Shown in pieces: positions 1 to 64,000 of a stretch of 64,000 nucleotides of DNA; within the stretch, counting starts at the first letter, position 1, and each line of letters begins with the position of its first letter. The translations under genes and the position numbers were made by a program. The stretch spans positions 124,001 to 188,000 of the forward strand of contig CACLXL010000001.1 in the NCBI GenBank assembly GCA_902610975.1. The letters run 5' to 3'. Under the pieces are notes generated by a model. It saw only the letters and a program-made list of their open reading frames with translations, did no database searches and was not told where the DNA came from. This DNA comes from an uncultured Pelagibacteraceae bacterium (GTDB lineage Bacteria; Pseudomonadota; Alphaproteobacteria; Pelagibacterales; Pelagibacteraceae).

Positions 1-552
1 GGTAAATAAAGTCTTAACTTTGTTAAAAAGTTCATGAATTTGTTTTTCAGAATAATTGTAATATTTATTCGGTCCTCCGATTATAAATGCAACTAGTTCT
101 CTTCTCTTGTCTTTCTCAATTCCAAGATATTTTGAATTCTCGTTAATTTCTTTTTTATTTAAATAATGAATGGCTCCTATTGTGTTGATTATATTTTCAC
201 CTTTTAAATTATCATGCTCTGGAGTTATTATAAGATCAAAGTGTTCAAAAGAAACTTTTGGATCTTGTACGTGTATATTGAAAATTTGATTACCTAATCT
301 TTTTTTTAAAGCTATTGATGGTATTACACTTTTTCTTCCACATGATATAATAACTTTACAATCACAAACAAATTTATTTTTTACCAAATTTTCTGATATT
401 GGGCTTATTTTAGGAGGAATTAAATTCCAAAAAGATTTTAATTCAATTTTTTGGTGTTTATAACTTAGGCCCAAAGCTTTAGCTAATCCCTCTACTTGAC
501 TAACCATGCCGTGCATGCCCTGTGTTAAAAGAAGTGCTTTTAATTCCAACAT
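1..552 (-). CDS. ELM1-like (DUF1022) protein, 3' end cut by window edge
   Basis: The reverse strand from 552 reads openly for 184 codons to the window edge. It starts MLELKALLLTQGMHGMVSQV and carries stretches typical of the mitochondrial fission ELM1 / DUF1022 family: CGRKSVIPSIALKK near residue 70, NIHVQDPKV, DLIITPEHDNL and AFIIGGPNKYYNYS. The family name comes from the plant mitochondrial protein ELM1. The bacterial proteins resemble glycosyltransferase-fold enzymes and their role is not established. The ATG at 552 lies 23 bases from the divergent trxB start, so the two genes share a tiny promoter region. The C-terminal part lies outside the window. Family assignment is from motif recognition and is fairly secure; function is unknown. 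Confidence 0.75.
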   Translation of the reverse strand, partial: MLELKALLLTQGMHGMVSQVEGLAKALGLSYKHQKIELKSFWNLIPPKISPISENLVKNKFVCDCKVIISCGRKSVIPSIALKKRLGNQIFNIHVQDPKVSFEHFDLIITPEHDNLKGENIINTIGAIHYLNKKEINENSKYLGIEKDKRRELVAFIIGGPNKYYNYSEKQIHELFNKVKTLFT

Positions 553-575
553 TAGTTACTATATACCTTTACATA

Positions 576-1526
576 ATGAATAATAAATCAACAAAACATA
601 CAAAAGTGTTAATTCTTGGATCTGGCCCAGCAGGTTACACAGCAGCTATTTATGCGGCTAGAGCTATGCTTAAACCAATACTTGTGCATGGTTCCCAACC
701 TGGAGGACAACTGACTACTACTACAGATGTTGAGAATTACCCTGGATACTCAAAAGTGATTCAGGGTCCTTGGCTTATGGATGAAATGAAAGGACAAGCT
801 GAAGCTGTAGGTACAGAGATGATACAAGATCATATTAGTAAAGTTGATTTAACAAAAAAACCTTTCACGGCAACAGGTGATAGTGGTCAAGTTTATACTG
901 CAGATAGTTTTATAATTTCAACGGGTGCACAAGCAAGGTGGTTAAATTTAAAATCTGAACAAGAATTTAGAGGATTTGGAGTTTCAGCATGTGCTACTTG
1001 TGACGGATTTTTCTTTAAAGAAAAAGAGGTGGCAGTAGTTGGTGGAGGAAATGCTGCAGTTGAAGAAGCGATGTTTCTCACTAAATTTGCTTCAAAGGTT
1101 TATTTAATACATAGAAGAAATGAATTAAGAGCAGAAAAAATGCTTCAAGAAAAATTAAAAGCGAATAAAAAAATAGAAATTATTTGGGACACAGTAGTTG
1201 AAGATGTTGTTGGTACTAAAGAGCCCAAAACAGTCAATGCATTGAAAATTAAAAATGTTAAAGACAATAAAATAAAAGATTTGAAAGTTGATGGTTTATT
1301 TATTGCTATAGGTCATGACCCAGCTACATCTTTATTTAAAGATCAATTAAAAATGGATAAAGAGGGATACCTAATAACTAAACCGGACTCGACAGAAACA
1401 AACATACCAGGAGTGTTTGCAGCTGGCGATGTAAAAGATAAAATTTTTAGACAAGCTGTTACTGCTGCTGGAATGGGCTGTATGTCGGCACTTGAGGCTG
1501 AAAAATATCTATCAGAGATTAACTAA
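576..1526 (+). CDS. trxB: Thioredoxin-disulfide reductase
   Basis: This is a 316-aa NADPH-dependent flavoprotein that reduces thioredoxin in the cytoplasm. Visible are the FAD-binding GSGPAG (residues 15-20), the redox-active CATC (139-142), the NADPH-binding GGGNAA (from 156) and the C-terminal FAD motif GVFAAGDVKDKIFRQ. Length fits low-molecular-weight bacterial TrxB. The reading frame opens further upstream (ATG at 522), but that start would overlap the divergent ELM1-like gene and adds a non-homologous segment, so ATG 576 is chosen. The 3' end overlaps the convergent aspC by 8 bases. Confidence 0.96.
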   Translation: MNNKSTKHTKVLILGSGPAGYTAAIYAARAMLKPILVHGSQPGGQLTTTTDVENYPGYSKVIQGPWLMDEMKGQAEAVGTEMIQDHISKVDLTKKPFTATGDSGQVYTADSFIISTGAQARWLNLKSEQEFRGFGVSACATCDGFFFKEKEVAVVGGGNAAVEEAMFLTKFASKVYLIHRRNELRAEKMLQEKLKANKKIEIIWDTVVEDVVGTKEPKTVNALKIKNVKDNKIKDLKVDGLFIAIGHDPATSLFKDQLKMDKEGYLITKPDSTETNIPGVFAAGDVKDKIFRQAVTAAGMGCMSALEAEKYLSEIN

Positions 1527-2706
1527 GGCTTTCGCAAAAAGCTTTGATCCTGTCCATTGCTTTTTTTAAATTATCAATTGAAGTAGCGTAAGATATTCTA
1601 AAGTAACCGTCTAAACCAAAAGCAGAACCTTGAACTACAGCTACTTCAGCTTTTTCTAACAATTTTTCTACAAATTCTTTATCAGTTTTAAGTTTTGTTT
1701 TCTTATTAAGTAATTTTTTACAGTTTGGAAAAACATAAAAAGCTCCTTCAGGACTTAAACAGCTAATACCTTTTATATTATTTAAACTATCAACAACAAA
1801 ATTTCTTCTTTCTTTAAAAGAATTTGATCTTTCTATAATAAAGTCTTGTGTTCCATTCAAAGCTTCTACTGCAGCTGCTTGACTTATAGATGTAGGATTG
1901 CTAGTTGATTGGGATTGAATTTTAGCCATAGCTTTAATTATTTCTTTTGGGCCTGCGGCATAACCTATTCTCCAGCCAGTCATTGAGTAAGATTTACTCA
2001 CTCCATTCATGGTTAAAGTTCTGCTTTTTAATTTTTCAATTTGAGCAATTGTAAAAAATTTAAAACCGTCATAAGTAATATGTTCGTAAATATCATCGCT
2101 TAAAATATATAAGTTTTTATATTTTATTAAAATCTTCGATAAAGCTATTATCTCATCTTTTGTATAACCAGAGCCTGTAGGATTAGATGGCGAGTTTATA
2201 ATTATCCATTTTGTTTTTCTTGAAACTGCTTTTGTTAATTTTTCTGGTGTTAATTTAAAATTATTTTTTTCATCGCACTTTATAATTTTTGGTTTTCCTC
2301 CAGCTAACAAAACAATGTCGGGATAGGAAACCCAATAAGGGGCGGGAATAATTACCTCATCACCTTTATTAATGGTTGCCATAAAAGCATTATATAAAAC
2401 CTGCTTTCCACCAGTTCCAACTGAAATTTGATCAAGGTCATATGATAAATCATTTTCCCTAGAAAATTTTGCTTGGATGGCTTTTTTTAGAGCTGGGGTT
2501 CCATCCACTGCAGTATATTTTGTATCCCCTTTTCTAATCGCTTCTATTGCTGCTTCTTTAATATTATCTGGAGTATCAAAATCAGGCTCTCCAGCCCCTA
2601 AACCTATAACATCCTTTCCGGCAGCTCTCATTTCCCTAGCTTTTGAGGTAACTGCTATAGTAGGTGACGGTTTTATACGTTTTAAACTATTGGAAACTAT
2701 GCTCAT
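1519..2706 (-). CDS. aspC: Aspartate aminotransferase (class I/II, PLP)
   Basis: The 395-aa protein is a PLP-dependent class I aminotransferase that interconverts aspartate/2-oxoglutarate and oxaloacetate/glutamate. It begins with the family hallmark GLGAGEPDFDTP (35-46), has NSPSNPTGSGY for cofactor phosphate and substrate contacts, and SKSYSMTGWRIGY, where K238 should form the Schiff base. Length and motifs match the I-gamma type common in alphaproteobacteria, which can also act on aromatic substrates or prephenate. It overlaps trxB tail to tail by 8 bases and is divergent from uvrB across 38 bases containing TATAAT-like boxes. Confidence 0.93.
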   Translation of the reverse strand: MSIVSNSLKRIKPSPTIAVTSKAREMRAAGKDVIGLGAGEPDFDTPDNIKEAAIEAIRKGDTKYTAVDGTPALKKAIQAKFSRENDLSYDLDQISVGTGGKQVLYNAFMATINKGDEVIIPAPYWVSYPDIVLLAGGKPKIIKCDEKNNFKLTPEKLTKAVSRKTKWIIINSPSNPTGSGYTKDEIIALSKILIKYKNLYILSDDIYEHITYDGFKFFTIAQIEKLKSRTLTMNGVSKSYSMTGWRIGYAAGPKEIIKAMAKIQSQSTSNPTSISQAAAVEALNGTQDFIIERSNSFKERRNFVVDSLNNIKGISCLSPEGAFYVFPNCKKLLNKKTKLKTDKEFVEKLLEKAEVAVVQGSAFGLDGYFRISYATSIDNLKKAMDRIKAFCESLS

Positions 2707-2744
2707 TGAAATTTATAATATAATTAATTTATTATTAACACAAA

Positions 2745-4916
2745 ATGCAAAATACTTATCAAGAAAAATTGGCTGACCTAGAAGTTAATAACTCTAAAAA
2801 AATTAAGAAGTTAGAGGGAGGTATTAACTTTAAAATCAAAAGTGATTTTCAACCTAGCGGTGACCAACCAGAGGCTATTAAGCAAATATTAAAAAACTTA
2901 AAAGATAACAAACAAGAACAAGTGCTTTTAGGGGTCACGGGATCGGGTAAAACTTTTACAATGGCAAAAGTTATCGAAAAGGCTAATAGACCAGCTCTAA
3001 TTCTAGCGCCAAACAAAACGTTAGCTGCTCAATTGTACGGGGAGTTTAAAAGTTTTTTTCCGGATAATGCTGTAGAATATTTTGTATCGTATTACGATTA
3101 CTACACTCCAGAAGCATACGTTCCAAGATCTGACACTTATATAGAAAAAGAAGCCTCAATAAATGAACAAATTGATCGTATGAGACACTCAGCTACAAGA
3201 TCTTTGTTGGAAAGAGATGATGTAATTATTGTTGCGAGTGTATCATGTATTTATGGTTTAGGTTCTGTAGAGGCGTACTCAAAAATGACAATTACTCTAA
3301 AAAAGAATTATGATTACGAGCGAGACGATTTAATTAGGGCATTTATAAACTTGCAGTACAAAAGAAATGATCAAAATTTTTTTAGAGGAACTTTTAGGGT
3401 AAGAGGAGAAAATTTAGAAATCTTTCCATCACACTTGGAAGATAGAGCTTGGAGAATAAGTTTTAATTTAAATAAATTAGAAAAAATTGAAGAATTTGAT
3501 CCGCTTACTGGAGATAAGACAAATGATTACTCAATTATAAAAATTTACGCCAATAGCCATTACATAACTCCTAAGCCTACTATCGAGCAAGCAATAAGAC
3601 AAATAAAATCTGAATTAGCTGAAACTTTAAAAAGACATAGAGAAAATAATAAACTTTTAGAAGAGCAGAGATTAAGAGAACGAACTAAGTTCGATTTAGA
3701 AATGATTGAAGCTACCGGAACTTGTGCTGGGATAGAAAATTATTCAAGATTTTTATCAGGAAGAAAAGCTGGTGAACCACCACCCACTCTGTTTGAGTAT
3801 TTTCCAGATAATGCAATTATATTTGTAGACGAAAGTCACGTAACGGTCCCTCAATTAAATGGAATGTATAAAGGTGACCGGACAAGAAAAAGTACGTTAG
3901 CCGAATACGGGTTTAGACTCCCTTCATGTATGGATAATAGACCTTTGAAATTTGAAGAGTGGGATTTAATGAGAACGCAAACTGTTTTTGTCTCTGCTAC
4001 CCCAGGACCTTGGGAACTAAAACAAACAAGCAATAAATACATTGACCAAATCATTAGACCAACAGGTTTGATAGACCCTCCAGTTGAAATAAGGCCAGCC
4101 AAAGCTCAAGTTGATGATCTTATGCACGAGGCAAAAGAGATTGTAAAAAAAGGATATAGAGTTCTTGCTACAACGCTGACAAAAAAAATGGCTGAAGATC
4201 TTACTGAGTACCTTCACGAAAATGGTCTTAAAGTAAGATATATGCACTCTGACATTGATACTCTTGAAAGAATTGAGATCATAAGAGATTTGAGAATGGG
4301 AGTATTTGATATTCTTGTAGGAATTAATTTGTTGAGAGAAGGATTAGATATTCCCGAATGTGCTTTGGTAGCAATTTTAGATGCTGATAAAGAGGGATTT
4401 TTAAGATCTGAAACTTCTTTAATTCAAACAATTGGAAGAGCAGCGCGAAATGTTGATGGTAAAGTAATTTTATATGCTGATAAAGTCACGAAGAGCATTG
4501 AAAAAGCCATTAAGGAAACAGATAGGAGAAGAAATAAACAATTAGAATATAATAAGAAAAATGGGATAACTGCTGAGTCAGTTAAAAAAGAGATAAGTGA
4601 TATCTTAGAGTCCGTTTACGAAAAAGACTACGTAAAAATTAGTGAGGGCTCAAATGTAGGCGGAAACTTAAAAAAACATCTGAAAGCTTTGAATAGAAAA
4701 ATGAAAGAAGCTGCATCTAATTTAGAATTCGAAGAGGCAGCTAAACTACGTGATGAAATGAGAAAATTAGAGGCGAGTGAACTTGAAATTACTTTAAATC
4801 CAAAAATTTCCCAATATAATTTAAAAAGTAAGGTATACCCAAAAGGTAGATCAACTATGGGTATGCCGGGCACTAAACCAAGAAAAGCTATAAAAAAATG
4901 GAAGCCAAAAAAATAA
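2745..4916 (+). CDS. uvrB: Excinuclease ABC subunit B
   Basis: UvrB is the DNA-damage-verifying helicase of nucleotide excision repair. The 723-aa protein has Walker A GVTGSGKT (63-70), the beta-hairpin sequence [12 protein letters not shown] that inserts into DNA, the DESH helicase motif, and the motif VI region [11 protein letters not shown]-terminal UVR coiled-coil that docks on UvrC ([16 protein letters not shown]) follows. A short charged N-terminal extension of about 20 residues precedes the usual start, so the exact start is less certain. Its 3' end overlaps the next gene by 19 bases. uvrC is three genes downstream on the same strand, which suggests a shared transcript. Confidence 0.97.
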
Positions 4917-5653
4917 TAATCACTGGTGCAGCTACTAGAATAGGATCTGCAATCGCAAAGAGTTTAGTTAACTTTCAAACAAAAATAGGTATTCACTATA
5001 ATAAATCTAAAAGTAGCGCCTTAAAATTAAAAAAAGAATTAGAGGAACTTGGGGCTGAAGCATATTTGTTCAAAGCTGATTTAAATAATTTAAAACAAAC
5101 CCAAATTTTAATAAAAAAAGCTTATAAAAATATGAAAGGATTAGATTGTTTAATTAATAATGCTTCTATTTTTGAAAATGATAATCTTGAGAATTTTTCT
5201 GAAAAATCATTTTTAAAACATATAAATATAAATTTAAAAGCACCAGCAATCTTAACACAAAGTTTTAAAAAGCTAGTTAAAAATAAAGAAGGATGTATCA
5301 TTAATATAATTGATCAAAGAGTTGAAAAATTAACTCCTTTTTTTTTCTCATACACTTTAAGTAAGTCTTCATTGGCCACTTTTACAAAAACATCAGCCAT
5401 GAAATTAGCACCTAATATAAGAGTGAATGGTATCTCACCTGGGCCAACTTTAAAAAACAAAAGACAATCCGAAGCGCATTTCAAAAAACAATGGAAATCT
5501 ACACTCTTAAGGAAAAAAGTAGACCTAAATAACATATGTAACGGGGTAAGGTTTTTTATTGAAAATAAAAGTATAACAGGAGAAATAATAAATATTGATA
5601 GTGGGCAAAGACTTGCTTGGCAAACACCAGATATTATTAATACAAAAGAATGA
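4898..5653 (+). CDS. SDR oxidoreductase, pteridine reductase/FolM-like
   Basis: A 251-aa short-chain dehydrogenase/reductase. The N-terminal nucleotide motif is TGAATRIG (9-16), the TGxxxRxG form characteristic of pteridine reductases (PTR1, FolM) rather than the usual TGxxxGxG. The catalytic set reads Asp139-Tyr152-Lys156 (IINIIDQ ... SYTLSKSS), with Asp where most SDRs have Ser. This is the arrangement and spacing known from Leishmania PTR1 (Asp181, Tyr194, Lys198). It overlaps folB downstream by 4 bases. Motifs and context point to reduction of dihydropterins, possibly dihydromonapterin or dihydrofolate; the substrate is inference. Confidence 0.8.
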
Positions 5654-6045
5654 AAATAATTAAATTCAAAAAGAAAGAGAAATTTAAATATAAAAGAAAA
5701 GTAATTATAAAAGATTTAATTTTAAATATTTCGATAGGGATACATAATTTTGAAAAAAAAAAGAAGCAAAGAGTAAAATTTAATATTGAAATTTTAACTA
5801 ATCCATATGTACTTCCTAATAGTAAAGATTTAAATTCAATACTCAATTATGAGGAGATTGTTGGTAAAATTGAAAAAATTTCATATTTAAGACATCACGA
5901 GCTACTCGAAGATCTAGCAGAAAATATTTTTAATATGATATTTAAAAATAAACTTGTTAAAAAGATAAATCTTAAGATAGAGAAGTTAGATATCTTGAAA
6001 AAAACTAAATCTGTTGGTATCGAAGTATCAAAATCAAAAGTATGA
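5650..6045 (+). CDS. folB: Dihydroneopterin aldolase
   Basis: A 131-aa FolB-family protein. FolB cleaves dihydroneopterin to 6-hydroxymethyl-dihydropterin and glycolaldehyde in folate synthesis. Family features are [22 protein letters not shown] near the N terminus (the usual G(I/V)xxxE segment), the [12 protein letters not shown] block with the substrate-binding Glu, and [15 protein letters not shown]. The last third, [21 protein letters not shown], matches the conserved lysine-containing strand. It sits between the pteridine-reductase-like gene and uvrC with 4-base overlaps on both sides, which suggests translational coupling. Confidence 0.88.
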
Positions 6046-7880
6046 TGAATAGTTTAGAGTTAGGAAAAAAAGTAATTAAGGAAAAAATACCGCTAATACC
6101 AAAAAACCCTGGTGTTTATAAAATGATTAGTTCCACTGGTGAAATCCTTTATATTGGTAAAGCTAAAAACATACCAAATAGACTTAAAAATTATGTCACT
6201 GAATCAAACCTTCCAATTAGAACTGAGAGAATGCTCTCACTCACACATAACCTTGAAACTACTACCACAAGTAATGAGAGTGAGGCTCTTCTATTAGAAG
6301 CAAATTTAATAAAAAAACATAAACCTCGTTACAACATTCTTTTGCGTGATGACAAATCTTTTCCTTATATTTATATTGGTAATAAAGATAAGTGGCCACA
6401 ACTTACAAAACTAAGAGGGAAAAAATCAAAAACTGGATACTATTTTGGTCCTTTTGCATCAATTGGTTCTGCTAATTGGACAATAAAAATTTTACAAAAA
6501 ATTTTTCTATTGAGAGTCTGTGATGACACTGTTTTCAGAAATAGAGAGAGACCGTGTATTTTATACCAAATTAAAAGATGCTCTGCTCCATGCGTTGGAC
6601 ACATTAATGAAAAAGATTACGAGTCTACAGTAGCCGACGCTATTGATTTTATTTCGGGTAAATCTAGAAGAATTCAGAAAAACTTATCCAAAGAAATGGA
6701 AAAAGCTAGTAAGGAATTGGACTATGAGAAAGCAGCGATAGCTAGAGATAGAATAAAAGCATTAACTCAAATACAAACCTCTCAAAAAATAAATCAAACA
6801 AATTTAACTGAGGCTGATGTTATCAGTATATACAAAGAGACAGGAAAAACATGTGTCCAAGTGTTTTTTTTCAGGTCAAAACAAAACTGGGGTAATCAGG
6901 CTTTCTATCCAAAACATGATCCAGATGACAGTGTAGAAGATATTATAAGTTCTTTTATATCCCAATTTTATGAAAACAAAACTATTCCTAGGCTCATATT
7001 AACTAACTGTGACGTCAAAGACAAAAGGCTTATTGAAAAAACGTTCTCCGAGAAGGACAAAAAAGATATCATTATTAAGTTAGCAAAAAATAAAAATGAG
7101 ATAAGTATTTCTAGTCTTGCAGAGAAAAATGCAAAACAATCTTTAAAACAAAAACTCGTACAATCTGATACTAACAATAATCTTATCGAAGAATTAGCAT
7201 CAAAATTTAATATTAATAACAATATAGAATTGATAGAAGTTTACGACAATAGCCACATTCAGGGAACTGACTCTGTCGGATCATTAATTTGTTTCGGTAA
7301 TGAAGGTTTTGTTAAGAAAAGATACAGGAAATTCAATATTAAGGATGAAAAAGTAAAAAATGATGACTATGGTATGATGAAAGAGGTTTTATTTAGAAGA
7401 TTTTCTAAAGCAATTAAGGAAAAGTCTGGTTCTCTGTCTTTGCCAGATTTAATAATGATAGATGGTGGAAAAGGACAATATTCTGTATCTAGAGAAGTTC
7501 TTAATGAACTAGGATTGCATGACTTACCAATTTTAGCTGTAGCAAAAGGTAAAAGAAGAAATGCGGGAGAGGAAAAAATTTATTACAAAAATAAAGAATA
7601 TATTTTAGAAAGAAATGATCCATTATTATTTTTTATACAAAGACTTCGAGATGAAGCTCATAGATTTGCCATAAGCACTCATAGAGCCAAAAGAAAGAAA
7701 AACCTTAGCAAATCTTTATTAGATCAAATCCAAGGTATTGGGAAACAAAGGAAAAGAGCTTTATTAAATCATTTTGGGTCTGCACGTGCTGTGGAGTCTG
7801 CAAGTTTTGACGACTTAAAATCTGTCGAGGGAATAGAAGACAACATTGCTAAGAAAATATATGATCATTTTCACGAATAA
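6042..7880 (+). CDS. uvrC: Excinuclease ABC subunit C
   Basis: UvrC makes both incisions around a lesion held by UvrB. The 612-aa protein has an N-terminal GIY-YIG nuclease (PGVYKMISS...[10 protein letters not shown], about residues 23-47) for the 3' cut and a Cys cluster ([15 protein letters not shown]). A central UVR segment for UvrB contact follows ([17 protein letters not shown]). Next are the UvrC RNase H-like domain ([27 protein letters not shown]) and a C-terminal helix-hairpin-helix pair ([19 protein letters not shown]). The start codon overlaps the folB stop (ATGA). The next gene starts on the base after the stop. Confidence 0.97.
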
Positions 7881-8465
7881 ATGAAATTAAAAATACCTAA
7901 CATATTGACTATTGGACGGATCATAATTGTTCCGGTATTTGTTGTAACTTTTTTCATACCAGGCTTTTTTGGAGATTTAATTCCCTTTTTTTTATTTGTT
8001 CTTGCAAGCTTTACTGATTATTTAGATGGTTTGTTAGCAAGATTTTTTAAAGAAGAGTCAAAATTAGGTGAACTTTTAGATCCTATTGCAGATAAAATTT
8101 TAGTCGCAGCTGCACTAATTCTTTTAGTAATGAATGGTACAATTAAAAATTACGAAGTAATTGCAGCTGTAATAATTCTTACAAGGGAAATCTTAGTGTC
8201 TGGTTTAAGAGAATTTTTAGCAAAAGGTAGAATTACTATGCAAGTTACTAGTTTGTCTAAATTAAAAACTTTTATTCAAATGACTTCCATAGCGATATTA
8301 TTGACTGGTGATATTGGAAATAAGATAATTAATTTTCAAGATTACAACGCACAAACCGTTGGTATTATTTTATTATGGTTATCAGCATTTTTGACCTTAT
8401 ATACAGGATACGATTATCTAAGAAAAGGTATAGATCACGCTATTAATGAAGATAATAAAGATTAA
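7881..8465 (+). CDS. pgsA: CDP-diacylglycerol-glycerol-3-phosphate 3-phosphatidyltransferase
   Basis: A 194-aa inner-membrane enzyme that makes phosphatidylglycerophosphate, the first committed step to phosphatidylglycerol and cardiolipin. The CDP-alcohol phosphotransferase motif is complete: D46-x2-D49-G50-x2-A53-R54-x8-G63-x3-D67-x3-D71 (DYLDGLLARFFKEES then LGELLDPIADK). Several hydrophobic helices follow. It follows uvrC with no spacer; the uvrC-pgsA pair is also known in gammaproteobacteria. The 3' end overlaps the convergent ilvE by 4 bases. Confidence 0.95.
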   Translation: MKLKIPNILTIGRIIIVPVFVVTFFIPGFFGDLIPFFLFVLASFTDYLDGLLARFFKEESKLGELLDPIADKILVAAALILLVMNGTIKNYEVIAAVIILTREILVSGLREFLAKGRITMQVTSLSKLKTFIQMTSIAILLTGDIGNKIINFQDYNAQTVGIILLWLSAFLTLYTGYDYLRKGIDHAINEDNKD

Positions 8466-9352
8466 GCTGCAGAATCTTTTTTTCTAACTAAATTTTGATA
8501 AGCATCATTTAAATCTGAAATAGTATTGCATACTTTAAAATTATAATCTTTTATTTGAGACACAGGAGTGACCTCAGCTGCTGTTCCTGTTAAGAAGCAA
8601 CCAACAAATTTTTTCATCTCTTCGGGTTTAATTTTTCTTTCGATTACCTTGATACCTTTAGATTTTGCAATTTTTATTACTTCACGTCTAGTAATCCCAT
8701 CAAGAAAGGAGTCCGGTATAGGAGTAATTAGTTCGTTATCTTTATTTTTAAAAAATACATTTGCGCCTGTTGCCTCGGCAATATTTCCCTCGTGATCTAA
8801 CATTAGAGAATCTGTAAATCCTTCGGCTTCGGCTTCGTGCTTAGAAAGTGTGCATATCATATATAGTCCTGCAGCTTTAGTATCCCACGGTATCGTATTA
8901 GGCGCTGGTCTTCTCCAGCTAGATATATTTAATTTAATTCCATTTAATTTTAATTTTGGATCAAAATAAGATCCCCACTCCCAAGTAGCAATCGCTACAT
9001 GAATCTTATTTTTTTGTGCAGAAATTGCCATCATTTCACTCCCTCTCCAAATCAAAGGCCTCACATATCCATTTTGAACTTTTTGTATTTCGACAATATT
9101 TTTACAAGCGTCATTTATTTCTTTCTGAGAATATGGAACTTTAATTCCCATTCTTTCGGCTGAATAAAATAATCTTGCAGTATGTTCCTCTAATTTAAAA
9201 ATCTCTCCATCATAAACTCTTTCGCCTTCGAAGACACAGCTAGCATAATGAAGCCCGTGGTTCAAAACATGGATATTAGCATCTTTCCAATCAACAGGTT
9301 TACCATTAAACCAAATTTTTCCTGATCTCTTATCGTAAGGTATACTTTCCAT
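8462..9352 (-). CDS. ilvE: Branched-chain amino acid aminotransferase
   Basis: A 296-aa fold-type IV PLP enzyme for the last step of Leu, Ile and Val synthesis. Signature stretches are HVLNHGLHYASCVFEGERVY near the N terminus, VRPLIWRGSE, the likely PLP lysine K159 in DTKAAGLYM, and the family IV signature EAEGFTDSLMLDHEGNIAEA. TGTAAEVTPV near the C terminus binds cofactor phosphate. It is transcribed away from the MarR gene. A promoter-like pair lies in the 76-base divergent spacer. Confidence 0.93.
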   Translation of the reverse strand: MESIPYDKRSGKIWFNGKPVDWKDANIHVLNHGLHYASCVFEGERVYDGEIFKLEEHTARLFYSAERMGIKVPYSQKEINDACKNIVEIQKVQNGYVRPLIWRGSEMMAISAQKNKIHVAIATWEWGSYFDPKLKLNGIKLNISSWRRPAPNTIPWDTKAAGLYMICTLSKHEAEAEGFTDSLMLDHEGNIAEATGANVFFKNKDNELITPIPDSFLDGITRREVIKIAKSKGIKVIERKIKPEEMKKFVGCFLTGTAAEVTPVSQIKDYNFKVCNTISDLNDAYQNLVRKKDSAA

Positions 9353-9387
9353 TTAAAGTAAATATATAGATTTTTTTATTATAAAAA

Positions 9388-9414
9388 AGTATATTCCAAA
9401 TAAGGATAAGTCAA
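9388..9414 (-). promoter_or_regulatory. Candidate sigma-70-type promoter for ilvE
   Basis: On the minus strand TTGACT (9414-9409) and TATACT (9393-9388) are separated by 15 bases, upstream of the ilvE start at 9352. Both hexamers are five of six to consensus, but the spacer is 2 bases shorter than ideal and AT-rich DNA gives many chance matches. The rest of the spacer between ilvE and the MarR gene (9353-9428) must also hold the promoter of the regulatory operon, which I could not place. Confidence 0.35.
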
Positions 9415-9428
9415 TATAACTTACCATT

Positions 9429-9869
9429 ATGAAAGATTTACTTTATCTTAAAGATGATCAAATTAAAGAATTTATACAGCTTCTCTACAATGCACATAGA
9501 GAAACATCGGCAGATCCTAAAGAAATTTTGTCAAAAAAATTTTTTGGCCCTGCTCATTTGAGAGCTTTGAATTTAATAGATAGAAATCCAGGAATTAATT
9601 TGGGTGAATTAATTTTTGAACTAAAAGTTACAAAACAAAGTCTTAATAGAGTATTAAGAGATTTAATTAAATCAAAAATGATAAAACAAGTGCAAGATGA
9701 AAATGACACAAGAAAAAAAAATTTGTTTTTAGATAAAGAGGGAAAAATTTTTTTTGAAACAGTGTATAGTGCTCAAAAAAAAAGAATATTTAATGCTCTG
9801 AAAAACTCCGGTTCTGACTCAGTGATTAAGTTTAAGGATGTTTTAAAAAAAATTATAAATGGAAAATAA
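9429..9869 (+). CDS. MarR-family transcriptional regulator, PetP-like
   Basis: A 146-aa winged-helix protein. The recognition region GELIFELKVTKQSLNRVLRDLIKSKMI (about 59-85, written here as the helix-turn-helix) and the basic wing QDENDTRKKNLFLDKEGK match MarR proteins. The N-terminal block, with ADPKEILSKKFFGPAHLRAL, resembles PetP, the MarR protein found next to the response regulator PetR in Rhodobacter. It overlaps the response regulator by 11 bases and therefore probably belongs to the same regulatory unit. The ligand or target is unknown. Confidence 0.78.
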   Translation: MKDLLYLKDDQIKEFIQLLYNAHRETSADPKEILSKKFFGPAHLRALNLIDRNPGINLGELIFELKVTKQSLNRVLRDLIKSKMIKQVQDENDTRKKNLFLDKEGKIFFETVYSAQKKRIFNALKNSGSDSVIKFKDVLKKIINGK

Positions 9870-10536
9870 CAAATTACATATTCTAGTAGTTGACGATGAC
9901 GATAGAATTAGAAGTCTTTTAAAAGATTATTTATCAGAAAATAATTATATTGTTTCTACAGCAGAAAATGCAGATGAAGCCAAGAAGAAAATAAATTATT
10001 TAAAATTTGATATAATCATTTTAGATGTAATGATGCCTGGGCAAAATGGCTATGATTTAACTCAAGAAATTAAGAAAAAAATTAAAGTTCCAATAATTTT
10101 ACTCACCGCTAAAGGTGAAGTTGAAAATCGAATTAAAGGTTTAGAGTTAGGAGCAGATGATTATATTGGGAAACCCTTCGAACCTAAAGAATTATTATTA
10201 AGAATAAAAAATGTAATTAAAAGTAATATAAAAATTGATCTTGAGGCAAAACATCAAATAGGAAAAGCAAAAATAGACCTAAATAAAATGATAATAAATT
10301 TAAAAGAAATAGATAAAAAGATTAATAATTCAGAAAAAAAAGTTCTTATTGAAATGTTATCTAACCCTGGAAAAACTTATTCGCGTGAAGAAATTGGAAA
10401 AATTTCAGGTATTACGCAAGAAAGATCTATTGACGTTATGATTACAAGACTAAGACAAAAAATTGAAGTTAATCCTAAAAATCCAAAATATTTACAAACT
10501 ATAAGAGGAGCAGGTTATGTTCTCTGGGTTGAATAA
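9859..10536 (+). CDS. OmpR/PetR-family response regulator
   Basis: A 225-aa two-component response regulator. The receiver has the acidic pocket VDDDD (11-15), the phospho-acceptor Asp56 in IILDVMMPG, Thr84 in LLTAK and Lys106 in GKPFEP. The C-terminal winged helix (about 130-225) ends in the OmpR-type RSIDVMITRLRQKIE and TIRGAGYVLW. It lies between the MarR gene (11-base overlap) and the sensor kinase (20-base overlap). The MarR-regulator order matches Rhodobacter petP-petR, while the kinase makes an OmpR/EnvZ-like pair. The regulon cannot be read from this sequence. Confidence 0.9.
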   Translation: MENNKLHILVVDDDDRIRSLLKDYLSENNYIVSTAENADEAKKKINYLKFDIIILDVMMPGQNGYDLTQEIKKKIKVPIILLTAKGEVENRIKGLELGADDYIGKPFEPKELLLRIKNVIKSNIKIDLEAKHQIGKAKIDLNKMIINLKEIDKKINNSEKKVLIEMLSNPGKTYSREEIGKISGITQERSIDVMITRLRQKIEVNPKNPKYLQTIRGAGYVLWVE

Positions 10537-11833
10537 ATTTATAAAATTAATTCTTCCAAAAAGATTATTTTATAGGGCTTTAATAATTGTAGCTGCTCCA
10601 ACAATTATACTTCAATTTATTATTACAATAGTTTTTTATGATAGTATTTGGATTAAAGCTAATAAAAACACTACAAGATCTTTGGTAGCTCAGTTAAAAA
10701 CTATTCAAGAAGTTTATAAAAATGATAAAAAAAATTTAGATTTTTTTACAGATAGTTATAAAAATAATTTTAATTTCGAAATAGGTATTAATCAGAATGA
10801 GTTGCCTAAAATATCAGGTGAACGAAAATTTAGTCCTATGGATAGATCTCTAAGAAGGGAGCTTAAATCAACTTTTGGAAATAATAATTACTGGTTCAGT
10901 ACCTCAAAATTTAAGAATGCCGTCGAAATAAAAATTAAATCTCAAAATGATATAATTGAATTTTTAGTGCCTAAAGAAATGGTGTCGGCATCTTCTGTAA
11001 GATTATTCGTTTTATGGACTACTTTGCCATCAATAGTTTTAATTGTAATTGCTTTGATATTTCTAAAAAATCAAACAAAACCTTTAGTAAGATTAGCAAA
11101 AGCAGCAGAAAAATTTGGGAAGGGAGACTATGTAAATGACTTTAGACCTTCAGGAGCTCAAGAAATTAGGAAGGCGGCATATGAGTTTGATAGAATGGCA
11201 AAAAGAATAAATCGTCATCTAAACCAAAGATCAGAAATGTTATCCGGTATTAGTCATGATTTAAGGACACCATTAACTCGTCTGAAATTACAACTTGCGA
11301 TGATTAGTGAAAAAGAATTGTCTAACAATATGTCCAAAGATATAGATGAGATGGAAAAAATGCTTAATGATTATCTTCATTTTGCAAAAACTCAGTCCCT
11401 AGAGTCAACTAAAGAAGTTAATTTAGCAAAGATATTTAATGAAATAAAAAAAGACATAAACAACAATAATTTAGAAATTCTGATTACTGACGATGTAAAT
11501 CTAAAAGCTAGACCTATCTCTTTAAAAAGATCTTTTGAAAACATTATAATGAACGGACTCACCTATGGAAAAAAGGTATTTGTTAATATTGAAAAAGGTT
11601 CTAACCGTGCATTAATCATTTTTGAGGACGACGGACCTGGAATTCCTGAAGATCAATATAAAAATGTTTTTAAGCCTTTTTTTAGACTTGATAAAAGTAG
11701 AAGTCTCAATAAATCCGGAGTAGGTTTAGGATTAGCTATAGTTGAAGATGTTATAAATTCTCACGGAGGAAGCATTCACTTGGGTAAAAGTAAATATAAA
11801 GGTTTGCTTTTTAAGATTTCTTTGCCTTTTTAG
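10517..11833 (+). CDS. EnvZ-type sensor histidine kinase
   Basis: A 438-aa membrane kinase predicted to phosphorylate the adjacent OmpR-type regulator. Transmembrane segments are near residues 20-40 and 163-183, flanking a periplasmic domain of about 120 residues. A HAMP linker follows (FLKNQTKPLVRLAKAAEKF to about 237), then the H-box with His247 (GISHDLRTPLTRLK). The ATPase domain has the N-box (ENIIMNGLTYG), G1 (DDGPGIP), F-box (FKPFFRLDKS) and G2 (GVGLGLAIVEDV). The 3' end overlaps the convergent ubiK by 23 bases. The sensed signal is unknown. Confidence 0.9.
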   Translation: MFSGLNKFIKLILPKRLFYRALIIVAAPTIILQFIITIVFYDSIWIKANKNTTRSLVAQLKTIQEVYKNDKKNLDFFTDSYKNNFNFEIGINQNELPKISGERKFSPMDRSLRRELKSTFGNNNYWFSTSKFKNAVEIKIKSQNDIIEFLVPKEMVSASSVRLFVLWTTLPSIVLIVIALIFLKNQTKPLVRLAKAAEKFGKGDYVNDFRPSGAQEIRKAAYEFDRMAKRINRHLNQRSEMLSGISHDLRTPLTRLKLQLAMISEKELSNNMSKDIDEMEKMLNDYLHFAKTQSLESTKEVNLAKIFNEIKKDINNNNLEILITDDVNLKARPISLKRSFENIIMNGLTYGKKVFVNIEKGSNRALIIFEDDGPGIPEDQYKNVFKPFFRLDKSRSLNKSGVGLGLAIVEDVINSHGGSIHLGKSKYKGLLFKISLPF

Positions 11834-12056
11834 ATTTAGTTTTTTTTTGTAATTCTTTAATAATATTTTCTTGTTTTTCAACAATCTTTTTTAATACTTC
11901 GAATTCGTCTTGTGTCACTAGATTTAATGAACCTGCTAACTTGTCTTTTTTAAATTTTAAATCATTTGTAATTTCTCTTTTGATATCTTTTGAAGTTAAG
12001 ATACCATTTTCAATCAAGCTCGAAATTATTTTTAAAAGTTTTTCTGATTTTGCCAT
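11811..12056 (-). CDS. ubiK: UbiK-family ubiquinone biosynthesis accessory factor
   Basis: An 81-aa protein of the BMFP/YqiC family. It consists of an amphipathic N-terminal region (SEKLLKIISSLIENGILTSK) and a C-terminal coiled coil, LVTQDEFEVLKKIVEKQE, which is the family's most conserved block (xVtreEFdvl), ending in a Lys-rich tail. Characterised UbiK proteins help the ubiquinone biosynthetic complex under aerobic conditions and associate with membranes. The start at 12056 is divergent from lgt across 51 bases, and the tail lies inside the end of the kinase gene on the other strand. Confidence 0.72.
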   Translation of the reverse strand: MAKSEKLLKIISSLIENGILTSKDIKREITNDLKFKKDKLAGSLNLVTQDEFEVLKKIVEKQENIIKELQKKTKSKKAKKS

Positions 12057-12107
12057 AGTTTATCTTATTTGATGGGCATCTTAATTTCAAATGTGATATA
12101 AGATCAT

Positions 12108-12899
12108 ATGTTCACACATGATTTAGATCCTATTTTGATTGATTTTGGGTTTATTGCGATTAGATGGTACTCATTAGCTTATATTTTTGGAATTATTTTA
12201 GGTTGGTGGTATGGAAAAAAAATTATCATTAAATATTTAAATAGTGAAACTGTAGAAATTAATTTAAAGAATTTCGATGATTTAATAACAAACCTAATTT
12301 TTTCAATTATTATCGGAGGCAGATTAGGTTACGTCATTTTTTACAATCCAAAATATTACATTTCCAACCCGCTAGATATTATCAAAATTTGGGAAGGTGG
12401 AATGTCATTTCACGGTGCTCTAATAGGAGTAATAATTGGAACTTATTTTTTTTCAAAAAAAAGAAATATACAACCTTTTTTTTTATTAGATATAGTTGCA
12501 TGTGTAGCTCCAATTGGTATTTTTTTTGGAAGAGTTGCCAACTTTATAAACGGTGAGCTTGTAGGTAAAACAAGTAACATATTCTGGGGTGTAATATTTC
12601 CAGATTATGACTCTTTAGTTAGACATCCATCACAACTATACGAAGCAGTATTAGAGGGATTAGTCTTATTTTTTATAATGAACTCAATTATAAAAAGAAT
12701 TAATTATCAATTTGGAACTTGTTCATACCTTTTTTTAATTTATTATGGGTTTTTTAGAATCCTTTCTGAGTTTTTTAGAGAGCCAGATGAGCAATTAGGT
12801 CTTTTTTTTAATTTAATTAGCATGGGAACTCTTTTAAGTGTTTGCATGATAATAAGTGGATTTGTACTTTTTAAAATCTTAAGAAAAAATGAAAACTAA
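12108..12899 (+). CDS. lgt: Prolipoprotein diacylglyceryl transferase
   Basis: A 263-aa polytopic inner-membrane enzyme that moves diacylglycerol from phosphatidylglycerol to the Cys of prelipoproteins. Conserved family blocks are IGGRLGYVIFYNP, GGMSFHGALIG, the Lgt signature GRVANFINGELVGK and RHPSQLYEAVLEG, with about seven hydrophobic helices. Near the C terminus YGFFRILSEFFREPDEQLG matches the conserved substrate-site Arg/Glu region. It overlaps the next gene by 11 bases, forming the lgt-midA-pgeF group seen in many alphaproteobacteria. Confidence 0.96.
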   Translation: MFTHDLDPILIDFGFIAIRWYSLAYIFGIILGWWYGKKIIIKYLNSETVEINLKNFDDLITNLIFSIIIGGRLGYVIFYNPKYYISNPLDIIKIWEGGMSFHGALIGVIIGTYFFSKKRNIQPFFLLDIVACVAPIGIFFGRVANFINGELVGKTSNIFWGVIFPDYDSLVRHPSQLYEAVLEGLVLFFIMNSIIKRINYQFGTCSYLFLIYYGFFRILSEFFREPDEQLGLFFNLISMGTLLSVCMIISGFVLFKILRKNEN

Positions 12900-13950
12900 T
12901 TATAAATTTTTTTGTAATTCAAAATCATTACCGGTTGATGATTTTTTTCATAATGTGCTTTACGACAAGAAAAATGGTTATTATAATATTAAATCACCTA
13001 TTGGAAATAAGGGTGACTATATAACAGCTCCGACAATATCAAAATTATTTTCAGAAATAATAGCCGTATGGATAATTTCTACTTGGGAAAATTTTGGCAA
13101 ACCTTCAAATTTTAATATTGTTGAGCTAGGACCTGGCGATGGAAGTCTTACAATGGTATTAATAGATGTTTTTAAAAGGTTTCCTAAATTCAACTCTTGT
13201 AAAAATATTTATTTGTTTGAGGTAAGCAGTATCTTGAAAAAAATTCAGCAAAAAAATATTAAAAATACAAAAGTAAAATGGATACAAAACTTTAAAAAAA
13301 TAAAAAAGGCACCTACAATTTTTTTTGGAAATGAGTTTTTTGACTCAATTCCAATTAAACAATTTAAACGTAAAAATAATACAATTCTTGAAAAATATTT
13401 TGTTTTGAAAAGTAATGGTCAAATTATTGAAAACTTTCAAAAAGCTTCGTCTAAAGATATAAAAGTAATTAGATCATTTAAAACTTTTAAAAACCAAAAA
13501 TTCATAGAGTTTCCTAAAAATGGTTTCTCAATATTAAAAGAAATTATAAAAAAAATTAAGAAGTTAGATGGGTGCCTATTAATGATTGATTATGGTTACT
13601 TAAAACCAAATAACAATGATACCATTCAATCAGTATTAAATCATAAAAAAAATAATATTCTAGAAAATTTAGGTAAAGCAGATATTTCGTGTCATGTTAA
13701 TTTTCAGTTATTAACTGAATTTTTTTTAAAAAATAATTTACAAGTTGAAAAAACTATTTCTCAAAAAGAATTTTTGAATAATATGGGCATAAAAGAAAGA
13801 GCAGATTTGATATCAAGAAAAATGAAATTTTTAGATAAAACAAATCTTTATTTAAGATTAAAACGATTAACGAGTTCTAATTTAATGGGTGATTTATTTA
13901 AGGTGATTTTAACATATAAATATAATCGTAATTATTTCGGGTTTAAATAA
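12889..13950 (+). CDS. SAM-dependent methyltransferase, MidA/NDUFAF7 family
   Basis: A 353-aa class I methyltransferase of the DUF185 family. It has the N-terminal family motif GNKGDYITAPTISKLFSE and the SAM-binding ELGPGDGSLTMVL, followed by FFGNEFFDSIPIKQF and LLMIDYGY. Eukaryotic NDUFAF7/MidA methylates an arginine of the complex I subunit NDUFS2; a matching role on bacterial NuoD is plausible but inferred. It starts inside the end of lgt and its last base is the first base of pgeF. Confidence 0.85.
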   Translation: MKTNYKFFCNSKSLPVDDFFHNVLYDKKNGYYNIKSPIGNKGDYITAPTISKLFSEIIAVWIISTWENFGKPSNFNIVELGPGDGSLTMVLIDVFKRFPKFNSCKNIYLFEVSSILKKIQQKNIKNTKVKWIQNFKKIKKAPTIFFGNEFFDSIPIKQFKRKNNTILEKYFVLKSNGQIIENFQKASSKDIKVIRSFKTFKNQKFIEFPKNGFSILKEIIKKIKKLDGCLLMIDYGYLKPNNNDTIQSVLNHKKNNILENLGKADISCHVNFQLLTEFFLKNNLQVEKTISQKEFLNNMGIKERADLISRKMKFLDKTNLYLRLKRLTSSNLMGDLFKVILTYKYNRNYFGFK

Positions 13951-14702
13951 TGTTTTACTCAAAAAAATTGAAAACTTTCAAAAACTTAAAACATTGTTTT
14001 TTTTCTAGAAAAGGTGGTTTCTCAAAAGGAATTTATGCAAGTTTAAATTGTGGTAGAGGATCAGGAGATAGTAAAAAAAACTTGTCAAATAACTTTAAAT
14101 TGATCGCGAAGAAAATGAATATAATATCAGGAAATTTAGTTCTGATGCATCAAACTCATAGTAACAAAGTAGTAGAAATTAAAAAAAAAAATTTTAAAAA
14201 AAAGATTTTTTCTGATGCAATAATAACAAAAATTAAAGGTATCGCTCTTTGTGTAGTTACCGCAGATTGTGTGCCTATTTTACTCTTCGATCCTAAAAGT
14301 AAAATTATCGGTTGTGTTCATGCTGGATGGAAGGGAGCTTTTTCTGGAATAATAAAAAATACAGTTATAAAGATGAAAAATTATTCCTCTAGTAATAAAA
14401 TTTATGCATGTATAGGACCTTGTATTGGTTTTAAAAACTATGAAGTTGACATAAAATTTTTTAATAAATTTATAAAACAGTCAAAAAAAAATAATAAATA
14501 TTTTGAAAAAAAAAACAATTTTAAAAAGTTATTTAACTTAAGAAAGTTTGTAACTGATCTACTTTTAGAATTGGGTGTGGAAATAGATCACGTAAATCGT
14601 GACACTTTTAAGGAAAAGAATTACTTTTTTAGCTACAGAAGGTCTTTAATTCTGAAAGAGAGGGATTATGGGAGGTGTTTATCAGCTATAAGTTTGGTTT
14701 AG
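13950..14702 (+). CDS. pgeF: Peptidoglycan editing factor (YfiH/laccase-domain)
   Basis: A 250-aa protein of the PgeF/YfiH family (Cu-oxidase_4 domain). Metal and catalytic motifs are LMHQTHSNKVVEI (His), VVTADCVPILLFDP (Cys) and GCVHAGWKGAFSG (His). In Escherichia coli PgeF removes misincorporated residues (L-Ser for L-Ala) from cell-wall precursors; related proteins act on purine nucleosides. The gene is rich in AAA lysine codons and has A-runs of 11 (14181-14191) and 10 (14506-14515) bases. It ends 48 bases before prs. Confidence 0.88.
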   Translation: MFYSKKLKTFKNLKHCFFSRKGGFSKGIYASLNCGRGSGDSKKNLSNNFKLIAKKMNIISGNLVLMHQTHSNKVVEIKKKNFKKKIFSDAIITKIKGIALCVVTADCVPILLFDPKSKIIGCVHAGWKGAFSGIIKNTVIKMKNYSSSNKIYACIGPCIGFKNYEVDIKFFNKFIKQSKKNNKYFEKKNNFKKLFNLRKFVTDLLLELGVEIDHVNRDTFKEKNYFFSYRRSLILKERDYGRCLSAISLV

Positions 14703-14709
14703 ATTAAAT

Positions 14710-14738
14710 TTGAAAACTTAATAAAATAATTGTATAAA
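14710..14738 (+). promoter_or_regulatory. Candidate sigma-70 promoter for prs
   Basis: TTGAAA (14710-14715) and TATAAA (14733-14738) are separated by exactly 17 bases. Each hexamer matches five of six consensus bases. It lies in the 48-base gap between pgeF and prs. A transcript starting about 7 bases after the -10 box would have a leader of only about 6 bases before the prs ATG at 14751. This is one of the best-formed promoter pairs I found in the window. Confidence 0.55.
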
Positions 14739-14750
14739 TAATCACTTTTC

Positions 14751-15683
14751 ATGAAAATTTTATCTGGCACTAGCAACCTCAAGCTCAGTAAGGATATTTC
14801 TAAAAACCTAAAACTTAAATTGATAAATACAAACATTAGAAGATTTGCTGATGGAGAAATTTATATTGAGATAAATGAAAATATCAGAGGTAATAGCGTT
14901 TTTGTTATTCAGTCTACATCAAATCCAGCAAATGATAATATAATGGAGTTATTATTAGTGATTGATGCTTTAAAAAGGTCATCAGCAAAAACTATTACAG
15001 CAGTAATCCCTTATTTCGGTTATGCTAGACAAGATAGAAAAGTTGCGCCAAGAACATCCATCTCAGCAAAAGTAGTGGCAAATTTAATTTCTAATGCTGG
15101 AGCTACCAGAGTGGTGACAGTAGATTTGCACGCAGGTCAAATTCAAGGATTTTTTGATATGCCAGTTGACAATTTATATACAGCGCCTCTTTTTGCTAAA
15201 TATATTAAAAAAAAATTAAACTCTAGAAAACTAATTTGTGTTTCACCAGACGTCGGAGGAGTTGCTAGAACTAGAGCGTTAGCAACAAGAATAAAAGCTG
15301 ATCTTGCAATCATCGACAAAAGAAGGCCTGCTCCAGGTAAATCAGAAGTGATGAATATTATTGGAAATGTTAAAGATAAAACTTGCATCATAGTTGATGA
15401 CATAATTGATAGCGGAGGAACAATAGTTAATGCGGTAGATGCATTAAAAAAGAATGGGGCAAATGAAGTTTACGTATTTATTACACACGCTGTTTTAAGT
15501 GGTGATGCTGTAAAAAAAATAAAAAACTCAAAAATTAAAAAACTTGTAATTACTGATACAATCAATAATGCTAAAAAAATTAAAAATAATAATAAAATTG
15601 AGGTGTTATCTATTGCCTCACTAATGTCCGAAGCTATAAAAAGAATAGCTAATTCTAACTCGGTATCTGATTTATTCAATTAA
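14751..15683 (+). CDS. prs: Ribose-phosphate diphosphokinase (PRPP synthetase)
   Basis: A 310-aa class I PRPP synthetase, which makes phosphoribosyl pyrophosphate from ribose 5-phosphate and ATP for nucleotide, His and Trp synthesis. Motifs are NIRRFADGEIYIEI, the ATP site GYARQDRKVAPRTSIS, the metal-binding VDLHAGQIQGFFDMP, the flexible-loop PDVGGVARTRALA and the PRPP loop IIVDDIIDSGGTI. It has its own promoter-like element immediately upstream, consistent with independent expression of a core gene. Confidence 0.97.
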   Translation: MKILSGTSNLKLSKDISKNLKLKLINTNIRRFADGEIYIEINENIRGNSVFVIQSTSNPANDNIMELLLVIDALKRSSAKTITAVIPYFGYARQDRKVAPRTSISAKVVANLISNAGATRVVTVDLHAGQIQGFFDMPVDNLYTAPLFAKYIKKKLNSRKLICVSPDVGGVARTRALATRIKADLAIIDKRRPAPGKSEVMNIIGNVKDKTCIIVDDIIDSGGTIVNAVDALKKNGANEVYVFITHAVLSGDAVKKIKNSKIKKLVITDTINNAKKIKNNNKIEVLSIASLMSEAIKRIANSNSVSDLFN

Positions 15684-15686
15684 CAC

Positions 15687-15715
15687 TTGTTTTAGTTTAG
15701 AAGTTGAGTTATATA
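15687..15715 (+). promoter_or_regulatory. Candidate promoter for rplY-pth-ychF
   Basis: TTGTTT (15687-15692) and TATATA (15710-15715) lie 17 bases apart in the 48-base gap between prs and rplY. The -35 box is weaker (four of six) and the -10 box matches five of six. The predicted transcript start would be about 10 bases before the rplY ATG at 15732, again a very short leader. Confidence 0.4.
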
Positions 15716-15731
15716 CCCCTTCATTAATATT

Positions 15732-16484
15732 ATGAGTAATCTAAAAGCAACAAAAAGAGAAAACTTGTCAAGTGGCTCTAATAACAAGCTTCGAGCTGAG
15801 GGATTGATTCCTGCTATTTTGTATGGAGGCAATAATCCTAATCTAAATATTTCTATAAATAAAAAAGATATAGCTAATATTATCAATTCAGAAACTTTCT
15901 TGTCAAAAGTTCTTGAAATTGAGGTGGATGGTAAAAAGGAAAAAGTAATTCCAAGAGACGTTTCTTTTCACGTTGTATCAGAAGAGCCTATACATATAGA
16001 TTTTATGAGAATTGTTTCAGGAAAAAAAATTATTTTGGAAATCCCTGTAAAATTTATAAATCACCCAGACTCACCAGGTCTTAAAAGAGGTGGTGTGTTG
16101 AATATTGTAAGAAGAAAAGTAGAATTGAATTGTCCTGCCGAAAATATTCCTGATGAGATTATCGTTGATTTAGCAGGTACTGATATCGGAACTAGTATAA
16201 AGATTTCATCAGTAAAACTTCCAGAAAATATAAAACCAACGATAACAGATAGAGATTTCGTAGTTGCAACTGTAGCAGCACCAACGATAATTAAAGAACC
16301 AGAAAAACCTGCCGAAGATACTGCAGCTGAAGGCGCTGAGGGAGAAGCTCCTGCAGAAGGTTCAGAAGTTTCAGCTAAAGAGGGTGAAGCAGCTAAAAAA
16401 GATGAAAAAGGAAAAGAAGGTACTTCTGATAAGAAACCCGAAGATAAGAAACCTGCTGAAAAAAAACCTACTGAAAAAAAATAA
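15732..16484 (+). CDS. rplY: Ribosomal protein bL25, long CTC form
   Basis: A 250-aa bL25/Ctc protein that binds 5S rRNA in the large subunit. The N-terminal L25 domain (about 1-90) starts ATKRENLSSGSNNKLRAEGL and has IPAILYGGNNPN. The C-terminal beta-barrel CTC domain (about 95-185) carries ILEIPVKFINHPDSPGLKRG and VDLAGTDIGTSIKISSVKLP. A tail of about 60 residues follows, made of Ala/Glu then Lys/Pro-rich short repeats (KKPEDKKPAEKKPTEKK), a low-complexity extension common in this clade. It lies 5 bases ahead of pth, a conserved pairing. Confidence 0.93.
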   Translation: MSNLKATKRENLSSGSNNKLRAEGLIPAILYGGNNPNLNISINKKDIANIINSETFLSKVLEIEVDGKKEKVIPRDVSFHVVSEEPIHIDFMRIVSGKKIILEIPVKFINHPDSPGLKRGGVLNIVRRKVELNCPAENIPDEIIVDLAGTDIGTSIKISSVKLPENIKPTITDRDFVVATVAAPTIIKEPEKPAEDTAAEGAEGEAPAEGSEVSAKEGEAAKKDEKGKEGTSDKKPEDKKPAEKKPTEKK

Positions 16485-16489
16485 TTAAT

Positions 16490-17062
16490 ATGCTTTTACT
16501 TGTTGGATTAGGAAATCCAGGTTCAGACTATACAAATACCAGACATAATATTGGTTTTAGAATAATTGACGCTATTAACGCTCATTTTAAACTTTCTAAG
16601 CAAAAACCAAAATTTAAAGGTTTGCTAACTACAGGTAATATTGATGAAAAGAAAATTTATGCCATTAAACCACTTACATTTATGAATAATTCAGGCACTG
16701 CAATTAAAGAATTGATTGATTATTTTAAAATTGAAGCTAAAGATGTAATCGTATTTCATGATGATATGGACATTGACTTTGGAAAAATTAAAACAAAGTT
16801 TGGAGGCGGGAGCGCTGGACATAATGGAATAGAATCTATCGATAAGTTTATCGGTAAAGACTATTCTAGAGTTAGAATTGGCATAGGTCATCCCAAACAA
16901 AAGAAAAAAGTTAACAATCATGTTTTAGATGACTTTAAGGATGACGAAGAAGAAAAAATTAAAGAGATTACTGAAAATATTGTTAAACAAATACCCACTC
17001 TTATTGATAAAAAAATTGACCTTTTTTCAAGTAAAGTTAATCAAAATTTAGATGGGATTTAA
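16490..17062 (+). CDS. pth: Peptidyl-tRNA hydrolase
   Basis: A 190-aa enzyme that recycles peptidyl-tRNAs released from stalled ribosomes. The signature LLVGLGNPGSDYTNTRHNIGF includes the catalytic His of the family (in TRHNIGF). PLTFMNNSG, the catalytic Asp region VFHDDMDIDFGK and KFGGGSAGHNGIESID follow, all diagnostic. It sits between rplY and ychF and overlaps the latter by 11 bases, giving the rplY-pth-ychF order widespread in proteobacteria. Confidence 0.97.
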   Translation: MLLLVGLGNPGSDYTNTRHNIGFRIIDAINAHFKLSKQKPKFKGLLTTGNIDEKKIYAIKPLTFMNNSGTAIKELIDYFKIEAKDVIVFHDDMDIDFGKIKTKFGGGSAGHNGIESIDKFIGKDYSRVRIGIGHPKQKKKVNNHVLDDFKDDEEEKIKEITENIVKQIPTLIDKKIDLFSSKVNQNLDGI

Positions 17063-18122
17063 ATGTGGAATTGTTGGATTGCCTAATGTGGGTAAATCAA
17101 CTTTGTTCAATGCTCTTACATCATCAAAAAATGCTGAAGCAGCAAACTTTCCTTTTTGCACTATAGATCCAAACATAGGAATAGTAGATGTCGTAGATGA
17201 TAGACTAGACAAGTTAACAAATCTTTCTAAATCAAAAAAAAAAATTTACACAACAATTACATTTGTTGATATTGCAGGGTTAGTAAAAGGGGCCTCAAAA
17301 GGTGAGGGTTTAGGTAATAAATTTTTGTCTCATATAAGAGAAGTTGATGCGATTATTCACTTAGTAAGATGTTTTACATCAGAAAAAATAACACATGTAA
17401 ATTCAAAAATTAATCCAGCAGATGATTTGGAGATAATAAAGACTGAGATAGTTCTCTCAGATTTAGACTTGATTCAAAAAAAACTAGATAAAGGAAAAAA
17501 GAAATTACTTAATGATAAAGAGATAAAGATTTTAGAGGAAAAATTAAACTATTTAGAAAGTGGAAAAGATATAAAAATAAATGATTTGTATGAGGAAAAA
17601 TTTTTAACTGATATCGGTTTACTAAGTATAAAACCAAAAATTATTGTTTGTAATGTAGATGAGGAGACTTTGGCTCATGGAAATGAGTATACCCAAATGA
17701 TAAGAGAAAAATATCCAAATGAAAAGATAATAAATATTTGTGCTGATATAGAGGATCAACTTTCTGGCTTAAACATGAATGAGAAGGAATCTTTCATGCG
17801 AGATATTGGTTTAGAAAAAACCGGAATTAACAAACTTATTAAAGAAGGTTATGATCTTTTAAAGTTAGATACTTTTTTTACTTCAGGACCAGAAGAAAGT
17901 AGAGCTTGGACCGTCAAAAAAAATACCATTGCACCAAAAGCAGCAAGTGTAATTCATACTGATTTTGAAAAAAATTTCATTAGGGCTGAGGCGGTAAGTT
18001 GTGAAGATTTCATTAAATATGGTAGTGCTGAGAAATGTAAAGAAAATGGAAAATTGAGAATTGAAGGTAAAGACTATATTATCAAAGATGGTGATGTTTT
18101 ATATTTCAGAGTCAATCCTTGA
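17052..18122 (+). CDS. ychF: Redox-regulated ATPase/GTPase YchF (Obg-like)
   Basis: A 356-aa Obg-family P-loop protein. It has the G1 motif GLPNVGKSTLFNAL, G3 DIAGLVKGASKGEGLGN, a coiled-coil insertion (about 130-200), the altered G4 CNVDEE that goes with ATP preference in YchF/OLA1, and a C-terminal TGS domain ending [12 protein letters not shown]. It binds ribosomes and is linked to stress responses, without a fully defined role. The 3' end overlaps the convergent cytochrome c1 gene by 24 bases. Confidence 0.96.
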   Translation: MGFKCGIVGLPNVGKSTLFNALTSSKNAEAANFPFCTIDPNIGIVDVVDDRLDKLTNLSKSKKKIYTTITFVDIAGLVKGASKGEGLGNKFLSHIREVDAIIHLVRCFTSEKITHVNSKINPADDLEIIKTEIVLSDLDLIQKKLDKGKKKLLNDKEIKILEEKLNYLESGKDIKINDLYEEKFLTDIGLLSIKPKIIVCNVDEETLAHGNEYTQMIREKYPNEKIINICADIEDQLSGLNMNEKESFMRDIGLEKTGINKLIKEGYDLLKLDTFFTSGPEESRAWTVKKNTIAPKAASVIHTDFEKNFIRAEAVSCEDFIKYGSAEKCKENGKLRIEGKDYIIKDGDVLYFRVNP

Positions 18123-18881
18123 CCAAATTTTTTTCATGCTTAGATAAACAAGAATTGTCAAAAGAATTAAGTATATTATTACTTTGACTCCTGTTCTATG
18201 TCTCTCCTCTAATTCTGGTTCCGCAGCCCAAGCTAAAAAAGTAGTAACATCTTTAGCCATCTGATCCACAGTGGACTCAGTTCCATCAGAATATTCTACT
18301 AAACCATCGCTTAAATTATTTGGCATTTTTATCTTATTACCGATCATATACTTATTATAGTACACCCCATCATCTAAAGTTACTCCCGGTGGAGGATCCT
18401 CATAACCAACCAAAACCGAATAAATGTAATTTGCTCCTCCTTTTCTTGCTTTCACAAGAACTGACATATCTGGTGGATATGCTCCGCCGTTAGCTGCTAT
18501 AGCAGCTTTTACGTTTGGGTAAGGGTTTTTAAATTTATCAGAGGGCTTACCAGGTCTAGTGAACATTTCCCCTTGATCGTCCGGGCCGTCCTCTATCTCA
18601 AAACTTGCTGCAATTGCTTTTACCTCTATCTCAGAAAACTCTGGTCCACCTGTTTCTCCAAGGTTTCTATAACTTAAATATTGCATGGAGTGACACGAAG
18701 CGCAAACTTCCTTATATACCTGAAAACCTCTTTGCAATGAGGCTCTGTCAAAAGTGCCAGTTAATCCTTTAAAACTCCAATCCACTTTAATAGGATCAAC
18801 CATTTCAGCGCTTTGTAGTGGTTTAAGTGAGATAAGTAACAAAAAAGATAAAACGAGTTGTTTTATATTAGACTTTATCAT
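18099..18881 (-). CDS. petC: Cytochrome c1 of the bc1 complex
   Basis: A 260-aa protein with an N-terminal signal peptide ([17 protein letters not shown]), the haem c site CASCH ([19 protein letters not shown]), a distal segment [20 protein letters not shown], and one C-terminal anchor helix ([16 protein letters not shown]). Cytochrome c1 carries electrons from the Rieske centre to soluble cytochrome c in the periplasm. It is encoded as a separate protein here, unlike the fused b/c1 gene of some rhizobia. It overlaps petB by 14 bases and is last in petABC. Confidence 0.95.
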
Positions 18882-20127
18882 TAATCTTCCTAGCTAAAGA
18901 TGGTTCTGCTCCTCCAGTTAATACTGGCTCGGAGATGCTCATAGGAATCGGATCCGTTTTTTCCAAATAACCAACAACAGGCATAACTACTATAAAATGT
19001 AAGAAATAATAAATAGTTCCCACTCTAGCTAATACTAAGTAAATTCCTTCAGCTGGCATCGCACCAACATAACCAAGCATTAGAACGTCTATTACTAATA
19101 TCCAAAAGAACTGTCTATAAATCGGTCTAAAAACAGCCGATCTAACTTTTGATGTGTCTAACCAAGGTAAGACAAATAAAATAAAAATTGCACTGAACAT
19201 TAAAATTACTCCACCTAATTTATCAGGGACAGATCTTAAAATTGCGTAAAATGGTAACAAATACCATTCAGGTACTATATGTGCAGGAGTGACTAATGGG
19301 TTAGCTGGAATATAATTGTCTGAATGTCCTAAAACATTTGGTGTAAAGAAAACAAACCCAGCAAATATAATCATAAATACTAAAAGAGCAAAAGCGTCTT
19401 TAATTGTAATGTACGGGTGAAACGGTACTGTATCCTTAGAAGGTTTCTTTATATCTATGCCAACAGGATTGTTGTTGCCAGGAACATGTAAAGCCCAAAT
19501 GTGTAAAACAACTAGTCCTAAGATTAAAAATGGAATTAAATAATGTAAGCTGAAAAATCTATTTAATGTGGGATTGTCAACAGAATAAGCGCCCCAAAGC
19601 CAAGTTGTAATACTGTCTCCAACTAATGGAATTGCACTAAAAAGATTTGTTATCACTGTTGCTCCCCAAAAACTCATTTGACCCCATGGCAACACATAGC
19701 CCATGAATGCTGCAGCCATCATTAACAAATAAATCATAAGACCAATAATCCAAATTACCTCTCTGGGTGATTTATACGATCCATAGAATAAAGACCTAAA
19801 AATATGAATATAGACTGCTAGGAAAAACATTGATGCTCCATTGCTGTGAATGTATCTAATTAACCATCCATAATTCACATCCCTCATAATATGTTCAACA
19901 CTCGCAAAAGCTAAATCTGCATGAGCAACATAATGCATTGCTAAAACAATTCCTGTAACTATTTGAGTGATTAAACAAAAAGTTAAAATTCCCCCAAAGG
20001 TCCACCAATAATTTAGATTTTTAGGTGTTGGGTAATCTGTAAGGTGTGCTCCAAGAGTAAGTAATGGCAAACGATCATTAAACCATTTTCCTGCTTTAGA
20101 TTTCGGTGTATATTCGTGCTCACTCAT
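18868..20127 (-). CDS. petB: Cytochrome b of the bc1 complex
   Basis: About 419 aa from the chosen start [15 protein letters not shown]; an ATG 15 bases further upstream (20142) would overlap petA and adds only MVKKI. It is the polytopic quinol-oxidising subunit. Haem-ligand helices contain [25 protein letters not shown] and [20 protein letters not shown], and the Qo-site PEWY motif is present ([17 protein letters not shown]). Eight hydrophobic helices fit the family. It lies between the Rieske and c1 genes in the standard petABC order. Confidence 0.96.
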
Positions 20128-20134
20128 AATTTTT

Positions 20135-20656
20135 TTAACCAATCTTAATCGTATTACTGTCTACAAACTCAAACTTTGGTATTTCCATATTTGTTGGAGC
20201 TGGTCCTTTTCTTATTCTGCCTGATACATCGTAATGTGAACCATGACAAGGACAAAACCAACCATTGAAGTCCCCTTTATCTTTTAAAGGCACACATCCA
20301 AGATGTGTACAAACTCCTAACATGACTAACCATTCATCTTTACCCTCTTTTACCCTTTCTTCATCTTTTTGAGGATCAGGCAAATCGTCCATATTTACAG
20401 CTCTAGCCTCTGCTATTTCCTCAGGAGTTCTTCTTTTCAAAAAGACTGGCTTACCTCTCCATAAAACTGTGATCGATTTGCCTGGCTCAATGTTACTAAT
20501 ATCAACTTCAGTTGTAGCTAGGGCTTGTTGGGCTTTATCTGGATTCATTTGGTCAATCATTGGCCAAATAACTGCTCCAACACCTACTGCCCCAACGGTA
20601 TAACTAGCTGTAAATAAAAAATCTCTTCTATTAACTTTTTTTTCCTCTTTGCTCAT
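20135..20656 (-). CDS. petA: Rieske iron-sulfur subunit of the bc1 complex
   Basis: A 173-aa protein with a twin-arginine type N terminus ([20 protein letters not shown]) that doubles as the membrane anchor. The [2Fe-2S] ligands are in CTHLGC and CPCHGSHYD; the end is [13 protein letters not shown]. It takes the first electron from ubiquinol. It is the first gene of petABC. The 89-base spacer to trmL (20657-20745) should hold divergent promoters; a TTATAA-like box is present, but no convincing -35 could be assigned. Confidence 0.96.
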
Positions 20657-20745
20657 TTATGTAAGTGCTTATAATGTAATTATTAAATAAAACCATATTA
20701 TTAAAATTTCTAGGGTCAGAATGACACATAAATTAGGCTCAAATA

Positions 20746-21195
20746 ATGCACATAGTCCTATATAAACCTGATATCCCGCAAAATACTGCTGCGATCATCA
20801 GATTAAGTGCATGTTTAAATTTAAAAATTCACTTAATTGAACCGTGTGGGTTTGATTTAAACGATCGAAGATTTAAAAGAGTGGTAATGGATTACATCGG
20901 TTTAAGTAAGATTTTTAGATATGATAACTTTGTAGCTTTTTTGAACAAAAATAAAAAATCTAGAATTGTTTTAATGACAACTAAGGCTAAAAAATTATAT
21001 CATAATTTTAAATTCAAAAAAAATGATATGCTTTTATTTGGAAGAGAAAGTGCTGGAGTTCCTGAAGATTTACATAAAATATTAAAGAACAAGATTAAAA
21101 TACCTATGAATGAAAAGACAAGATCGCTTAATGTTGCTATGAGCGTAGCAATAATTGCCTCTGAAGCTTTAAGACAAAATAATTTATTGAAATGA
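20746..21195 (+). CDS. trmL: tRNA (cytidine(34)-2'-O)-methyltransferase
   Basis: A 149-aa SPOUT methyltransferase that modifies the wobble base of tRNA-Leu isoacceptors. Family blocks are YKPDIPQNTAAIIRLSACL at the N terminus, the knot motifs LLFGRESAGVPEDLH and IPMNEKTRSLNVAMSVAII. Length fits TrmL (minimal SPOUT without extra RNA-binding domain). It overlaps hemF by 4 bases. Confidence 0.93.
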   Translation: MHIVLYKPDIPQNTAAIIRLSACLNLKIHLIEPCGFDLNDRRFKRVVMDYIGLSKIFRYDNFVAFLNKNKKSRIVLMTTKAKKLYHNFKFKKNDMLLFGRESAGVPEDLHKILKNKIKIPMNEKTRSLNVAMSVAIIASEALRQNNLLK

Positions 21196-22016
21196 TTACT
21201 TCTGATTTTAAAAAAAAAATGACTGATAGTTGGTTTTCGTATTTACAAAGTCAGATTTGTAAAGAGTTTGAATATCTAGAAAAAAACAAAATTAAATTCG
21301 TAAAAAGAAATTGGAAGAAAAATAAAATAAATGAGGGTGGGGGTACCTCGTTTCTTTTATCTAATGGAAAAATATTTGATAAGGTTGGTGTAAATAAATC
21401 AACTGTATCAGGAATTTTTCCAAAAAAATTTAGGTCTAAGATTTTAGGAGCAGAAAAAAAAGGTAAATATTGGGCATCAGGTATATCTGTTGTTGCTCAC
21501 ATGAAAAATCCTAAAATACCTGCAATACATTTTAACACTAGATTTATAGTAACCTCAAAAGAATGGTTTGGAGGAGGTATGGATGTTACGCCAAGTTTCA
21601 AAGATCTAAAGGAAAAAAAAATGATCCATGATGATCTGAGGAATATTTGTAATCAAAATAAGAAAAGTTACAAAAAGTATAAAAAATGGTGTGATGAATA
21701 TTTTTATTTACCTCACAGAAAAGAAACAAGAGGAATAGGAGGAATTTTTTTTGACTATGAAACTAAAAATTGGATTGAAAATTTTAAATTTGTAAGGGAA
21801 CTTGGTCTGATTTTTATTGAAATTTCAAAAAAAATTATTAAGAGAAAGGAAAAATTAAAGTGGACTAAATTAGATAAAGAAAAACAATTATTAAAAAGAG
21901 GAAGATATGTTGAATTTAATCTTTTGTATGATAGAGGTACAAAATTTGGTTTAAATTCAGGTGGGAATATTGATTCAATATTAATGTCGCTTCCACCAGA
22001 AGCTAAATGGAAATAA
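21192..22016 (+). CDS. hemF: Oxygen-dependent coproporphyrinogen III oxidase
   Basis: A 274-aa haem-synthesis enzyme that converts coproporphyrinogen III to protoporphyrinogen IX using O2. Conserved blocks are GISVVAHMKNPKIPAIHFN, WFGGGMDVTP, the HemF signature around KKWCDEYFYLPHRKETRGIG-GIFFDY, RGRYVEFNLLYDRGTKFGL and SLPPEAKW at the end. It is slightly shorter than the roughly 300-aa E. coli enzyme. The O2-dependent form fits an obligate aerobe, and haem is needed by the bc1 and oxidase genes in the same window. Confidence 0.95.
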   Translation: MITSDFKKKMTDSWFSYLQSQICKEFEYLEKNKIKFVKRNWKKNKINEGGGTSFLLSNGKIFDKVGVNKSTVSGIFPKKFRSKILGAEKKGKYWASGISVVAHMKNPKIPAIHFNTRFIVTSKEWFGGGMDVTPSFKDLKEKKMIHDDLRNICNQNKKSYKKYKKWCDEYFYLPHRKETRGIGGIFFDYETKNWIENFKFVRELGLIFIEISKKIIKRKEKLKWTKLDKEKQLLKRGRYVEFNLLYDRGTKFGLNSGGNIDSILMSLPPEAKWK

Positions 22017-22018
22017 TT

Positions 22019-22495
22019 ATGGAAAAAGAGCCAATAACAGTAAAAGGTTTAAAAAATTTAAAATCGGAGTTGGATGATTTAAAAAATATACAAAGACCGA
22101 AAGTTGTTGCTGCAATTTCTGAAGCAAGATCGCACGGTGATTTAAAAGAAAATGCTGAATACCATGCAGCAAAAGAACAACAAGCATTAATAGAGAGTCG
22201 AGTTATTGCCATTAATGATTTAATTGCTAGAGCTAATGTAATAGATGTAACAAAAATAGAAAATAATGGAAAAGTAATTTTTGGATCAACAGTAAAAGTT
22301 CAAGATTTAGAAACTAATAAAGAGATATCTTATAGACTCGTTGGACAAGATGAGGCTGATATTAAAAAAAATTTAATTTTTTTTAAAAGTCCAATCGGTA
22401 AGTCTTTAATCGGAAAAAGTAAGGGTGAGATGGTAAGTGTAGTTACGCCATCAGGTGAGAGGAACTTTGAAATATTAAATGTTGAATATATATAA
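22019..22495 (+). CDS. greA: Transcription elongation factor GreA
   Basis: About 158 aa from MEKEPITVKGLKNL; an ATG 12 bases upstream (22007) overlaps hemF and is less likely. GreA stimulates RNA polymerase to cleave backtracked transcripts. The N-terminal coiled coil has the acidic tip and signature VAAISEARSHGDLKENAEYH (about 34-53), with the tip residues D and E. The C-terminal FKBP-like domain has IFGSTVKVQDLETN and SPIGKSLIGKSKGEMVSV. It begins 2 bases after hemF and converges on cca. Confidence 0.95.
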   Translation: MEKEPITVKGLKNLKSELDDLKNIQRPKVVAAISEARSHGDLKENAEYHAAKEQQALIESRVIAINDLIARANVIDVTKIENNGKVIFGSTVKVQDLETNKEISYRLVGQDEADIKKNLIFFKSPIGKSLIGKSKGEMVSVVTPSGERNFEILNVEYI

Positions 22496-22496
22496 T

Positions 22497-23753
22497 TTAA
22501 TTTCCCTCTATAATCTTATTTATTCTGTCTTTAGAAATCTTAAATCCATTATTTAACCACTCTTCCTCTATTTTATTCAAAACTTTTCCTAGATCTTCTC
22601 CCTCTTCCATTCCATTTTGTTTCAAATATTCACCATTAATATCCAATTTTGGAATTACAGAGTTTAAAATTTTATTTAAAGTATTTGTAAATTCTTGTAA
22701 TTTTATCTTTGGATTACATGCATAATTAAGAATATTTAATGTTATCAAATGATTTTTACCATTTAAATAAATATTTTTAAGCAAATCTTTATAAAAAAAA
22801 TCTTTGTTATTTTGTGCAAGATTTAAATTTTTAGCTAGTTTTTCCAAAGATAATTTAAGTTTATTGGAAACGTTATATTTATGTGCAAAATATTCATGGT
22901 TATCCTTTTCATCAATTAATAAAACACTAAGAAGGATATCTTTATTTAATTGTAAGTTTCTATTTATTTCTTTGACTCTTTTCAATCTATCTAGATAAAT
23001 GAATTCAGGAAATATTATTTTGAAAATTTCTAATAAATGATAATTTTCATAAATTTTAAGGAAACTTTTTAATTCTAAAATTTTTAGTAATTCCAATAAA
23101 ATTCTCTCTTTTGAAATTTTTTTTATTCCATCTAAATTTTGTTTAATCGCAGCGATTGTGGTGGTCTCTAATTTTAAATCATACATGATTTTAAATCTTA
23201 TAAACCTTATTATTCTTAAATAATCTTCCTCTATTCTTTTTTGTGGATCTCCAATAAATTTCACATTTTTATTTTTTAGGTCTACTGTACCCATTTGAGG
23301 ATCAAATATTTTTCCCTCTCTATCTAGATAAATTGCATTAATGGTGAAATCCCTTCTTTCGGAGTCTAGTTTCCAATCATCAATGTATTTTACATCAGCA
23401 TGCCTCCCATCCGTTCTATAATCTTCACGCAATGTTGTTATTTCAACTTTAAAATTATCTGAGATAACTGTAACTGTTCCGTGTTTGGTCCCAGTATCAA
23501 GAACCTTAAAATAAGTATTTTTAAGTTTATTTTTAACTTCATCTGTTGTTAAAATAGTTGCTATATCTATGTCATCAATTTCTTCTCCAGAGAGATGTTT
23601 TCTTACACAACCTCCAACAAATCTTGATACTACTTTTTCTTTTGGAAGATCAGATTGCAATTTTTTAAATAAAAATTGTAATTCTTTATTTTTATAAAAT
23701 GGAAAAATTGCGTTTTTTAAATTTTGAAAGAAGTTAAATTTGAAATTCAACAT
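22497..23753 (-). CDS. cca: CCA tRNA nucleotidyltransferase / polyA polymerase family
   Basis: A 418-aa class II nucleotidyltransferase. The head has the G-rich loop FVGGCVRKHLSGEE, the metal-binding DDIDIA (Asp-x-Asp) and RRDFTINAIYLD, followed by the RNA-binding arm EEDYLRIIRFIRFK. It adds or repairs the CCA end of tRNAs; a polyA-polymerase role cannot be excluded from sequence alone. The start codon lies 6 bases downstream of the encoded CCA end of a tRNA-Gln gene on the same strand, so the mRNA is probably released by tRNA 3' processing. Confidence 0.9.
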   Translation of the reverse strand: MLNFKFNFFQNLKNAIFPFYKNKELQFLFKKLQSDLPKEKVVSRFVGGCVRKHLSGEEIDDIDIATILTTDEVKNKLKNTYFKVLDTGTKHGTVTVISDNFKVEITTLREDYRTDGRHADVKYIDDWKLDSERRDFTINAIYLDREGKIFDPQMGTVDLKNKNVKFIGDPQKRIEEDYLRIIRFIRFKIMYDLKLETTTIAAIKQNLDGIKKISKERILLELLKILELKSFLKIYENYHLLEIFKIIFPEFIYLDRLKRVKEINRNLQLNKDILLSVLLIDEKDNHEYFAHKYNVSNKLKLSLEKLAKNLNLAQNNKDFFYKDLLKNIYLNGKNHLITLNILNYACNPKIKLQEFTNTLNKILNSVIPKLDINGEYLKQNGMEEGEDLGKVLNKIEEEWLNNGFKISKDRINKIIEGN

Positions 23754-23759
23754 AATCTA

Positions 23760-23833
23760 TGGCTGGGGCACTAGGATTCGAACCTAGGATGGCGGTATCA
23801 AAAACCGCTGCCTTACCGCTTGGCTATGCCCCA
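23760..23833 (-). tRNA. tRNA-Gln (anticodon TTG), CCA encoded
   Basis: The minus strand folds as a full cloverleaf. A 7-bp acceptor stem (TGGGGCA with TGCCCCA) leads to the D arm GCC...GGC with AGCGGTAA loop. The anticodon stem GCGGT/ACCGC holds loop TTTTGAT (anticodon TTG), and the T arm is CTAGG-TTCGAAT-CCTAG. Discriminator G73 is followed by an encoded CCA (plus-strand tgg at 23760-23762). G73 and the U1-A72 pair are usual for bacterial glutamine tRNAs. ispE ends 35 bases upstream and cca starts 6 bases downstream. Confidence 0.96.
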
Positions 23834-23868
23834 AATACAAGTGACTGATATATCATAATTCGATAAAT

Positions 23869-24705
23869 TTAAATAGTTTTTGCAACTGAAGACCAGAATT
23901 TAGGGTATTTATTTCTAATTATTTTAAGTGCGACTTTTGTACTTTTTTTATTATTGAACAAACCATAACATGCAGATCCTGATCCAGTCATTCTAGAAAA
24001 ATAACAACCTTTAAGCTGGCTTATATTTGTCAATAAATCCCTAATAATTGGGTGTTTTTTTTCAACAATTGATTGTAAATCATTTTGTGAATTCTTAATT
24101 TCATTTATAAATTTATTTTTTAACTTAAGATTTTTTTGCACTAAAAATTTTTTTTTAGAGAATTTTCTTACTTTTGAAAAAACCTCCTTAGTGGAACATT
24201 TTATTTTTGGGTATACCAGCAAAAAAAATAGTGTTTGTTTTTTTTTCAATTTCTCGACTTCATTGATATTTTTAAGAAATCCTTGATTGTATACAAATAG
24301 TCTAAGATCAGATCCTACGTAATTTATGATTTTATTAAGCAATTTTTCTTTAATCTTTTTTTTTATTAAATATTTCATAACAATACTTGCATTACTTGAG
24401 CCGCCTCCAAATCCTGCAAAAACAGGAATTTTTTTATAAATTTTGACAGAATAAAAATCATGAATAAGCTTATTATTTCTCATTGATTTTAAAACCTTCA
24501 ATACAGAATTATTTGATTGACCAACGAAGTTTGAAAAGGGTCCGGTGAAGGATATTTCATCCTTTTTTTTATTAATTTTTTTTATGATAATTCGATCGTT
24601 TAAGTTGACCAAACAATAAATTGATTGAAGATTGTGAAGACCTTTTTTAAACTTTTTATTTATGCTCAAGGTCAAATTGATTTTCGCGTGAGAATTTAAA
24701 ATCAT
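23869..24705 (-). CDS. ispE: 4-diphosphocytidyl-2-C-methyl-D-erythritol kinase
   Basis: A 278-aa GHMP-family kinase of the MEP isoprenoid pathway. It starts SHAKINLTLSINKKFKKGLH (the conserved KxNLxLxVxxKRxDGYH block, with GLH for GYH). The glycine-rich ATP loop VFAGFGGGSSNASIV lies near residue 95 and the C-terminal MTGSGSACYGLF completes the site. Downstream steps of the same pathway in this window are ispH and the carotenoid genes. It lies 4 bases after the TPR gene. Confidence 0.92.
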   Translation of the reverse strand: MILNSHAKINLTLSINKKFKKGLHNLQSIYCLVNLNDRIIIKKINKKKDEISFTGPFSNFVGQSNNSVLKVLKSMRNNKLIHDFYSVKIYKKIPVFAGFGGGSSNASIVMKYLIKKKIKEKLLNKIINYVGSDLRLFVYNQGFLKNINEVEKLKKKQTLFFLLVYPKIKCSTKEVFSKVRKFSKKKFLVQKNLKLKNKFINEIKNSQNDLQSIVEKKHPIIRDLLTNISQLKGCYFSRMTGSGSACYGLFNNKKSTKVALKIIRNKYPKFWSSVAKTI

Positions 24706-24709
24706 TTGA

Positions 24710-26410
24710 CTATAAGCCTTTTATTAGTTTTTTTTCAATGTTCTCTTTCAGTTCTTTCTCAGTTTTGTCAAGGGTCAGAACATAATTCCAATAATATCTA
24801 GCTTGAATTTTGTTCCCTATGTTCCAAAGAACATCTCCGTAATGATCGTTCACTATCGGATCAGCTGGCATTAATCTTACCGCAAGTTGGAGATAATTTT
24901 TTGACTCTTCAAATCTTTTCAGCTTAAATAAAGCCCACCCAAGTGAGTCTATAATATAAGGATCGTTAGATTTTAATTTATTTGCCTTTTCTAACATTTG
25001 CAAAGATTGCTCAATTTTCATACCTTTTTCAATCCATGAATATGCTAAATAATTAATTACATAGGCTTGATCTGGTTTAACTTCTAAAGACATCATTAAA
25101 TCTTTTTCTGCATTTTCCCAGTCACCAATTCTCTCGTAAGCTACACCCCTGCCATCAGTTACTTCTGAAAAAAGTGGGTGTTTTTTATCTATCTGTTTTA
25201 AAATTTCTGAATAAAATTTAATTGACTCCTCAAATTTTTCATTATTTTTTAAAAATTCTGCGTAATCAAACGTTTCATAAATACCTAAATTTTGTAAATT
25301 GTTGTAAGAATTTGTTAATAATTTTATCGATTCATCTGTTTTTTCTTCTTGAATCAATATATTTGAAATTTGTTTATTTGAGTGCCACTTAAATGCGCTT
25401 CCACGCTGTGATAAATTTTTATATATTTTTTTTGCATTAATAAAATCTCCAATATTATAAAAATTTTCAGCTAGTAAAGTATCAAACGAATAAAATTCTT
25501 TGTTAAGATATTTAGATAAATTTAAATAAAAATTAGATGTTTGGTAAATAGATTGAGACGACAAAGCATTAGCAGCTATATAAAGTAATTCTGCAATAAC
25601 ATCTTGTTGTTTTGTACAATCAAATTTAAAATTGTTTTTTTTGTCCTTTAAATCAATTTTATATTGTTTTAGCAGAAGATTTCGAGGGTGTTTTTCAAGA
25701 GATTTTTCTAAAATTTTTTTTGCTTCACTTAAGTTCCCCAGGCTTTCCATATATTTTGCGTGAAAATAAAAGTACCTAGAAAAATCTGTTTTTTTATCTG
25801 AAGTCAAATTTTCAAAAAACAAATTAGTATTTTCACTTCTATAATAACAATTTAAGAAAGCTCTCTGAATTTTTTTCAAATTCTCAAACCTATTATCTAA
25901 CTGATTAAGATTAATTGTAGCTTTATCTATTTTAATTTTATCCAAATTCGACCAAAGATATAATGTACTAGCAACGTAATTGTCTAAAATTGAAGTTAAG
26001 TTCCTTTTTTTGGCTTTTAAAAAATATTTGCTTGAAAGGTCATATTTAGAATTTTTAAGATGCTGTATTCCTATAATTATATCACTTTCAAAGCTATCTT
26101 TTTTATCTTTTTCTAACTTTTTTGAGAAATTGAATGCTTGGTAGAAATTTCCTGAGTTTACTAATGAATAAATGTACTTTGAGGAAAAAATTAAATGACT
26201 TTCCTCCAAACCATCTAGTTTTTTAAAATATTCGTAGGATTTTTCGTATTTGCTTTGATTTAAAAGTATAATTCCTGAAAAGTAATCAGCAATTTTATCA
26301 GCTTTATTAAATTTATCTAAATTTTTTGCGTTTAATGTGGAAAAGAAAATAAAAACAATGACAAAAAAGATGCTTCCTGTAGTGTTTATACTTAATTTAA
26401 ATTTTGACAT
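24710..26410 (-). CDS. Tetratricopeptide-repeat protein, exported
   Basis: A 566-aa protein with an N-terminal signal/anchor (GSIFFVIVFIFFSTLNA) and no lipobox Cys. The C-terminal 170 residues hold clear TPR units, for example ERIGDWENAEKDLMMSLEVK, INYLAYSWIEKGMKIEQSLQ and IDSLGWALFKLKRFEESKNY; weaker repeats fill the rest. TPR proteins of this build next to ispE are common in alphaproteobacteria, but no function is known to me. It is probably a periplasmic or membrane-attached scaffold. The start codon is 3 bases from that of the divergent uracil-DNA glycosylase gene. Confidence 0.8.
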   Translation of the reverse strand: MSKFKLSINTTGSIFFVIVFIFFSTLNAKNLDKFNKADKIADYFSGIILLNQSKYEKSYEYFKKLDGLEESHLIFSSKYIYSLVNSGNFYQAFNFSKKLEKDKKDSFESDIIIGIQHLKNSKYDLSSKYFLKAKKRNLTSILDNYVASTLYLWSNLDKIKIDKATINLNQLDNRFENLKKIQRAFLNCYYRSENTNLFFENLTSDKKTDFSRYFYFHAKYMESLGNLSEAKKILEKSLEKHPRNLLLKQYKIDLKDKKNNFKFDCTKQQDVIAELLYIAANALSSQSIYQTSNFYLNLSKYLNKEFYSFDTLLAENFYNIGDFINAKKIYKNLSQRGSAFKWHSNKQISNILIQEEKTDESIKLLTNSYNNLQNLGIYETFDYAEFLKNNEKFEESIKFYSEILKQIDKKHPLFSEVTDGRGVAYERIGDWENAEKDLMMSLEVKPDQAYVINYLAYSWIEKGMKIEQSLQMLEKANKLKSNDPYIIDSLGWALFKLKRFEESKNYLQLAVRLMPADPIVNDHYGDVLWNIGNKIQARYYWNYVLTLDKTEKELKENIEKKLIKGL

Positions 26411-26413
26411 AAA

Positions 26414-27109
26414 ATGTTTAAAAATAATAAATCAATAAAATTAATTAATTATTATAAATTTATAAATCATAATTTAATTTACAATAATGCGGCAATCAAT
26501 AGATATAAAAAGGACAATTTTGGTATATCAGAAGATAAGTTTAAAAATTTAGAGTTATTAAAAAAATCTATAATAAATCAAAAAAATTGTAATCTTCAAA
26601 AAAAAGCTAAAAATATTGTTTTTAGTGATGGTAACCCAAAATCAAAAATTATGCTAATTGGTGAGGCTCCAGGTGCTAATGAAGATCAAGAAGGATTGCC
26701 GTTTGTTGGAAGAGCTGGGATCCTTCTTGATAAAATGCTAGCAGCAATAAATTTAGATAGGAAAAATGTTTATATATCAAATATAATTAATTATCGTCCG
26801 CCCGATAACCGAAAACCAACAGAGGGAGAAATAAAACAATATTTGCCATTTATATCCAAACATATTGAAATAATTAATCCAAAAATACTCGTGTTATTAG
26901 GAAGTACCGCAATGAACGCTATTGTTGGAAAAGATGTTGTTATTTCGAAAATGAGAGGAAAATGGTTAGAAAAAAAATTTGGAAATTGTAAAACATCAGT
27001 CATTATTACTTTTCATCCTGCTTTTTTAATGAGACAGCCAGCTCAAAAAAAAATGGCATGGATTGATTTAAAAATGATCAGAGACAAAAAAACTAAACTC
27101 AAAATTTAA
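26414..27109 (+). CDS. Uracil-DNA glycosylase, family 4/5-like
   Basis: A 231-aa protein of the UDG superfamily (iron-sulfur family 4 type). It has the active-site stretch LIGEAPGANEDQEGLPFVGR (about 82-101), NIINYRPPDNRKP and TFHPAFLMRQPAQKK. Cys residues are expected at Fe-S positions; a CNLQKKAKNIVFSDGNP block precedes the catalytic motif. The roughly 70-residue N-terminal part (LINYYKFINHNLIYN) resembles the extension of alphaproteobacterial homologues, so the ATG at 26414 is credible. It removes uracil from deaminated DNA. It stands 9 bases ahead of rnhB. Confidence 0.86.
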   Translation: MFKNNKSIKLINYYKFINHNLIYNNAAINRYKKDNFGISEDKFKNLELLKKSIINQKNCNLQKKAKNIVFSDGNPKSKIMLIGEAPGANEDQEGLPFVGRAGILLDKMLAAINLDRKNVYISNIINYRPPDNRKPTEGEIKQYLPFISKHIEIINPKILVLLGSTAMNAIVGKDVVISKMRGKWLEKKFGNCKTSVIITFHPAFLMRQPAQKKMAWIDLKMIRDKKTKLKI

Positions 27110-27118
27110 TTAAAAGAT

Positions 27119-27679
27119 ATGATTACTGCAGGTGTTGATGAAGTTGGTAGAGGTTGTCTAGCAGGTCCTGTTGTTTCAGCTGCGGTTATCTTGAAAAAAG
27201 GAATTGACTTAAAACTTTTGAAAGACTCAAAGAAAATTTCGTTTAAAAAAAGAGAAGAAATTTCAGAACACATTAAAAAAAATTCTTATTATGGAATAGG
27301 TATTGCGTCTGTAAAGGAAATCTTAAATATAAATATTTTACAAGCTTCATTGCTTTCTATGAGGAGGGCTATAGAAAAGCTTAAAATAAAACCAGGTTTA
27401 ACTTTAATAGACGGAAACTTTGCACCTGCAGGCTTAAAGAATTATAAAACAATCATAAATGGAGATGAAAAAATTAAAGTTATAAGTGCAGCTTCAATTG
27501 TTGCAAAAGTTTATCGAGATAGATTCATGATAAAACTATCTGAGGAATATTCAAATTATGCGTGGGAGAGAAATTTTGGATATGGCACGAAAGCTCATCT
27601 TGAGGGTTTAAAAAAATTTGGTGTGACCTCACACCATAGAAAAGGTTTTAAACCGATACACAAGATATTGTCGAGTTAA
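27119..27679 (+). CDS. rnhB: Ribonuclease HII
   Basis: A 186-aa enzyme that removes ribonucleotides embedded in DNA. The catalytic DEDD set is visible: AGVDEVGRGCLAGPVVSAAV (Asp and Glu near the N terminus), LTLIDGNFAP (third Asp) and SAASIVAKVYRDRFM (fourth Asp). WERNFGYGTKAHLEGLKKFG and HHRKGFKP complete the family. The type HI gene rnhA is also in this window, so both enzymes are present. A 72-base gap with GANTC sites separates it from ccrM. Confidence 0.95.
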   Translation: MITAGVDEVGRGCLAGPVVSAAVILKKGIDLKLLKDSKKISFKKREEISEHIKKNSYYGIGIASVKEILNINILQASLLSMRRAIEKLKIKPGLTLIDGNFAPAGLKNYKTIINGDEKIKVISAASIVAKVYRDRFMIKLSEEYSNYAWERNFGYGTKAHLEGLKKFGVTSHHRKGFKPIHKILSS

Positions 27680-27729
27680 GATTCTTAAACACAAAAAGAC
27701 ACATTTTTTTTCATTAATCGATTGACCCT

Positions 27730-27752
27730 TGATTCAATTTAAAGTTGAATCA
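27730..27752. promoter_or_regulatory. Near-perfect palindrome with two GANTC sites at the ccrM start
   Basis: Arms TGATTCAATTT (27730-27740) and AAGTTGAATCA (27742-27752) pair in inverted orientation around a single central base (27741), with one mismatched pair (27738/27744). Each arm carries a GANTC site (27731-27735 and 27747-27751), the motif methylated by CcrM. A third GANTC site is at 27680-27684. The right arm ends on the A of the ccrM ATG. It could be an operator whose state depends on methylation by the gene product, or an RNA hairpin over the ribosome-binding region. Confidence 0.6.
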
Positions 27753-28831
27753 TGAAAATGTTCAAATATTCTAACAAAATTATTAATGGTGATTGTTTAA
27801 AGAAATTAAAAAAAATTCCAGACAAAACTTTTGATTTAGTTTTTGCTGATCCACCTTACAATATGCAGATTGGTGAAAAATTAACACGTCCAGATTCTAG
27901 TAAGGTAAATGGTGTTAAAGATAAATGGGATCAATTTAATAGTTTTAAACATTACGATGAATTTTGTAAGTCTTGGTTAACAGAATGCAAAAGAATTTTA
28001 AAAGATAATGGATCTATTTGGGTAATAGGCTCTTATCATAATATTTTTCGATTAGGATATCATTTACAAAATTTAGGTTATTGGTTGCTTAACGATGTAA
28101 TTTGGAGGAAAAATAATCCAATGCCAAATTTCAGAGGAACAAGGTTTACTAATGCACATGAGACTTTGATATGGGCATCTAAAAATAAAAAATCAAAATA
28201 TACTTTTAATTATCAGTCTCTCAAATGTTTAAATGATGATTTGCAGATGAGATCGGACTGGATATTACCAATTTGTAATGGAGGGGAGAGATTAAAGAAA
28301 AATGGAAAAAAAGTACACTCTACTCAAAAGCCAGAAGCTCTTCTTCATAGAATTATATTAGCAACCACTAATAAAGGTGATACAATTTTTGATCCTTTTT
28401 TAGGTACTGGGACTTCGGCAGTTGTTTCAAAAAAATTAGGTAGAAGTTACTATGGAATTGAAAAAGATAAAAAATATTTTGTTGCAGCTAAAGATAGAGT
28501 TAACAAGACCAAAAAGATACCTGATGACTGCCTAGATACTATTGAAAATAACAAATCAAAACCTAGAATACCTTTCGGTTCACTGGTGGAATTGGGAATA
28601 ATTAAACCAGGAAAATCTTTATTTGATCCAAAGAATAAGATTAATGCTAAAATTATGGCTGATGGGAGTATAAAATATAAAGATATAGAGGGTTCAATAC
28701 ATAAAATTGCAGCAAAAATAATGGGAGCAGAAAGTTATAACGGTTGGACTTACTGGCACTATAATTTAAATGGATCTACTGTGTTGATTGATAATTTAAG
28801 GCAAAAATTTATTGCTGAGAAACAAATTTAA
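27752..28831 (+). CDS. ccrM: CcrM-type DNA adenine-N6 methyltransferase (GANTC)
   Basis: A 359-aa beta-class methyltransferase. It has the catalytic FADPPYNMQIG (about 30-40), a target-recognition middle part, and the SAM motif FDPFLGTGTSAVVSKKLGR after it. The C-terminal RAMA-like domain (about 275-355, GSLVELGIIKPGKSLFDP, SYNGWTYWHY) is characteristic of CcrM. No restriction endonuclease gene is adjacent, so this is a housekeeping, cell-cycle type methylase as in Caulobacter. The start codon overlaps a palindrome containing its own target sites. The end overlaps the convergent monooxygenase gene by 4 bases. Confidence 0.93.
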   Translation: MKMFKYSNKIINGDCLKKLKKIPDKTFDLVFADPPYNMQIGEKLTRPDSSKVNGVKDKWDQFNSFKHYDEFCKSWLTECKRILKDNGSIWVIGSYHNIFRLGYHLQNLGYWLLNDVIWRKNNPMPNFRGTRFTNAHETLIWASKNKKSKYTFNYQSLKCLNDDLQMRSDWILPICNGGERLKKNGKKVHSTQKPEALLHRIILATTNKGDTIFDPFLGTGTSAVVSKKLGRSYYGIEKDKKYFVAAKDRVNKTKKIPDDCLDTIENNKSKPRIPFGSLVELGIIKPGKSLFDPKNKINAKIMADGSIKYKDIEGSIHKIAAKIMGAESYNGWTYWHYNLNGSTVLIDNLRQKFIAEKQI

Positions 28832-29958
28832 TATTTATATACTTTACCTAAATAAGAACTGACAAAACTCTTTCTTTTAACTAAAATTTTCATAAAAAAG
28901 TTTCTTATTATTTGCATGATTGAACTTGAAAAATGGAAAGCAAAAAAATTAATATTTGATCTTCTCTTTACTATTCTTGCTCTTCTAGATCTCTCTTTAA
29001 AGTAAGAATTTTGAATTTCTGCTTTATCATCTTTGATTAAATTAAATAACTCGTATGCGCTCTCTATCGATTGCCCTGCACCTTGAGCTAAAGTAGGTAA
29101 AAATCCGTTAAAGGCATCTCCAATATAAAAAACTTTACTATTTGTGGAAGGAAGTATTTGAGGGGTAGAGTATAAAGGCCAAGATTTCAAATCTCCTTCA
29201 AAAACTTTTTCTAAATTAGGATTTTGAATCACAACTTTAGCAACCAATGATTTAATATTATCAGGGTCATATTTTTTATCTCTTATAATACAAACAAAAT
29301 TAAGTTCTTTATTTTGATTTACCGGGTAAATCACAATATGACAATTTTTTCCCATCATGAGACTTATTTTTTCCTCATCAATATTTAAATCAGATTTTTT
29401 TTTAAGTATTATTCGTAAAGCTATAGCTTTTTTAAATTTAGGCTCGTTTTTTTTCTTTTCAAAAAAAGATCTTGTATTTGAAAAAATACCATCAGCTCCT
29501 ACAACAATGTCGACAAGATCATTTGTGTTATCTTCAAATTTAATTAGTACTTTACCTTTAAGTTCAGAAACCTCTTTTATTTTTTTTCCAAATCTAAGGT
29601 GTTGAGTATAAACATCATCTTTCAAAAACTCTATTAAAGTTGATCTTTGTAGTGTCGTATATTTGTTTTTGGCAGTGTTAAATTGTGTCAAATCTAAATC
29701 ACAAATTTTTTTATTTTGAATATTGTAAAAGTCGATCCCTTTAGGGTTAAATATTTTCTTATCGTCTATTTTACTAAATCCGATTTTATTTAAAATATTT
29801 ATGCTATTTGTTGATAGTTGAATTCCATAACCATCGTCAAGGGATAAACTTTCCAGTTTTTCATACAACATGAATTCATGGTCTGACTCTCTCTTTATTA
29901 AATTAGCAAGAGTTAAACCTGCTATACCCGAGCCAATGATTGCTATTTTTTTTTTCAT
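28828..29958 (-). CDS. FAD-dependent monooxygenase, PHBH/UbiH-like
   Basis: A 376-aa class A flavoprotein hydroxylase. N-terminal FAD-binding GSGIAGLTLANL, the middle motif VVGADGIFSNTR and the late motif YIGDAFNGFLPTLAQGAGQS are present. The late motif is unusual: most members read GDAAHxxxPxxGQGxNxxxED, while here the AH is FN and the closing ED is ES. The C terminus is basic and partly hydrophobic (SSIMQIIRNFFMKI), possibly membrane-touching. A role in ubiquinone hydroxylation is possible but not shown. It shares one base with the upstream mutY stop. Confidence 0.75.
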   Translation of the reverse strand: MKKKIAIIGSGIAGLTLANLIKRESDHEFMLYEKLESLSLDDGYGIQLSTNSINILNKIGFSKIDDKKIFNPKGIDFYNIQNKKICDLDLTQFNTAKNKYTTLQRSTLIEFLKDDVYTQHLRFGKKIKEVSELKGKVLIKFEDNTNDLVDIVVGADGIFSNTRSFFEKKKNEPKFKKAIALRIILKKKSDLNIDEEKISLMMGKNCHIVIYPVNQNKELNFVCIIRDKKYDPDNIKSLVAKVVIQNPNLEKVFEGDLKSWPLYSTPQILPSTNSKVFYIGDAFNGFLPTLAQGAGQSIESAYELFNLIKDDKAEIQNSYFKERSRRARIVKRRSNINFFAFHFSSSIMQIIRNFFMKILVKRKSFVSSYLGKVYKY

Positions 29959-30959
29959 TAAAATAAAGTTGATACTTGCTTAAATATTCTTTTTGTAAAA
30001 CTTGGAATAAATTCTTTATTTTCTTTTAAAGAAAACCAATTAAACGTCCGTGGAATTTTTTTTGAAAATTTATAATATAAATTTATATTTAGTTTAAGGT
30101 TCGAAATCGAATTTTTGTAATTTTTAAGAAATATCCAATTTTGATTATATGTAACATTATTAGTCTCCTTTATTTCTGGTATATTGAAGTCTTTCAAAAA
30201 ACTAATTCGATTATTTTTAGTTAATGCAATTTGTTTTTTCTTATTGATATAACAAAAAATATCGTAGTTTTTGTTTTTAGTCATTTTGTTTTTTACATTC
30301 TTAATTTTATTACTAGATTTAAAATACTTACATGTTTTATTCAAACAACAGGTAATACAATTTGGGTTTTTTGGTTTACATGTTATTGCTCCAAATTCCA
30401 TCAAAGCTTCTACAAAGTCATCATTTCTTTTTGTTATAAAAAGTTGTTTTTTATTTTTTTCGATAAATTTATCAAAATCTATTTTTTTTTCTTTAATATT
30501 TAAAATTCTTGAAAATACTCTTTTTACGTTCCCATCGAGAGCAATTCTTGGTTCGTTGTAGACTAAACCTAACAAAGCATTTGCAGTATAATCCCCGACT
30601 CCTGGTAGCTTTTTAATTTCCTTAATAGATTGAGGTAGTCTTGATTTGTGGTTTTTAACTAAAAGTTTAGAGCATGCTAAAAGATTTCTAGCTCTTCTGT
30701 AATAGCCCAGTCCTTCCCACATTTTTAAAATTTCCTTTTCATTGCTTTTTGACAAAGCGTTTAAAGTTTTAAACTTTCTCGTAAAATTATTGAAATAAGG
30801 AATGACTGTTTTTACTTGAGTTTGCTGCAACATAAATTCACTTAAAAGTCTATAATACAGCTTTTTTGGTGACTTTTTGCCAACACGCCAAGGTAATTTT
30901 CTTTTGCTATTATCATACCAAGCTAAAATTTTTTTTGGTAAAGTTTGATTTATATGCAT
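29958..30959 (-). CDS. mutY: A/G-specific adenine glycosylase
   Basis: About 333 aa from MHINQTLPKKILAWYD; the frame opens 36 bases further upstream but the E. coli-like start is here. MutY removes adenine opposite 8-oxoguanine. It has SEFMLQQTQVKTVIPYF with the catalytic Glu, the helix-hairpin-helix KKLPGVGDYTANALLG, Asp in ALDGNVKRVFSR, and the 4Fe-4S Cys set CKPKNPNCITCCLNKTC (spacing C-x6-C-x2-C-x5-C). The C-terminal NUDIX-like 8-oxoG-recognition domain is present but weakly conserved. The ATG directly abuts the divergent dciA start. Confidence 0.93.
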   Translation of the reverse strand: MHINQTLPKKILAWYDNSKRKLPWRVGKKSPKKLYYRLLSEFMLQQTQVKTVIPYFNNFTRKFKTLNALSKSNEKEILKMWEGLGYYRRARNLLACSKLLVKNHKSRLPQSIKEIKKLPGVGDYTANALLGLVYNEPRIALDGNVKRVFSRILNIKEKKIDFDKFIEKNKKQLFITKRNDDFVEALMEFGAITCKPKNPNCITCCLNKTCKYFKSSNKIKNVKNKMTKNKNYDIFCYINKKKQIALTKNNRISFLKDFNIPEIKETNNVTYNQNWIFLKNYKNSISNLKLNINLYYKFSKKIPRTFNWFSLKENKEFIPSFTKRIFKQVSTLF

Positions 30960-31439
30960 AATAAAAATAATAATAAAACACAAACTTACATACAAGGTCT
31001 TCGACCATTTTCAACATCTATTCCGAAAACTTTAAGAAAACATTTAAGAAAAGGTGGTTATAACTACTCTAGCATAGTTGATAACTGGACAAAAATAGTA
31101 AACAAGAAAATTTCGGATGTTAGTTACCCAATAACTGTAAAAATGGGCAAAGAGATGAGAGATGGCACTTTAGTGTTAAATGTAGTTCATGGAAATGAAA
31201 TGAAAATAGAATATGAAAAAAGTAGTATCAAAGACAAAATTAATAGTTTTTTTGGATACAACTGTATAAACAAAGTAACACTTAAAATTGTTCAAAACAA
31301 AATAGAAAAATTGGACAATACCTTACCGAAAATAAAAGATTTAAGAAAAATAGAAAATAAGATGAAAAAGATACATAATAATAATCTAAGAAACTCTCTT
31401 AATAATTTTTTGAAAGCTTATAATGAAAAAAGTAAATAG
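30954..31439 (+). CDS. DciA-like (DUF721) protein
   Basis: A protein of about 161 aa with one DUF721 domain. It has the N-terminal block RPFSTSIPKTLRKHLRKGGY, then SSIVDNWTKIVNKKISDVSYP, DGTLVLNVVHGNEMKIEYEK and NKVTLKIVQ, followed by a basic, helical tail. DUF721/DciA proteins are the ancestral bacterial replicative-helicase loading factors. An ATG at 30945 is also in frame; 30954 is preferred because it forms a back-to-back pair with the mutY ATG. It overlaps the dsbA-like gene by 17 bases. Confidence 0.8.
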   Translation: MHNKNNNKTQTYIQGLRPFSTSIPKTLRKHLRKGGYNYSSIVDNWTKIVNKKISDVSYPITVKMGKEMRDGTLVLNVVHGNEMKIEYEKSSIKDKINSFFGYNCINKVTLKIVQNKIEKLDNTLPKIKDLRKIENKMKKIHNNNLRNSLNNFLKAYNEKSK

Positions 31440-32013
31440 AATTTTAATTAAATCACTATTGTGTTGGTTAATATTTTTTGTACAAGCTGAAAGTAAAATA
31501 ATTAGTATTGGAAATACTGAGGCAAAAGTAAAGATTAAAGTTTTTTCCTCATTAACTTGTCCAGCATGTGCGAACTTTCATTCAAAAATTTTTAAACAAT
31601 TAAAATTAGAATTTATAGATAAGAATTTGGTAAAATTTGAACATCACCCTTTTCCGCTGGATTTAGCGGCGCTTAATGCTGAGATAATTTTAAGATGTCA
31701 TGTTGATAAAACTAAGAGAGTCGAGCTTCTTGATAAGATGTACCAAAAACAGAGAGTGTGGGCTGTTGGCTCTGATATAAATAAGATTAATAATGAAATT
31801 AAAAAGATAGGTTTGGAAATTAATTTAAATAATGAAAAAATGAACAATTGTTTAGAAAATGATAAATTCCAAGATGAGATATTAAACCAAAGGATTGAGG
31901 CTCAAAAAAAATATAAAATTGAGTCTACTCCAACAATTTTTATCAATGAAAAAAAATACAATGGCAAAATAGATTATAAAGCATTCAAGAAAACTTTAGA
32001 GAAGTATCTTTAG
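31423..32013 (+). CDS. DsbA-family thiol:disulfide protein, exported
   Basis: A 196-aa thioredoxin-fold protein with a signal peptide (ILIKSLLCWLIFFVQAES), the redox motif CPAC (SSLTCPACANFH, near residue 46) and the cis-Pro loop ESTPTIFIN. It belongs to the DsbA/DsbG-like thioredoxin_4 group and should act in the periplasm on disulfides. DciA-DsbA-SMC is a recurring alphaproteobacterial neighbourhood. It ends on the base before smc begins. Confidence 0.87.
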   Translation: MKKVNRILIKSLLCWLIFFVQAESKIISIGNTEAKVKIKVFSSLTCPACANFHSKIFKQLKLEFIDKNLVKFEHHPFPLDLAALNAEIILRCHVDKTKRVELLDKMYQKQRVWAVGSDINKINNEIKKIGLEINLNNEKMNNCLENDKFQDEILNQRIEAQKKYKIESTPTIFINEKKYNGKIDYKAFKKTLEKYL

Positions 32014-34458
32014 ATGAAATTTAAAAATTTAGAAATGACTGGGTTCAAATCTTTTTCTGAGAAAACAACTGTATTAATAGAAAAAGGTCTCACAGGTATA
32101 GTTGGTCCAAATGGTTGTGGAAAATCAAACATAGTTGAAGCTTTAAGATGGTGTATGGGTGAAAATTCAGCAAAAAGTATGAGAGGATCAGGGATGGAAG
32201 ATGTTATTTTTTCTGGAACATCGAATAGGCCTTCAAAGAATATTTCAGAAGTAGCTTTACTTTTGGATAACCAAGAGAGAAATGGTCCAATTCAATATAA
32301 AGAGTTCGAAGAAATATCTGTTAAAAGAAAGATAGAAAAAAATAAAGGTTCAAAATACTTCATAAATGACAAAGAGGTGAGAGCAAGAGATGTGCAAACT
32401 TTTTTTGCGGATCTTTCTACAGGTGCTCATTCTCCCTCTTTAATTAGCCAAGGAAGAATTGGCCAGTTAGTAATTGCAAAACCTATTGAGAGAAAATCAA
32501 TCCTTGAAGAGGCAGCCGGTATTTCTGGAATTCATGCAAGGAGACAAGAAGCGGAAACAAGACTAAATGCAGCTGAAAATAATTTAAAAAAAGCAGATGA
32601 ATTAAAAAGACAACAACAAAAACAACTTGAAAACCTCAAAAAACAAGCAGAGGAAGCTACTAGATATAAAGAAATATCTGGTCAAATAAAAAAAATTGAG
32701 GCAGGTTTATATTATTTAAAAATCAAAGATATCGAAAAAGACAAAAAACTAATTCAGGAAAAACTGAGCGAGCTCGATGATGAGATAAGTGCTGTAAATA
32801 TTGATTACAATCATAATAATACTCTATTGGAAGAAGAAAATAAAAAACTTGCTCCTTTAAGAGATAAAAAAATGGAAAGTGCTGCCAGTCTTCAAAAGTT
32901 AAATTTAGACATGACTAATCTTGTAGAGGAAGAGAAAAGAGTTAAAACTTTACAAGATAAACTAGACAAATCAATTAAAACTGTTGAGTCCGATTTAGAG
33001 CGTGAAAAGAGCATTACATTAGATGCTGATTTAAATGAGAAAAGAATTTCTAAAGAAAAAGAAAATCTTCTCAATACAGAAAACAAACTATTAGATGTTG
33101 AGTCAAACTCATCAAAAGAATTACAAATTTCCAAGAAAGAACTAAACAAATTACAAAGCCAATTGGACGTAATGTTGGATCAAATTGAAGATGATATAGA
33201 AAATGACAAAAAACTCTCGAAAGAAACTTTTAAGGAATTAAAACAACTTGTAAAAAAAATAACTTTATCGCAAGAGGATTATGCAGAAAAATATGGAAAA
33301 AATAAATCTATTGAAAGTGACTCCATTAAAAGAAAAGAGCGAATTAAAAACATTGATGTAGAATTAGAAAATTGGAGAAATTTAAAAACTAATTCGGAAA
33401 AAATGATCTCTGAATTAAACGACAGATCAAATAGAATAAAATTAGAAATAAGCGAAAATCAAAAAAATCCAGAAAGAATAGCAACTTCAAAAGGTCAGAA
33501 CTTACAAAACTTAGAAAATATTAAAAAAAGAAACGAAGAAATTGAAAGTGAGTTAGTTGATGCAGAAAAAAAATATAGTTTCATAAATCAAAATCTTAAA
33601 GAAATACAGTTAAAGCTTACTGATTTAAAAGAAAGTAAAGCTAGAAATGAAGCTACAATTGAGGGGATTGAAAGTAGAAAAAAAGATCTACTTTATTCTG
33701 TAAAAAATGAACTTGACATAGATAATGAATTGTCGATTTTGCCCCAATCCGATTTAAGTGATATTGAAATTGAAAACTTTCCATCAATCGAAGAACAAAT
33801 TGAAAAAATAGAAAAAACTAAAAAAAAGAGAGAGTCTTTAGGCTCGGTGAATCTTAGAGCTGACGAAGAAACTAAAAAGTACGAAACAGAAATTAAAAAG
33901 ATGGAGGACGATAGGGCTGATTTGTACTCTGCTATAGTAAAGTTAAAGTCGAGTATAGATGAATTAAATCAAAAAGGTAGGGAAAGACTTTTAGATGCCT
34001 ATACAAAAGTAAATAGAAAATTTAATGAGGTTTATACAAAACTGTTTAATGGAGGAACAGCTAAAATTGAATTAGTTGACTCAGATGATCCTCTTGAAGC
34101 AGGTCTTGAAATGTTTGTTTCGCCGCCTGGGAAAAGACTGCAATCAATAACCTTGTTATCTGGAGGAGAGCAAGCTTTAACTGCTTTATCGCTGATATTC
34201 GCTGTATTTTTGGTAAACCCTTCGCCAATATGTGTTTTAGACGAAGTAGATGCTCCTTTAGACGATGCTAATGTAACAAGATTTTGTGGGTTGTTAGATG
34301 ATTTAACTAAAATTACAAACACAAAATTCATTATTATTACTCACCATGCATTAACTATGTCAAGAATGGACAGACTTTACGGTGTTACAATGGCTGAGCA
34401 GGGGGTTAGCCAACTTGTCTCTGTTGACTTACAAAGAGCTGAAGAATTAGTAGCATAA
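32014..34458 (+). CDS. smc: Short chromosome segregation protein SMC lacking a visible hinge
   Basis: An 814-aa SMC ATPase. The head is complete: GFKSFSEKTTVLIEKGLTGI, Walker A GPNGCGKSN (31-39), the R-loop region, the ABC signature LLSGGEQALTAL (from 714) and Walker B ICVLDEVDAPLDD (from 739). Between about 160 and 640 there is only charged coiled-coil sequence. I see no globular hinge domain, which accounts for a good part of the roughly 300-residue deficit against the usual 1,150-1,200 aa. The frame is continuous, so it is not a frameshift. It should compact and segregate the chromosome, but dimerisation must differ from classical SMC. Confidence 0.88.
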   Translation: MKFKNLEMTGFKSFSEKTTVLIEKGLTGIVGPNGCGKSNIVEALRWCMGENSAKSMRGSGMEDVIFSGTSNRPSKNISEVALLLDNQERNGPIQYKEFEEISVKRKIEKNKGSKYFINDKEVRARDVQTFFADLSTGAHSPSLISQGRIGQLVIAKPIERKSILEEAAGISGIHARRQEAETRLNAAENNLKKADELKRQQQKQLENLKKQAEEATRYKEISGQIKKIEAGLYYLKIKDIEKDKKLIQEKLSELDDEISAVNIDYNHNNTLLEEENKKLAPLRDKKMESAASLQKLNLDMTNLVEEEKRVKTLQDKLDKSIKTVESDLEREKSITLDADLNEKRISKEKENLLNTENKLLDVESNSSKELQISKKELNKLQSQLDVMLDQIEDDIENDKKLSKETFKELKQLVKKITLSQEDYAEKYGKNKSIESDSIKRKERIKNIDVELENWRNLKTNSEKMISELNDRSNRIKLEISENQKNPERIATSKGQNLQNLENIKKRNEEIESELVDAEKKYSFINQNLKEIQLKLTDLKESKARNEATIEGIESRKKDLLYSVKNELDIDNELSILPQSDLSDIEIENFPSIEEQIEKIEKTKKKRESLGSVNLRADEETKKYETEIKKMEDDRADLYSAIVKLKSSIDELNQKGRERLLDAYTKVNRKFNEVYTKLFNGGTAKIELVDSDDPLEAGLEMFVSPPGKRLQSITLLSGGEQALTALSLIFAVFLVNPSPICVLDEVDAPLDDANVTRFCGLLDDLTKITNTKFIIITHHALTMSRMDRLYGVTMAEQGVSQLVSVDLQRAEELVA

Positions 34459-34461
34459 GCC

Positions 34462-34746
34462 ATGACATTACCTGAAGACTTCGAAACTCGCCTAAAAATT
34501 GCAAAGTCTAAATTAAAAAAAGAGTTTGATAATGATAACAAAAAAAAAGGATCATTTATGGGCAATGCCTTTAAATTAGGCACAGAACTTGTAGCAGCAG
34601 TGGCGGTTGGGACAATAATTGGGTTTATTTTAGATAGCTGGTTTGATACTAAACCTTGGTTAATATTAATTTTCTTCTTTTTGGGAGCTGCTGCAGGCAT
34701 GTTAAACGTCTTTAAAGCTGCTAAAAGAATGCAGAAAGGGGAATAA
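34462..34746 (+). CDS. atpZ: AtpZ/AtpI-type ATP synthase accessory membrane protein
   Basis: A 94-aa protein with a hydrophilic N terminus and two hydrophobic helices: GTELVAAVAVGTIIGFILD and LILIFFFLGAAAGMLNVF. The second helix ends in the family pattern GxxxGxxNVxRxxxxM (AAGMLNVFKAAKRM). Such proteins lead F0 operons and are linked to ATP synthase assembly or ion (Mg/Ca) supply. It lies 3 bases after smc and 9 bases before atpB. Confidence 0.85.
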   Translation: MTLPEDFETRLKIAKSKLKKEFDNDNKKKGSFMGNAFKLGTELVAAVAVGTIIGFILDSWFDTKPWLILIFFFLGAAAGMLNVFKAAKRMQKGE

Positions 34747-34755
34747 AAGGTTTTT

Positions 34756-35490
34756 ATGGCTAGCAATCCAATGGAACAATTTACGGTCCACAGAATTGGA
34801 CCTGAGATTAAAATTGCAGGTATTGATTTGTCTTTTACAAATGCAAGTCTATTCATGGTAATTAGCGCCTCAATAATACTTTTATTTTTATTTTTTGGCT
34901 CAAAAGAAAAAAAAATTATTCCTAACAAAATACAGTTGATTGCTGAAATTTTTTATAACTTTGTGGCTAAAATGATTAGCGATACCGCCGGTTCAAAAGC
35001 AAAACCTTACTTTCCATTTATATTTAGTCTTTTTATGTTTGTATTATTTTGTAATATGGTAGGTATGCTGCCCTATTCTTTTACAGTTACGAGCCACATT
35101 ATAGTCACTCTAATAATGGCTTTATTTATATTTGTGGCAGTAACAATTATTGGTTTTTTAAAACATGGATTTAAATATTTAAAAATTTTCGTACCCAGTG
35201 GCGTTCCGGCTATTTTATTACCTCTTATTACCATCATAGAAATTATTTCTTATTTGAGTAGGCCGGTAAGTCTATCGGTGCGTTTATTTGCTAATATGAT
35301 GGCTGGTCACACCATGTTGAAAGTTTTTGGAGGTTTTGTTGTAAGTTTGGGAATATTAGGTGGATGGTTACCACTTGGTTTTTCAGTAGCACTAACAGGT
35401 TTAGAGATTCTTGTAGCTTTTCTGCAAGCATATGTTTTTGCAATATTAACCTGCATCTATTTAAATGATGCATTAAATTTACACCATTAA
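34756..35490 (+). CDS. atpB: ATP synthase F0 subunit a
   Basis: A 244-aa integral-membrane protein that forms the proton half-channels. The essential Arg is in RPVSLSVRLFANMMAGH, and the last helices carry GLEILVAFLQAYVFAILTCIYL, containing the conserved Glu/Gln. The N terminus MEQFTVHRIGPEIKIAGIDLS is typical of alphaproteobacteria. It is second in the F0 operon atpZ-B-E-F'-F. The F1 genes are not in this window, fitting the split atp operons of alphaproteobacteria. Confidence 0.96.
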   Translation: MASNPMEQFTVHRIGPEIKIAGIDLSFTNASLFMVISASIILLFLFFGSKEKKIIPNKIQLIAEIFYNFVAKMISDTAGSKAKPYFPFIFSLFMFVLFCNMVGMLPYSFTVTSHIIVTLIMALFIFVAVTIIGFLKHGFKYLKIFVPSGVPAILLPLITIIEIISYLSRPVSLSVRLFANMMAGHTMLKVFGGFVVSLGILGGWLPLGFSVALTGLEILVAFLQAYVFAILTCIYLNDALNLHH

Positions 35491-35496
35491 ATGAAA

Positions 35497-35503
35497 AAGG
35501 AGG
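35497..35503 (+). promoter_or_regulatory. Strong Shine-Dalgarno for atpE
   Basis: AAGGAGG at 35497-35503 is followed by AAAA and then the atpE ATG at 35508, in the 17-base gap after atpB. Most starts in this window overlap the previous gene or show no such sequence. A full anti-SD match fits the need to make subunit c in about tenfold excess over subunit a. The 4-base spacing is slightly short. Confidence 0.75.
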
Positions 35504-35507
35504 AAAA

Positions 35508-35735
35508 ATGGAGTTAGAAGCGGCAAAAATGATTGGAGCAGGTCTTGCTGCAATCGCATTAGCTGGAGCTGGAGTAGGTATCGGAATTATTTTCGGTAAC
35601 TACCTATCTGGAGCAATGAGAAATCCGTCTGCAGCTCAAAAACAATTCCCTAACTTATTGTTGGGATTTGCTTTAGCAGAAGCAACTGGATTATTTGGAC
35701 TTGTAGTGGCTTTAATTATTTTATTTGCATTTTAG
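35508..35735 (+). CDS. atpE: ATP synthase F0 subunit c
   Basis: A 75-aa hairpin of two membrane helices that forms the rotor ring. Helix 1 has the glycine motif AGAGVGIGIIFG (19-30), the polar loop reads RNPSAAQKQFP, and helix 2 carries the proton-binding Glu58 in GFALAEATGLFGL. There is no Gln in helix 1 of the kind found in Na+-type rings, so a proton ring is expected. It is preceded by the strongest ribosome-binding site seen here. Confidence 0.97.
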   Translation: MELEAAKMIGAGLAAIALAGAGVGIGIIFGNYLSGAMRNPSAAQKQFPNLLLGFALAEATGLFGLVVALIILFAF

Positions 35736-35745
35736 TAGATTAAAT

Positions 35746-36321
35746 ATGAGAAGTTTGTTTAGTTTATCAATAGCGCTTACAGCTATGAGTACTAATTTGT
35801 ATGCAGCTGAGGCTGGAATGCCTCAGCTGGATCCAACATATTGGGCATCTCAAGCATTTTGGTTGATATTAGTTTTTTTAATTCTTTATATTGCAATATC
35901 AAAATTCTATTTACCTAAAATTAAAGATAACTTAGATAATAGAGAAAATAAAATTAAAGAGGATTTAGAGTATGCAAATAAATTCAAAGAGCAGTCTGAA
36001 GCAAAAGCAAAAGAGTATGACATTATATTGAAGAACGCAAAAAAAGAAGTTTCAAAGATACATTTTGAGTCTAAAAATATTTTAGATAAGGATATTCAAT
36101 CAAAAAAGGAGATAATGGAAAAAGATATTGAAAAAGAAATTTTAAAAGCAAAAAAAGAAATTTCAGAACTTAAAAAAAATTCTATGACCTCTATTCAAAG
36201 TATTTCAGAAAGTATCGTGTCAGATATTATTGAAAATATCTCAGGCAATAAACTTAATGAAAGCAGCATCAAAGCAACGGTTGAGGATATTTCCAAAAAA
36301 AATATAAATAAATACTTATGA
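35746..36321 (+). CDS. ATP synthase F0 subunit b'
   Basis: About 191 aa from MRSLFSLSIALTAMSTNLYA; the frame opens 21 bases earlier but inside atpE with no support. An N-terminal signal-like segment precedes the anchor helix ASQAFWLILVFLILYIAISK and the conserved FYLPKIKDNLDNRENKI. The rest is a long charged coiled coil of the peripheral stalk. The PQLDPTYWASQ segment before the helix is diagnostic for the b' type. It overlaps atpF by 4 bases. Confidence 0.93.
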   Translation: MRSLFSLSIALTAMSTNLYAAEAGMPQLDPTYWASQAFWLILVFLILYIAISKFYLPKIKDNLDNRENKIKEDLEYANKFKEQSEAKAKEYDIILKNAKKEVSKIHFESKNILDKDIQSKKEIMEKDIEKEILKAKKEISELKKNSMTSIQSISESIVSDIIENISGNKLNESSIKATVEDISKKNINKYL

Positions 36322-36815
36322 TTATGGATGCAACTTTTTGGGTAACTATTTCTTTCTTCATTTTTTTAGGAATACTTATATATTTCAAAATACCTCAAAA
36401 AATTAAAGAAACCCTTGAGCAAAATATTTTGAACATAAAGAATGAAATCAACGAAGCTGAAAAGCTCAAGGAAGATGCTAAGAACATTTTAGCTGAACAT
36501 GAGAAAAAAATTAGTAACTCAAAAAATGAAGTAAAAAAGATGATTGATGAAGCTAGCGATGAGGCAGAAAAAAATGTCATTAGAGTTAATAAAGAGTTTC
36601 ACAATCTTATGGAAAATAAGAAAAAAAACGTTGAACAGAGAATTGGACAACTTAAAAATCAAGCTGAAAAGGATATTAAAAACGCATCAGTTAAAATAGC
36701 CTTAGAGTCGGTGGAGAAATTGATTATAAACTCTCTTGATAAAAGCAAATTAGATAAAATTTACAGTTCTAGTATCGAAGAAACAAAATTAGCACTTAAG
36801 AGGAAATCTAGTTAG
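36318..36815 (+). CDS. atpF: ATP synthase F0 subunit b
   Basis: A 165-aa peripheral-stalk protein with one N-terminal membrane helix (ATFWVTISFFIFLGILIYF) followed by a lysine/glutamate-rich coiled coil. The start overlaps the b' stop (ATGA); a second ATG lies 6 bases downstream. It partners the b' subunit encoded just upstream. Its stop is 15 bases before crtI, the first carotenoid gene. Confidence 0.93.
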   Translation: MIMDATFWVTISFFIFLGILIYFKIPQKIKETLEQNILNIKNEINEAEKLKEDAKNILAEHEKKISNSKNEVKKMIDEASDEAEKNVIRVNKEFHNLMENKKKNVEQRIGQLKNQAEKDIKNASVKIALESVEKLIINSLDKSKLDKIYSSSIEETKLALKRKSS

Positions 36816-36830
36816 AATAGGCCATTATAT

Positions 36831-38297
36831 ATGGCAAAAAAAACAACTATTATTGGTTCGGGTTTTGGAGGGCTGGCTGCTGCGCTTAGATTAAAAGCTA
36901 AAGGCCATAAAGTTACTTTAGTAGAAAAACATCCTGATTTAGGTGGCCGAGCAAGAGTTTTTAAAAAAGATAAATTTATTTACGATGGCGGCCCAACTGT
37001 AATAACTGCTCCATACCTATTTGAAGAATTATTTTCACTATTTAATAAAAAGATTTCTAACTATGTAAAAATAGTACCTTTAGATTTATGGTACAGATTT
37101 GTATTCAGTAATGGCGATACATTTGACTACAATGGTGATGATAAATCTATGGAACGGCAAGTTAAAAAATTTAACCCTGATGATTTTGAAGGATATAAAA
37201 ATTTAGTAAATTTTACTGAAAAAATCTTTGATAAAGGTTTTACAGATTTATCTGACAAACCTTTTAATAATTTAGTTTTTATGATGAAGCAAATTCCATC
37301 TTTATTAAAATTAAAAAGTTATAAGTCTGTTTATAGTTTGGTTTCGAACTACATATCTAATGAAAAATTGAGAAGAGTATTTAGTATGCACCCACTTTTA
37401 GTAGGCGGAAATCCTTTCAGTACTACTTCAATATATACATTAATTTTATTTTTAGAGAAAAAATGGGGTATTCACTATTCAATGGGAGGAACAGGAAGTG
37501 TTGTTAAGGCTTTAGAAAAACTTATGATTGAGGAAAATATCAAAATTATTAAAAACGCTGAAGTTACAGAAATACTTACAGAGAATAAAAAGATTAAAGG
37601 TGTTAAAATTAATAATTCAAAAATAATCAATAGCGACTATGTAATTTGTAACTCCGATCCCCCAAATGTTTATAACAACTTGATAAAATCGAAGGAGGAT
37701 TATGATTTTTTATTTAAACAAAAAATGAAAAGAATGGATTATTCAATGGGCTTATTCGTTTATTATTTCGGATCTAAAAAAAAATATAAGGATGTTGCAC
37801 ATCACACAATTTATTTTGGAGAAGCTTATGAAAAGCATCTTGATAAAATCTTTGAAAAGAAAATACTCTCTGATGATATAAGCTATTATTTGCACCGACC
37901 ATCAGCGACAGATCCTAATATGGCCCCAGAAGGCCAAGATGCTTTTTATGTATTAGTTCCTGTTCCAAATAATTTATCTAAAGTTAATTGGATCGAAGAA
38001 GGAGATAAGTTTAAAGATTTAGTTTTAGATAAAATGGATAAAACTGTATTACCTGGTATTAAAGAAAATGTAGTAAGTGATTTTTATTTAACACCTGATT
38101 ACTTCGAAATAGATTTAGCAACTCTTTATGGATCTGGATTTTCAATTCAACCAAAATTTTCTCAGTCGGCGTATTTCAGATTTCATAATCAATCTGAAAT
38201 ATATAAAAATTTATATTTTGTAGGCGCCGGTACACATCCAGGCGCTGGTATGCCCGGGGTTCTTTCATCAGCAAAAGTTTTAGACAAATTATTTTAA
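36831..38297 (+). CDS. crtI: Phytoene desaturase (lycopene-forming)
   Basis: A 488-aa FAD-dependent desaturase. The N-terminal dinucleotide motif IIGSGFGGLAAALRLKAKGH leads to VEKHPDLGGRARVF and the family stretch YDGGPTVITAPYLFEELF. The C-terminal carotenoid-desaturase signature is NLYFVGAGTHPGAGMPGVLS. It converts phytoene to lycopene. It begins the crtI-crtB-crtY-blh set, with a possible internal promoter overlapping the end of atpF (TTAGCA at 36789, TAGAAT at 36813, 18-base spacer; weak). Confidence 0.96.
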   Translation: MAKKTTIIGSGFGGLAAALRLKAKGHKVTLVEKHPDLGGRARVFKKDKFIYDGGPTVITAPYLFEELFSLFNKKISNYVKIVPLDLWYRFVFSNGDTFDYNGDDKSMERQVKKFNPDDFEGYKNLVNFTEKIFDKGFTDLSDKPFNNLVFMMKQIPSLLKLKSYKSVYSLVSNYISNEKLRRVFSMHPLLVGGNPFSTTSIYTLILFLEKKWGIHYSMGGTGSVVKALEKLMIEENIKIIKNAEVTEILTENKKIKGVKINNSKIINSDYVICNSDPPNVYNNLIKSKEDYDFLFKQKMKRMDYSMGLFVYYFGSKKKYKDVAHHTIYFGEAYEKHLDKIFEKKILSDDISYYLHRPSATDPNMAPEGQDAFYVLVPVPNNLSKVNWIEEGDKFKDLVLDKMDKTVLPGIKENVVSDFYLTPDYFEIDLATLYGSGFSIQPKFSQSAYFRFHNQSEIYKNLYFVGAGTHPGAGMPGVLSSAKVLDKLF

Positions 38298-39145
38298 TGA
38301 AAAAAAATTTATTAAAAAAACACGCTAAATCTTTTTATTGGGCAAGTTTTTTTCTTTCGAGTAATACATTAGACAAATGTTCATCTTTATATAATTTCTG
38401 TAGAACTTTAGACGATATAGTAGACGATAGTAATAATCTAAATGTTAAGAAAGGAATTTTCTCAAAGTTTAAAAAAGATTTTGAGAATAAAAATCTAGAT
38501 AATCAAATTATTAAAGATATGTGGTCAGTTATTGATAGTGAAAATATTTCTAAACAAATAATAATAGATTTATTTGATGGAGTTGAAACAGACTTAGAGG
38601 AGAAAGTAGTGATTAATTCAAAAAAGGAATTACTTATTTACTCTTATAGAGTAGCAGGAACAGTCGGATTAATGATGTCAAAAATAATGAAAGTAACAAA
38701 TAAAGAGGCTCTAAAAGGTGCAATTGATTTAGGGATAGCCATGCAACTTACTAATATTGCTAGAGATGTTTGTGAAGATAAAGCGCGTGATAGACAATAT
38801 ATTAAACACGATTTTTCATCAATTCGAGCTATTATAAATGAGTCTCAAGCATTTTACGAAAAATCATTTACATCTATTAGCAGTATACCACTTAAATCAA
38901 GATTTTCAGTTATTGTTGCAAGACGAGTTTATAGGAAAATAGGTGACTACATTCTCAAACAAAATAACATAGATAATTATAACAAAGCCGGCAAAATCTA
39001 TGTCCCGGTATTTGAAAAGGTAATTCAGACTTTTTTATCTATTATTGACTTTATTAAATTATTATTCATAAAAAACTTAAGTTACGACAATCAATTAAAT
39101 CATAATATTTTAGAACAAGAGATTAATTTGAATGAAAGAATTTGA
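38297..39145 (+). CDS. crtB: Phytoene synthase
   Basis: A 282-aa squalene/phytoene synthase family enzyme joining two geranylgeranyl diphosphates. The first Asp-rich motif is CRTLDDIVDD (about 35-44) and the second is NIARDVCEDKARDR (about 154-167). YSYRVAGTVGLMMSKIM is the conserved helix between them. The start shares a base with the crtI stop, and the end overlaps crtY by 14 bases. No geranylgeranyl diphosphate synthase gene (crtE) is in this window. Confidence 0.94.
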   Translation: MKKNLLKKHAKSFYWASFFLSSNTLDKCSSLYNFCRTLDDIVDDSNNLNVKKGIFSKFKKDFENKNLDNQIIKDMWSVIDSENISKQIIIDLFDGVETDLEEKVVINSKKELLIYSYRVAGTVGLMMSKIMKVTNKEALKGAIDLGIAMQLTNIARDVCEDKARDRQYIKHDFSSIRAIINESQAFYEKSFTSISSIPLKSRFSVIVARRVYRKIGDYILKQNNIDNYNKAGKIYVPVFEKVIQTFLSIIDFIKLLFIKNLSYDNQLNHNILEQEINLNERI

Positions 39146-40199
39146 TTATATTATTGTTGGAGGTGGGTGTGCGGGTTTATCTTTGGCCTATGAACTTGAA
39201 ATAAATGATAAATTAAAGGAGAAAACTTTAGCAATAATTGAAGCTCGCGAAGAGTATAAGAGAGACAAAACTTGGTCATTCTGGAAAGTATTTGATCATA
39301 ATTTTGAAGATTGTGTAATTAAAAGTTGGAACAATTTTACAATTAATACTGCTGAAGACTCTAATGAATTAACAAATAAAAAATTTCCTTACCAAAGTAT
39401 CGATAGTGGAAAATTTTATAAAAAGATAAATTCTAAACTCTCCGCAAATTCAAATGTTAGTTTTTTTAGAAATCTAAACGAAGTCAATTCAGAAAATTCA
39501 ATAATTTTTAATAGTATTTTTAAAAAAGAACTTGATAAATCTGGCTTATGGCAACACTTTCAAGGTATCGAGATAGAGACGCCAAAGAACATTTTTGATG
39601 AGGAAATAATAAACTTAATGGATTTTAATTGTGATCAGAGAAAAGATGTTCATTTTTTCTACACATTGCCATTCAGCAAAAATAAAGCTTTGATTGAAAC
39701 TACTTGGCTATCAGATTTAGAGGATCAGAGCCTCAGAGATTATGATCTTCAATTAGAAAATTATATTGAAAATAATCTGGGTATAAAAAAATATAAAATA
39801 AACTTCACTGAAAAAGGAGCTATACCACTCTTTTCTCCATCATTAGGAAATGATAGTAAAATAATTAATATTGGATCTGCTGGAGGGATGACTCGGTTAA
39901 GTACAGGTTATACTTTTTTGAACATTCAAGAACATAGTCGTTATATTGTAAAAAACATTGAAAATATTAATACAGCAAAAATATTCTCCTTAGGAAAAAA
40001 ATATCAATTTTTAGATAAAGTATTTCTTAGAGTATTAGAAAAACACCCCGAAAAGATGCCTAAAATTTTTTTTAATATGTTTAAAACTTCTTCAAATACG
40101 ATTATAAAATTTTTATCAAATAAAAGTAATATTATTGAGGACATAAATATCATAAGTAAAATGCCAAAATTAATCTTTTTAAAAGCATTGTTTAATTAA
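39132..40199 (+). CDS. crtY: Lycopene beta-cyclase, CrtY type
   Basis: A 355-aa flavoprotein cyclase. The FAD motif IIVGGGCAGLSLAYEL leads to IEAREEYKRDKTWSFW, the CrtY hallmark (RxxYxxDxTWxFW). The cyclase motif FFYTLPFSKNKALIETTWLS and the late FAD region IGSAGGMTRLSTGYTF follow. It closes both ends of lycopene to give beta-carotene, the substrate of the next gene. It shares one base with blh. Confidence 0.92.
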   Translation: MKEFDYIIVGGGCAGLSLAYELEINDKLKEKTLAIIEAREEYKRDKTWSFWKVFDHNFEDCVIKSWNNFTINTAEDSNELTNKKFPYQSIDSGKFYKKINSKLSANSNVSFFRNLNEVNSENSIIFNSIFKKELDKSGLWQHFQGIEIETPKNIFDEEIINLMDFNCDQRKDVHFFYTLPFSKNKALIETTWLSDLEDQSLRDYDLQLENYIENNLGIKKYKINFTEKGAIPLFSPSLGNDSKIINIGSAGGMTRLSTGYTFLNIQEHSRYIVKNIENINTAKIFSLGKKYQFLDKVFLRVLEKHPEKMPKIFFNMFKTSSNTIIKFLSNKSNIIEDINIISKMPKLIFLKALFN

Positions 40200-41104
40200 T
40201 GGAAAATATTAACTTTAAGCACTCAATTATATTTTTTAATTTTTGTATTTTGATAGGCCCTCTTTATCTAATGTTCAATTTTGAGCCAGTTATATTTTGT
40301 TTATTTTTAATTTTAATTTTGGGAATTTCTCACGGTGCATTAGATAATATCAAAGGAAAAAAGCTTTTAAAATTATTTGGATACAAACAAACTGTATCCT
40401 TTTATATTGCATATGTACTAATTTCATCATTGATAATAATATTCTGGTTGATATTTCCTAATACAATTTTATTACTATTTTTGATTGTGGCTGCCTATCA
40501 TTTTGGAAAAGAAGATACTGTATTTTTTTTTAGAAAAAAGTTTTTCATATCTGAGTTTTTATTCTTCTTAAAAGGATCAACAGTAATTATGGCTCCATTA
40601 TTATTAAAGAGAGAAGAAACTTATGAAATATTTAGGATTCTAAATTTTAGAGTTTTTGAAGTAGGTTTTTTTAGTAATGAATTTTTAATTGGAATGTTGT
40701 GTCTCAGTTTTTTATCATCTATGTACATTTCAAAAAAAGAAAACGCTAATCTAAAAGGTATCATGATCATGGACTTCTTTTCTTTAATCATACTAAATAT
40801 TTTTTTGTCACCCATTTTAGCTTTCACTCTTTATTTTTGTTTTCTTCACTCAATTAGGCACTCGATTACTCTTATTTTTGAGCTGGGTAGATCTTTCAAA
40901 CCAGGATTTAAAAAATTTATATTTAAAGCTATCCCTTTAACTTTTGTTACTGCAGTAATATTTTTATTTGCGATATATTTTTTAAATAATTTTTATAAGC
41001 TTGATGAGGCTATTTATAAGGTAATATTTATTGGTTTGGCGTCACTTACTTTTCCGCATATATTGTTAGAATATCTTTTAGAAAAAAATGAAAAAAGAAC
41101 TTAA
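40199..41104 (+). CDS. blh: Beta-carotene 15,15'-dioxygenase, Brp/Blh family
   Basis: A 301-aa polytopic membrane protein. Iron-binding His residues appear in GISHGALDNIKG, AAYHFGKEDT and CFLHSIRHSITL, the Blh pattern. It cleaves beta-carotene into two retinals, the chromophore of proteorhodopsin. With crtI, crtB and crtY it completes retinal synthesis from geranylgeranyl diphosphate. No rhodopsin gene is present in the window. It overlaps ispH by 17 bases. Confidence 0.92.
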   Translation: MENINFKHSIIFFNFCILIGPLYLMFNFEPVIFCLFLILILGISHGALDNIKGKKLLKLFGYKQTVSFYIAYVLISSLIIIFWLIFPNTILLLFLIVAAYHFGKEDTVFFFRKKFFISEFLFFLKGSTVIMAPLLLKREETYEIFRILNFRVFEVGFFSNEFLIGMLCLSFLSSMYISKKENANLKGIMIMDFFSLIILNIFLSPILAFTLYFCFLHSIRHSITLIFELGRSFKPGFKKFIFKAIPLTFVTAVIFLFAIYFLNNFYKLDEAIYKVIFIGLASLTFPHILLEYLLEKNEKRT

Positions 41105-42032
41105 AATTTATTTAGCGTCACCAAGAGGATTTTGTGCTGGAGTTAAAAGAGCTATAGAAATAGTTGAAAAATCTATCAGCAAGTTTGGAGCTCCGGTATA
41201 TGTTCGTCATGAAATAGTGCACAATAAACAGGTTGTTGAAGAGTTGAAAGAAAAAGGTGCAATTTTCGTTGATGAATTATCTGACGTAAAAGACGCAAGT
41301 AGACCTGTAATTTTCTCAGCTCATGGAGTGCCAAAGTCAGTTCCAGAAGAGGCTAAATTAAAAAATTTATCCTTTGTAGATGCAACTTGTCCATTAGTTT
41401 CAAAGGTACACAGAGAGTCAGAGCAATTAAATAAAAATGGTTTTGAAATATTATTAATTGGACATAAAAATCACCCTGAAGTTATTGGCACAATGGGTCA
41501 GCTTCCAAAAGGATCAATTAAATTAATCGAGACAAAAAATGATGTTGATGTGCTAAAAGAAAACGATTTCAAAAAACCTCTTGCATATATTACTCAAACA
41601 ACCCTTTCTGTAGATGATACAGCTGAAATAATTGAAGCTCTTAAAAATAAGTTTCCAAAAATTAAAGGCCCCATTAAAGAGGACATATGTTATGCAACTA
41701 CCAACAGACAGTCTGCGGTTAAAGAGATAGCTTCCAAGTGTGATATGTTTTTTGTAGTGGGTAGCCGTAACTCGTCTAATTCTGTTAGATTAGTTGAAGT
41801 TGCAAAAAAAGCTGGTTGTAATAATTCTCATTTAATGCATTCTGAAAAAGAAATTCCTTTTAATGAAATAGAGAATTCTGAAATCATTGGGATTTCTTCT
41901 GGAGCGTCTGCACCAGAAAAGCTTGTTCAAAATTTGTTGGATAATATAAGAAAAGATAGAAAGGTTTCTATTGAAGAAGTAATAGTTGCAGAGGAAAAAG
42001 TTGTATTTAAATTGCCGAAAGAACTCAATTAA
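41088..42032 (+). CDS. ispH: 4-hydroxy-3-methylbut-2-enyl diphosphate reductase
   Basis: A 314-aa iron-sulfur enzyme for the last step of the MEP pathway, giving IPP and DMAPP. The three cluster Cys are in SPRGFCAGVKRAIE, DATCPLVSKVHRE and DICYATTNRQ. HEIVHNKQVVEEL, SAHGVPKSV and GISSGASAPEKLV are also conserved. It directly follows the carotenoid genes, so isoprenoid supply and use are adjacent. IspH-ThrB-RnhA is a conserved alphaproteobacterial order. Confidence 0.96.
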   Translation: MKKELKIYLASPRGFCAGVKRAIEIVEKSISKFGAPVYVRHEIVHNKQVVEELKEKGAIFVDELSDVKDASRPVIFSAHGVPKSVPEEAKLKNLSFVDATCPLVSKVHRESEQLNKNGFEILLIGHKNHPEVIGTMGQLPKGSIKLIETKNDVDVLKENDFKKPLAYITQTTLSVDDTAEIIEALKNKFPKIKGPIKEDICYATTNRQSAVKEIASKCDMFFVVGSRNSSNSVRLVEVAKKAGCNNSHLMHSEKEIPFNEIENSEIIGISSGASAPEKLVQNLLDNIRKDRKVSIEEVIVAEEKVVFKLPKELN

Positions 42033-43000
42033 TGGCTGTCTATACAAAGTTAAATCAAAATAAAATTGAGGAAATTTTATCTAATTATAGTTTAGGTAAG
42101 TTGGATTCATTCAAAGGAATTGAAGAAGGTATTGAAAATACAAACTATTTTTTATCGATTAATAAAAAAAAATTTATTTTAACTATTTACGAAAAAAGAG
42201 TTAAATCTGATGATCTTCCTTTTTTTTCTGATCTAATGTCATCTTTAAATAAAGCTGGGTTTAAATGCCCTGCTCCTATATCTAATAATAATAATGAAAC
42301 TATTACAAATTTTGGGGGAAAAAAATTAATGATTGTTTCATTTCTTGAGGGAAAGGCAAAACAAAATTTATCTCCAGTCAATTGTAAATCAATCGGATCT
42401 GAAATAGCTAAAATGCATGAGCTCACAAAGAATTTAAAATTAAAACGACAAAATGACTTATCCGTAAATTCATGGAGAAAATTATTTAATTCAGTTAAAA
42501 ATAAATGTGAAAATATACATAAAGATCTGCCAAGATTGATTGAGGAAAATCTTAATGATGTTGAAAAAAGTTGGCCAAAAAGTCTACCAAGAGGAATAAT
42601 CCATGCAGACTTATTTCACGACAATATTTTTTTTATTCAAGATAAATTTGGTGGTATGATTGATTTTTATTTTTCATGTGAAGATTTTTATGCGTTTGAA
42701 ATCGCTATTTGTTTTAACGCTTTGTGTTTTGACGGTCTAAAAAGTAATTTAAGTTTTAACGTTACTAAAGCAAAGAATTTTATAGATGGATATACGTCTG
42801 TAAGAAAATTGTCTCAAGAAGAATTAAATAGTATTAAGGTTTTATCTCAAGGCGCTGCTTTAAGATTCTTGCTAACTCGAGTATTCGATGCGTTAAATAA
42901 AGTAGAAGGAGCAATAGTTAAAATTAAAGATCCAATGGAGTATTTAAAAAGATTAGAATTTCACAAGAATGCAAAAAATCATGAGGATTATTTCTTTTAA
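42032..43000 (+). CDS. thrB: Homoserine kinase (APH-fold ThrB)
   Basis: A 322-aa kinase of the aminoglycoside-phosphotransferase fold, the ThrB type of alphaproteobacteria and pseudomonads, not the GHMP type. The N-terminal segment IEEILSNYSLGKLDSFKGIE-EGIENTNYF, the catalytic GIIHADLFHDNIFF and the metal-binding GGMIDFYFSCEDF are present. It phosphorylates homoserine for threonine synthesis; thrC lies 0.9 kb away on the other strand. Start and end share single bases with the neighbouring ispH and rnhA. Confidence 0.92.
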   Translation: MAVYTKLNQNKIEEILSNYSLGKLDSFKGIEEGIENTNYFLSINKKKFILTIYEKRVKSDDLPFFSDLMSSLNKAGFKCPAPISNNNNETITNFGGKKLMIVSFLEGKAKQNLSPVNCKSIGSEIAKMHELTKNLKLKRQNDLSVNSWRKLFNSVKNKCENIHKDLPRLIEENLNDVEKSWPKSLPRGIIHADLFHDNIFFIQDKFGGMIDFYFSCEDFYAFEIAICFNALCFDGLKSNLSFNVTKAKNFIDGYTSVRKLSQEELNSIKVLSQGAALRFLLTRVFDALNKVEGAIVKIKDPMEYLKRLEFHKNAKNHEDYFF

Positions 43001-43422
43001 TGAAATTAAAAATTTATACTGATGGTGCTTGCTCTGGAAATCCTGGGAAAGGAGGTTGGGCCGCAATCATATTGGATGATTCTAATCAATCAAGTATTTC
43101 TGGAAGTGAAAGTAATACAACTAATAATAGGATGGAATTAATGGCTCCAATTATGGCATTAAAAAAAATAAAAAAGAAATCAGAGATTACAATTTTTACT
43201 GACTCAAAATATGTGAAAGACGGAATAACTGATTGGATTAAAAAATGGAAAGTTAACAATTGGAAGAGTTCAAATAAGAAAACAGTTAAAAACAAAGATC
43301 TTTGGATTAAATTGGATAATGTTTGTCTAAAACATAAAGTTACTTGGAAATGGGTTAAAGCTCACGCTGGCAACAAATATAATAATCTTGTTGATAAATT
43401 AGCAGTTTCGAAAACTAAATAG
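43000..43422 (+). CDS. rnhA: Ribonuclease HI
   Basis: A 140-aa enzyme that cuts RNA in RNA-DNA hybrids. Catalytic residues are in IYTDGACSGNPGKGGW (Asp), NNRMELMAPIMAL (Glu), IFTDSKYVKDGI (Asp) and the last Asp in KYNNLVDKLA. WVKAHAGN carries the catalytic His. It is the last gene of the 15-gene plus-strand run and overlaps the convergent peroxiredoxin gene by 8 bases. Confidence 0.96.
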   Translation: MKLKIYTDGACSGNPGKGGWAAIILDDSNQSSISGSESNTTNNRMELMAPIMALKKIKKKSEITIFTDSKYVKDGITDWIKKWKVNNWKSSNKKTVKNKDLWIKLDNVCLKHKVTWKWVKAHAGNKYNNLVDKLAVSKTK

Positions 43423-43900
43423 ATTTTAAAAAGCTTCCAGCTGAAGATAATTCGCAAGTAGCTGTTTCTTTTTCTTCCTCTACTTTTTTAACTTCGCCAT
43501 TCTCCACCAACATAGTGTAACGATTAGATCTAATTCCTAATCCTTTTTCGGATTTATCTACTTCTGCTCCGATAGCTTTTGTAAATTTAAGAAAGGGATC
43601 GCCAGCCATGAAAATTTTACTTCCAGCATTTTGATTATCACCCCAGGCCTTCATTACATTAGGATCATTTACAGCTATGCATATAATTTTTGTAATTCCT
43701 TTTTGAGTAGCTAAGTCGTAATTTTTTATATACCCAGGGAGATGAAGAGCCGAACAAGTTTTAGTAAAAGCTCCAGGCATACCTAAAATAATAGTCTTGC
43801 CTTTACAAAGATCCAATATATCAATTTTTTTTACATCATTATTTTGGTCAAGATAAAATAACTCCGAGTTAGGTAGTTTGTCTCCTATTTTTATTCTCAT
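43415..43900 (-). CDS. Peroxiredoxin, Prx5-like
   Basis: A 161-aa thiol peroxidase. The peroxidatic Cys lies in GMPGAFTKTCSALHLPGYI, the Prx5 form of the PxxxTxxC motif. VNDPNVMKAWGDNQNAG and the Arg-containing IRSNRYTMLVENGEV are also typical. It reduces peroxides with thioredoxin or glutathione/glutaredoxin. The rnhA-peroxiredoxin association is common in alphaproteobacteria; here the gene is on the opposite strand and overlaps thrC by 4 bases. Confidence 0.9.
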   Translation of the reverse strand: MRIKIGDKLPNSELFYLDQNNDVKKIDILDLCKGKTIILGMPGAFTKTCSALHLPGYIKNYDLATQKGITKIICIAVNDPNVMKAWGDNQNAGSKIFMAGDPFLKFTKAIGAEVDKSEKGLGIRSNRYTMLVENGEVKKVEEEKETATCELSSAGSFLKSI

Positions 43901-45273
43901 TGAATTTTGCCCAAAATATAATTTTTAACTTCTGAATTTGAATTTCCAATAATATCAAATATTTCCTTTTTATCTATATTCAACTTTAAATGCTTAGGTG
44001 GATCTAAGCTTTTTCCTATAGCTTTTTTTATTGTATCGTTGAATTTGTAAGGATGAGCTGTACCAAGAACAATTATATCTCCTAAGTTTTTAAAACTTTT
44101 TGCTGCTCCTACACCAGTAGCAGTATGAGGATCAATTATAAATTTATGCTCTTTATATATTTCATCGATTACAGATATTGTCTCTTCATCTGTAACTTTT
44201 ACTGCTTCAAAATCTTTTTTAATTTTATCGACTTCTTTTTTTTCTAAGCTGAAAAAACTTTTTGAAGATAAATCGCTCATTAATGATCCTACCTTACTAT
44301 CGCTTTCGTCTAATATATAATAAAGAAGCCTCTCAAAATTACTGGCAACTTGTATATCCATACTTGGTGTTATGGTTGCCCTCACTGTATCAGGTTTATA
44401 TTCACCTGTATTGATTACTCTTTGTAAAATATCATTTTTATTTGTAGCAACTATAAGTTTATTAATTGGTAAACCCATTTTTTTTGCTACATATCCTGCA
44501 TAGATATCTCCAAAATTACCAGTTGGTACTGAAAAGCTAATATTATTTTTTTTTAATTTAAAGAAAGAATAAAAATAATAAACAATTTGACAAACAATTC
44601 TAGCCCAATTGATAGAATTTACACCAGACATATTTATTTTCGATCTAAAACTATTTTCATTAAAAAGCTCTTTTACAATTTTTTGACAATCATCAAATGA
44701 ACCCTCAATAGCAATATTATAAATATTAGCACCGCCAATTGTTGTCATTATTTTTCTTTGAATATTTGAAATCTTATTATGCGGATGCAGAACAAAAAGA
44801 TTTATATTTTTTCTATTACTTAATGCTGCAATAGCTGCTGAACCAGTATCTCCTGATGTAGCAACTACGATATTTACAGTTTTATCTTTAGCGACTTCTA
44901 AGTAGTCATACAAATTGCCAATTACCTGCATTGCAATATCTTTAAAAGCTAAAGTAGGTCCATGATAAAGTTCGAGAAGATTTATATTTCCAAATTTTTT
45001 TATATTTACAACTTCTTTATCTTTAAAACAACTATAAGATTTTTTAATCAGTGAGCTAAGTTCTTCTTTTTTAATTTCATCTGAACAAAAATTAAAGATA
45101 ATTTCTGTAGCAAGTTCATTATAATTTAGTTGACTTAAATTATTAAGTTCTTCTTGACTATACCTCTTTATTTCTGCAGGCAAAAATAATCCACCGCCTG
45201 GTGCAAGTCCTCTTAAGAAAATATCTTTAAAACTAAATTCTAAAAATCTATCCCTAGTGCTAAAATAATTCAT
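43897..45273 (-). CDS. thrC: Threonine synthase
   Basis: A 458-aa PLP enzyme converting phosphohomoserine to threonine. The N terminus [29 protein letters not shown] is typical of the long ThrC. The PLP Lys is in YHGPTLAFKDIAMQVIG, and the phosphate loop is ATSGDTGSAAIAAL. FSVPTGNFGDIYAGYVAKKMG and DPHTATGVGAAK follow. It sits at the end of the cytochrome oxidase operon with 4-base overlaps on both sides, so may be co-transcribed with it. Confidence 0.96.
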   Translation of the reverse strand: MNYFSTRDRFLEFSFKDIFLRGLAPGGGLFLPAEIKRYSQEELNNLSQLNYNELATEIIFNFCSDEIKKEELSSLIKKSYSCFKDKEVVNIKKFGNINLLELYHGPTLAFKDIAMQVIGNLYDYLEVAKDKTVNIVVATSGDTGSAAIAALSNRKNINLFVLHPHNKISNIQRKIMTTIGGANIYNIAIEGSFDDCQKIVKELFNENSFRSKINMSGVNSINWARIVCQIVYYFYSFFKLKKNNISFSVPTGNFGDIYAGYVAKKMGLPINKLIVATNKNDILQRVINTGEYKPDTVRATITPSMDIQVASNFERLLYYILDESDSKVGSLMSDLSSKSFFSLEKKEVDKIKKDFEAVKVTDEETISVIDEIYKEHKFIIDPHTATGVGAAKSFKNLGDIIVLGTAHPYKFNDTIKKAIGKSLDPPKHLKLNIDKKEIFDIIGNSNSEVKNYILGKIQ

Positions 45274-45968
45274 TTTTTTCTTCTAAAATATAAATAATAA
45301 AAAATTATTGAGATTGATATTGCATACCATGTTATAGCATATTTAAGGTGATTATTTGGCACATCTATACTTATCTTTTTAGGAAGTGGTGTCTTGGCTT
45401 TATTATCCTCCAAAAAAATTACAAACTCATTAAATTGCTCTCCTGTAGCTTCTTTTAAATCTTCTAGATTTAATGAAAACCAAATATTATTTAAAATATC
45501 GTTATCTGGTTTAAATATACTTGGTTTATAAATTTCTCTTAAAAGACCAATTATTTCACTATCACTTTCTGCTTTGAGGTTTATGCTTGCGCTACCTTTT
45601 AGTTCTTTTTTAATCCATCCTCTATTAATTAAAACATTTTGATTTTTGTCAGTCCTAAAAGGAGTGACTACATCATATCCAGGTTTTCCACTATCATTCA
45701 AGCTATAAAGGTAAATTTGCTTATCAAAATTAAATTTTCCTTTAGCGCTTACTCTCTGATAATTTTTCTTAATTGAATTAGAGTACTCTATTGGTTTAGA
45801 GTCTAATCCAAAAGTAATTTCGCTTATTAGTTCTAGCTTCCATTGCAATCTATAAAGTTGCCAAGTTCCTAAAGCACAAAATACCGTTACAAAAAAAATT
45901 ACGAATAGTTGAAATAAAAATGCTCTTTTCAATTTGAGATTAACTTCCCCAAATATAGATCGCAGCAA
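45270..45968 (-). CDS. SURF1-family cytochrome oxidase assembly protein
   Basis: A 232-aa protein with the SURF1 layout: an N-terminal membrane helix ([20 protein letters not shown], including the GxWQ motif), a periplasmic domain with [10 protein letters not shown]-like [15 protein letters not shown] and [11 protein letters not shown], and a C-terminal helix ([19 protein letters not shown]). SURF1 helps insert haem a into subunit I. The ATG overlaps ctaE by 29 bases; a TTG at 45932 would avoid the overlap and cannot be excluded as the real start. Confidence 0.9.
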
Positions 45969-46731
45969 ATAAGAATAACCAAACTACGTCAACAAAATGC
46001 CAGTACCAGGCTGCTGCTTCAAATCCAAAATGGTGTTGGGGCGTCGAGTGGCCTCTCATTGATCGAAACAAACAAACTGCAAGAAAAACTGTTCCGACAA
46101 TTACATGAAAACCATGAAAACCAGTCGACATATAAAATGTGGAACCATAAATTCCACCATCTAAAGTAAATGTTGCGTGATGATACTCATAAGCTTGAAA
46201 ACAAGAAAATATAAATCCTAAAAATACTGTTGCGATCAAACCATTTACTAATCCTTTTCTGTCATTTTCTAACATTGCATGATGCGCCCAGGTTACAGTA
46301 GTTCCTGATAACAATAAAATTAGAGTGTTGATTAATGGTATATCCCAAGGGTCAAAAGTTTTAATATCTGCTGGTGGCCATATACCTCCTATAGAATCTG
46401 GTGGAAATAAACTTGCGTTAAAGAAAGCCCAGAACCATGCAACAAAAAACATTACCTCAGAGGCGATAAATAATGTCATACCGTACCTATGTCCAATTTG
46501 AACTACAGGAGTATGATGGCCTTGATGTTCTGCTTCTTCAATAACATCCCGCCACCACATAAATGCACCATAAACTACTAATGCAAAACCAATTAATAAT
46601 AACCAAAGAGCTTTTGAGTGGAAATAATAAACTGCTCCAAAAGCTAAAACTAAAGTAGCGAATGAAACATAGATCGGCCAAGGGCTTGGGTCAACTAAAT
46701 GGTAATCGTGTTTTGGTTTTCCTGCTGACAT
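45940..46731 (-). CDS. ctaE: Cytochrome c oxidase subunit III
   Basis: A 263-aa seven-helix membrane protein. It starts with [16 protein letters not shown] and has [40 protein letters not shown] and [18 protein letters not shown]. The C-terminal [21 protein letters not shown] is the classic coxIII signature. It stabilises subunit I and proton uptake. It shares one base with ctaG upstream and overlaps surf1 downstream. Confidence 0.97.
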
Positions 46732-47282
46732 TATGTGTTACTCTTTTCGTAATAGCCTGATGAAAAAAAAGTAAAAGACAAAGTTACATCAGACATATTT
46801 TTAGTTTTATTATCATCAACTACTTTGGGATCCAAGAAAAAAGTTAATACAAACTCTTTTTTTTCACCTGGTTGCAAGGTTTGTTTTTCAAAACAAAAAC
46901 AGCCTATCTTATTTAGATAAATACCAAATGGTGATGGCGAAACATTAAAAGTTGCTGACCCTGAAGAAATTTTATTGCTAGGATTTTCAACGTTAAATTT
47001 CACTGTATGAACTTCACCAGGTTTTAAGTTTAAAGTATTCTTCTCAGGATAAAATTTCCAATCTAACGTACTATTGATGTTTGTATCAAATCTCATTTTA
47101 TAGTCTTGGTTAACTATTATTTTTGGAATTTCTTTATTAGTTGCGTTTTGGGTAGTCCCACCGAAGCCTGTTACTCTGCAAAACAAATCATATAAAGGAA
47201 CTGCTGCAAAAGACAATCCAAGCATTAGTAAAAATATCGATACTAAAGCGATAGGTGTTAAGTTTTTTTTGCTTATATTCAT
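46731..47282 (-). CDS. ctaG: Cytochrome c oxidase assembly protein CtaG/COX11
   Basis: A 183-aa copper chaperone for the CuB site of subunit I. A single N-terminal anchor ([20 protein letters not shown]) precedes the family blocks [32 protein letters not shown] and the copper-binding [17 protein letters not shown], with [10 protein letters not shown] near the end. Equivalent to mitochondrial COX11. The start overlaps by one base the stop of the 37-codon gene upstream. Confidence 0.95.
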
Positions 47283-47395
47283 TATATTTCTCTATTATAA
47301 ATTCCAATATTATAGAAAGTTAATACAAATAAAAAAATCATAAATAAGATTAATATTAAAGCTGTTATTAAGTTTTTTTTCTTTTTGTTCATCAT
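47282..47395 (-). CDS. 37-aa single-helix peptide, CoxF-like
   Basis: An ATG at 47395 overlaps the ctaB stop (ATGA), and the TAA stop at 47284-47282 overlaps the ctaG ATG (TAATG). The frame therefore exactly fills the gap between ctaB and ctaG. The product is a basic start (MMNKKKKN), one hydrophobic helix (LITALILILFMIFLFVLTFY) and a polar end (NIGIYNREI). In alphaproteobacterial oxidase operons this position is held by a small CoxF-type protein. Size, position and coupling support a real gene. Its function is not known; assembly or a small subunit is possible. Confidence 0.7.
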   Translation of the reverse strand: MMNKKKKNLITALILILFMIFLFVLTFYNIGIYNREI

Positions 47396-48312
47396 GTTAC
47401 TTTTAAAAAATTATCAATTAATAAAATTAAGAAAATAAAAAACAAATAAAAAATTGAGTATATGAAAATTTTTCTCGCTATTTTATTTGAAATACTTGCT
47501 ATTTTAGACCTGTATAATCTTAAACATAAATAAACATAGTATGCAGACATCATAGAGGATATGGCTAGATAAAATACGCTAGCAAAATTTAAAAAGTAAG
47601 GTGCAATTATTGCAGGTAGCATCATTAAAGCATAAAGAAGTATATTCACTTTTGTTGTTTTTGTTCCAGAAATTATAGGTAACATTGGAATTTTCGCTTT
47701 TTTATAATCACTTGATTTATATAAACTTAACGCCCAAAAATGTGATGGTGTCCATAGAAAAATAATTAAAAATAAAATTATTGGCTCAACAGAAATACTT
47801 CCAGTTGCTATTGTCCATCCAATAACAGGTGGTAATGCCCCAGCTGCACCACCTATAACAATATTTTGCGGAGTTTTCCTTTTTAACCAAATCGTATAAA
47901 TAAAAAAATAAAAAGCAATTGTTGAGGCTAATAAAATTGCAGAAATTAAGTTAGATGAAAAATAAATTATGCTTACTGACAAAGCTGATAAAACTATACC
48001 AAAATATAAAGCTTGATTTTTTTTTACTTTTCCAGTTGGGATTGGTCTTAAGCAAGTTCTGCTCATCAAGGCATCTAGGTCTGACTCATACCACATATTT
48101 AGAGTTCCAGCAGCTCCAGATCCAATAGCTACAGCTAAGAGAGAAATGCAAGCAGATGTAAAGTCTACATTAATCGGTGCTATTAATAAACCTACCATAC
48201 ATGTAAATAAAACAAGAGACATTACCCTAGGTTTCATTAAGTTAAAAAATGAACTTAGATCCAGTGCTAAACCAAGTTTAGAGTTTCTAGATTTTATACT
48301 TAGCTCGCTCAA
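47392..48312 (-). CDS. ctaB: Protohaem IX farnesyltransferase
   Basis: A 306-aa UbiA-superfamily membrane enzyme (COX10 type) that makes haem O, the precursor of haem A. The Asp-rich motif NMWYESDLDALMSRTCLRP (about 72-90) and the second TPSHFWALSLYKSSDYKKA are present, with about eight helices. The N-terminal KPRVMSLVLFTCMVGL is typical. It starts 1 base after the end of ctaD and overlaps the small CoxF-like gene by 4 bases. Confidence 0.95.
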   Translation of the reverse strand: MSELSIKSRNSKLGLALDLSSFFNLMKPRVMSLVLFTCMVGLLIAPINVDFTSACISLLAVAIGSGAAGTLNMWYESDLDALMSRTCLRPIPTGKVKKNQALYFGIVLSALSVSIIYFSSNLISAILLASTIAFYFFIYTIWLKRKTPQNIVIGGAAGALPPVIGWTIATGSISVEPIILFLIIFLWTPSHFWALSLYKSSDYKKAKIPMLPIISGTKTTKVNILLYALMMLPAIIAPYFLNFASVFYLAISSMMSAYYVYLCLRLYRSKIASISNKIARKIFIYSIFYLFFIFLILLIDNFLKVT

Positions 48313-48313
48313 T

Positions 48314-50742
<2,429 letters not shown>

Positions 50743-50747
50743 GAGTT

Positions 50748-50775
50748 TTTATACAGCTTTTAGACAATTTCACAA
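50748..50775 (-). promoter_or_regulatory. Possible promoter for the cytochrome oxidase operon
   Basis: Minus-strand TTGTGA (50775-50770) and TATAAA (50753-50748) are 16 bases apart in the 51-base gap between rsmE and ctaC. The -10 box ends only 5 bases from the ctaC ATG (50742), so a transcript from it would be leaderless or nearly so. The match is modest and the DNA very AT-rich; transcription from upstream of rsmE is an alternative. Confidence 0.3.
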
Positions 50776-50793
50776 TTTCAATTAATGCGACAA

Positions 50794-51504
50794 TTAATGA
50801 AAGTTATTGATAAAATTTACTAATGAAATCGCGCTTATTACAGCTGTATCAGACCTTAGAATGTTTCTAGATAACGTAAAAGGTTTTACCGCTCTATTTT
50901 GAAGTATTAACTCACGTTCAGCAGAAGAAAAATCGCCCTCGGGACCAATTAGTATACAACAGGTATTGATGTTTTTAAGATCTTCAGCTTTTAAATTTTC
51001 TTTTGAATTCACATCCGCAAATAAAATTTTTGAGTTTTCATCAAAAGTTTTTAAAAAATCCTTTAATTTAATTACATCTATAATTTCTGGAGGCACAAGT
51101 TGATTAGATTGTTCAGTAGCTTCAATAACTATTTTTTTTGCTCTATCAAGATTTAATTCTTTAACTTCTGTTCTTTCTGAAATAATTGGAATAATTTTAC
51201 TTATACCAAGCTCTGTAGCTTTTTGTAAAATAGTATCCATTGGATTTTTTTTTACTAAGCAAATAGCTAGCTCGGTTTTAGATAAATTATTAACTTCTTT
51301 AATTTTTTCTAAAAACCTAACTTCAACTCTATCTTTATTTAAAAAAATTATTTCGCTTTTCCATTCTCCATTTTTATTAAAAAAATTTAATTTTGATCCC
51401 CTTTTAAGTCGCATAACATTAACAATATAATGGGTGTGCTCTTTGCTTAACAAACTTGTATTATTTTCTAGTATACTGTCTGGATGATATAATCTAATAT
51501 TCAT
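50794..51504 (-). CDS. rsmE: 16S rRNA (uracil(1498)-N3)-methyltransferase
   Basis: A 236-aa SPOUT methyltransferase with an N-terminal PUA-like RNA-binding part (SKEHTHYIVNVMRLKRGSKL) and the knot motifs LIGPEGDFSSAERELI and TLSRNILRSDTAVISAI. KNPMDTILQKATELGISKI is the conserved region between them. It methylates U1498 in the decoding centre. It is upstream of ctaC on the same strand and divergent from the CDGSH gene across 46 bases, which contain TATAAT at 51512-51517. Confidence 0.94.
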   Translation of the reverse strand: MNIRLYHPDSILENNTSLLSKEHTHYIVNVMRLKRGSKLNFFNKNGEWKSEIIFLNKDRVEVRFLEKIKEVNNLSKTELAICLVKKNPMDTILQKATELGISKIIPIISERTEVKELNLDRAKKIVIEATEQSNQLVPPEIIDVIKLKDFLKTFDENSKILFADVNSKENLKAEDLKNINTCCILIGPEGDFSSAERELILQNRAVKPFTLSRNILRSDTAVISAISLVNFINNFH

Positions 51505-51538
51505 TAGTATCTATAATATAAACAAATGTTGAAGATAT

Positions 51539-51545
51539 AAAGGAG
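51539..51545 (+). promoter_or_regulatory. Shine-Dalgarno for the dual-CDGSH gene
   Basis: AAGGAGC at 51539-51545 stands 5 bases before the ATG at 51551 and fixes the start. Clear SD sequences are rare in this window, so this gene is likely to be well translated. Confidence 0.6.
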
Positions 51546-51550
51546 CTTTA

Positions 51551-51787
51551 ATGAAAAAAGGTAAAAGAGCTGGAGAATCACCAATAGGCATTAATGTGAT
51601 AGAAGGAAAATCTTATTTTTGGTGTACTTGTGGAATTAGTTCTAAGCAACCTTTTTGTGACGGTTCACACAAAGGAACTGAATTTGCACCTTTAAAATTT
51701 TTAGCTGATCAAACTAAAAAAGTTTTTTTCTGCTCATGTAAACAAACAAATGATCAACCATTATGTGATGGTTCGCATAATATTTAA
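51551..51787 (+). CDS. Dual CDGSH iron-sulfur domain protein (CISD3-like)
   Basis: A 78-aa protein made almost only of two CDGSH motifs, CTCGISSKQPFCDGSHKGT (about 25-43) and CSCKQTNDQPLCDGSH (about 61-76). Each fits C-x-C-x2-[S/T]-x3-P-x-C-D-G-x-H with 3Cys/1His ligation of a [2Fe-2S] cluster. Two motifs in one short chain is the arrangement of the mitochondrial protein CISD3 (Miner2). Redox or cluster-transfer roles are proposed for the family; none can be assigned here. It is the first gene of a small plus-strand group. Confidence 0.92.
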   Translation: MKKGKRAGESPIGINVIEGKSYFWCTCGISSKQPFCDGSHKGTEFAPLKFLADQTKKVFFCSCKQTNDQPLCDGSHNI

Positions 51788-51790
51788 TAA

Positions 51791-52453
51791 ATGATGAAAA
51801 CAAAAGCAGTAGTGTTTGACGCTTACGGTACATTGTTCGATGTAAATTCAGCTGCTGAAAAATGTAAAGATAAAATTGGAGCAAAGTGGGAAACATTTGC
51901 CAATTTTTGGAGAACTACTCAGCTTGAATATACCTGGCTTAGAAGTTTAATGAAAAGGCATAAAAATTTTTGGGATATTACTGAGGACAGTTTGGATAAA
52001 TCAATGAAAGTATTTAATATTAACAAAAATATGAAAAATGAGCTGCTTAGTCTTTACAAAATTTTATCTCCTTATCCTGAAGTAAGAGATGTCCTGGAAG
52101 ACTTAAAAAAGAAAAACTTCAAACTTGCCATACTTTCTAACGGGACCCCTGACCTATTAAATGAATTAGTTGAAAATAATAAATTAGATAATCTATTTGA
52201 TGATCTTTTTTCTATTGAAGATGTTAAAATTTATAAACCTGACCCACGCGTTTATGAACTACCCATTAAAAAATATAGAATAAAATCTGGTGAAATTACT
52301 TTTTTAAGCGCGAATACATGGGATGTTTCAGGAGGGGGGAACTTTGGATATAATTCCATCTGGGTTAATAGGCATAACTCAGTATTTGATATCCTCGATT
52401 TTGAACCCAAAAATGAAATCAACAATTTAAAACAGCTACTTGATAAAGTTTAA
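51791..52453 (+). CDS. HAD hydrolase, haloacid dehalogenase type II-like
   Basis: A 220-aa HAD-superfamily enzyme. Motif I is VVFDAYGTLFDVNSA with the nucleophile Asp near residue 10, motif II is AILSNGTPDLL, the motif III Lys lies in VKIYKPDPRVYEL, and motif IV is LSANTWDVSGGGNFGYNSIWVNR. The AYGTLFD form and SANTWDVSG block are characteristic of L-2-haloacid dehalogenases. Actual substrates could be haloacids or other small phosphates. It starts 3 bases after the CDGSH gene; a second ATG is 3 bases downstream. Confidence 0.85.
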   Translation: MMKTKAVVFDAYGTLFDVNSAAEKCKDKIGAKWETFANFWRTTQLEYTWLRSLMKRHKNFWDITEDSLDKSMKVFNINKNMKNELLSLYKILSPYPEVRDVLEDLKKKNFKLAILSNGTPDLLNELVENNKLDNLFDDLFSIEDVKIYKPDPRVYELPIKKYRIKSGEITFLSANTWDVSGGGNFGYNSIWVNRHNSVFDILDFEPKNEINNLKQLLDKV

Positions 52454-52474
52454 AGTTTCATTATAAATATTCAT

Positions 52475-53317
52475 ATGTCTCAAATTGAAGTAAAAAAAAT
52501 CATTAAAGCCTTAAACGCATCAGATGGTGCAGGAGTAAAATTAAAAAGAAGCATAGGTACTCCAGAAGCAGATTATATCGACCCATTCTTAATGCTTGAC
52601 GAATTTGGTTCTGAAAATAAAGATGATTATGTCGCTGGCTTTCCACCCCATCCACATAGAGGAATAGAAACAGTAACTTATATGTTAAATGGAGAGTTTG
52701 AACATCAAGATAGCACTGGAGCTAAAGGCATTATGGCATCTGGAGACGTGCAGTGGATGAAAACTGGAAGAGGAATTATTCATTCTGAAATGCCTGCTAT
52801 GAAAGAAGGTAAGTTATTAGGTTTTCAACTTTGGATAAACATGCCAGCAAAAATGAAAAAGAATAAGCCAGAATACCTTTATATTAAAGGAAATGAACTT
52901 GGAGAGCACAAAGATAGTGATAAAATTGTGAAAGTAATTGCAGGTAAATACAAAAAAGCAGAAGGGCCAGAAAAGAAACATAACGTTGACCCAATTTATT
53001 TTCATGTAATTTTAAATGAAGAAAAAGAATTTAATTGTGATGTGCCTTCAGGACACAATTCTTTTATATATCTATTAAAAGGGGAATTAAACATAGGAGA
53101 AAAAGACCACAATAAAACAACTGACTCAAACTTAATATTATTACAGCGAGGCACTAAATTAAAAATTAAAGCAAGCAAGAAATCTGAGTTTTTATTTATA
53201 GCTGGTAAACCTATTGGCGAGCCGATAGCTAGAGGTGGACCATTTGTAATGAATACAAAAGCCGAAATACTTGAAGCCATTCAAGATTATAATAACGGAA
53301 CATTTGCTAAATACTAA
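52475..53317 (+). CDS. Pirin family protein
   Basis: A 280-aa bicupin. The N-terminal pirin domain has FPPHPHRGIETVTYMLNGEF, EHQDSTGAKGIMASGDVQWM and KTGRGIIHSEMP, which include the metal-binding His residues (HPHRG ... H ... H) and Glu. The C-terminal pirin_C domain ends GKPIGEPIARGGPFVMNT. Some bacterial pirins act as quercetinases; others bind regulators or enzymes. Function here is not known. It starts 21 bases after the HAD gene. Confidence 0.92.
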   Translation: MSQIEVKKIIKALNASDGAGVKLKRSIGTPEADYIDPFLMLDEFGSENKDDYVAGFPPHPHRGIETVTYMLNGEFEHQDSTGAKGIMASGDVQWMKTGRGIIHSEMPAMKEGKLLGFQLWINMPAKMKKNKPEYLYIKGNELGEHKDSDKIVKVIAGKYKKAEGPEKKHNVDPIYFHVILNEEKEFNCDVPSGHNSFIYLLKGELNIGEKDHNKTTDSNLILLQRGTKLKIKASKKSEFLFIAGKPIGEPIARGGPFVMNTKAEILEAIQDYNNGTFAKY

Positions 53318-53342
53318 AAGTTAAAGTACGTTTTAGGTAAAA

Positions 53343-54317
53343 ATGCCAAAATCTATTGTAATTAAAAAAAGTGGAGGCCCTGAAGTATTAGAACTTCAAG
53401 ATGTACAAATTGGTTCTCCAGGACCAGATGAAATTAAAGTTACAAACCATGCAATTGGTCTGAATTATATCGATACCTACCATAGATCTGGACTGTACCC
53501 CATTAATTTACCGAGTGGAATTGGTTTAGAAGCTGCTGGAAAAATTGATGAGATTGGTTCAAATGTTACTGAATTTAATAAGGGTGATAATATTGCTTAC
53601 GCCTCAATCCCGTTAGGAGCATATGCACAACAAAGAGTTATTCCTGCAAAGATAGCTGTTAAAGTTCCTGAAGGAATTTCACATGAGTTGGCAGCTACTC
53701 TTATGACAAAAGGTTTGACTACAAATTATTTACTGACCAAAACCTATAAGCTTAAAGCTGGTGAAACAGTTCTTTTCCATGCAGCTGCTGGAGGTGTTGG
53801 TCAAATTTTTGCTCAATGGGCTAATAGTATTGGAGCAAAAGTAATTGGAACAGTCGGTTCAGATAATAAAATCAAAATAGCTAAAGAGAATGGCTATTGT
53901 AATGTAATTAATTATACGAAAGATAATTTTGCAAAAGAGGTTATGAAAATTACAAACAATCAAGGAGTACCTGCAGTTTTTGATGGGGTAGGAAAAAAAA
54001 CATTTCGTGAGTCATTAGAGTGTCTTTCCACTAGGGGTATGATGATAAGTTTTGGAAATGCTTCTGGACCTTTAGATCCTGTAAATGTTCCCAAAGAAAT
54101 CCAACCTAAAGGTTTATACTTAACAAGACCCTCAATAGGTCAATATTTTACTAACAGGAAAGAACTTCAAGCTGGAGCTGATCAAATTTTTGAAAAGGTT
54201 AAATTTGGAAAAATAAAAATTAGAATTTCAAAAAAATATAAACTTGTAGACGCTAAAGATGCACATGCAGATCTAGAGGCAAGAAAATTAATTGGTCCAG
54301 CGATTTTAATTCCGTAA
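53343..54317 (+). CDS. qor: NADPH:quinone oxidoreductase, zinc-independent MDR family
   Basis: A 324-aa medium-chain dehydrogenase/reductase. NHAIGLNYIDTYHRSGLYP is the QOR signature, GIGLEAAGKIDEIG follows, and the nucleotide motif is HAAAGGVGQIFAQWANSIGA. No structural-zinc Cys cluster is present. The protein should reduce quinones by one electron with NADPH. It shares one base with the DUF1289 gene. Substrate is inferred from family. Confidence 0.92.
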   Translation: MPKSIVIKKSGGPEVLELQDVQIGSPGPDEIKVTNHAIGLNYIDTYHRSGLYPINLPSGIGLEAAGKIDEIGSNVTEFNKGDNIAYASIPLGAYAQQRVIPAKIAVKVPEGISHELAATLMTKGLTTNYLLTKTYKLKAGETVLFHAAAGGVGQIFAQWANSIGAKVIGTVGSDNKIKIAKENGYCNVINYTKDNFAKEVMKITNNQGVPAVFDGVGKKTFRESLECLSTRGMMISFGNASGPLDPVNVPKEIQPKGLYLTRPSIGQYFTNRKELQAGADQIFEKVKFGKIKIRISKKYKLVDAKDAHADLEARKLIGPAILIP

Positions 54318-54577
54318 TGACTAAAAAAATTGTTTCTCCTTGTATCAGTATTTGTAAAACTGACCCTGTAACTGGTTACTGCTATGGGTGCGCAAGAACT
54401 GAAGAAGAAAAAAAACAATGGAAAAGTGAAAGTACTACTAAAGAGTGGAAATTGGAAAACCTAAAAACAATAAAGTCAAGAATGCAAGGATGGCAATTAA
54501 ACACTTTTGAGGAGTCTTATAAACATAAATTGAGCCAAGGAATTTCACTTTTTAAAAAAAAACTTTTAGAGAGCTAG
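54317..54577 (+). CDS. DUF1289 domain protein
   Basis: An 86-aa protein whose first half is a DUF1289 domain: SPCISICKTDPVTGYCYGCARTEEE with four Cys in the pattern C-x3-C-x8-C-x2-C, then a Trp-rich stretch. The second half is helical and lysine-rich. The Cys pattern suggests a metal or Fe-S site, but the family's function is unknown to me. It is the last of a plus-strand group and ends 1 base from the convergent DUF2721 gene. Confidence 0.85.
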   Translation: MTKKIVSPCISICKTDPVTGYCYGCARTEEEKKQWKSESTTKEWKLENLKTIKSRMQGWQLNTFEESYKHKLSQGISLFKKKLLES

Positions 54578-54578
54578 T

Positions 54579-54989
54579 TTATAAATCTTTTTTCATAGAG
54601 TCCATATCACTTAAGTGATATTTTAATGCCTCATTAGACATTCTAACTTCCTGTAAAAATAAGAAGATTGAAATTATCATACATACGCAACAAAGCGCAA
54701 AGCTAAGCCTAGCATAAAATGTTAAGTCCAAATACAAAAGTAAAACTGTAAGCATGTTGAAAAGAAATCCAAAGGATGAAAAACCCATTACATATTTAAG
54801 ATAATTAGTTCTTTTATTTAAAACATGAAGTTGTTTTTCTAATTCTGGTGGTACCTTTTTTTCGAAAGTGAATTTGTCGTGTAGTTGACGAATTAACGAG
54901 CTAAGAGTATGAAAACGATTACTATACATAGTCATCATTAAAGGAATTGCAGGGAACATTAGAGCTGCTACTGTGTAGTCAATATCCAT
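54579..54989 (-). CDS. DUF2721 membrane protein
   Basis: A 136-aa protein with the DUF2721 layout: a hydrophobic N terminus (YTVAALMFPAIPLMMTMYSNRF, shown here in part as the first helix), a charged middle with LSSLIRQLHDKF, and two adjacent C-terminal helices (VMGFSSFGFLFNMLTVLLLYL and ARLSFALCCVCMIISIFLFL). It ends with a short polar tail. No function is known for this family. It is divergent from ubiA; the two starts are about 53 bases apart. Confidence 0.8.
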   Translation of the reverse strand: MDIDYTVAALMFPAIPLMMTMYSNRFHTLSSLIRQLHDKFTFEKKVPPELEKQLHVLNKRTNYLKYVMGFSSFGFLFNMLTVLLLYLDLTFYARLSFALCCVCMIISIFLFLQEVRMSNEALKYHLSDMDSMKKDL

Positions 54990-55042
54990 ACCGAATCAAA
55001 TTGATTATGATGTTAGTGTTTGATATTTACAAGTATTATCTT

Positions 55043-55900
55043 ATGGGTCACGTAAGAATTTTTATTGAATTAACAAGACTGAACAAGCCGATCGGAATTA
55101 TGTTATTGTTTTGGCCTTGCGCATGGGGTTTAGCTTATGCTTACAATTTTAACCATGATACTTACAAATTTGTTTACTATTTAATTTTATTTTTCCTTGG
55201 ATCAGTTTTAATGAGAAGTGCTGGGTGCATTTTTAACGATATAGTAGATAAAGATTTCGATAAAAAAGTAGAGCGAACAATGACAAGACCTATTACTTCT
55301 GAGAAAATTTCAATTAAACAATCTCTCTTTTATGTAAGTCTTTTGTGTGGATGTGCATTTGTTGTATTAATTCAATTTAATAAATTAACAATTATACTAG
55401 GTTTGAGCTCTATGTTTTTAGCTTTTGCTTACCCCTATATGAAACGAATTACGTATTGGCCGCAATTATTTCTTGGTTTAACTTTTAATTGGGGGTTAGT
55501 AATGGCTTGGACTGCCTTTAATAACGAAATAACATTAGAAATTATACTACTTTACATATCAGCCATATTTTGGACATTGGGTTATGACACGATTTATGGT
55601 GCTCAAGATATGTCTGACGATGAAATTATTGGATTAAAATCAACCTCAATTAAATTCAAAAAAAATATTAATTTATTTGTTGCTTTGACTTATTTAATTA
55701 CTGTTTTAATTTTGCTCTATTTATTTTGGGGTAAAATTGAAGCTAATTATTTCTCATCAATTTTTTTAATTTTTTTTGTAGTTACCTTGATTTATCAATC
55801 AATTAATTTTAATAAAGAAAATCCAGCTAGTTGTCTTAAAATGTTTAAATTGAATAATTATTCAGGTCTTTTACTATTTTTGGGCATTCTTGTAATTTAA
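55043..55900 (+). CDS. ubiA: 4-hydroxybenzoate polyprenyltransferase
   Basis: About 285 aa from MGHVRIFIELTRLNKPIG. The frame is open from 54947, and ATGs at 55007 or 55010 are possible, but the conserved part begins at the chosen site. It is a polytopic prenyltransferase for ubiquinone. The first Asp motif is AGCIFNDIVDKDFDKKVERT, with RPITSEKIS, and the second is GYDTIYGAQDMSDDEIIGLKS, written in part. It makes the ring-prenylated precursor used by the respiratory chain genes of this window. It lies 7 bases ahead of the msbA-like gene. Confidence 0.93.
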   Translation: MGHVRIFIELTRLNKPIGIMLLFWPCAWGLAYAYNFNHDTYKFVYYLILFFLGSVLMRSAGCIFNDIVDKDFDKKVERTMTRPITSEKISIKQSLFYVSLLCGCAFVVLIQFNKLTIILGLSSMFLAFAYPYMKRITYWPQLFLGLTFNWGLVMAWTAFNNEITLEIILLYISAIFWTLGYDTIYGAQDMSDDEIIGLKSTSIKFKKNINLFVALTYLITVLILLYLFWGKIEANYFSSIFLIFFVVTLIYQSINFNKENPASCLKMFKLNNYSGLLLFLGILVI

Positions 55901-55907
55901 TGAATAA

Positions 55908-57650
55908 ATGAACTTTGAAGAATTAAAAATTTTACTTAAAAAACTTTTTATCCAATATGTAAAAAAACATCTAAAAAAGATTTACATTGCATTAATTTTA
56001 TCTCTTATTGTTGCTGCTAGTACCTCTGGGATAGCTTGGTTATTAGACCCCGCTGTTAAAAAAATTTTTATTGAGCAAAATAAAGTATTTGCTTGGTCAA
56101 TACCTTTGCTAATTGTAATTGCTTTTACAAGTAAAGGTCTTTCATTGTACTTCGCCAGAATAAATATAATAAGAGTTGGAGAAGAAGTTGCAGGTGAGTT
56201 ACAAAAAAAAGTTGCTACTAACATTTTAACTTCAGATATTCAAACTTTAGATAATAGACATTCAGGTAAGTATATTTCAAATGTAATGTACGACACTCAT
56301 CATGTTCAAAACCTAGTAAGTACAGGTGTTTTAAATTTAATGAAAGACTCATTTTCAGTTGTAGCTTTAGTATCTTTAATGTTTTATCAGAATTGGAAGT
56401 TAGCTTTATTTGCAATATTAATGATGCCACTCGCTGCTGGTTTAGCTAAATCTTTGGGAAAAAGAATCGGAAAAGCAACTTCAAAAGCAGGAGAGTCATC
56501 TGGTAACTTAGCATCTTTTTTATCCGAAATATTTAAAGGATCAAAGATGATAAGAATTTATCAAAAAGAAAAATATGAAAATGAGAAAGCCCGTAAAGTC
56601 ATTGACGATTTAGTTGAGAAAAATATAAAAATTGGAAGTGTAATGATAAGAGCTACGCCAATAATGGAAACACTTACGGGATTAATGATTGCCGGGTTTA
56701 TTATTTTCTCAGGTAAACTTATTTCTTCTGGGGAGCTAGGAGTAAATAACTTTTTTTCTTTTTTAGCAGCTATGATGCTGGCTTATCAACCTATAAGATC
56801 TTTAGCAACAATCAATATGGCTGCATATCAAGGTGCTGCTGCATTTAAAAGAATTAGTTCCATAATTGATAGAAATATTAAAATTAAAGAAGAAATAAAT
56901 ACTCCTAAATTGATATTAAAGAATTCTAATATAAAGTTTACTAATGTAAGTTTTAAATATGAGACTACTGATGAAAAAGCAATTAAAGATATTAATTTGG
57001 ATATAAAAGGTAACTCAATTGCAGCTTTTGTGGGGCATAGCGGCGCTGGAAAAAGCACAATAATTAATTTGTTGCCTAGATTTTATGATCCTCAAGAGGG
57101 ATCTATTGAAATAGACGGGCAAAATATTAGGGACGTTTCTCTTGAGTCGCTAAGAAAAAATTTATCTATGGTTAGTCAGGATGTAATTTTATTTGATGAC
57201 ACCATTAAGAATAACATTTCTTACGCAAAAGAGGGAGCTTCAGATCATGATATCAAAAAGGCATGTAAATTTGCTGCTGCGAACGATTTTATTGAGAAAT
57301 TACCTAATGGATATGACACATTAATTGGAGAAAACGGTATCAGGCTTTCTGGAGGACAAAAACAAAGAATTTCTATAGCAAGAGCTATATTAAAGGAGTC
57401 TCCACTTATACTTTTAGATGAGGCCACATCTTCGCTAGATGCTGAGTCAGAAGAAATAGTTCAGAATGCAATAATGAATTTAACAAAAAATAAAACTACT
57501 CTTGTAATTGCTCATAGACTTTCAACCATTCATAATGCAAATAAAATATTTGTTTTGAAAAATGGAAATATCGTAAATTCCGGAAATCATGATTTTTTGA
57601 TAAATAATTGTGATGAATATAAAACTTTATATAAAAAGCAGTTAAAATAA
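55908..57650 (+). CDS. ABC transporter, MsbA-like (permease-ATPase fusion)
   Basis: A 580-aa half-transporter. Residues about 1-320 hold a six-helix permease with the exporter segment ASFLSEIFKGSKMIRIYQKE. Residues about 335-580 form the ATPase with Walker A GHSGAGKST, Q-loop SMVSQDVILFD, signature RLSGGQKQRISIARAIL, Walker B LILLDEATSSLD and the H-loop IAHRLST. Its place immediately before waaA-lpxK-lpxL indicates flipping of lipid A core across the inner membrane, the MsbA job; the substrate is inferred from context. Confidence 0.92.
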   Translation: MNFEELKILLKKLFIQYVKKHLKKIYIALILSLIVAASTSGIAWLLDPAVKKIFIEQNKVFAWSIPLLIVIAFTSKGLSLYFARINIIRVGEEVAGELQKKVATNILTSDIQTLDNRHSGKYISNVMYDTHHVQNLVSTGVLNLMKDSFSVVALVSLMFYQNWKLALFAILMMPLAAGLAKSLGKRIGKATSKAGESSGNLASFLSEIFKGSKMIRIYQKEKYENEKARKVIDDLVEKNIKIGSVMIRATPIMETLTGLMIAGFIIFSGKLISSGELGVNNFFSFLAAMMLAYQPIRSLATINMAAYQGAAAFKRISSIIDRNIKIKEEINTPKLILKNSNIKFTNVSFKYETTDEKAIKDINLDIKGNSIAAFVGHSGAGKSTIINLLPRFYDPQEGSIEIDGQNIRDVSLESLRKNLSMVSQDVILFDDTIKNNISYAKEGASDHDIKKACKFAAANDFIEKLPNGYDTLIGENGIRLSGGQKQRISIARAILKESPLILLDEATSSLDAESEEIVQNAIMNLTKNKTTLVIAHRLSTIHNANKIFVLKNGNIVNSGNHDFLINNCDEYKTLYKKQLK

Positions 57651-58931
57651 ATGATCTTTTTTTATAAGGTAATAACTACCTGCCTTTATCCAATTTTAGT
57701 AATATTTATCTATTTTAGAAAATTTAAAAATAAAGAGCATAGAGAAAGATATAAGGAAAAAATTTTTTCTTCTAATTTTAATGTCCATAGAGAAAAAAAT
57801 TATAAATTAATCTGGTTTCACGCAGCAAGTATTGGAGAATTAAAAAGCATTTTACCTTTAATTTCTGAGTTGAATAAAAAGGGAGATCTTAAATTTTTAA
57901 TTACTACTGTTACTCTTAGTTCAGCTAATTTAGCTGAAAAAGAACTTGCTAAAATCGGCAACTCTAAACATAGGTTTCTTCCTGTAGATGTTGAATTTAT
58001 TGTAAAAAGATTTTTATCTCAATGGAAACCAGATGCTATTTTTTTTGTAGACTCAGAAATATGGCCTAATATAATTTTAAATGCTAAAAAAAATAAAATA
58101 CCTTTAGCATTAATCAACGCAAGACTAACAAAAAAATCCTTTAATAGATGGATGCTCTTCCCTCATGTTGCAAAAAAAATATTTCAGTCGTTCAATTTAT
58201 TTTTGACGTCGAATGTTGAAACAAAAGATTATTTAAGTAAACTTAATATCAGAAATGTTCATTATAAGGGAAATTTAAAACTTATTAGTTACGAGTTAAA
58301 TAGGAAGTTTCATAGTCCCAACGATGAGTTTTTAAAAAAAGAGAAGTTTTGGTTTGCTGCAAGCACACATGATGGTGAAGATGAGATGTGCATTCAAACA
58401 CATTTAAATCTAAAAAAAAAATTAAAAGAAATAAAAACAATTATTGCTCCAAGACACATAAATAGGTCTAATTTGATAAAACAAAAATGTGATAAATATT
58501 CTTTAGATTGTCAAATTATTAATGAAAATGATATAATAAACGATGATAAAGAGTTTATTATAATAAACTCTTTTGGAAACCTACATCATTACTATAAATT
58601 TGGAGAAAGTGTTTTTATTGGTAAATCAATTCTTCAAAGTTTAGAAAAAGTCGGAGGTCAAAATCCTCTTGAAGCTGCTCATCAAGGTTGTAAAATATAT
58701 CACGGACCTTTTATCTCAAATTTCAAAGAAATTTACGAACTTTTAGAAAAAAAAGGAATTTCTAAAAAAATTACTAACTCCGAAGAATTAACTTACTGTT
58801 TACTTAAAGACTTTGATAATCCAAATAAATTTAATAATAATTTTAATGAAGTCATGAATGATTTAAGTAAGAGAACTCTCGATGAAACTTTGTTATTAAT
58901 AGAAAATTTCTTATTGAATGAAAATAAATAA
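57651..58931 (+). CDS. waaA: 3-deoxy-D-manno-octulosonic acid (Kdo) transferase
   Basis: A 426-aa GT30 glycosyltransferase that adds Kdo to lipid IVA. An N-terminal membrane anchor (FYKVITTCLYPILVIFIYF) precedes the catalytic-Glu region IWFHAASIGELKSILPLI, then ITTVTLSSANLAEKEL, IFFVDSEIWPNIILNAKK and KKIPLALINARLTKKS-type sequence; the C-terminal half has IIAPRHINRSNLI and GGQNPLEAAHQGCKIYHGP. It follows the msbA-like gene without a gap and overlaps lpxK by 14 bases. Confidence 0.95.
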   Translation: MIFFYKVITTCLYPILVIFIYFRKFKNKEHRERYKEKIFSSNFNVHREKNYKLIWFHAASIGELKSILPLISELNKKGDLKFLITTVTLSSANLAEKELAKIGNSKHRFLPVDVEFIVKRFLSQWKPDAIFFVDSEIWPNIILNAKKNKIPLALINARLTKKSFNRWMLFPHVAKKIFQSFNLFLTSNVETKDYLSKLNIRNVHYKGNLKLISYELNRKFHSPNDEFLKKEKFWFAASTHDGEDEMCIQTHLNLKKKLKEIKTIIAPRHINRSNLIKQKCDKYSLDCQIINENDIINDDKEFIIINSFGNLHHYYKFGESVFIGKSILQSLEKVGGQNPLEAAHQGCKIYHGPFISNFKEIYELLEKKGISKKITNSEELTYCLLKDFDNPNKFNNNFNEVMNDLSKRTLDETLLLIENFLLNENK

Positions 58932-59853
58932 ACCATCTTTTTGGGATACCAAAAAATTTAGTGTGATTTCAATTTTACTTATACCCCTAAGTATAATTTA
59001 TAAGATACTTTTAATTTTTAAAAGAAAGATTATAAAAGAGAAAAAATTCAACATACCTATTATTTGTGTTGGAAATATTTATATTGGTGGAACTGGAAAG
59101 ACACCTTCAGCAATATTTATAGCCAACGAACTTCAATCAAAACAAAAAAATCCAGTAATTGTAAGAAAATTTTACAAAAGTCACTTTGATGAACATTGTT
59201 TGACAGAACATTACTTCAAGAATCTTATTTTAGATAAAAATAGAATTAATGCCTTAAAAAAGGCAGAGAATAACAACTTTGATGCAGCAATACTAGATGA
59301 TGGATATCAAGATTATAGAATTAAAAAAGATTTAAATATCTTATGTTTTAACTCTAATCAAATGTTAGGTAACGGACTTGTTTTTCCTGCAGGACCTTTA
59401 AGGGAAGATTTAAACAGAATTAAAGACGCTCATATCATTATTATTAATGGAACAAAAAAAATAGATTTTGAAAGAAAAATTTTAGATATCAATACTCAAT
59501 GTAAGATTTTTTATTCAAAATATTCACCCCTAAATATCGAGAATTTTAAAAATAATAAATTAATGGCTATCGCAGGTATTGGTAATCCCACAAATTTCTT
59601 TGATATTCTCTCGAAAAATAAATTAGAGTGCAGTGAAAAATTAATTTATCCTGATCATTATGAATTTAGTAAAAATGAATTAGTAGATTTAATAAGTTTG
59701 GCAAATAAAAAAAAATTGAAAATTATAACTACTGAAAAAGATCACCATAGAATTAAACATTTTAATTTGGATAATATTGATTTTTTAAAAGTCAAACTAG
59801 AGATAGAACAAAAGGAAAAATTTATCAATGAAATTTTAAAAATTTATGATTAA
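58918..59853 (+). CDS. lpxK: Tetraacyldisaccharide 4'-kinase
   Basis: A 311-aa lipid A kinase with an N-terminal membrane helix (SVISILLIPLSIIYKILLIF), the P-loop CVGNIYIGGTGKTP, AAILDDGYQDYRIKKDLNIL with the Asp pair, and PAGPLREDLNRI. ITTEKDHHRI near the end is also conserved. It phosphorylates the 4' position of the lipid A disaccharide. It overlaps waaA by 14 bases and the acyltransferase by 8. Confidence 0.94.
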   Translation: MKINKPSFWDTKKFSVISILLIPLSIIYKILLIFKRKIIKEKKFNIPIICVGNIYIGGTGKTPSAIFIANELQSKQKNPVIVRKFYKSHFDEHCLTEHYFKNLILDKNRINALKKAENNNFDAAILDDGYQDYRIKKDLNILCFNSNQMLGNGLVFPAGPLREDLNRIKDAHIIIINGTKKIDFERKILDINTQCKIFYSKYSPLNIENFKNNKLMAIAGIGNPTNFFDILSKNKLECSEKLIYPDHYEFSKNELVDLISLANKKKLKIITTEKDHHRIKHFNLDNIDFLKVKLEIEQKEKFINEILKIYD

Positions 59854-60703
59854 ATATTTTAAATATTTTTTACAATCATTAGTGGTTTATATTTTTTTTA
59901 TATTTGGAAGAATAATTGGTCTAAGTTTAAGTAGAAAACTTTTTGCGTTAATTTTCGTTAAAATTGGAACACATTTTAAATCAAAACAAACTATATTAAA
60001 AAATTTGGATACCTTTGATAATGGATTATCAAATGAGGATAAAAATAAGATTACAAATAGCATGTGGAAAAATTATGGAATGACTTTTATCGAATACATC
60101 TTTTTAAATTCAATGAGGAAAAATAATTCGTTAATTAAAGTAGAAGGAGAAAAAAACTTAGAGCTTATTAAAAATAGAAAAAAACCAGTGATTTTTATTT
60201 CGGGGCATTTTTCGAATTTTGAATTAATGTCAATGCAAATCACAAAAAGTGGAATTAACCTAGCTACAATTTATAGACCTTTAAATAATATATTTCTCAA
60301 TCCATTAATGGAATATTTAAGAAAAAAATATGTTTGTAAAAATCAAATTAAAAAAGGTCTTAATGGAGTTAGAGAGTGCATAAAATACATAAAAAAAGGT
60401 TACAGTATAGCTTTAATGATAGATCAAAGAGTAAGCGAGGGAGAAAAAATAAATTTTTTTAGTAGACCTGCTTTGACCACTACTCTACCTGCCCAGTTAG
60501 CTTTAAAATTTGAATTACCTATTATTCCAGTCTTCATTGAAAGAACAAATGAAAAAAATTTTCGCTTAAAGTTTTTAAATGAAATTGATGTCAGAAAATT
60601 TAAAGATAAAACAGAACTCACAAAAGTACTAAATGGAGAAATAGAAAAAATGATCAGAAATAATCCATATGAGTGGATTTGGACGCACAACAGATGGAAA
60701 TGA
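59846..60703 (+). CDS. Lipid A late acyltransferase (LpxL/HtrB-like)
   Basis: A 285-aa membrane-anchored acyltransferase. The H-x4-E active motif is in ISGHFSNFELMSMQ, followed by ATIYRPLNNIFLNPLMEYLR and ALMIDQRVSEGEKINFFSRPA, then NPYEWIWTHNRWK at the C terminus, the usual ending of LpxL/LpxM. It adds a secondary acyl chain to lipid A. It ends 4 bases before the convergent DUF2093 gene. The exact acyl chain and position are unknown. Confidence 0.92.
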   Translation: MIKYFKYFLQSLVVYIFFIFGRIIGLSLSRKLFALIFVKIGTHFKSKQTILKNLDTFDNGLSNEDKNKITNSMWKNYGMTFIEYIFLNSMRKNNSLIKVEGEKNLELIKNRKKPVIFISGHFSNFELMSMQITKSGINLATIYRPLNNIFLNPLMEYLRKKYVCKNQIKKGLNGVRECIKYIKKGYSIALMIDQRVSEGEKINFFSRPALTTTLPAQLALKFELPIIPVFIERTNEKNFRLKFLNEIDVRKFKDKTELTKVLNGEIEKMIRNNPYEWIWTHNRWK

Positions 60704-60707
60704 ATAA

Positions 60708-60905
60708 TTATTTAGTTAAATCTTTAATTCTTTTATTAACTTCTATTGGCGAAAAATAAGCCTCCTGTAAATCAACGTTCCAATAATTTAAATTTTTCAA
60801 TGGTATTTCTTTTCCAGAAATTGCACAAATCACAAAATCTCCATCTTCTATTATATCAAAAGAGTTGTGTTTAAAAATAAGTTTAGCTTTTTTTTTAATC
60901 ATCAA
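60708..60905 (-). CDS. DUF2093 family protein
   Basis: A 65-aa protein matching DUF2093, a family found next to lipid A genes (lpxK/waaA) in alphaproteobacteria. Conserved blocks are GDFVICAISGKEIPLKNLNYW and NVDLQEAYFSPIEVNKR, written in parts of the family pattern GxFVxCAxTGxxIPLxxLxYWxVxxQEAY. Two ATGs occur at the start (60905, 60902). Function is unknown. It is divergent from purD across 26 bases. Confidence 0.85.
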   Translation of the reverse strand: MMIKKKAKLIFKHNSFDIIEDGDFVICAISGKEIPLKNLNYWNVDLQEAYFSPIEVNKRIKDLTK

Positions 60906-60931
60906 TAATTTATAAAATATATCACCAAATC

Positions 60932-62209
60932 ATGAATATTGCATTAATAGGAAGCGGTGGAAGAGAACATGCTTTATGTACAAAGATTTTGGAGTCTAAA
61001 TTAACTAAAAATATAATTTGTATTCCTGGTAATGCGGGGACTTCAAGAATTGCTACCAATATTGATGTCAATATTAACAATTTTGAAGAAATATTTAGTC
61101 TCATTAAAATATACAAAATTGATCTAGTCGTTGTAGGTCCTGAAGAGCCTTTGGTGAATGGTTTAGTTGACTATTTGACCAAGAAAAAAATACAGGTTTT
61201 TGGTCCAAATAAATTTGCATCGAAATTAGAAGGATCAAAGTCCTTTATGAAAAAAATATGTAAAAAGTACAATATTCCAACAGCTGATTTCAAAATTTGT
61301 AAGAATAAAAGAGATGTAATTGCTTTTTTAAAAAAAAATAAATTACCCTTAGTAGTCAAAGCTGATGGTTTAGCTGCTGGTAAAGGTGTGACTATCTGTA
61401 AAACGAAAAACAAAGTTATTAAAATTTCTAATGAAATTTTTAAGGGTAAATTTAAGTCTTCAAAATCTCTTGTTCTTGAAGAGTTCTTGAAGGGAGAAGA
61501 AGCTAGCTATTTTCTCGTGGTTGACAAAAATAATTTTAAGTTTTTTGGTTCAGCTCAAGACCATAAAAGAGTTGGTGAAGGTGACAAAGGACCTAATACA
61601 GGAGGTATGGGTGCCTACTCCCCAGCTCCAATTATAGATAAAGATATTGAAGAGAAGATTTTAAAAAAAATTGTAAAACCTACCTTACATTATCTAAGAA
61701 AAAATAAAAAACCTTATAAAGGATTTTTATACGTTGGTTTAATGATAATCAATAAAGAACCTTTTCTGATTGAATACAATGTTCGTATGGGAGATCCTGA
61801 GTGCCAAGTAATATTACCTAGATTAAAGACTGATATTGTAAAAATATTAAAAAATTGTGTAAAAAATAAGTTAGATAAAATTAATATAAAATGGAAAAAA
61901 GAAAAAAGTATGACAATTGTTTTGTGTTCTAAAGGTTATCCTGGAAAATATAAAAAAAACCAAGAAATAATTAATTTTAATGAAATTAAATTAAATAAAA
62001 AAACTTATATTTACCACGCTGGTACAAAATTTGTTAATCACAAATTACTTTCTATCGGTGGTAGAGTTTTAAACGTTACAGCGGTAGGATCAAGTTTTTC
62101 AAATATTAGATATCAAATTTTAAAAACTTTGAGAAAAATTAATTGGAAGGGAGGGTTTTTCAGAAGAGATATTGGCTGGAGAGTTATAAAAAAAAATGAG
62201 AATAATTAG
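60932..62209 (+). CDS. purD: Phosphoribosylamine-glycine ligase (GARS)
   Basis: A 425-aa ATP-grasp enzyme for the second step of purine synthesis. The N-terminal GSGGREHAL (8-16), VVGPEEPLVNGLVDYL, ATP-grasp motifs VVKADGLAAGKGVTIC and EEFLKGEEASYFLVVD, the PurD signature GPNTGGMGAYSPAP and RMGDPECQVILPRL are all present. prs in this window makes its precursor PRPP. It overlaps rsmD by 14 bases. Confidence 0.97.
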   Translation: MNIALIGSGGREHALCTKILESKLTKNIICIPGNAGTSRIATNIDVNINNFEEIFSLIKIYKIDLVVVGPEEPLVNGLVDYLTKKKIQVFGPNKFASKLEGSKSFMKKICKKYNIPTADFKICKNKRDVIAFLKKNKLPLVVKADGLAAGKGVTICKTKNKVIKISNEIFKGKFKSSKSLVLEEFLKGEEASYFLVVDKNNFKFFGSAQDHKRVGEGDKGPNTGGMGAYSPAPIIDKDIEEKILKKIVKPTLHYLRKNKKPYKGFLYVGLMIINKEPFLIEYNVRMGDPECQVILPRLKTDIVKILKNCVKNKLDKINIKWKKEKSMTIVLCSKGYPGKYKKNQEIINFNEIKLNKKTYIYHAGTKFVNHKLLSIGGRVLNVTAVGSSFSNIRYQILKTLRKINWKGGFFRRDIGWRVIKKNENN

Positions 62210-62753
62210 TGGACAGTTTAAAGGAAGAACTATTGAATTTTTAAAAAATTTAAATACAAGACCGCTTAAAGACTCAGTAAAAGAGAGTATCTTTAATATA
62301 ATAGGTCATTCTAGTGAAGTTATGGTTAAATTGAAAAATTCAAATGTTCTTGATCTTTATTCTGGAGTTGGATCTTTTGGTTTAGAGTGTATTTCACGTG
62401 GTGCAGACCATGTAACGTTTGTAGAAAATAACCCGAAAACACTTAAAATTTTAAAAAGGAATATAATCAAACTTTCAAATAAAAATGCTGTAGTTTTTGA
62501 AAGTAAAATTGAAAATTTTTTACAGGAAAATAATAAAAAAAAATACGAGATTATTTTTTTTGATCCCCCGTTTTCTGATGAAGAATTTATTGTACATTTA
62601 GAAAATTTAAGTAAAAATAATTTTCTCAAAAAAAATCATTTAATAATTATTCATAGAGAAAAAAAATCAAATGATAATTTAAAAAATATTTTAAAAGTTA
62701 TAAAGATTAAACAATATGGACGATCAAAAATTATATTTGGCAATTTTATTTAA
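62196..62753 (+). CDS. rsmD: 16S rRNA (guanine(966)-N2)-methyltransferase
   Basis: A 185-aa Rossmann methyltransferase. It begins MRIISGQFKGRTIEF, with TRPLKDSVKESIFNII, SAM motif VLDLYSGVGSFGLECISRGA and catalytic IIFFDPPFSDEEF (motif IV DPPF, as in E. coli RsmD). It methylates G966 of 16S rRNA. Its 3' end overlaps the convergent pgi gene by 8 bases. Confidence 0.94.
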   Translation: MRIISGQFKGRTIEFLKNLNTRPLKDSVKESIFNIIGHSSEVMVKLKNSNVLDLYSGVGSFGLECISRGADHVTFVENNPKTLKILKRNIIKLSNKNAVVFESKIENFLQENNKKKYEIIFFDPPFSDEEFIVHLENLSKNNFLKKNHLIIIHREKKSNDNLKNILKVIKIKQYGRSKIIFGNFI

Positions 62754-63945
62754 GGAGCATTTTTGTAAATATTTTTACTTGTTCAACAGCAGGTTGATTA
62801 AATGGATTTATTCCTACTAGCTTTCCAACAAAAATTGTTTCTAAAATAAAATAAGAAAATAATTCCCCAATAGTTTTTTCGTCTTTTTTATTAATTATAA
62901 ATTCCCTAAAAGAAATTTTTTTCTTTAAAAGCGATTTGATTAGTGCAGATTTTTGTGCGTCTTTTATTTCATCTAAAGTTTTTTGATTTAAATATTTAAT
63001 TTTAGAAATATTTTTATAATTTATTTTTCTGGATAAATTTTCTTTTGAACTAAATATATAAAAAAAATTTTTCTTAGGACCATCTAAATAAAGCTGCAAT
63101 AAACTGTGGTGATCCTTGGGAACATTAGAAATAATCGGCATATATCCAAAGTTATTTTTCCCTAAGCTTTCAGCGACTAATTGTTGGCACCAATAAAGAA
63201 ATTTTTCGAGCTCTGGACAGTAATTTAAAAATATTAAATTATTCAATTTCTTTTCTTTAAGTATGCAAGCTAACTTTATAACGCTGTCTTTTAAAAATCC
63301 TTTTTCTTTAAAAGAAATATATTTTCTAATATTTCTTCTGATTTGCAAAATATCTAAGCCCATTAAAAAAGCAGGTACAATTCCTACTTCTGATAATACT
63401 GAATATCTTCCACCAATTGTTTTCTTATGTTCTATAAAAAATAAATTAAATTTTTTTACTAGAGAATATAATACATTATCCTTTTTTTCTGAGATAATGA
63501 TTAAACTTTTACTTTTATTCTTCAAAATTTTTAGAAAAGATAGATTTGTTAAAGTTTCAATGGTGTTCCCAGATTTAGAAATTATTATAAAGAGTGTATT
63601 ATTATTATTTTTCGTTTTTTCAAAATTAACAATCATACTGTTGTCTAGATTATTAAAAAAGTAAACCTTTTTTTTTATTTTAAATTTTAAAAAGTTATAA
63701 ATTGCCTCAGTCCCTAATATAGAACCTCCCATACCAACAATAGCTATTTTTTTAAATTTTTTGAATTTTTTTAAATCGTTTAAATTAAAATTAAATTTAT
63801 AATTTTTATTTAAGATATTAAGTGTTTTTTCAGAATCATCAATGCTTGCTAATATTTCTTTGTTTATAGAATTATAATTTGATAAGAATTCTTTTTTTAA
63901 TTTGCCATTAATATTTTTATTGTAAATAAAATTTTTTGGTCTCAA
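62746..63945 (-). CDS. pgi: Glucose-6-phosphate isomerase, short form
   Basis: A 399-aa phosphosugar isomerase, well below the roughly 550 aa of E. coli Pgi. SIS-domain motifs are AIVGMGGSILGTEAIYNFLK, IISKSGNTIETLTNL and the signature GGRYSVLSEVGIVPAFL. The C-terminal signature is GINPFNQPAVEQVKIFTK. It interconverts glucose 6-phosphate and fructose 6-phosphate. The missing length is mostly N-terminal and inter-domain insertions. The frame is intact, so this looks like a compact family variant and not a broken gene. It begins 10 bases after the end of another minus-strand gene. Confidence 0.88.
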   Translation of the reverse strand: MRPKNFIYNKNINGKLKKEFLSNYNSINKEILASIDDSEKTLNILNKNYKFNFNLNDLKKFKKFKKIAIVGMGGSILGTEAIYNFLKFKIKKKVYFFNNLDNSMIVNFEKTKNNNNTLFIIISKSGNTIETLTNLSFLKILKNKSKSLIIISEKKDNVLYSLVKKFNLFFIEHKKTIGGRYSVLSEVGIVPAFLMGLDILQIRRNIRKYISFKEKGFLKDSVIKLACILKEKKLNNLIFLNYCPELEKFLYWCQQLVAESLGKNNFGYMPIISNVPKDHHSLLQLYLDGPKKNFFYIFSSKENLSRKINYKNISKIKYLNQKTLDEIKDAQKSALIKSLLKKKISFREFIINKKDEKTIGELFSYFILETIFVGKLVGINPFNQPAVEQVKIFTKMLLK

Positions 63946-63955
63946 ACTTTATTTC

Positions 63956-64000
63956 TCACTTTCGAATTTTATTTAAAATGGACTCTTCAACTGATGATTT
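63956..64000 (-). CDS. 3' end of an unidentified gene upstream of pgi
   Basis: On the minus strand one frame reads openly from the window edge for 14 codons, ending KSSVEESILNKIRK and a TGA at 63958-63956. This is 10 bases before the pgi ATG, which fits the tight spacing of the region. The fragment is too short to identify or even to be certain of the frame. Confidence 0.35.
   Translation of the reverse strand, partial: KSSVEESILNKIRK

Follow-up and report, generated by a model that had tools for sequence, protein, structure and literature searches.

The transcripts of animal mitochondria are organized by tRNA punctuation. The locus described here, in which a tRNA-Gln gene precedes a likely cca gene in a Pelagibacteraceae genome, is like them in that the tRNA lies directly before a coding sequence on the same strand (3 to 8 nt away in 74 of 77 loci) and in that its excision would create a near-leaderless mRNA. 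It differs in lying on a bacterial chromosome, where many genes are not bounded by tRNAs and the CCA end is encoded, and in that RNase E is present, no RNase Z scores over its cut-off, and the excision is putative. Nor do tRNAs separate most genes of a common transcript, there being one tRNA among the 71 chosen coding sequences (CDS) of the window (the whole stretch of 64,000 nucleotides that was analysed).

Bacteria also have mixed tRNA-mRNA operons, such as the E. coli tRNA-tufB unit, in which the gene keeps a leader and its own ribosome site. As in operons of that type, tRNA-Gln and cca lie on one strand and probably share one transcript, and a site scan of the window found no terminator-like site between them; unlike in those operons, cca has just 3 to 8 nt left in 74 of 77 loci. 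Leaderless mRNAs, as described in PMC9031893 and PMC3848588, have an AUG at or within a few nucleotides of the 5' end and no Shine-Dalgarno sequence, as proposed here, although they usually start at the AUG by transcription, whereas the 5' end of the cca mRNA would come from tRNA excision. A search by title and start of abstract, with most subscription papers outside its reach, found no paper on tRNA-cca or tRNA-hisS junctions in SAR11 or on tRNA punctuation in bacteria.

The junction and its genes

On the minus strand, the junction reads ...GCCCCAG, the encoded CCA (23762-23760), TAGATT (23759-23754), and ATG (23753-23751). The original prediction had placed the cca start codon 6 bases behind the CCA end of tRNA-Gln, and both the coordinates and the gap proved right by the sequence and by ARAGORN, which finds no other tRNA in the window (Table 1). 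Because the spacer holds an in-frame TAG at 23759-23757, the ATG at 23753 is the earliest possible start of the 418-aa open reading frame (ORF). A common N-terminal register is found in 37 of 48 same-genus sequences, and in these 37 codons 2 to 16 vary by 1.19 bits at the third position, against 0.79 and 0.55 bits at the first and second. Since the third position varies more, translation very probably begins at this ATG, and we rejected the alternative of a wrong start codon on the grounds of this coding constraint from codon 2 onward.

Table 1. Features in and around the tRNA-Gln/cca junction (window coordinates)
Feature	Position	Strand	Basis or remark
TPR-repeat protein gene, first of the same-strand run	24710..26410	-	ORF; TPR Pfam matches
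ispE (4-diphosphocytidyl-methyl-erythritol kinase), likely	23869..24705	-	GHMP C-terminal domain above cut-off
Conserved TATGATATATCA, candidate -10 region for tRNA-Gln	23846..23857	-	About 13-24 nt before the tRNA
tRNA-Gln(TTG), anticodon ttg, encoded CCA at 23760-23762	23760..23833	-	ARAGORN; Rfam tRNA model match in genome
AT-rich 6-nt spacer TAGATT, presumed site of tRNA 3' cleavage	23754..23759	-	Sequence; spacer length and composition in 77 loci; cut inferred
cca, tRNA nucleotidyltransferase, 418 aa, likely	22497..23753	-	PF01743 and PF12627 above cut-off; best NCBIfam model a CCA enzyme, below cut-off
greA-like gene, convergent, 1 nt from the cca end	22007..22495	+	ORF; same neighbour beyond cca in L183 and L214

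The ORF is likely cca, judging by its domains and its best model. It carries the nucleotidyltransferase head and RNA-binding neck domains of class II CCA enzymes (PF01743, 95.3 bits; PF12627, 41 bits; both over cut-off) and is the sole PF01743 match in the window's genome, which is 76% complete. Its best NCBIfam model is PRK13299 (CCA), at 204.5 bits against a curated equivalog cut-off of 290; the pcnB model scores 108.3 bits, and PF13735 scores 25.6 against a cut-off of 27. The likely ispE gene, whose best NCBIfam models are ispE-type and below their cut-offs (156.5 of 204 and 125.9 of 138.7 bits), lies 35 nt before tRNA-Gln on the minus strand, and the convergent gene beyond cca is one that we take to be greA-like.

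Conservation of the pair

The tRNA-Gln/cca junction is real and is conserved in the family loci examined. tRNA-Gln stands directly before cca in 28 of 28 same-genus loci (L002-L029) and in 19 of 19 named loci titled uncultured Pelagibacteraceae (L032-L050), and no tRNA was found within the cca flanks of two loci from the sister family (L030 and L031). Forty further loci were fetched across the order, 37 of them from the window's family (g1, g5, g6, g7, g8, and g9) and 3 from the sister family. cca is the next gene in 36 of these 37; in G065 (g7), one 156-aa GNAT gene lies between tRNA-Gln and cca, and in the three sister-family loci a 183- to 184-aa ORF comes next after tRNA-Gln. Collapsing loci that were identical over the compared stretch, which can leave near-duplicates of one genome, reduced 87 loci to 81, namely 77 with cca next, G065, and the three from the sister family. 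In the 77 loci, the gap is 3 to 17 nt and takes values of 3 (20 loci), 4 (2 loci), 5 (15 loci), 6 (13 loci), 7 (23 loci), and 8, 11, 12, and 17 nt (1 locus each).

The original prediction had named conservation across SAR11 genomes as a check and loss in close relatives as a refutation; cca is next in 77 of 78 distinct same-family loci, and all 28 plus 19 same-genus loci keep the pair. An accident of one genome is thereby ruled out by the fetched family loci. Across the order, where many genomes are incomplete, 137 of 147 have cca and 134 of 147 have tRNA-Gln; these are separate lists, and gaps were measured in the fetched loci. We also rejected the idea that the adjacency is common across the class. 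Of 67 class genomes searched, 65 had a cca match and 30 of the 65 were taken as loci, one being the window's own; 28 of the other 29 have no tRNA in the flanks, which span as much as 1,500 nt and less near some contig ends, and the remaining one has as its sole flanking tRNA a tRNA-Cys on the opposite strand.

Three loci of genus g8 (L199, L200, and L201) have cca-type ORFs of just 252, 253, and 259 aa behind tRNA-Gln. In L201, the sole one of the three tested, PF01743 is kept and the neck and C-terminal domains were not found; these ORFs represent either a shortened enzyme or decay.

Origin by deletion

In four sister-family genomes (G037, G039, G045, and G050), about 2.8 to 4 kb separates tRNA-Gln from cca, both being on the same strand. 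The outer neighbours in L183 are those of the window, namely what we take to be an ORF resembling ispE ahead of the tRNA and, past cca, ORFs resembling greA, hemF, and trmL; L214 has the same presumed neighbours plus a presumed TPR gene. Between tRNA-Gln and cca, L183 has a 183-aa ORF for which no Pfam match was found, three opposite-strand ORFs, and then GNAT, DUF1285, and NUDIX genes. The states form a deletion series, with several genes over about 2.8 to 4 kb in the sister family, one GNAT gene in G065, and none elsewhere. Because the sister family keeps the pair at this distance on the same strand, gene order indicates that the junction arose by deletion of intervening genes in the window's family. 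A coding sequence starts 3 to 23 nt after tRNA-Gln in each state of the series, which means that tRNA-Gln had a close gene before cca moved there. As the synteny around the pair is old, its retention needs no selection on the pair itself. Genome shrinkage, leaving the cca mRNA almost leaderless, is the best explanation of the junction.

Transcription and translation signals

The conserved TATGATATATCA may be a promoter for tRNA-Gln, although genome-wide support for it is mixed. TATGATAT occurs at -22 to -26 before tRNA-Gln (one at -32/-25) in 43 of 81 loci, and the pattern TG.TATA, which was chosen after the tRNA-Gln element was seen and for which tRNA-Gln supplies 5 of the 13 regions, occurs in 13 of 111 tRNA upstream regions versus 2.0 ± 1.5 in shuffles. 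A strict extended -10 scan upstream of tRNAs gave no enrichment (9.9% versus 7.9% in shuffles), and no consensus sigma-70 site is listed at the position of the element.

No Shine-Dalgarno-like 4-mer was found before cca. In the window, such 4-mers precede 9 of 71 CDS (longest-ORF starts), much as at random positions (12.25%), so that their absence does not set cca apart. Of the ATG genes that follow tRNAs, one of 36 with gaps of up to 10 nt has such a 4-mer, as do 13 of 23 with gaps of at least 20 nt, 8 of these 13 being entries of one gene that we take to be EF-Tu-like. In the predicted fold of the tRNA-Gln-cca RNA (one sequence, without a control), the tRNA arms form, and the start codon has its first two bases, A and U, free. 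Its G is paired at the base of a predicted 8-bp hairpin that follows immediately; this is so in the precursor and, going by the fold, nearby in the freed mRNA as well. This predicted pairing does not favour easy initiation.

tRNA 3' ends and their processing

The CCA end is encoded in 125 of the 128 tRNA entries listed for six same-genus genomes. Cca is therefore probably a repair enzyme in these genomes, as judged from their tRNA genes, and a shortage of it is not expected to block maturation of tRNA-Gln. The three entries without CCA correspond to two tRNAs, one of them entered twice; by ARAGORN, a terminal CCA is lacking in one tRNA-Thr (L081/L158, G036) and in one tRNA-Arg(acg) (L127, G007), and one tRNA-Thr of G036 is entered twice among the 128.

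All 12 genomes searched have an RNase E/G match over cut-off, and one of 12 has such a match for RNase PH. For RNase D none of 12 does, although 11 show shorter matches, and for RNase Z none of 61 does, with weak matches in 43. Over the 14 control genomes, the same models exceed their cut-offs in 6 (E/G), 6 (PH), 2 (D), and 9 (Z), and since the cut-offs miss many controls, the absences are weak evidence. The likeliest route to the tRNA 3' end would be an RNase E-type cut followed by trimming. The RNase E of E. coli is reported to cleave a tRNA precursor 2 nt beyond metU (PMC4191395), and PMC3848588 describes P. acnes, which has no obvious tRNase Z, as having tRNAs with encoded CCA that are cut a few nucleotides downstream.

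Spacing around tRNAs and the genes behind them

The spacing survey covered the same six genomes and the 128 tRNA entries among those listed, with weakly scoring tRNAs left out; it used ATG starts only, and a tRNA separated from the gene by a further tRNA still counts as a same-strand case. Of the 128 entries, 69 have their next gene on the same strand (36 within 10 nt) and 44 have a convergent one (26 within 10 nt); the other 15 have neither neighbour within 250 nt. For gaps of up to 20 nt among the listed entries, the median is 6.5 nt on the same strand versus 3 nt for convergent genes (Mann-Whitney p = 0.0003; p = 0.019 by isoacceptor medians), and the longer same-strand gaps fit a minimum distance for the start codon better than attraction between tRNA and gene. 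Gaps no longer than 10 nt make up 2 of 17 on the same strand and 3 of 11 convergent ones in two genomes of the sister family. The median same-strand CDS gap in the window is -1 (longest-ORF starts), and PMC2704228 gives a median intergenic length of 3 nt for Ca. P. ubique. The 6-nt spacing is itself ordinary for a compact genome, and a spacing special to cca is ruled out, short gaps being general and equally found near convergent genes; because convergent genes are equally close, the spacing does not in itself speak for processing. The shortest same-strand gaps seen are those of a TypA-like gene, 2 nt (L138, G034) and 1 nt (L165, G036) after the CCA of tRNA-Met.

Ten close followers of tRNAs were tested, namely pterin dehydratase, an NAD-kinase-like gene (17 nt behind its tRNA in the window's genome and 8 in G006), hisS, NDUFS4-like, DUF4422, sugar epimerase, trigger factor, 2-hydroxyacid dehydrogenase, TypA, and a PMT-type protein. 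One of the ten, hisS, has a product that acts on tRNA; the other nine do not, which counts against a loop specific to cca. A tRNA-Tyr/tRNA-Gly pair precedes a presumed EF-Tu-like gene in these genomes, a further likeness to the tRNA-tufB unit of E. coli.

The position of tRNA-His before hisS, the gene for its own synthetase, is an unexpected parallel to tRNA-Gln/cca. tRNA-His (198352-198428 of G000:C1, outside the window) lies 4 nt before hisS (162-1574 of locus L056), and the gap is also 4 in five other same-genus genomes. Of 22 same-family loci, 21 have a gap of 4 to 5 nt and one, G083, a gap of 28 nt, and in all 22 window-family loci an ORF of 444 to 478 aa follows tRNA-His. Five tested proteins score 339 to 369 bits with the hisS model TIGR00442 (cut-off 286.75). 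No same-strand ORF of at least 90 aa starts within 400 nt of tRNA-His in any of 23 sister-family loci. The family-wide statement rests on 30 of 87 matched genomes taken as loci and 20 further regions; five fetched regions without tRNA-His (L259, L260, and L271-L273) are uninformative.

Expression of cca

Our preferred explanation, to which we give a probability of roughly 0.55, is a tRNA-mRNA unit made by genome streamlining, in which excision of tRNA-Gln would leave a near-leaderless cca mRNA. RNA polymerase would start just upstream of tRNA-Gln, perhaps with added read-through from ispE, and would transcribe tRNA-Gln and cca together. RNase P would make the 5' end of the tRNA, an RNase E-type cut in the AU-rich spacer would free its 3' end, and 3'-5' exonucleases would finish it. 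The second product would be a cca mRNA whose leader is absent or just a few nucleotides long and whose 5' end is formed by the tRNA; it would be translated without a Shine-Dalgarno sequence as most genes of the genome seem to be. Cca supply would thus be tied to the transcription and processing of tRNA-Gln as a passive consequence. The junction leaves no space for a leader or a terminator, so transcription running on from tRNA-Gln is the most likely way in which cca is expressed, with a very short leader after excision. Against this reading, a survey based on promoter signals detected leaderless genes in only 2 of 117 alphaproteobacterial genomes (PMC3160421), though its method would miss processed 5' ends.

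A distinctly less probable alternative is pure compaction, with cca translated mainly from uncut read-through RNA and excision of the tRNA either irrelevant or destructive of the cca message. The close convergent neighbours (26 of 44), the median CDS gap of -1 in the window, the 3-nt median reported for Ca. P. ubique (PMC2704228), and the lack of Shine-Dalgarno sequences before nearly all genes here all agree with it. However, on uncut RNA a tRNA folded 3 to 8 nt ahead of the AUG should get in the way of the ribosome, and the longer same-strand gaps (6.5 versus 3 nt) hint at a minimum set by the start codon. Transcription of cca from a promoter of its own inside tRNA-Gln or ispE would be compatible with the sequence, and promoters inside genes do occur in bacteria, yet we think it quite improbable, the -10 position for a start near the cca ATG being the GC-rich acceptor end of the tRNA. 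No minus-strand promoter-like site is listed between 24472 and 23552, which weighs little because the scan equally misses any promoter before tRNA-Gln.

The excision reading retains much of the original interpretation, in that adjacency, conservation, and the lack of room for a leader, Shine-Dalgarno sequence, or terminator make cotranscription and a very short leader probable. What found no support is the feedback loop that it added, by which tRNA 3' processing or charging state would regulate cca output. The family-wide retention of the pair and the parallel of tRNA-His and hisS speak for such a loop, but short spacing is general and extends to convergent genes, just one of the 10 tested followers acts on tRNA, 125 of 128 listed entries have an encoded CCA, and a pair made by deletion within old synteny needs no selection to be kept, and we consider regulation of this kind highly improbable.

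A broader proposal, which we hold to be doubtful, is that tRNA excision is a general 5'-end-forming step for near-leaderless mRNAs in the Pelagibacteraceae, a bacterial counterpart of mitochondrial punctuation, and that cca and hisS are kept family-wide because excision links the supply of the repairing and charging enzymes to the maturation of tRNA. Should excision indeed form 5' ends, streamlining would have given rise to a mitochondrial style of tRNA punctuation in free-living bacteria, and this would explain the expression of genes that have no room for a promoter or a ribosome site. In SAR11-type ocean bacteria, cca and hisS would be two tRNA-related cases within a wider tRNA-then-gene pattern. 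tRNA-His/hisS is the clean case, a tRNA and its own synthetase being probably on one transcript, which makes the coupling hypothesis directly testable. In g6, the acceptor end of tRNA-His differs from that of the other genera, and two HisRS start types occur behind the same tRNA-His, one of 462 to 476 aa (L256, L258, and L265-L270) and one of 444 aa (L257 and L261-L264).
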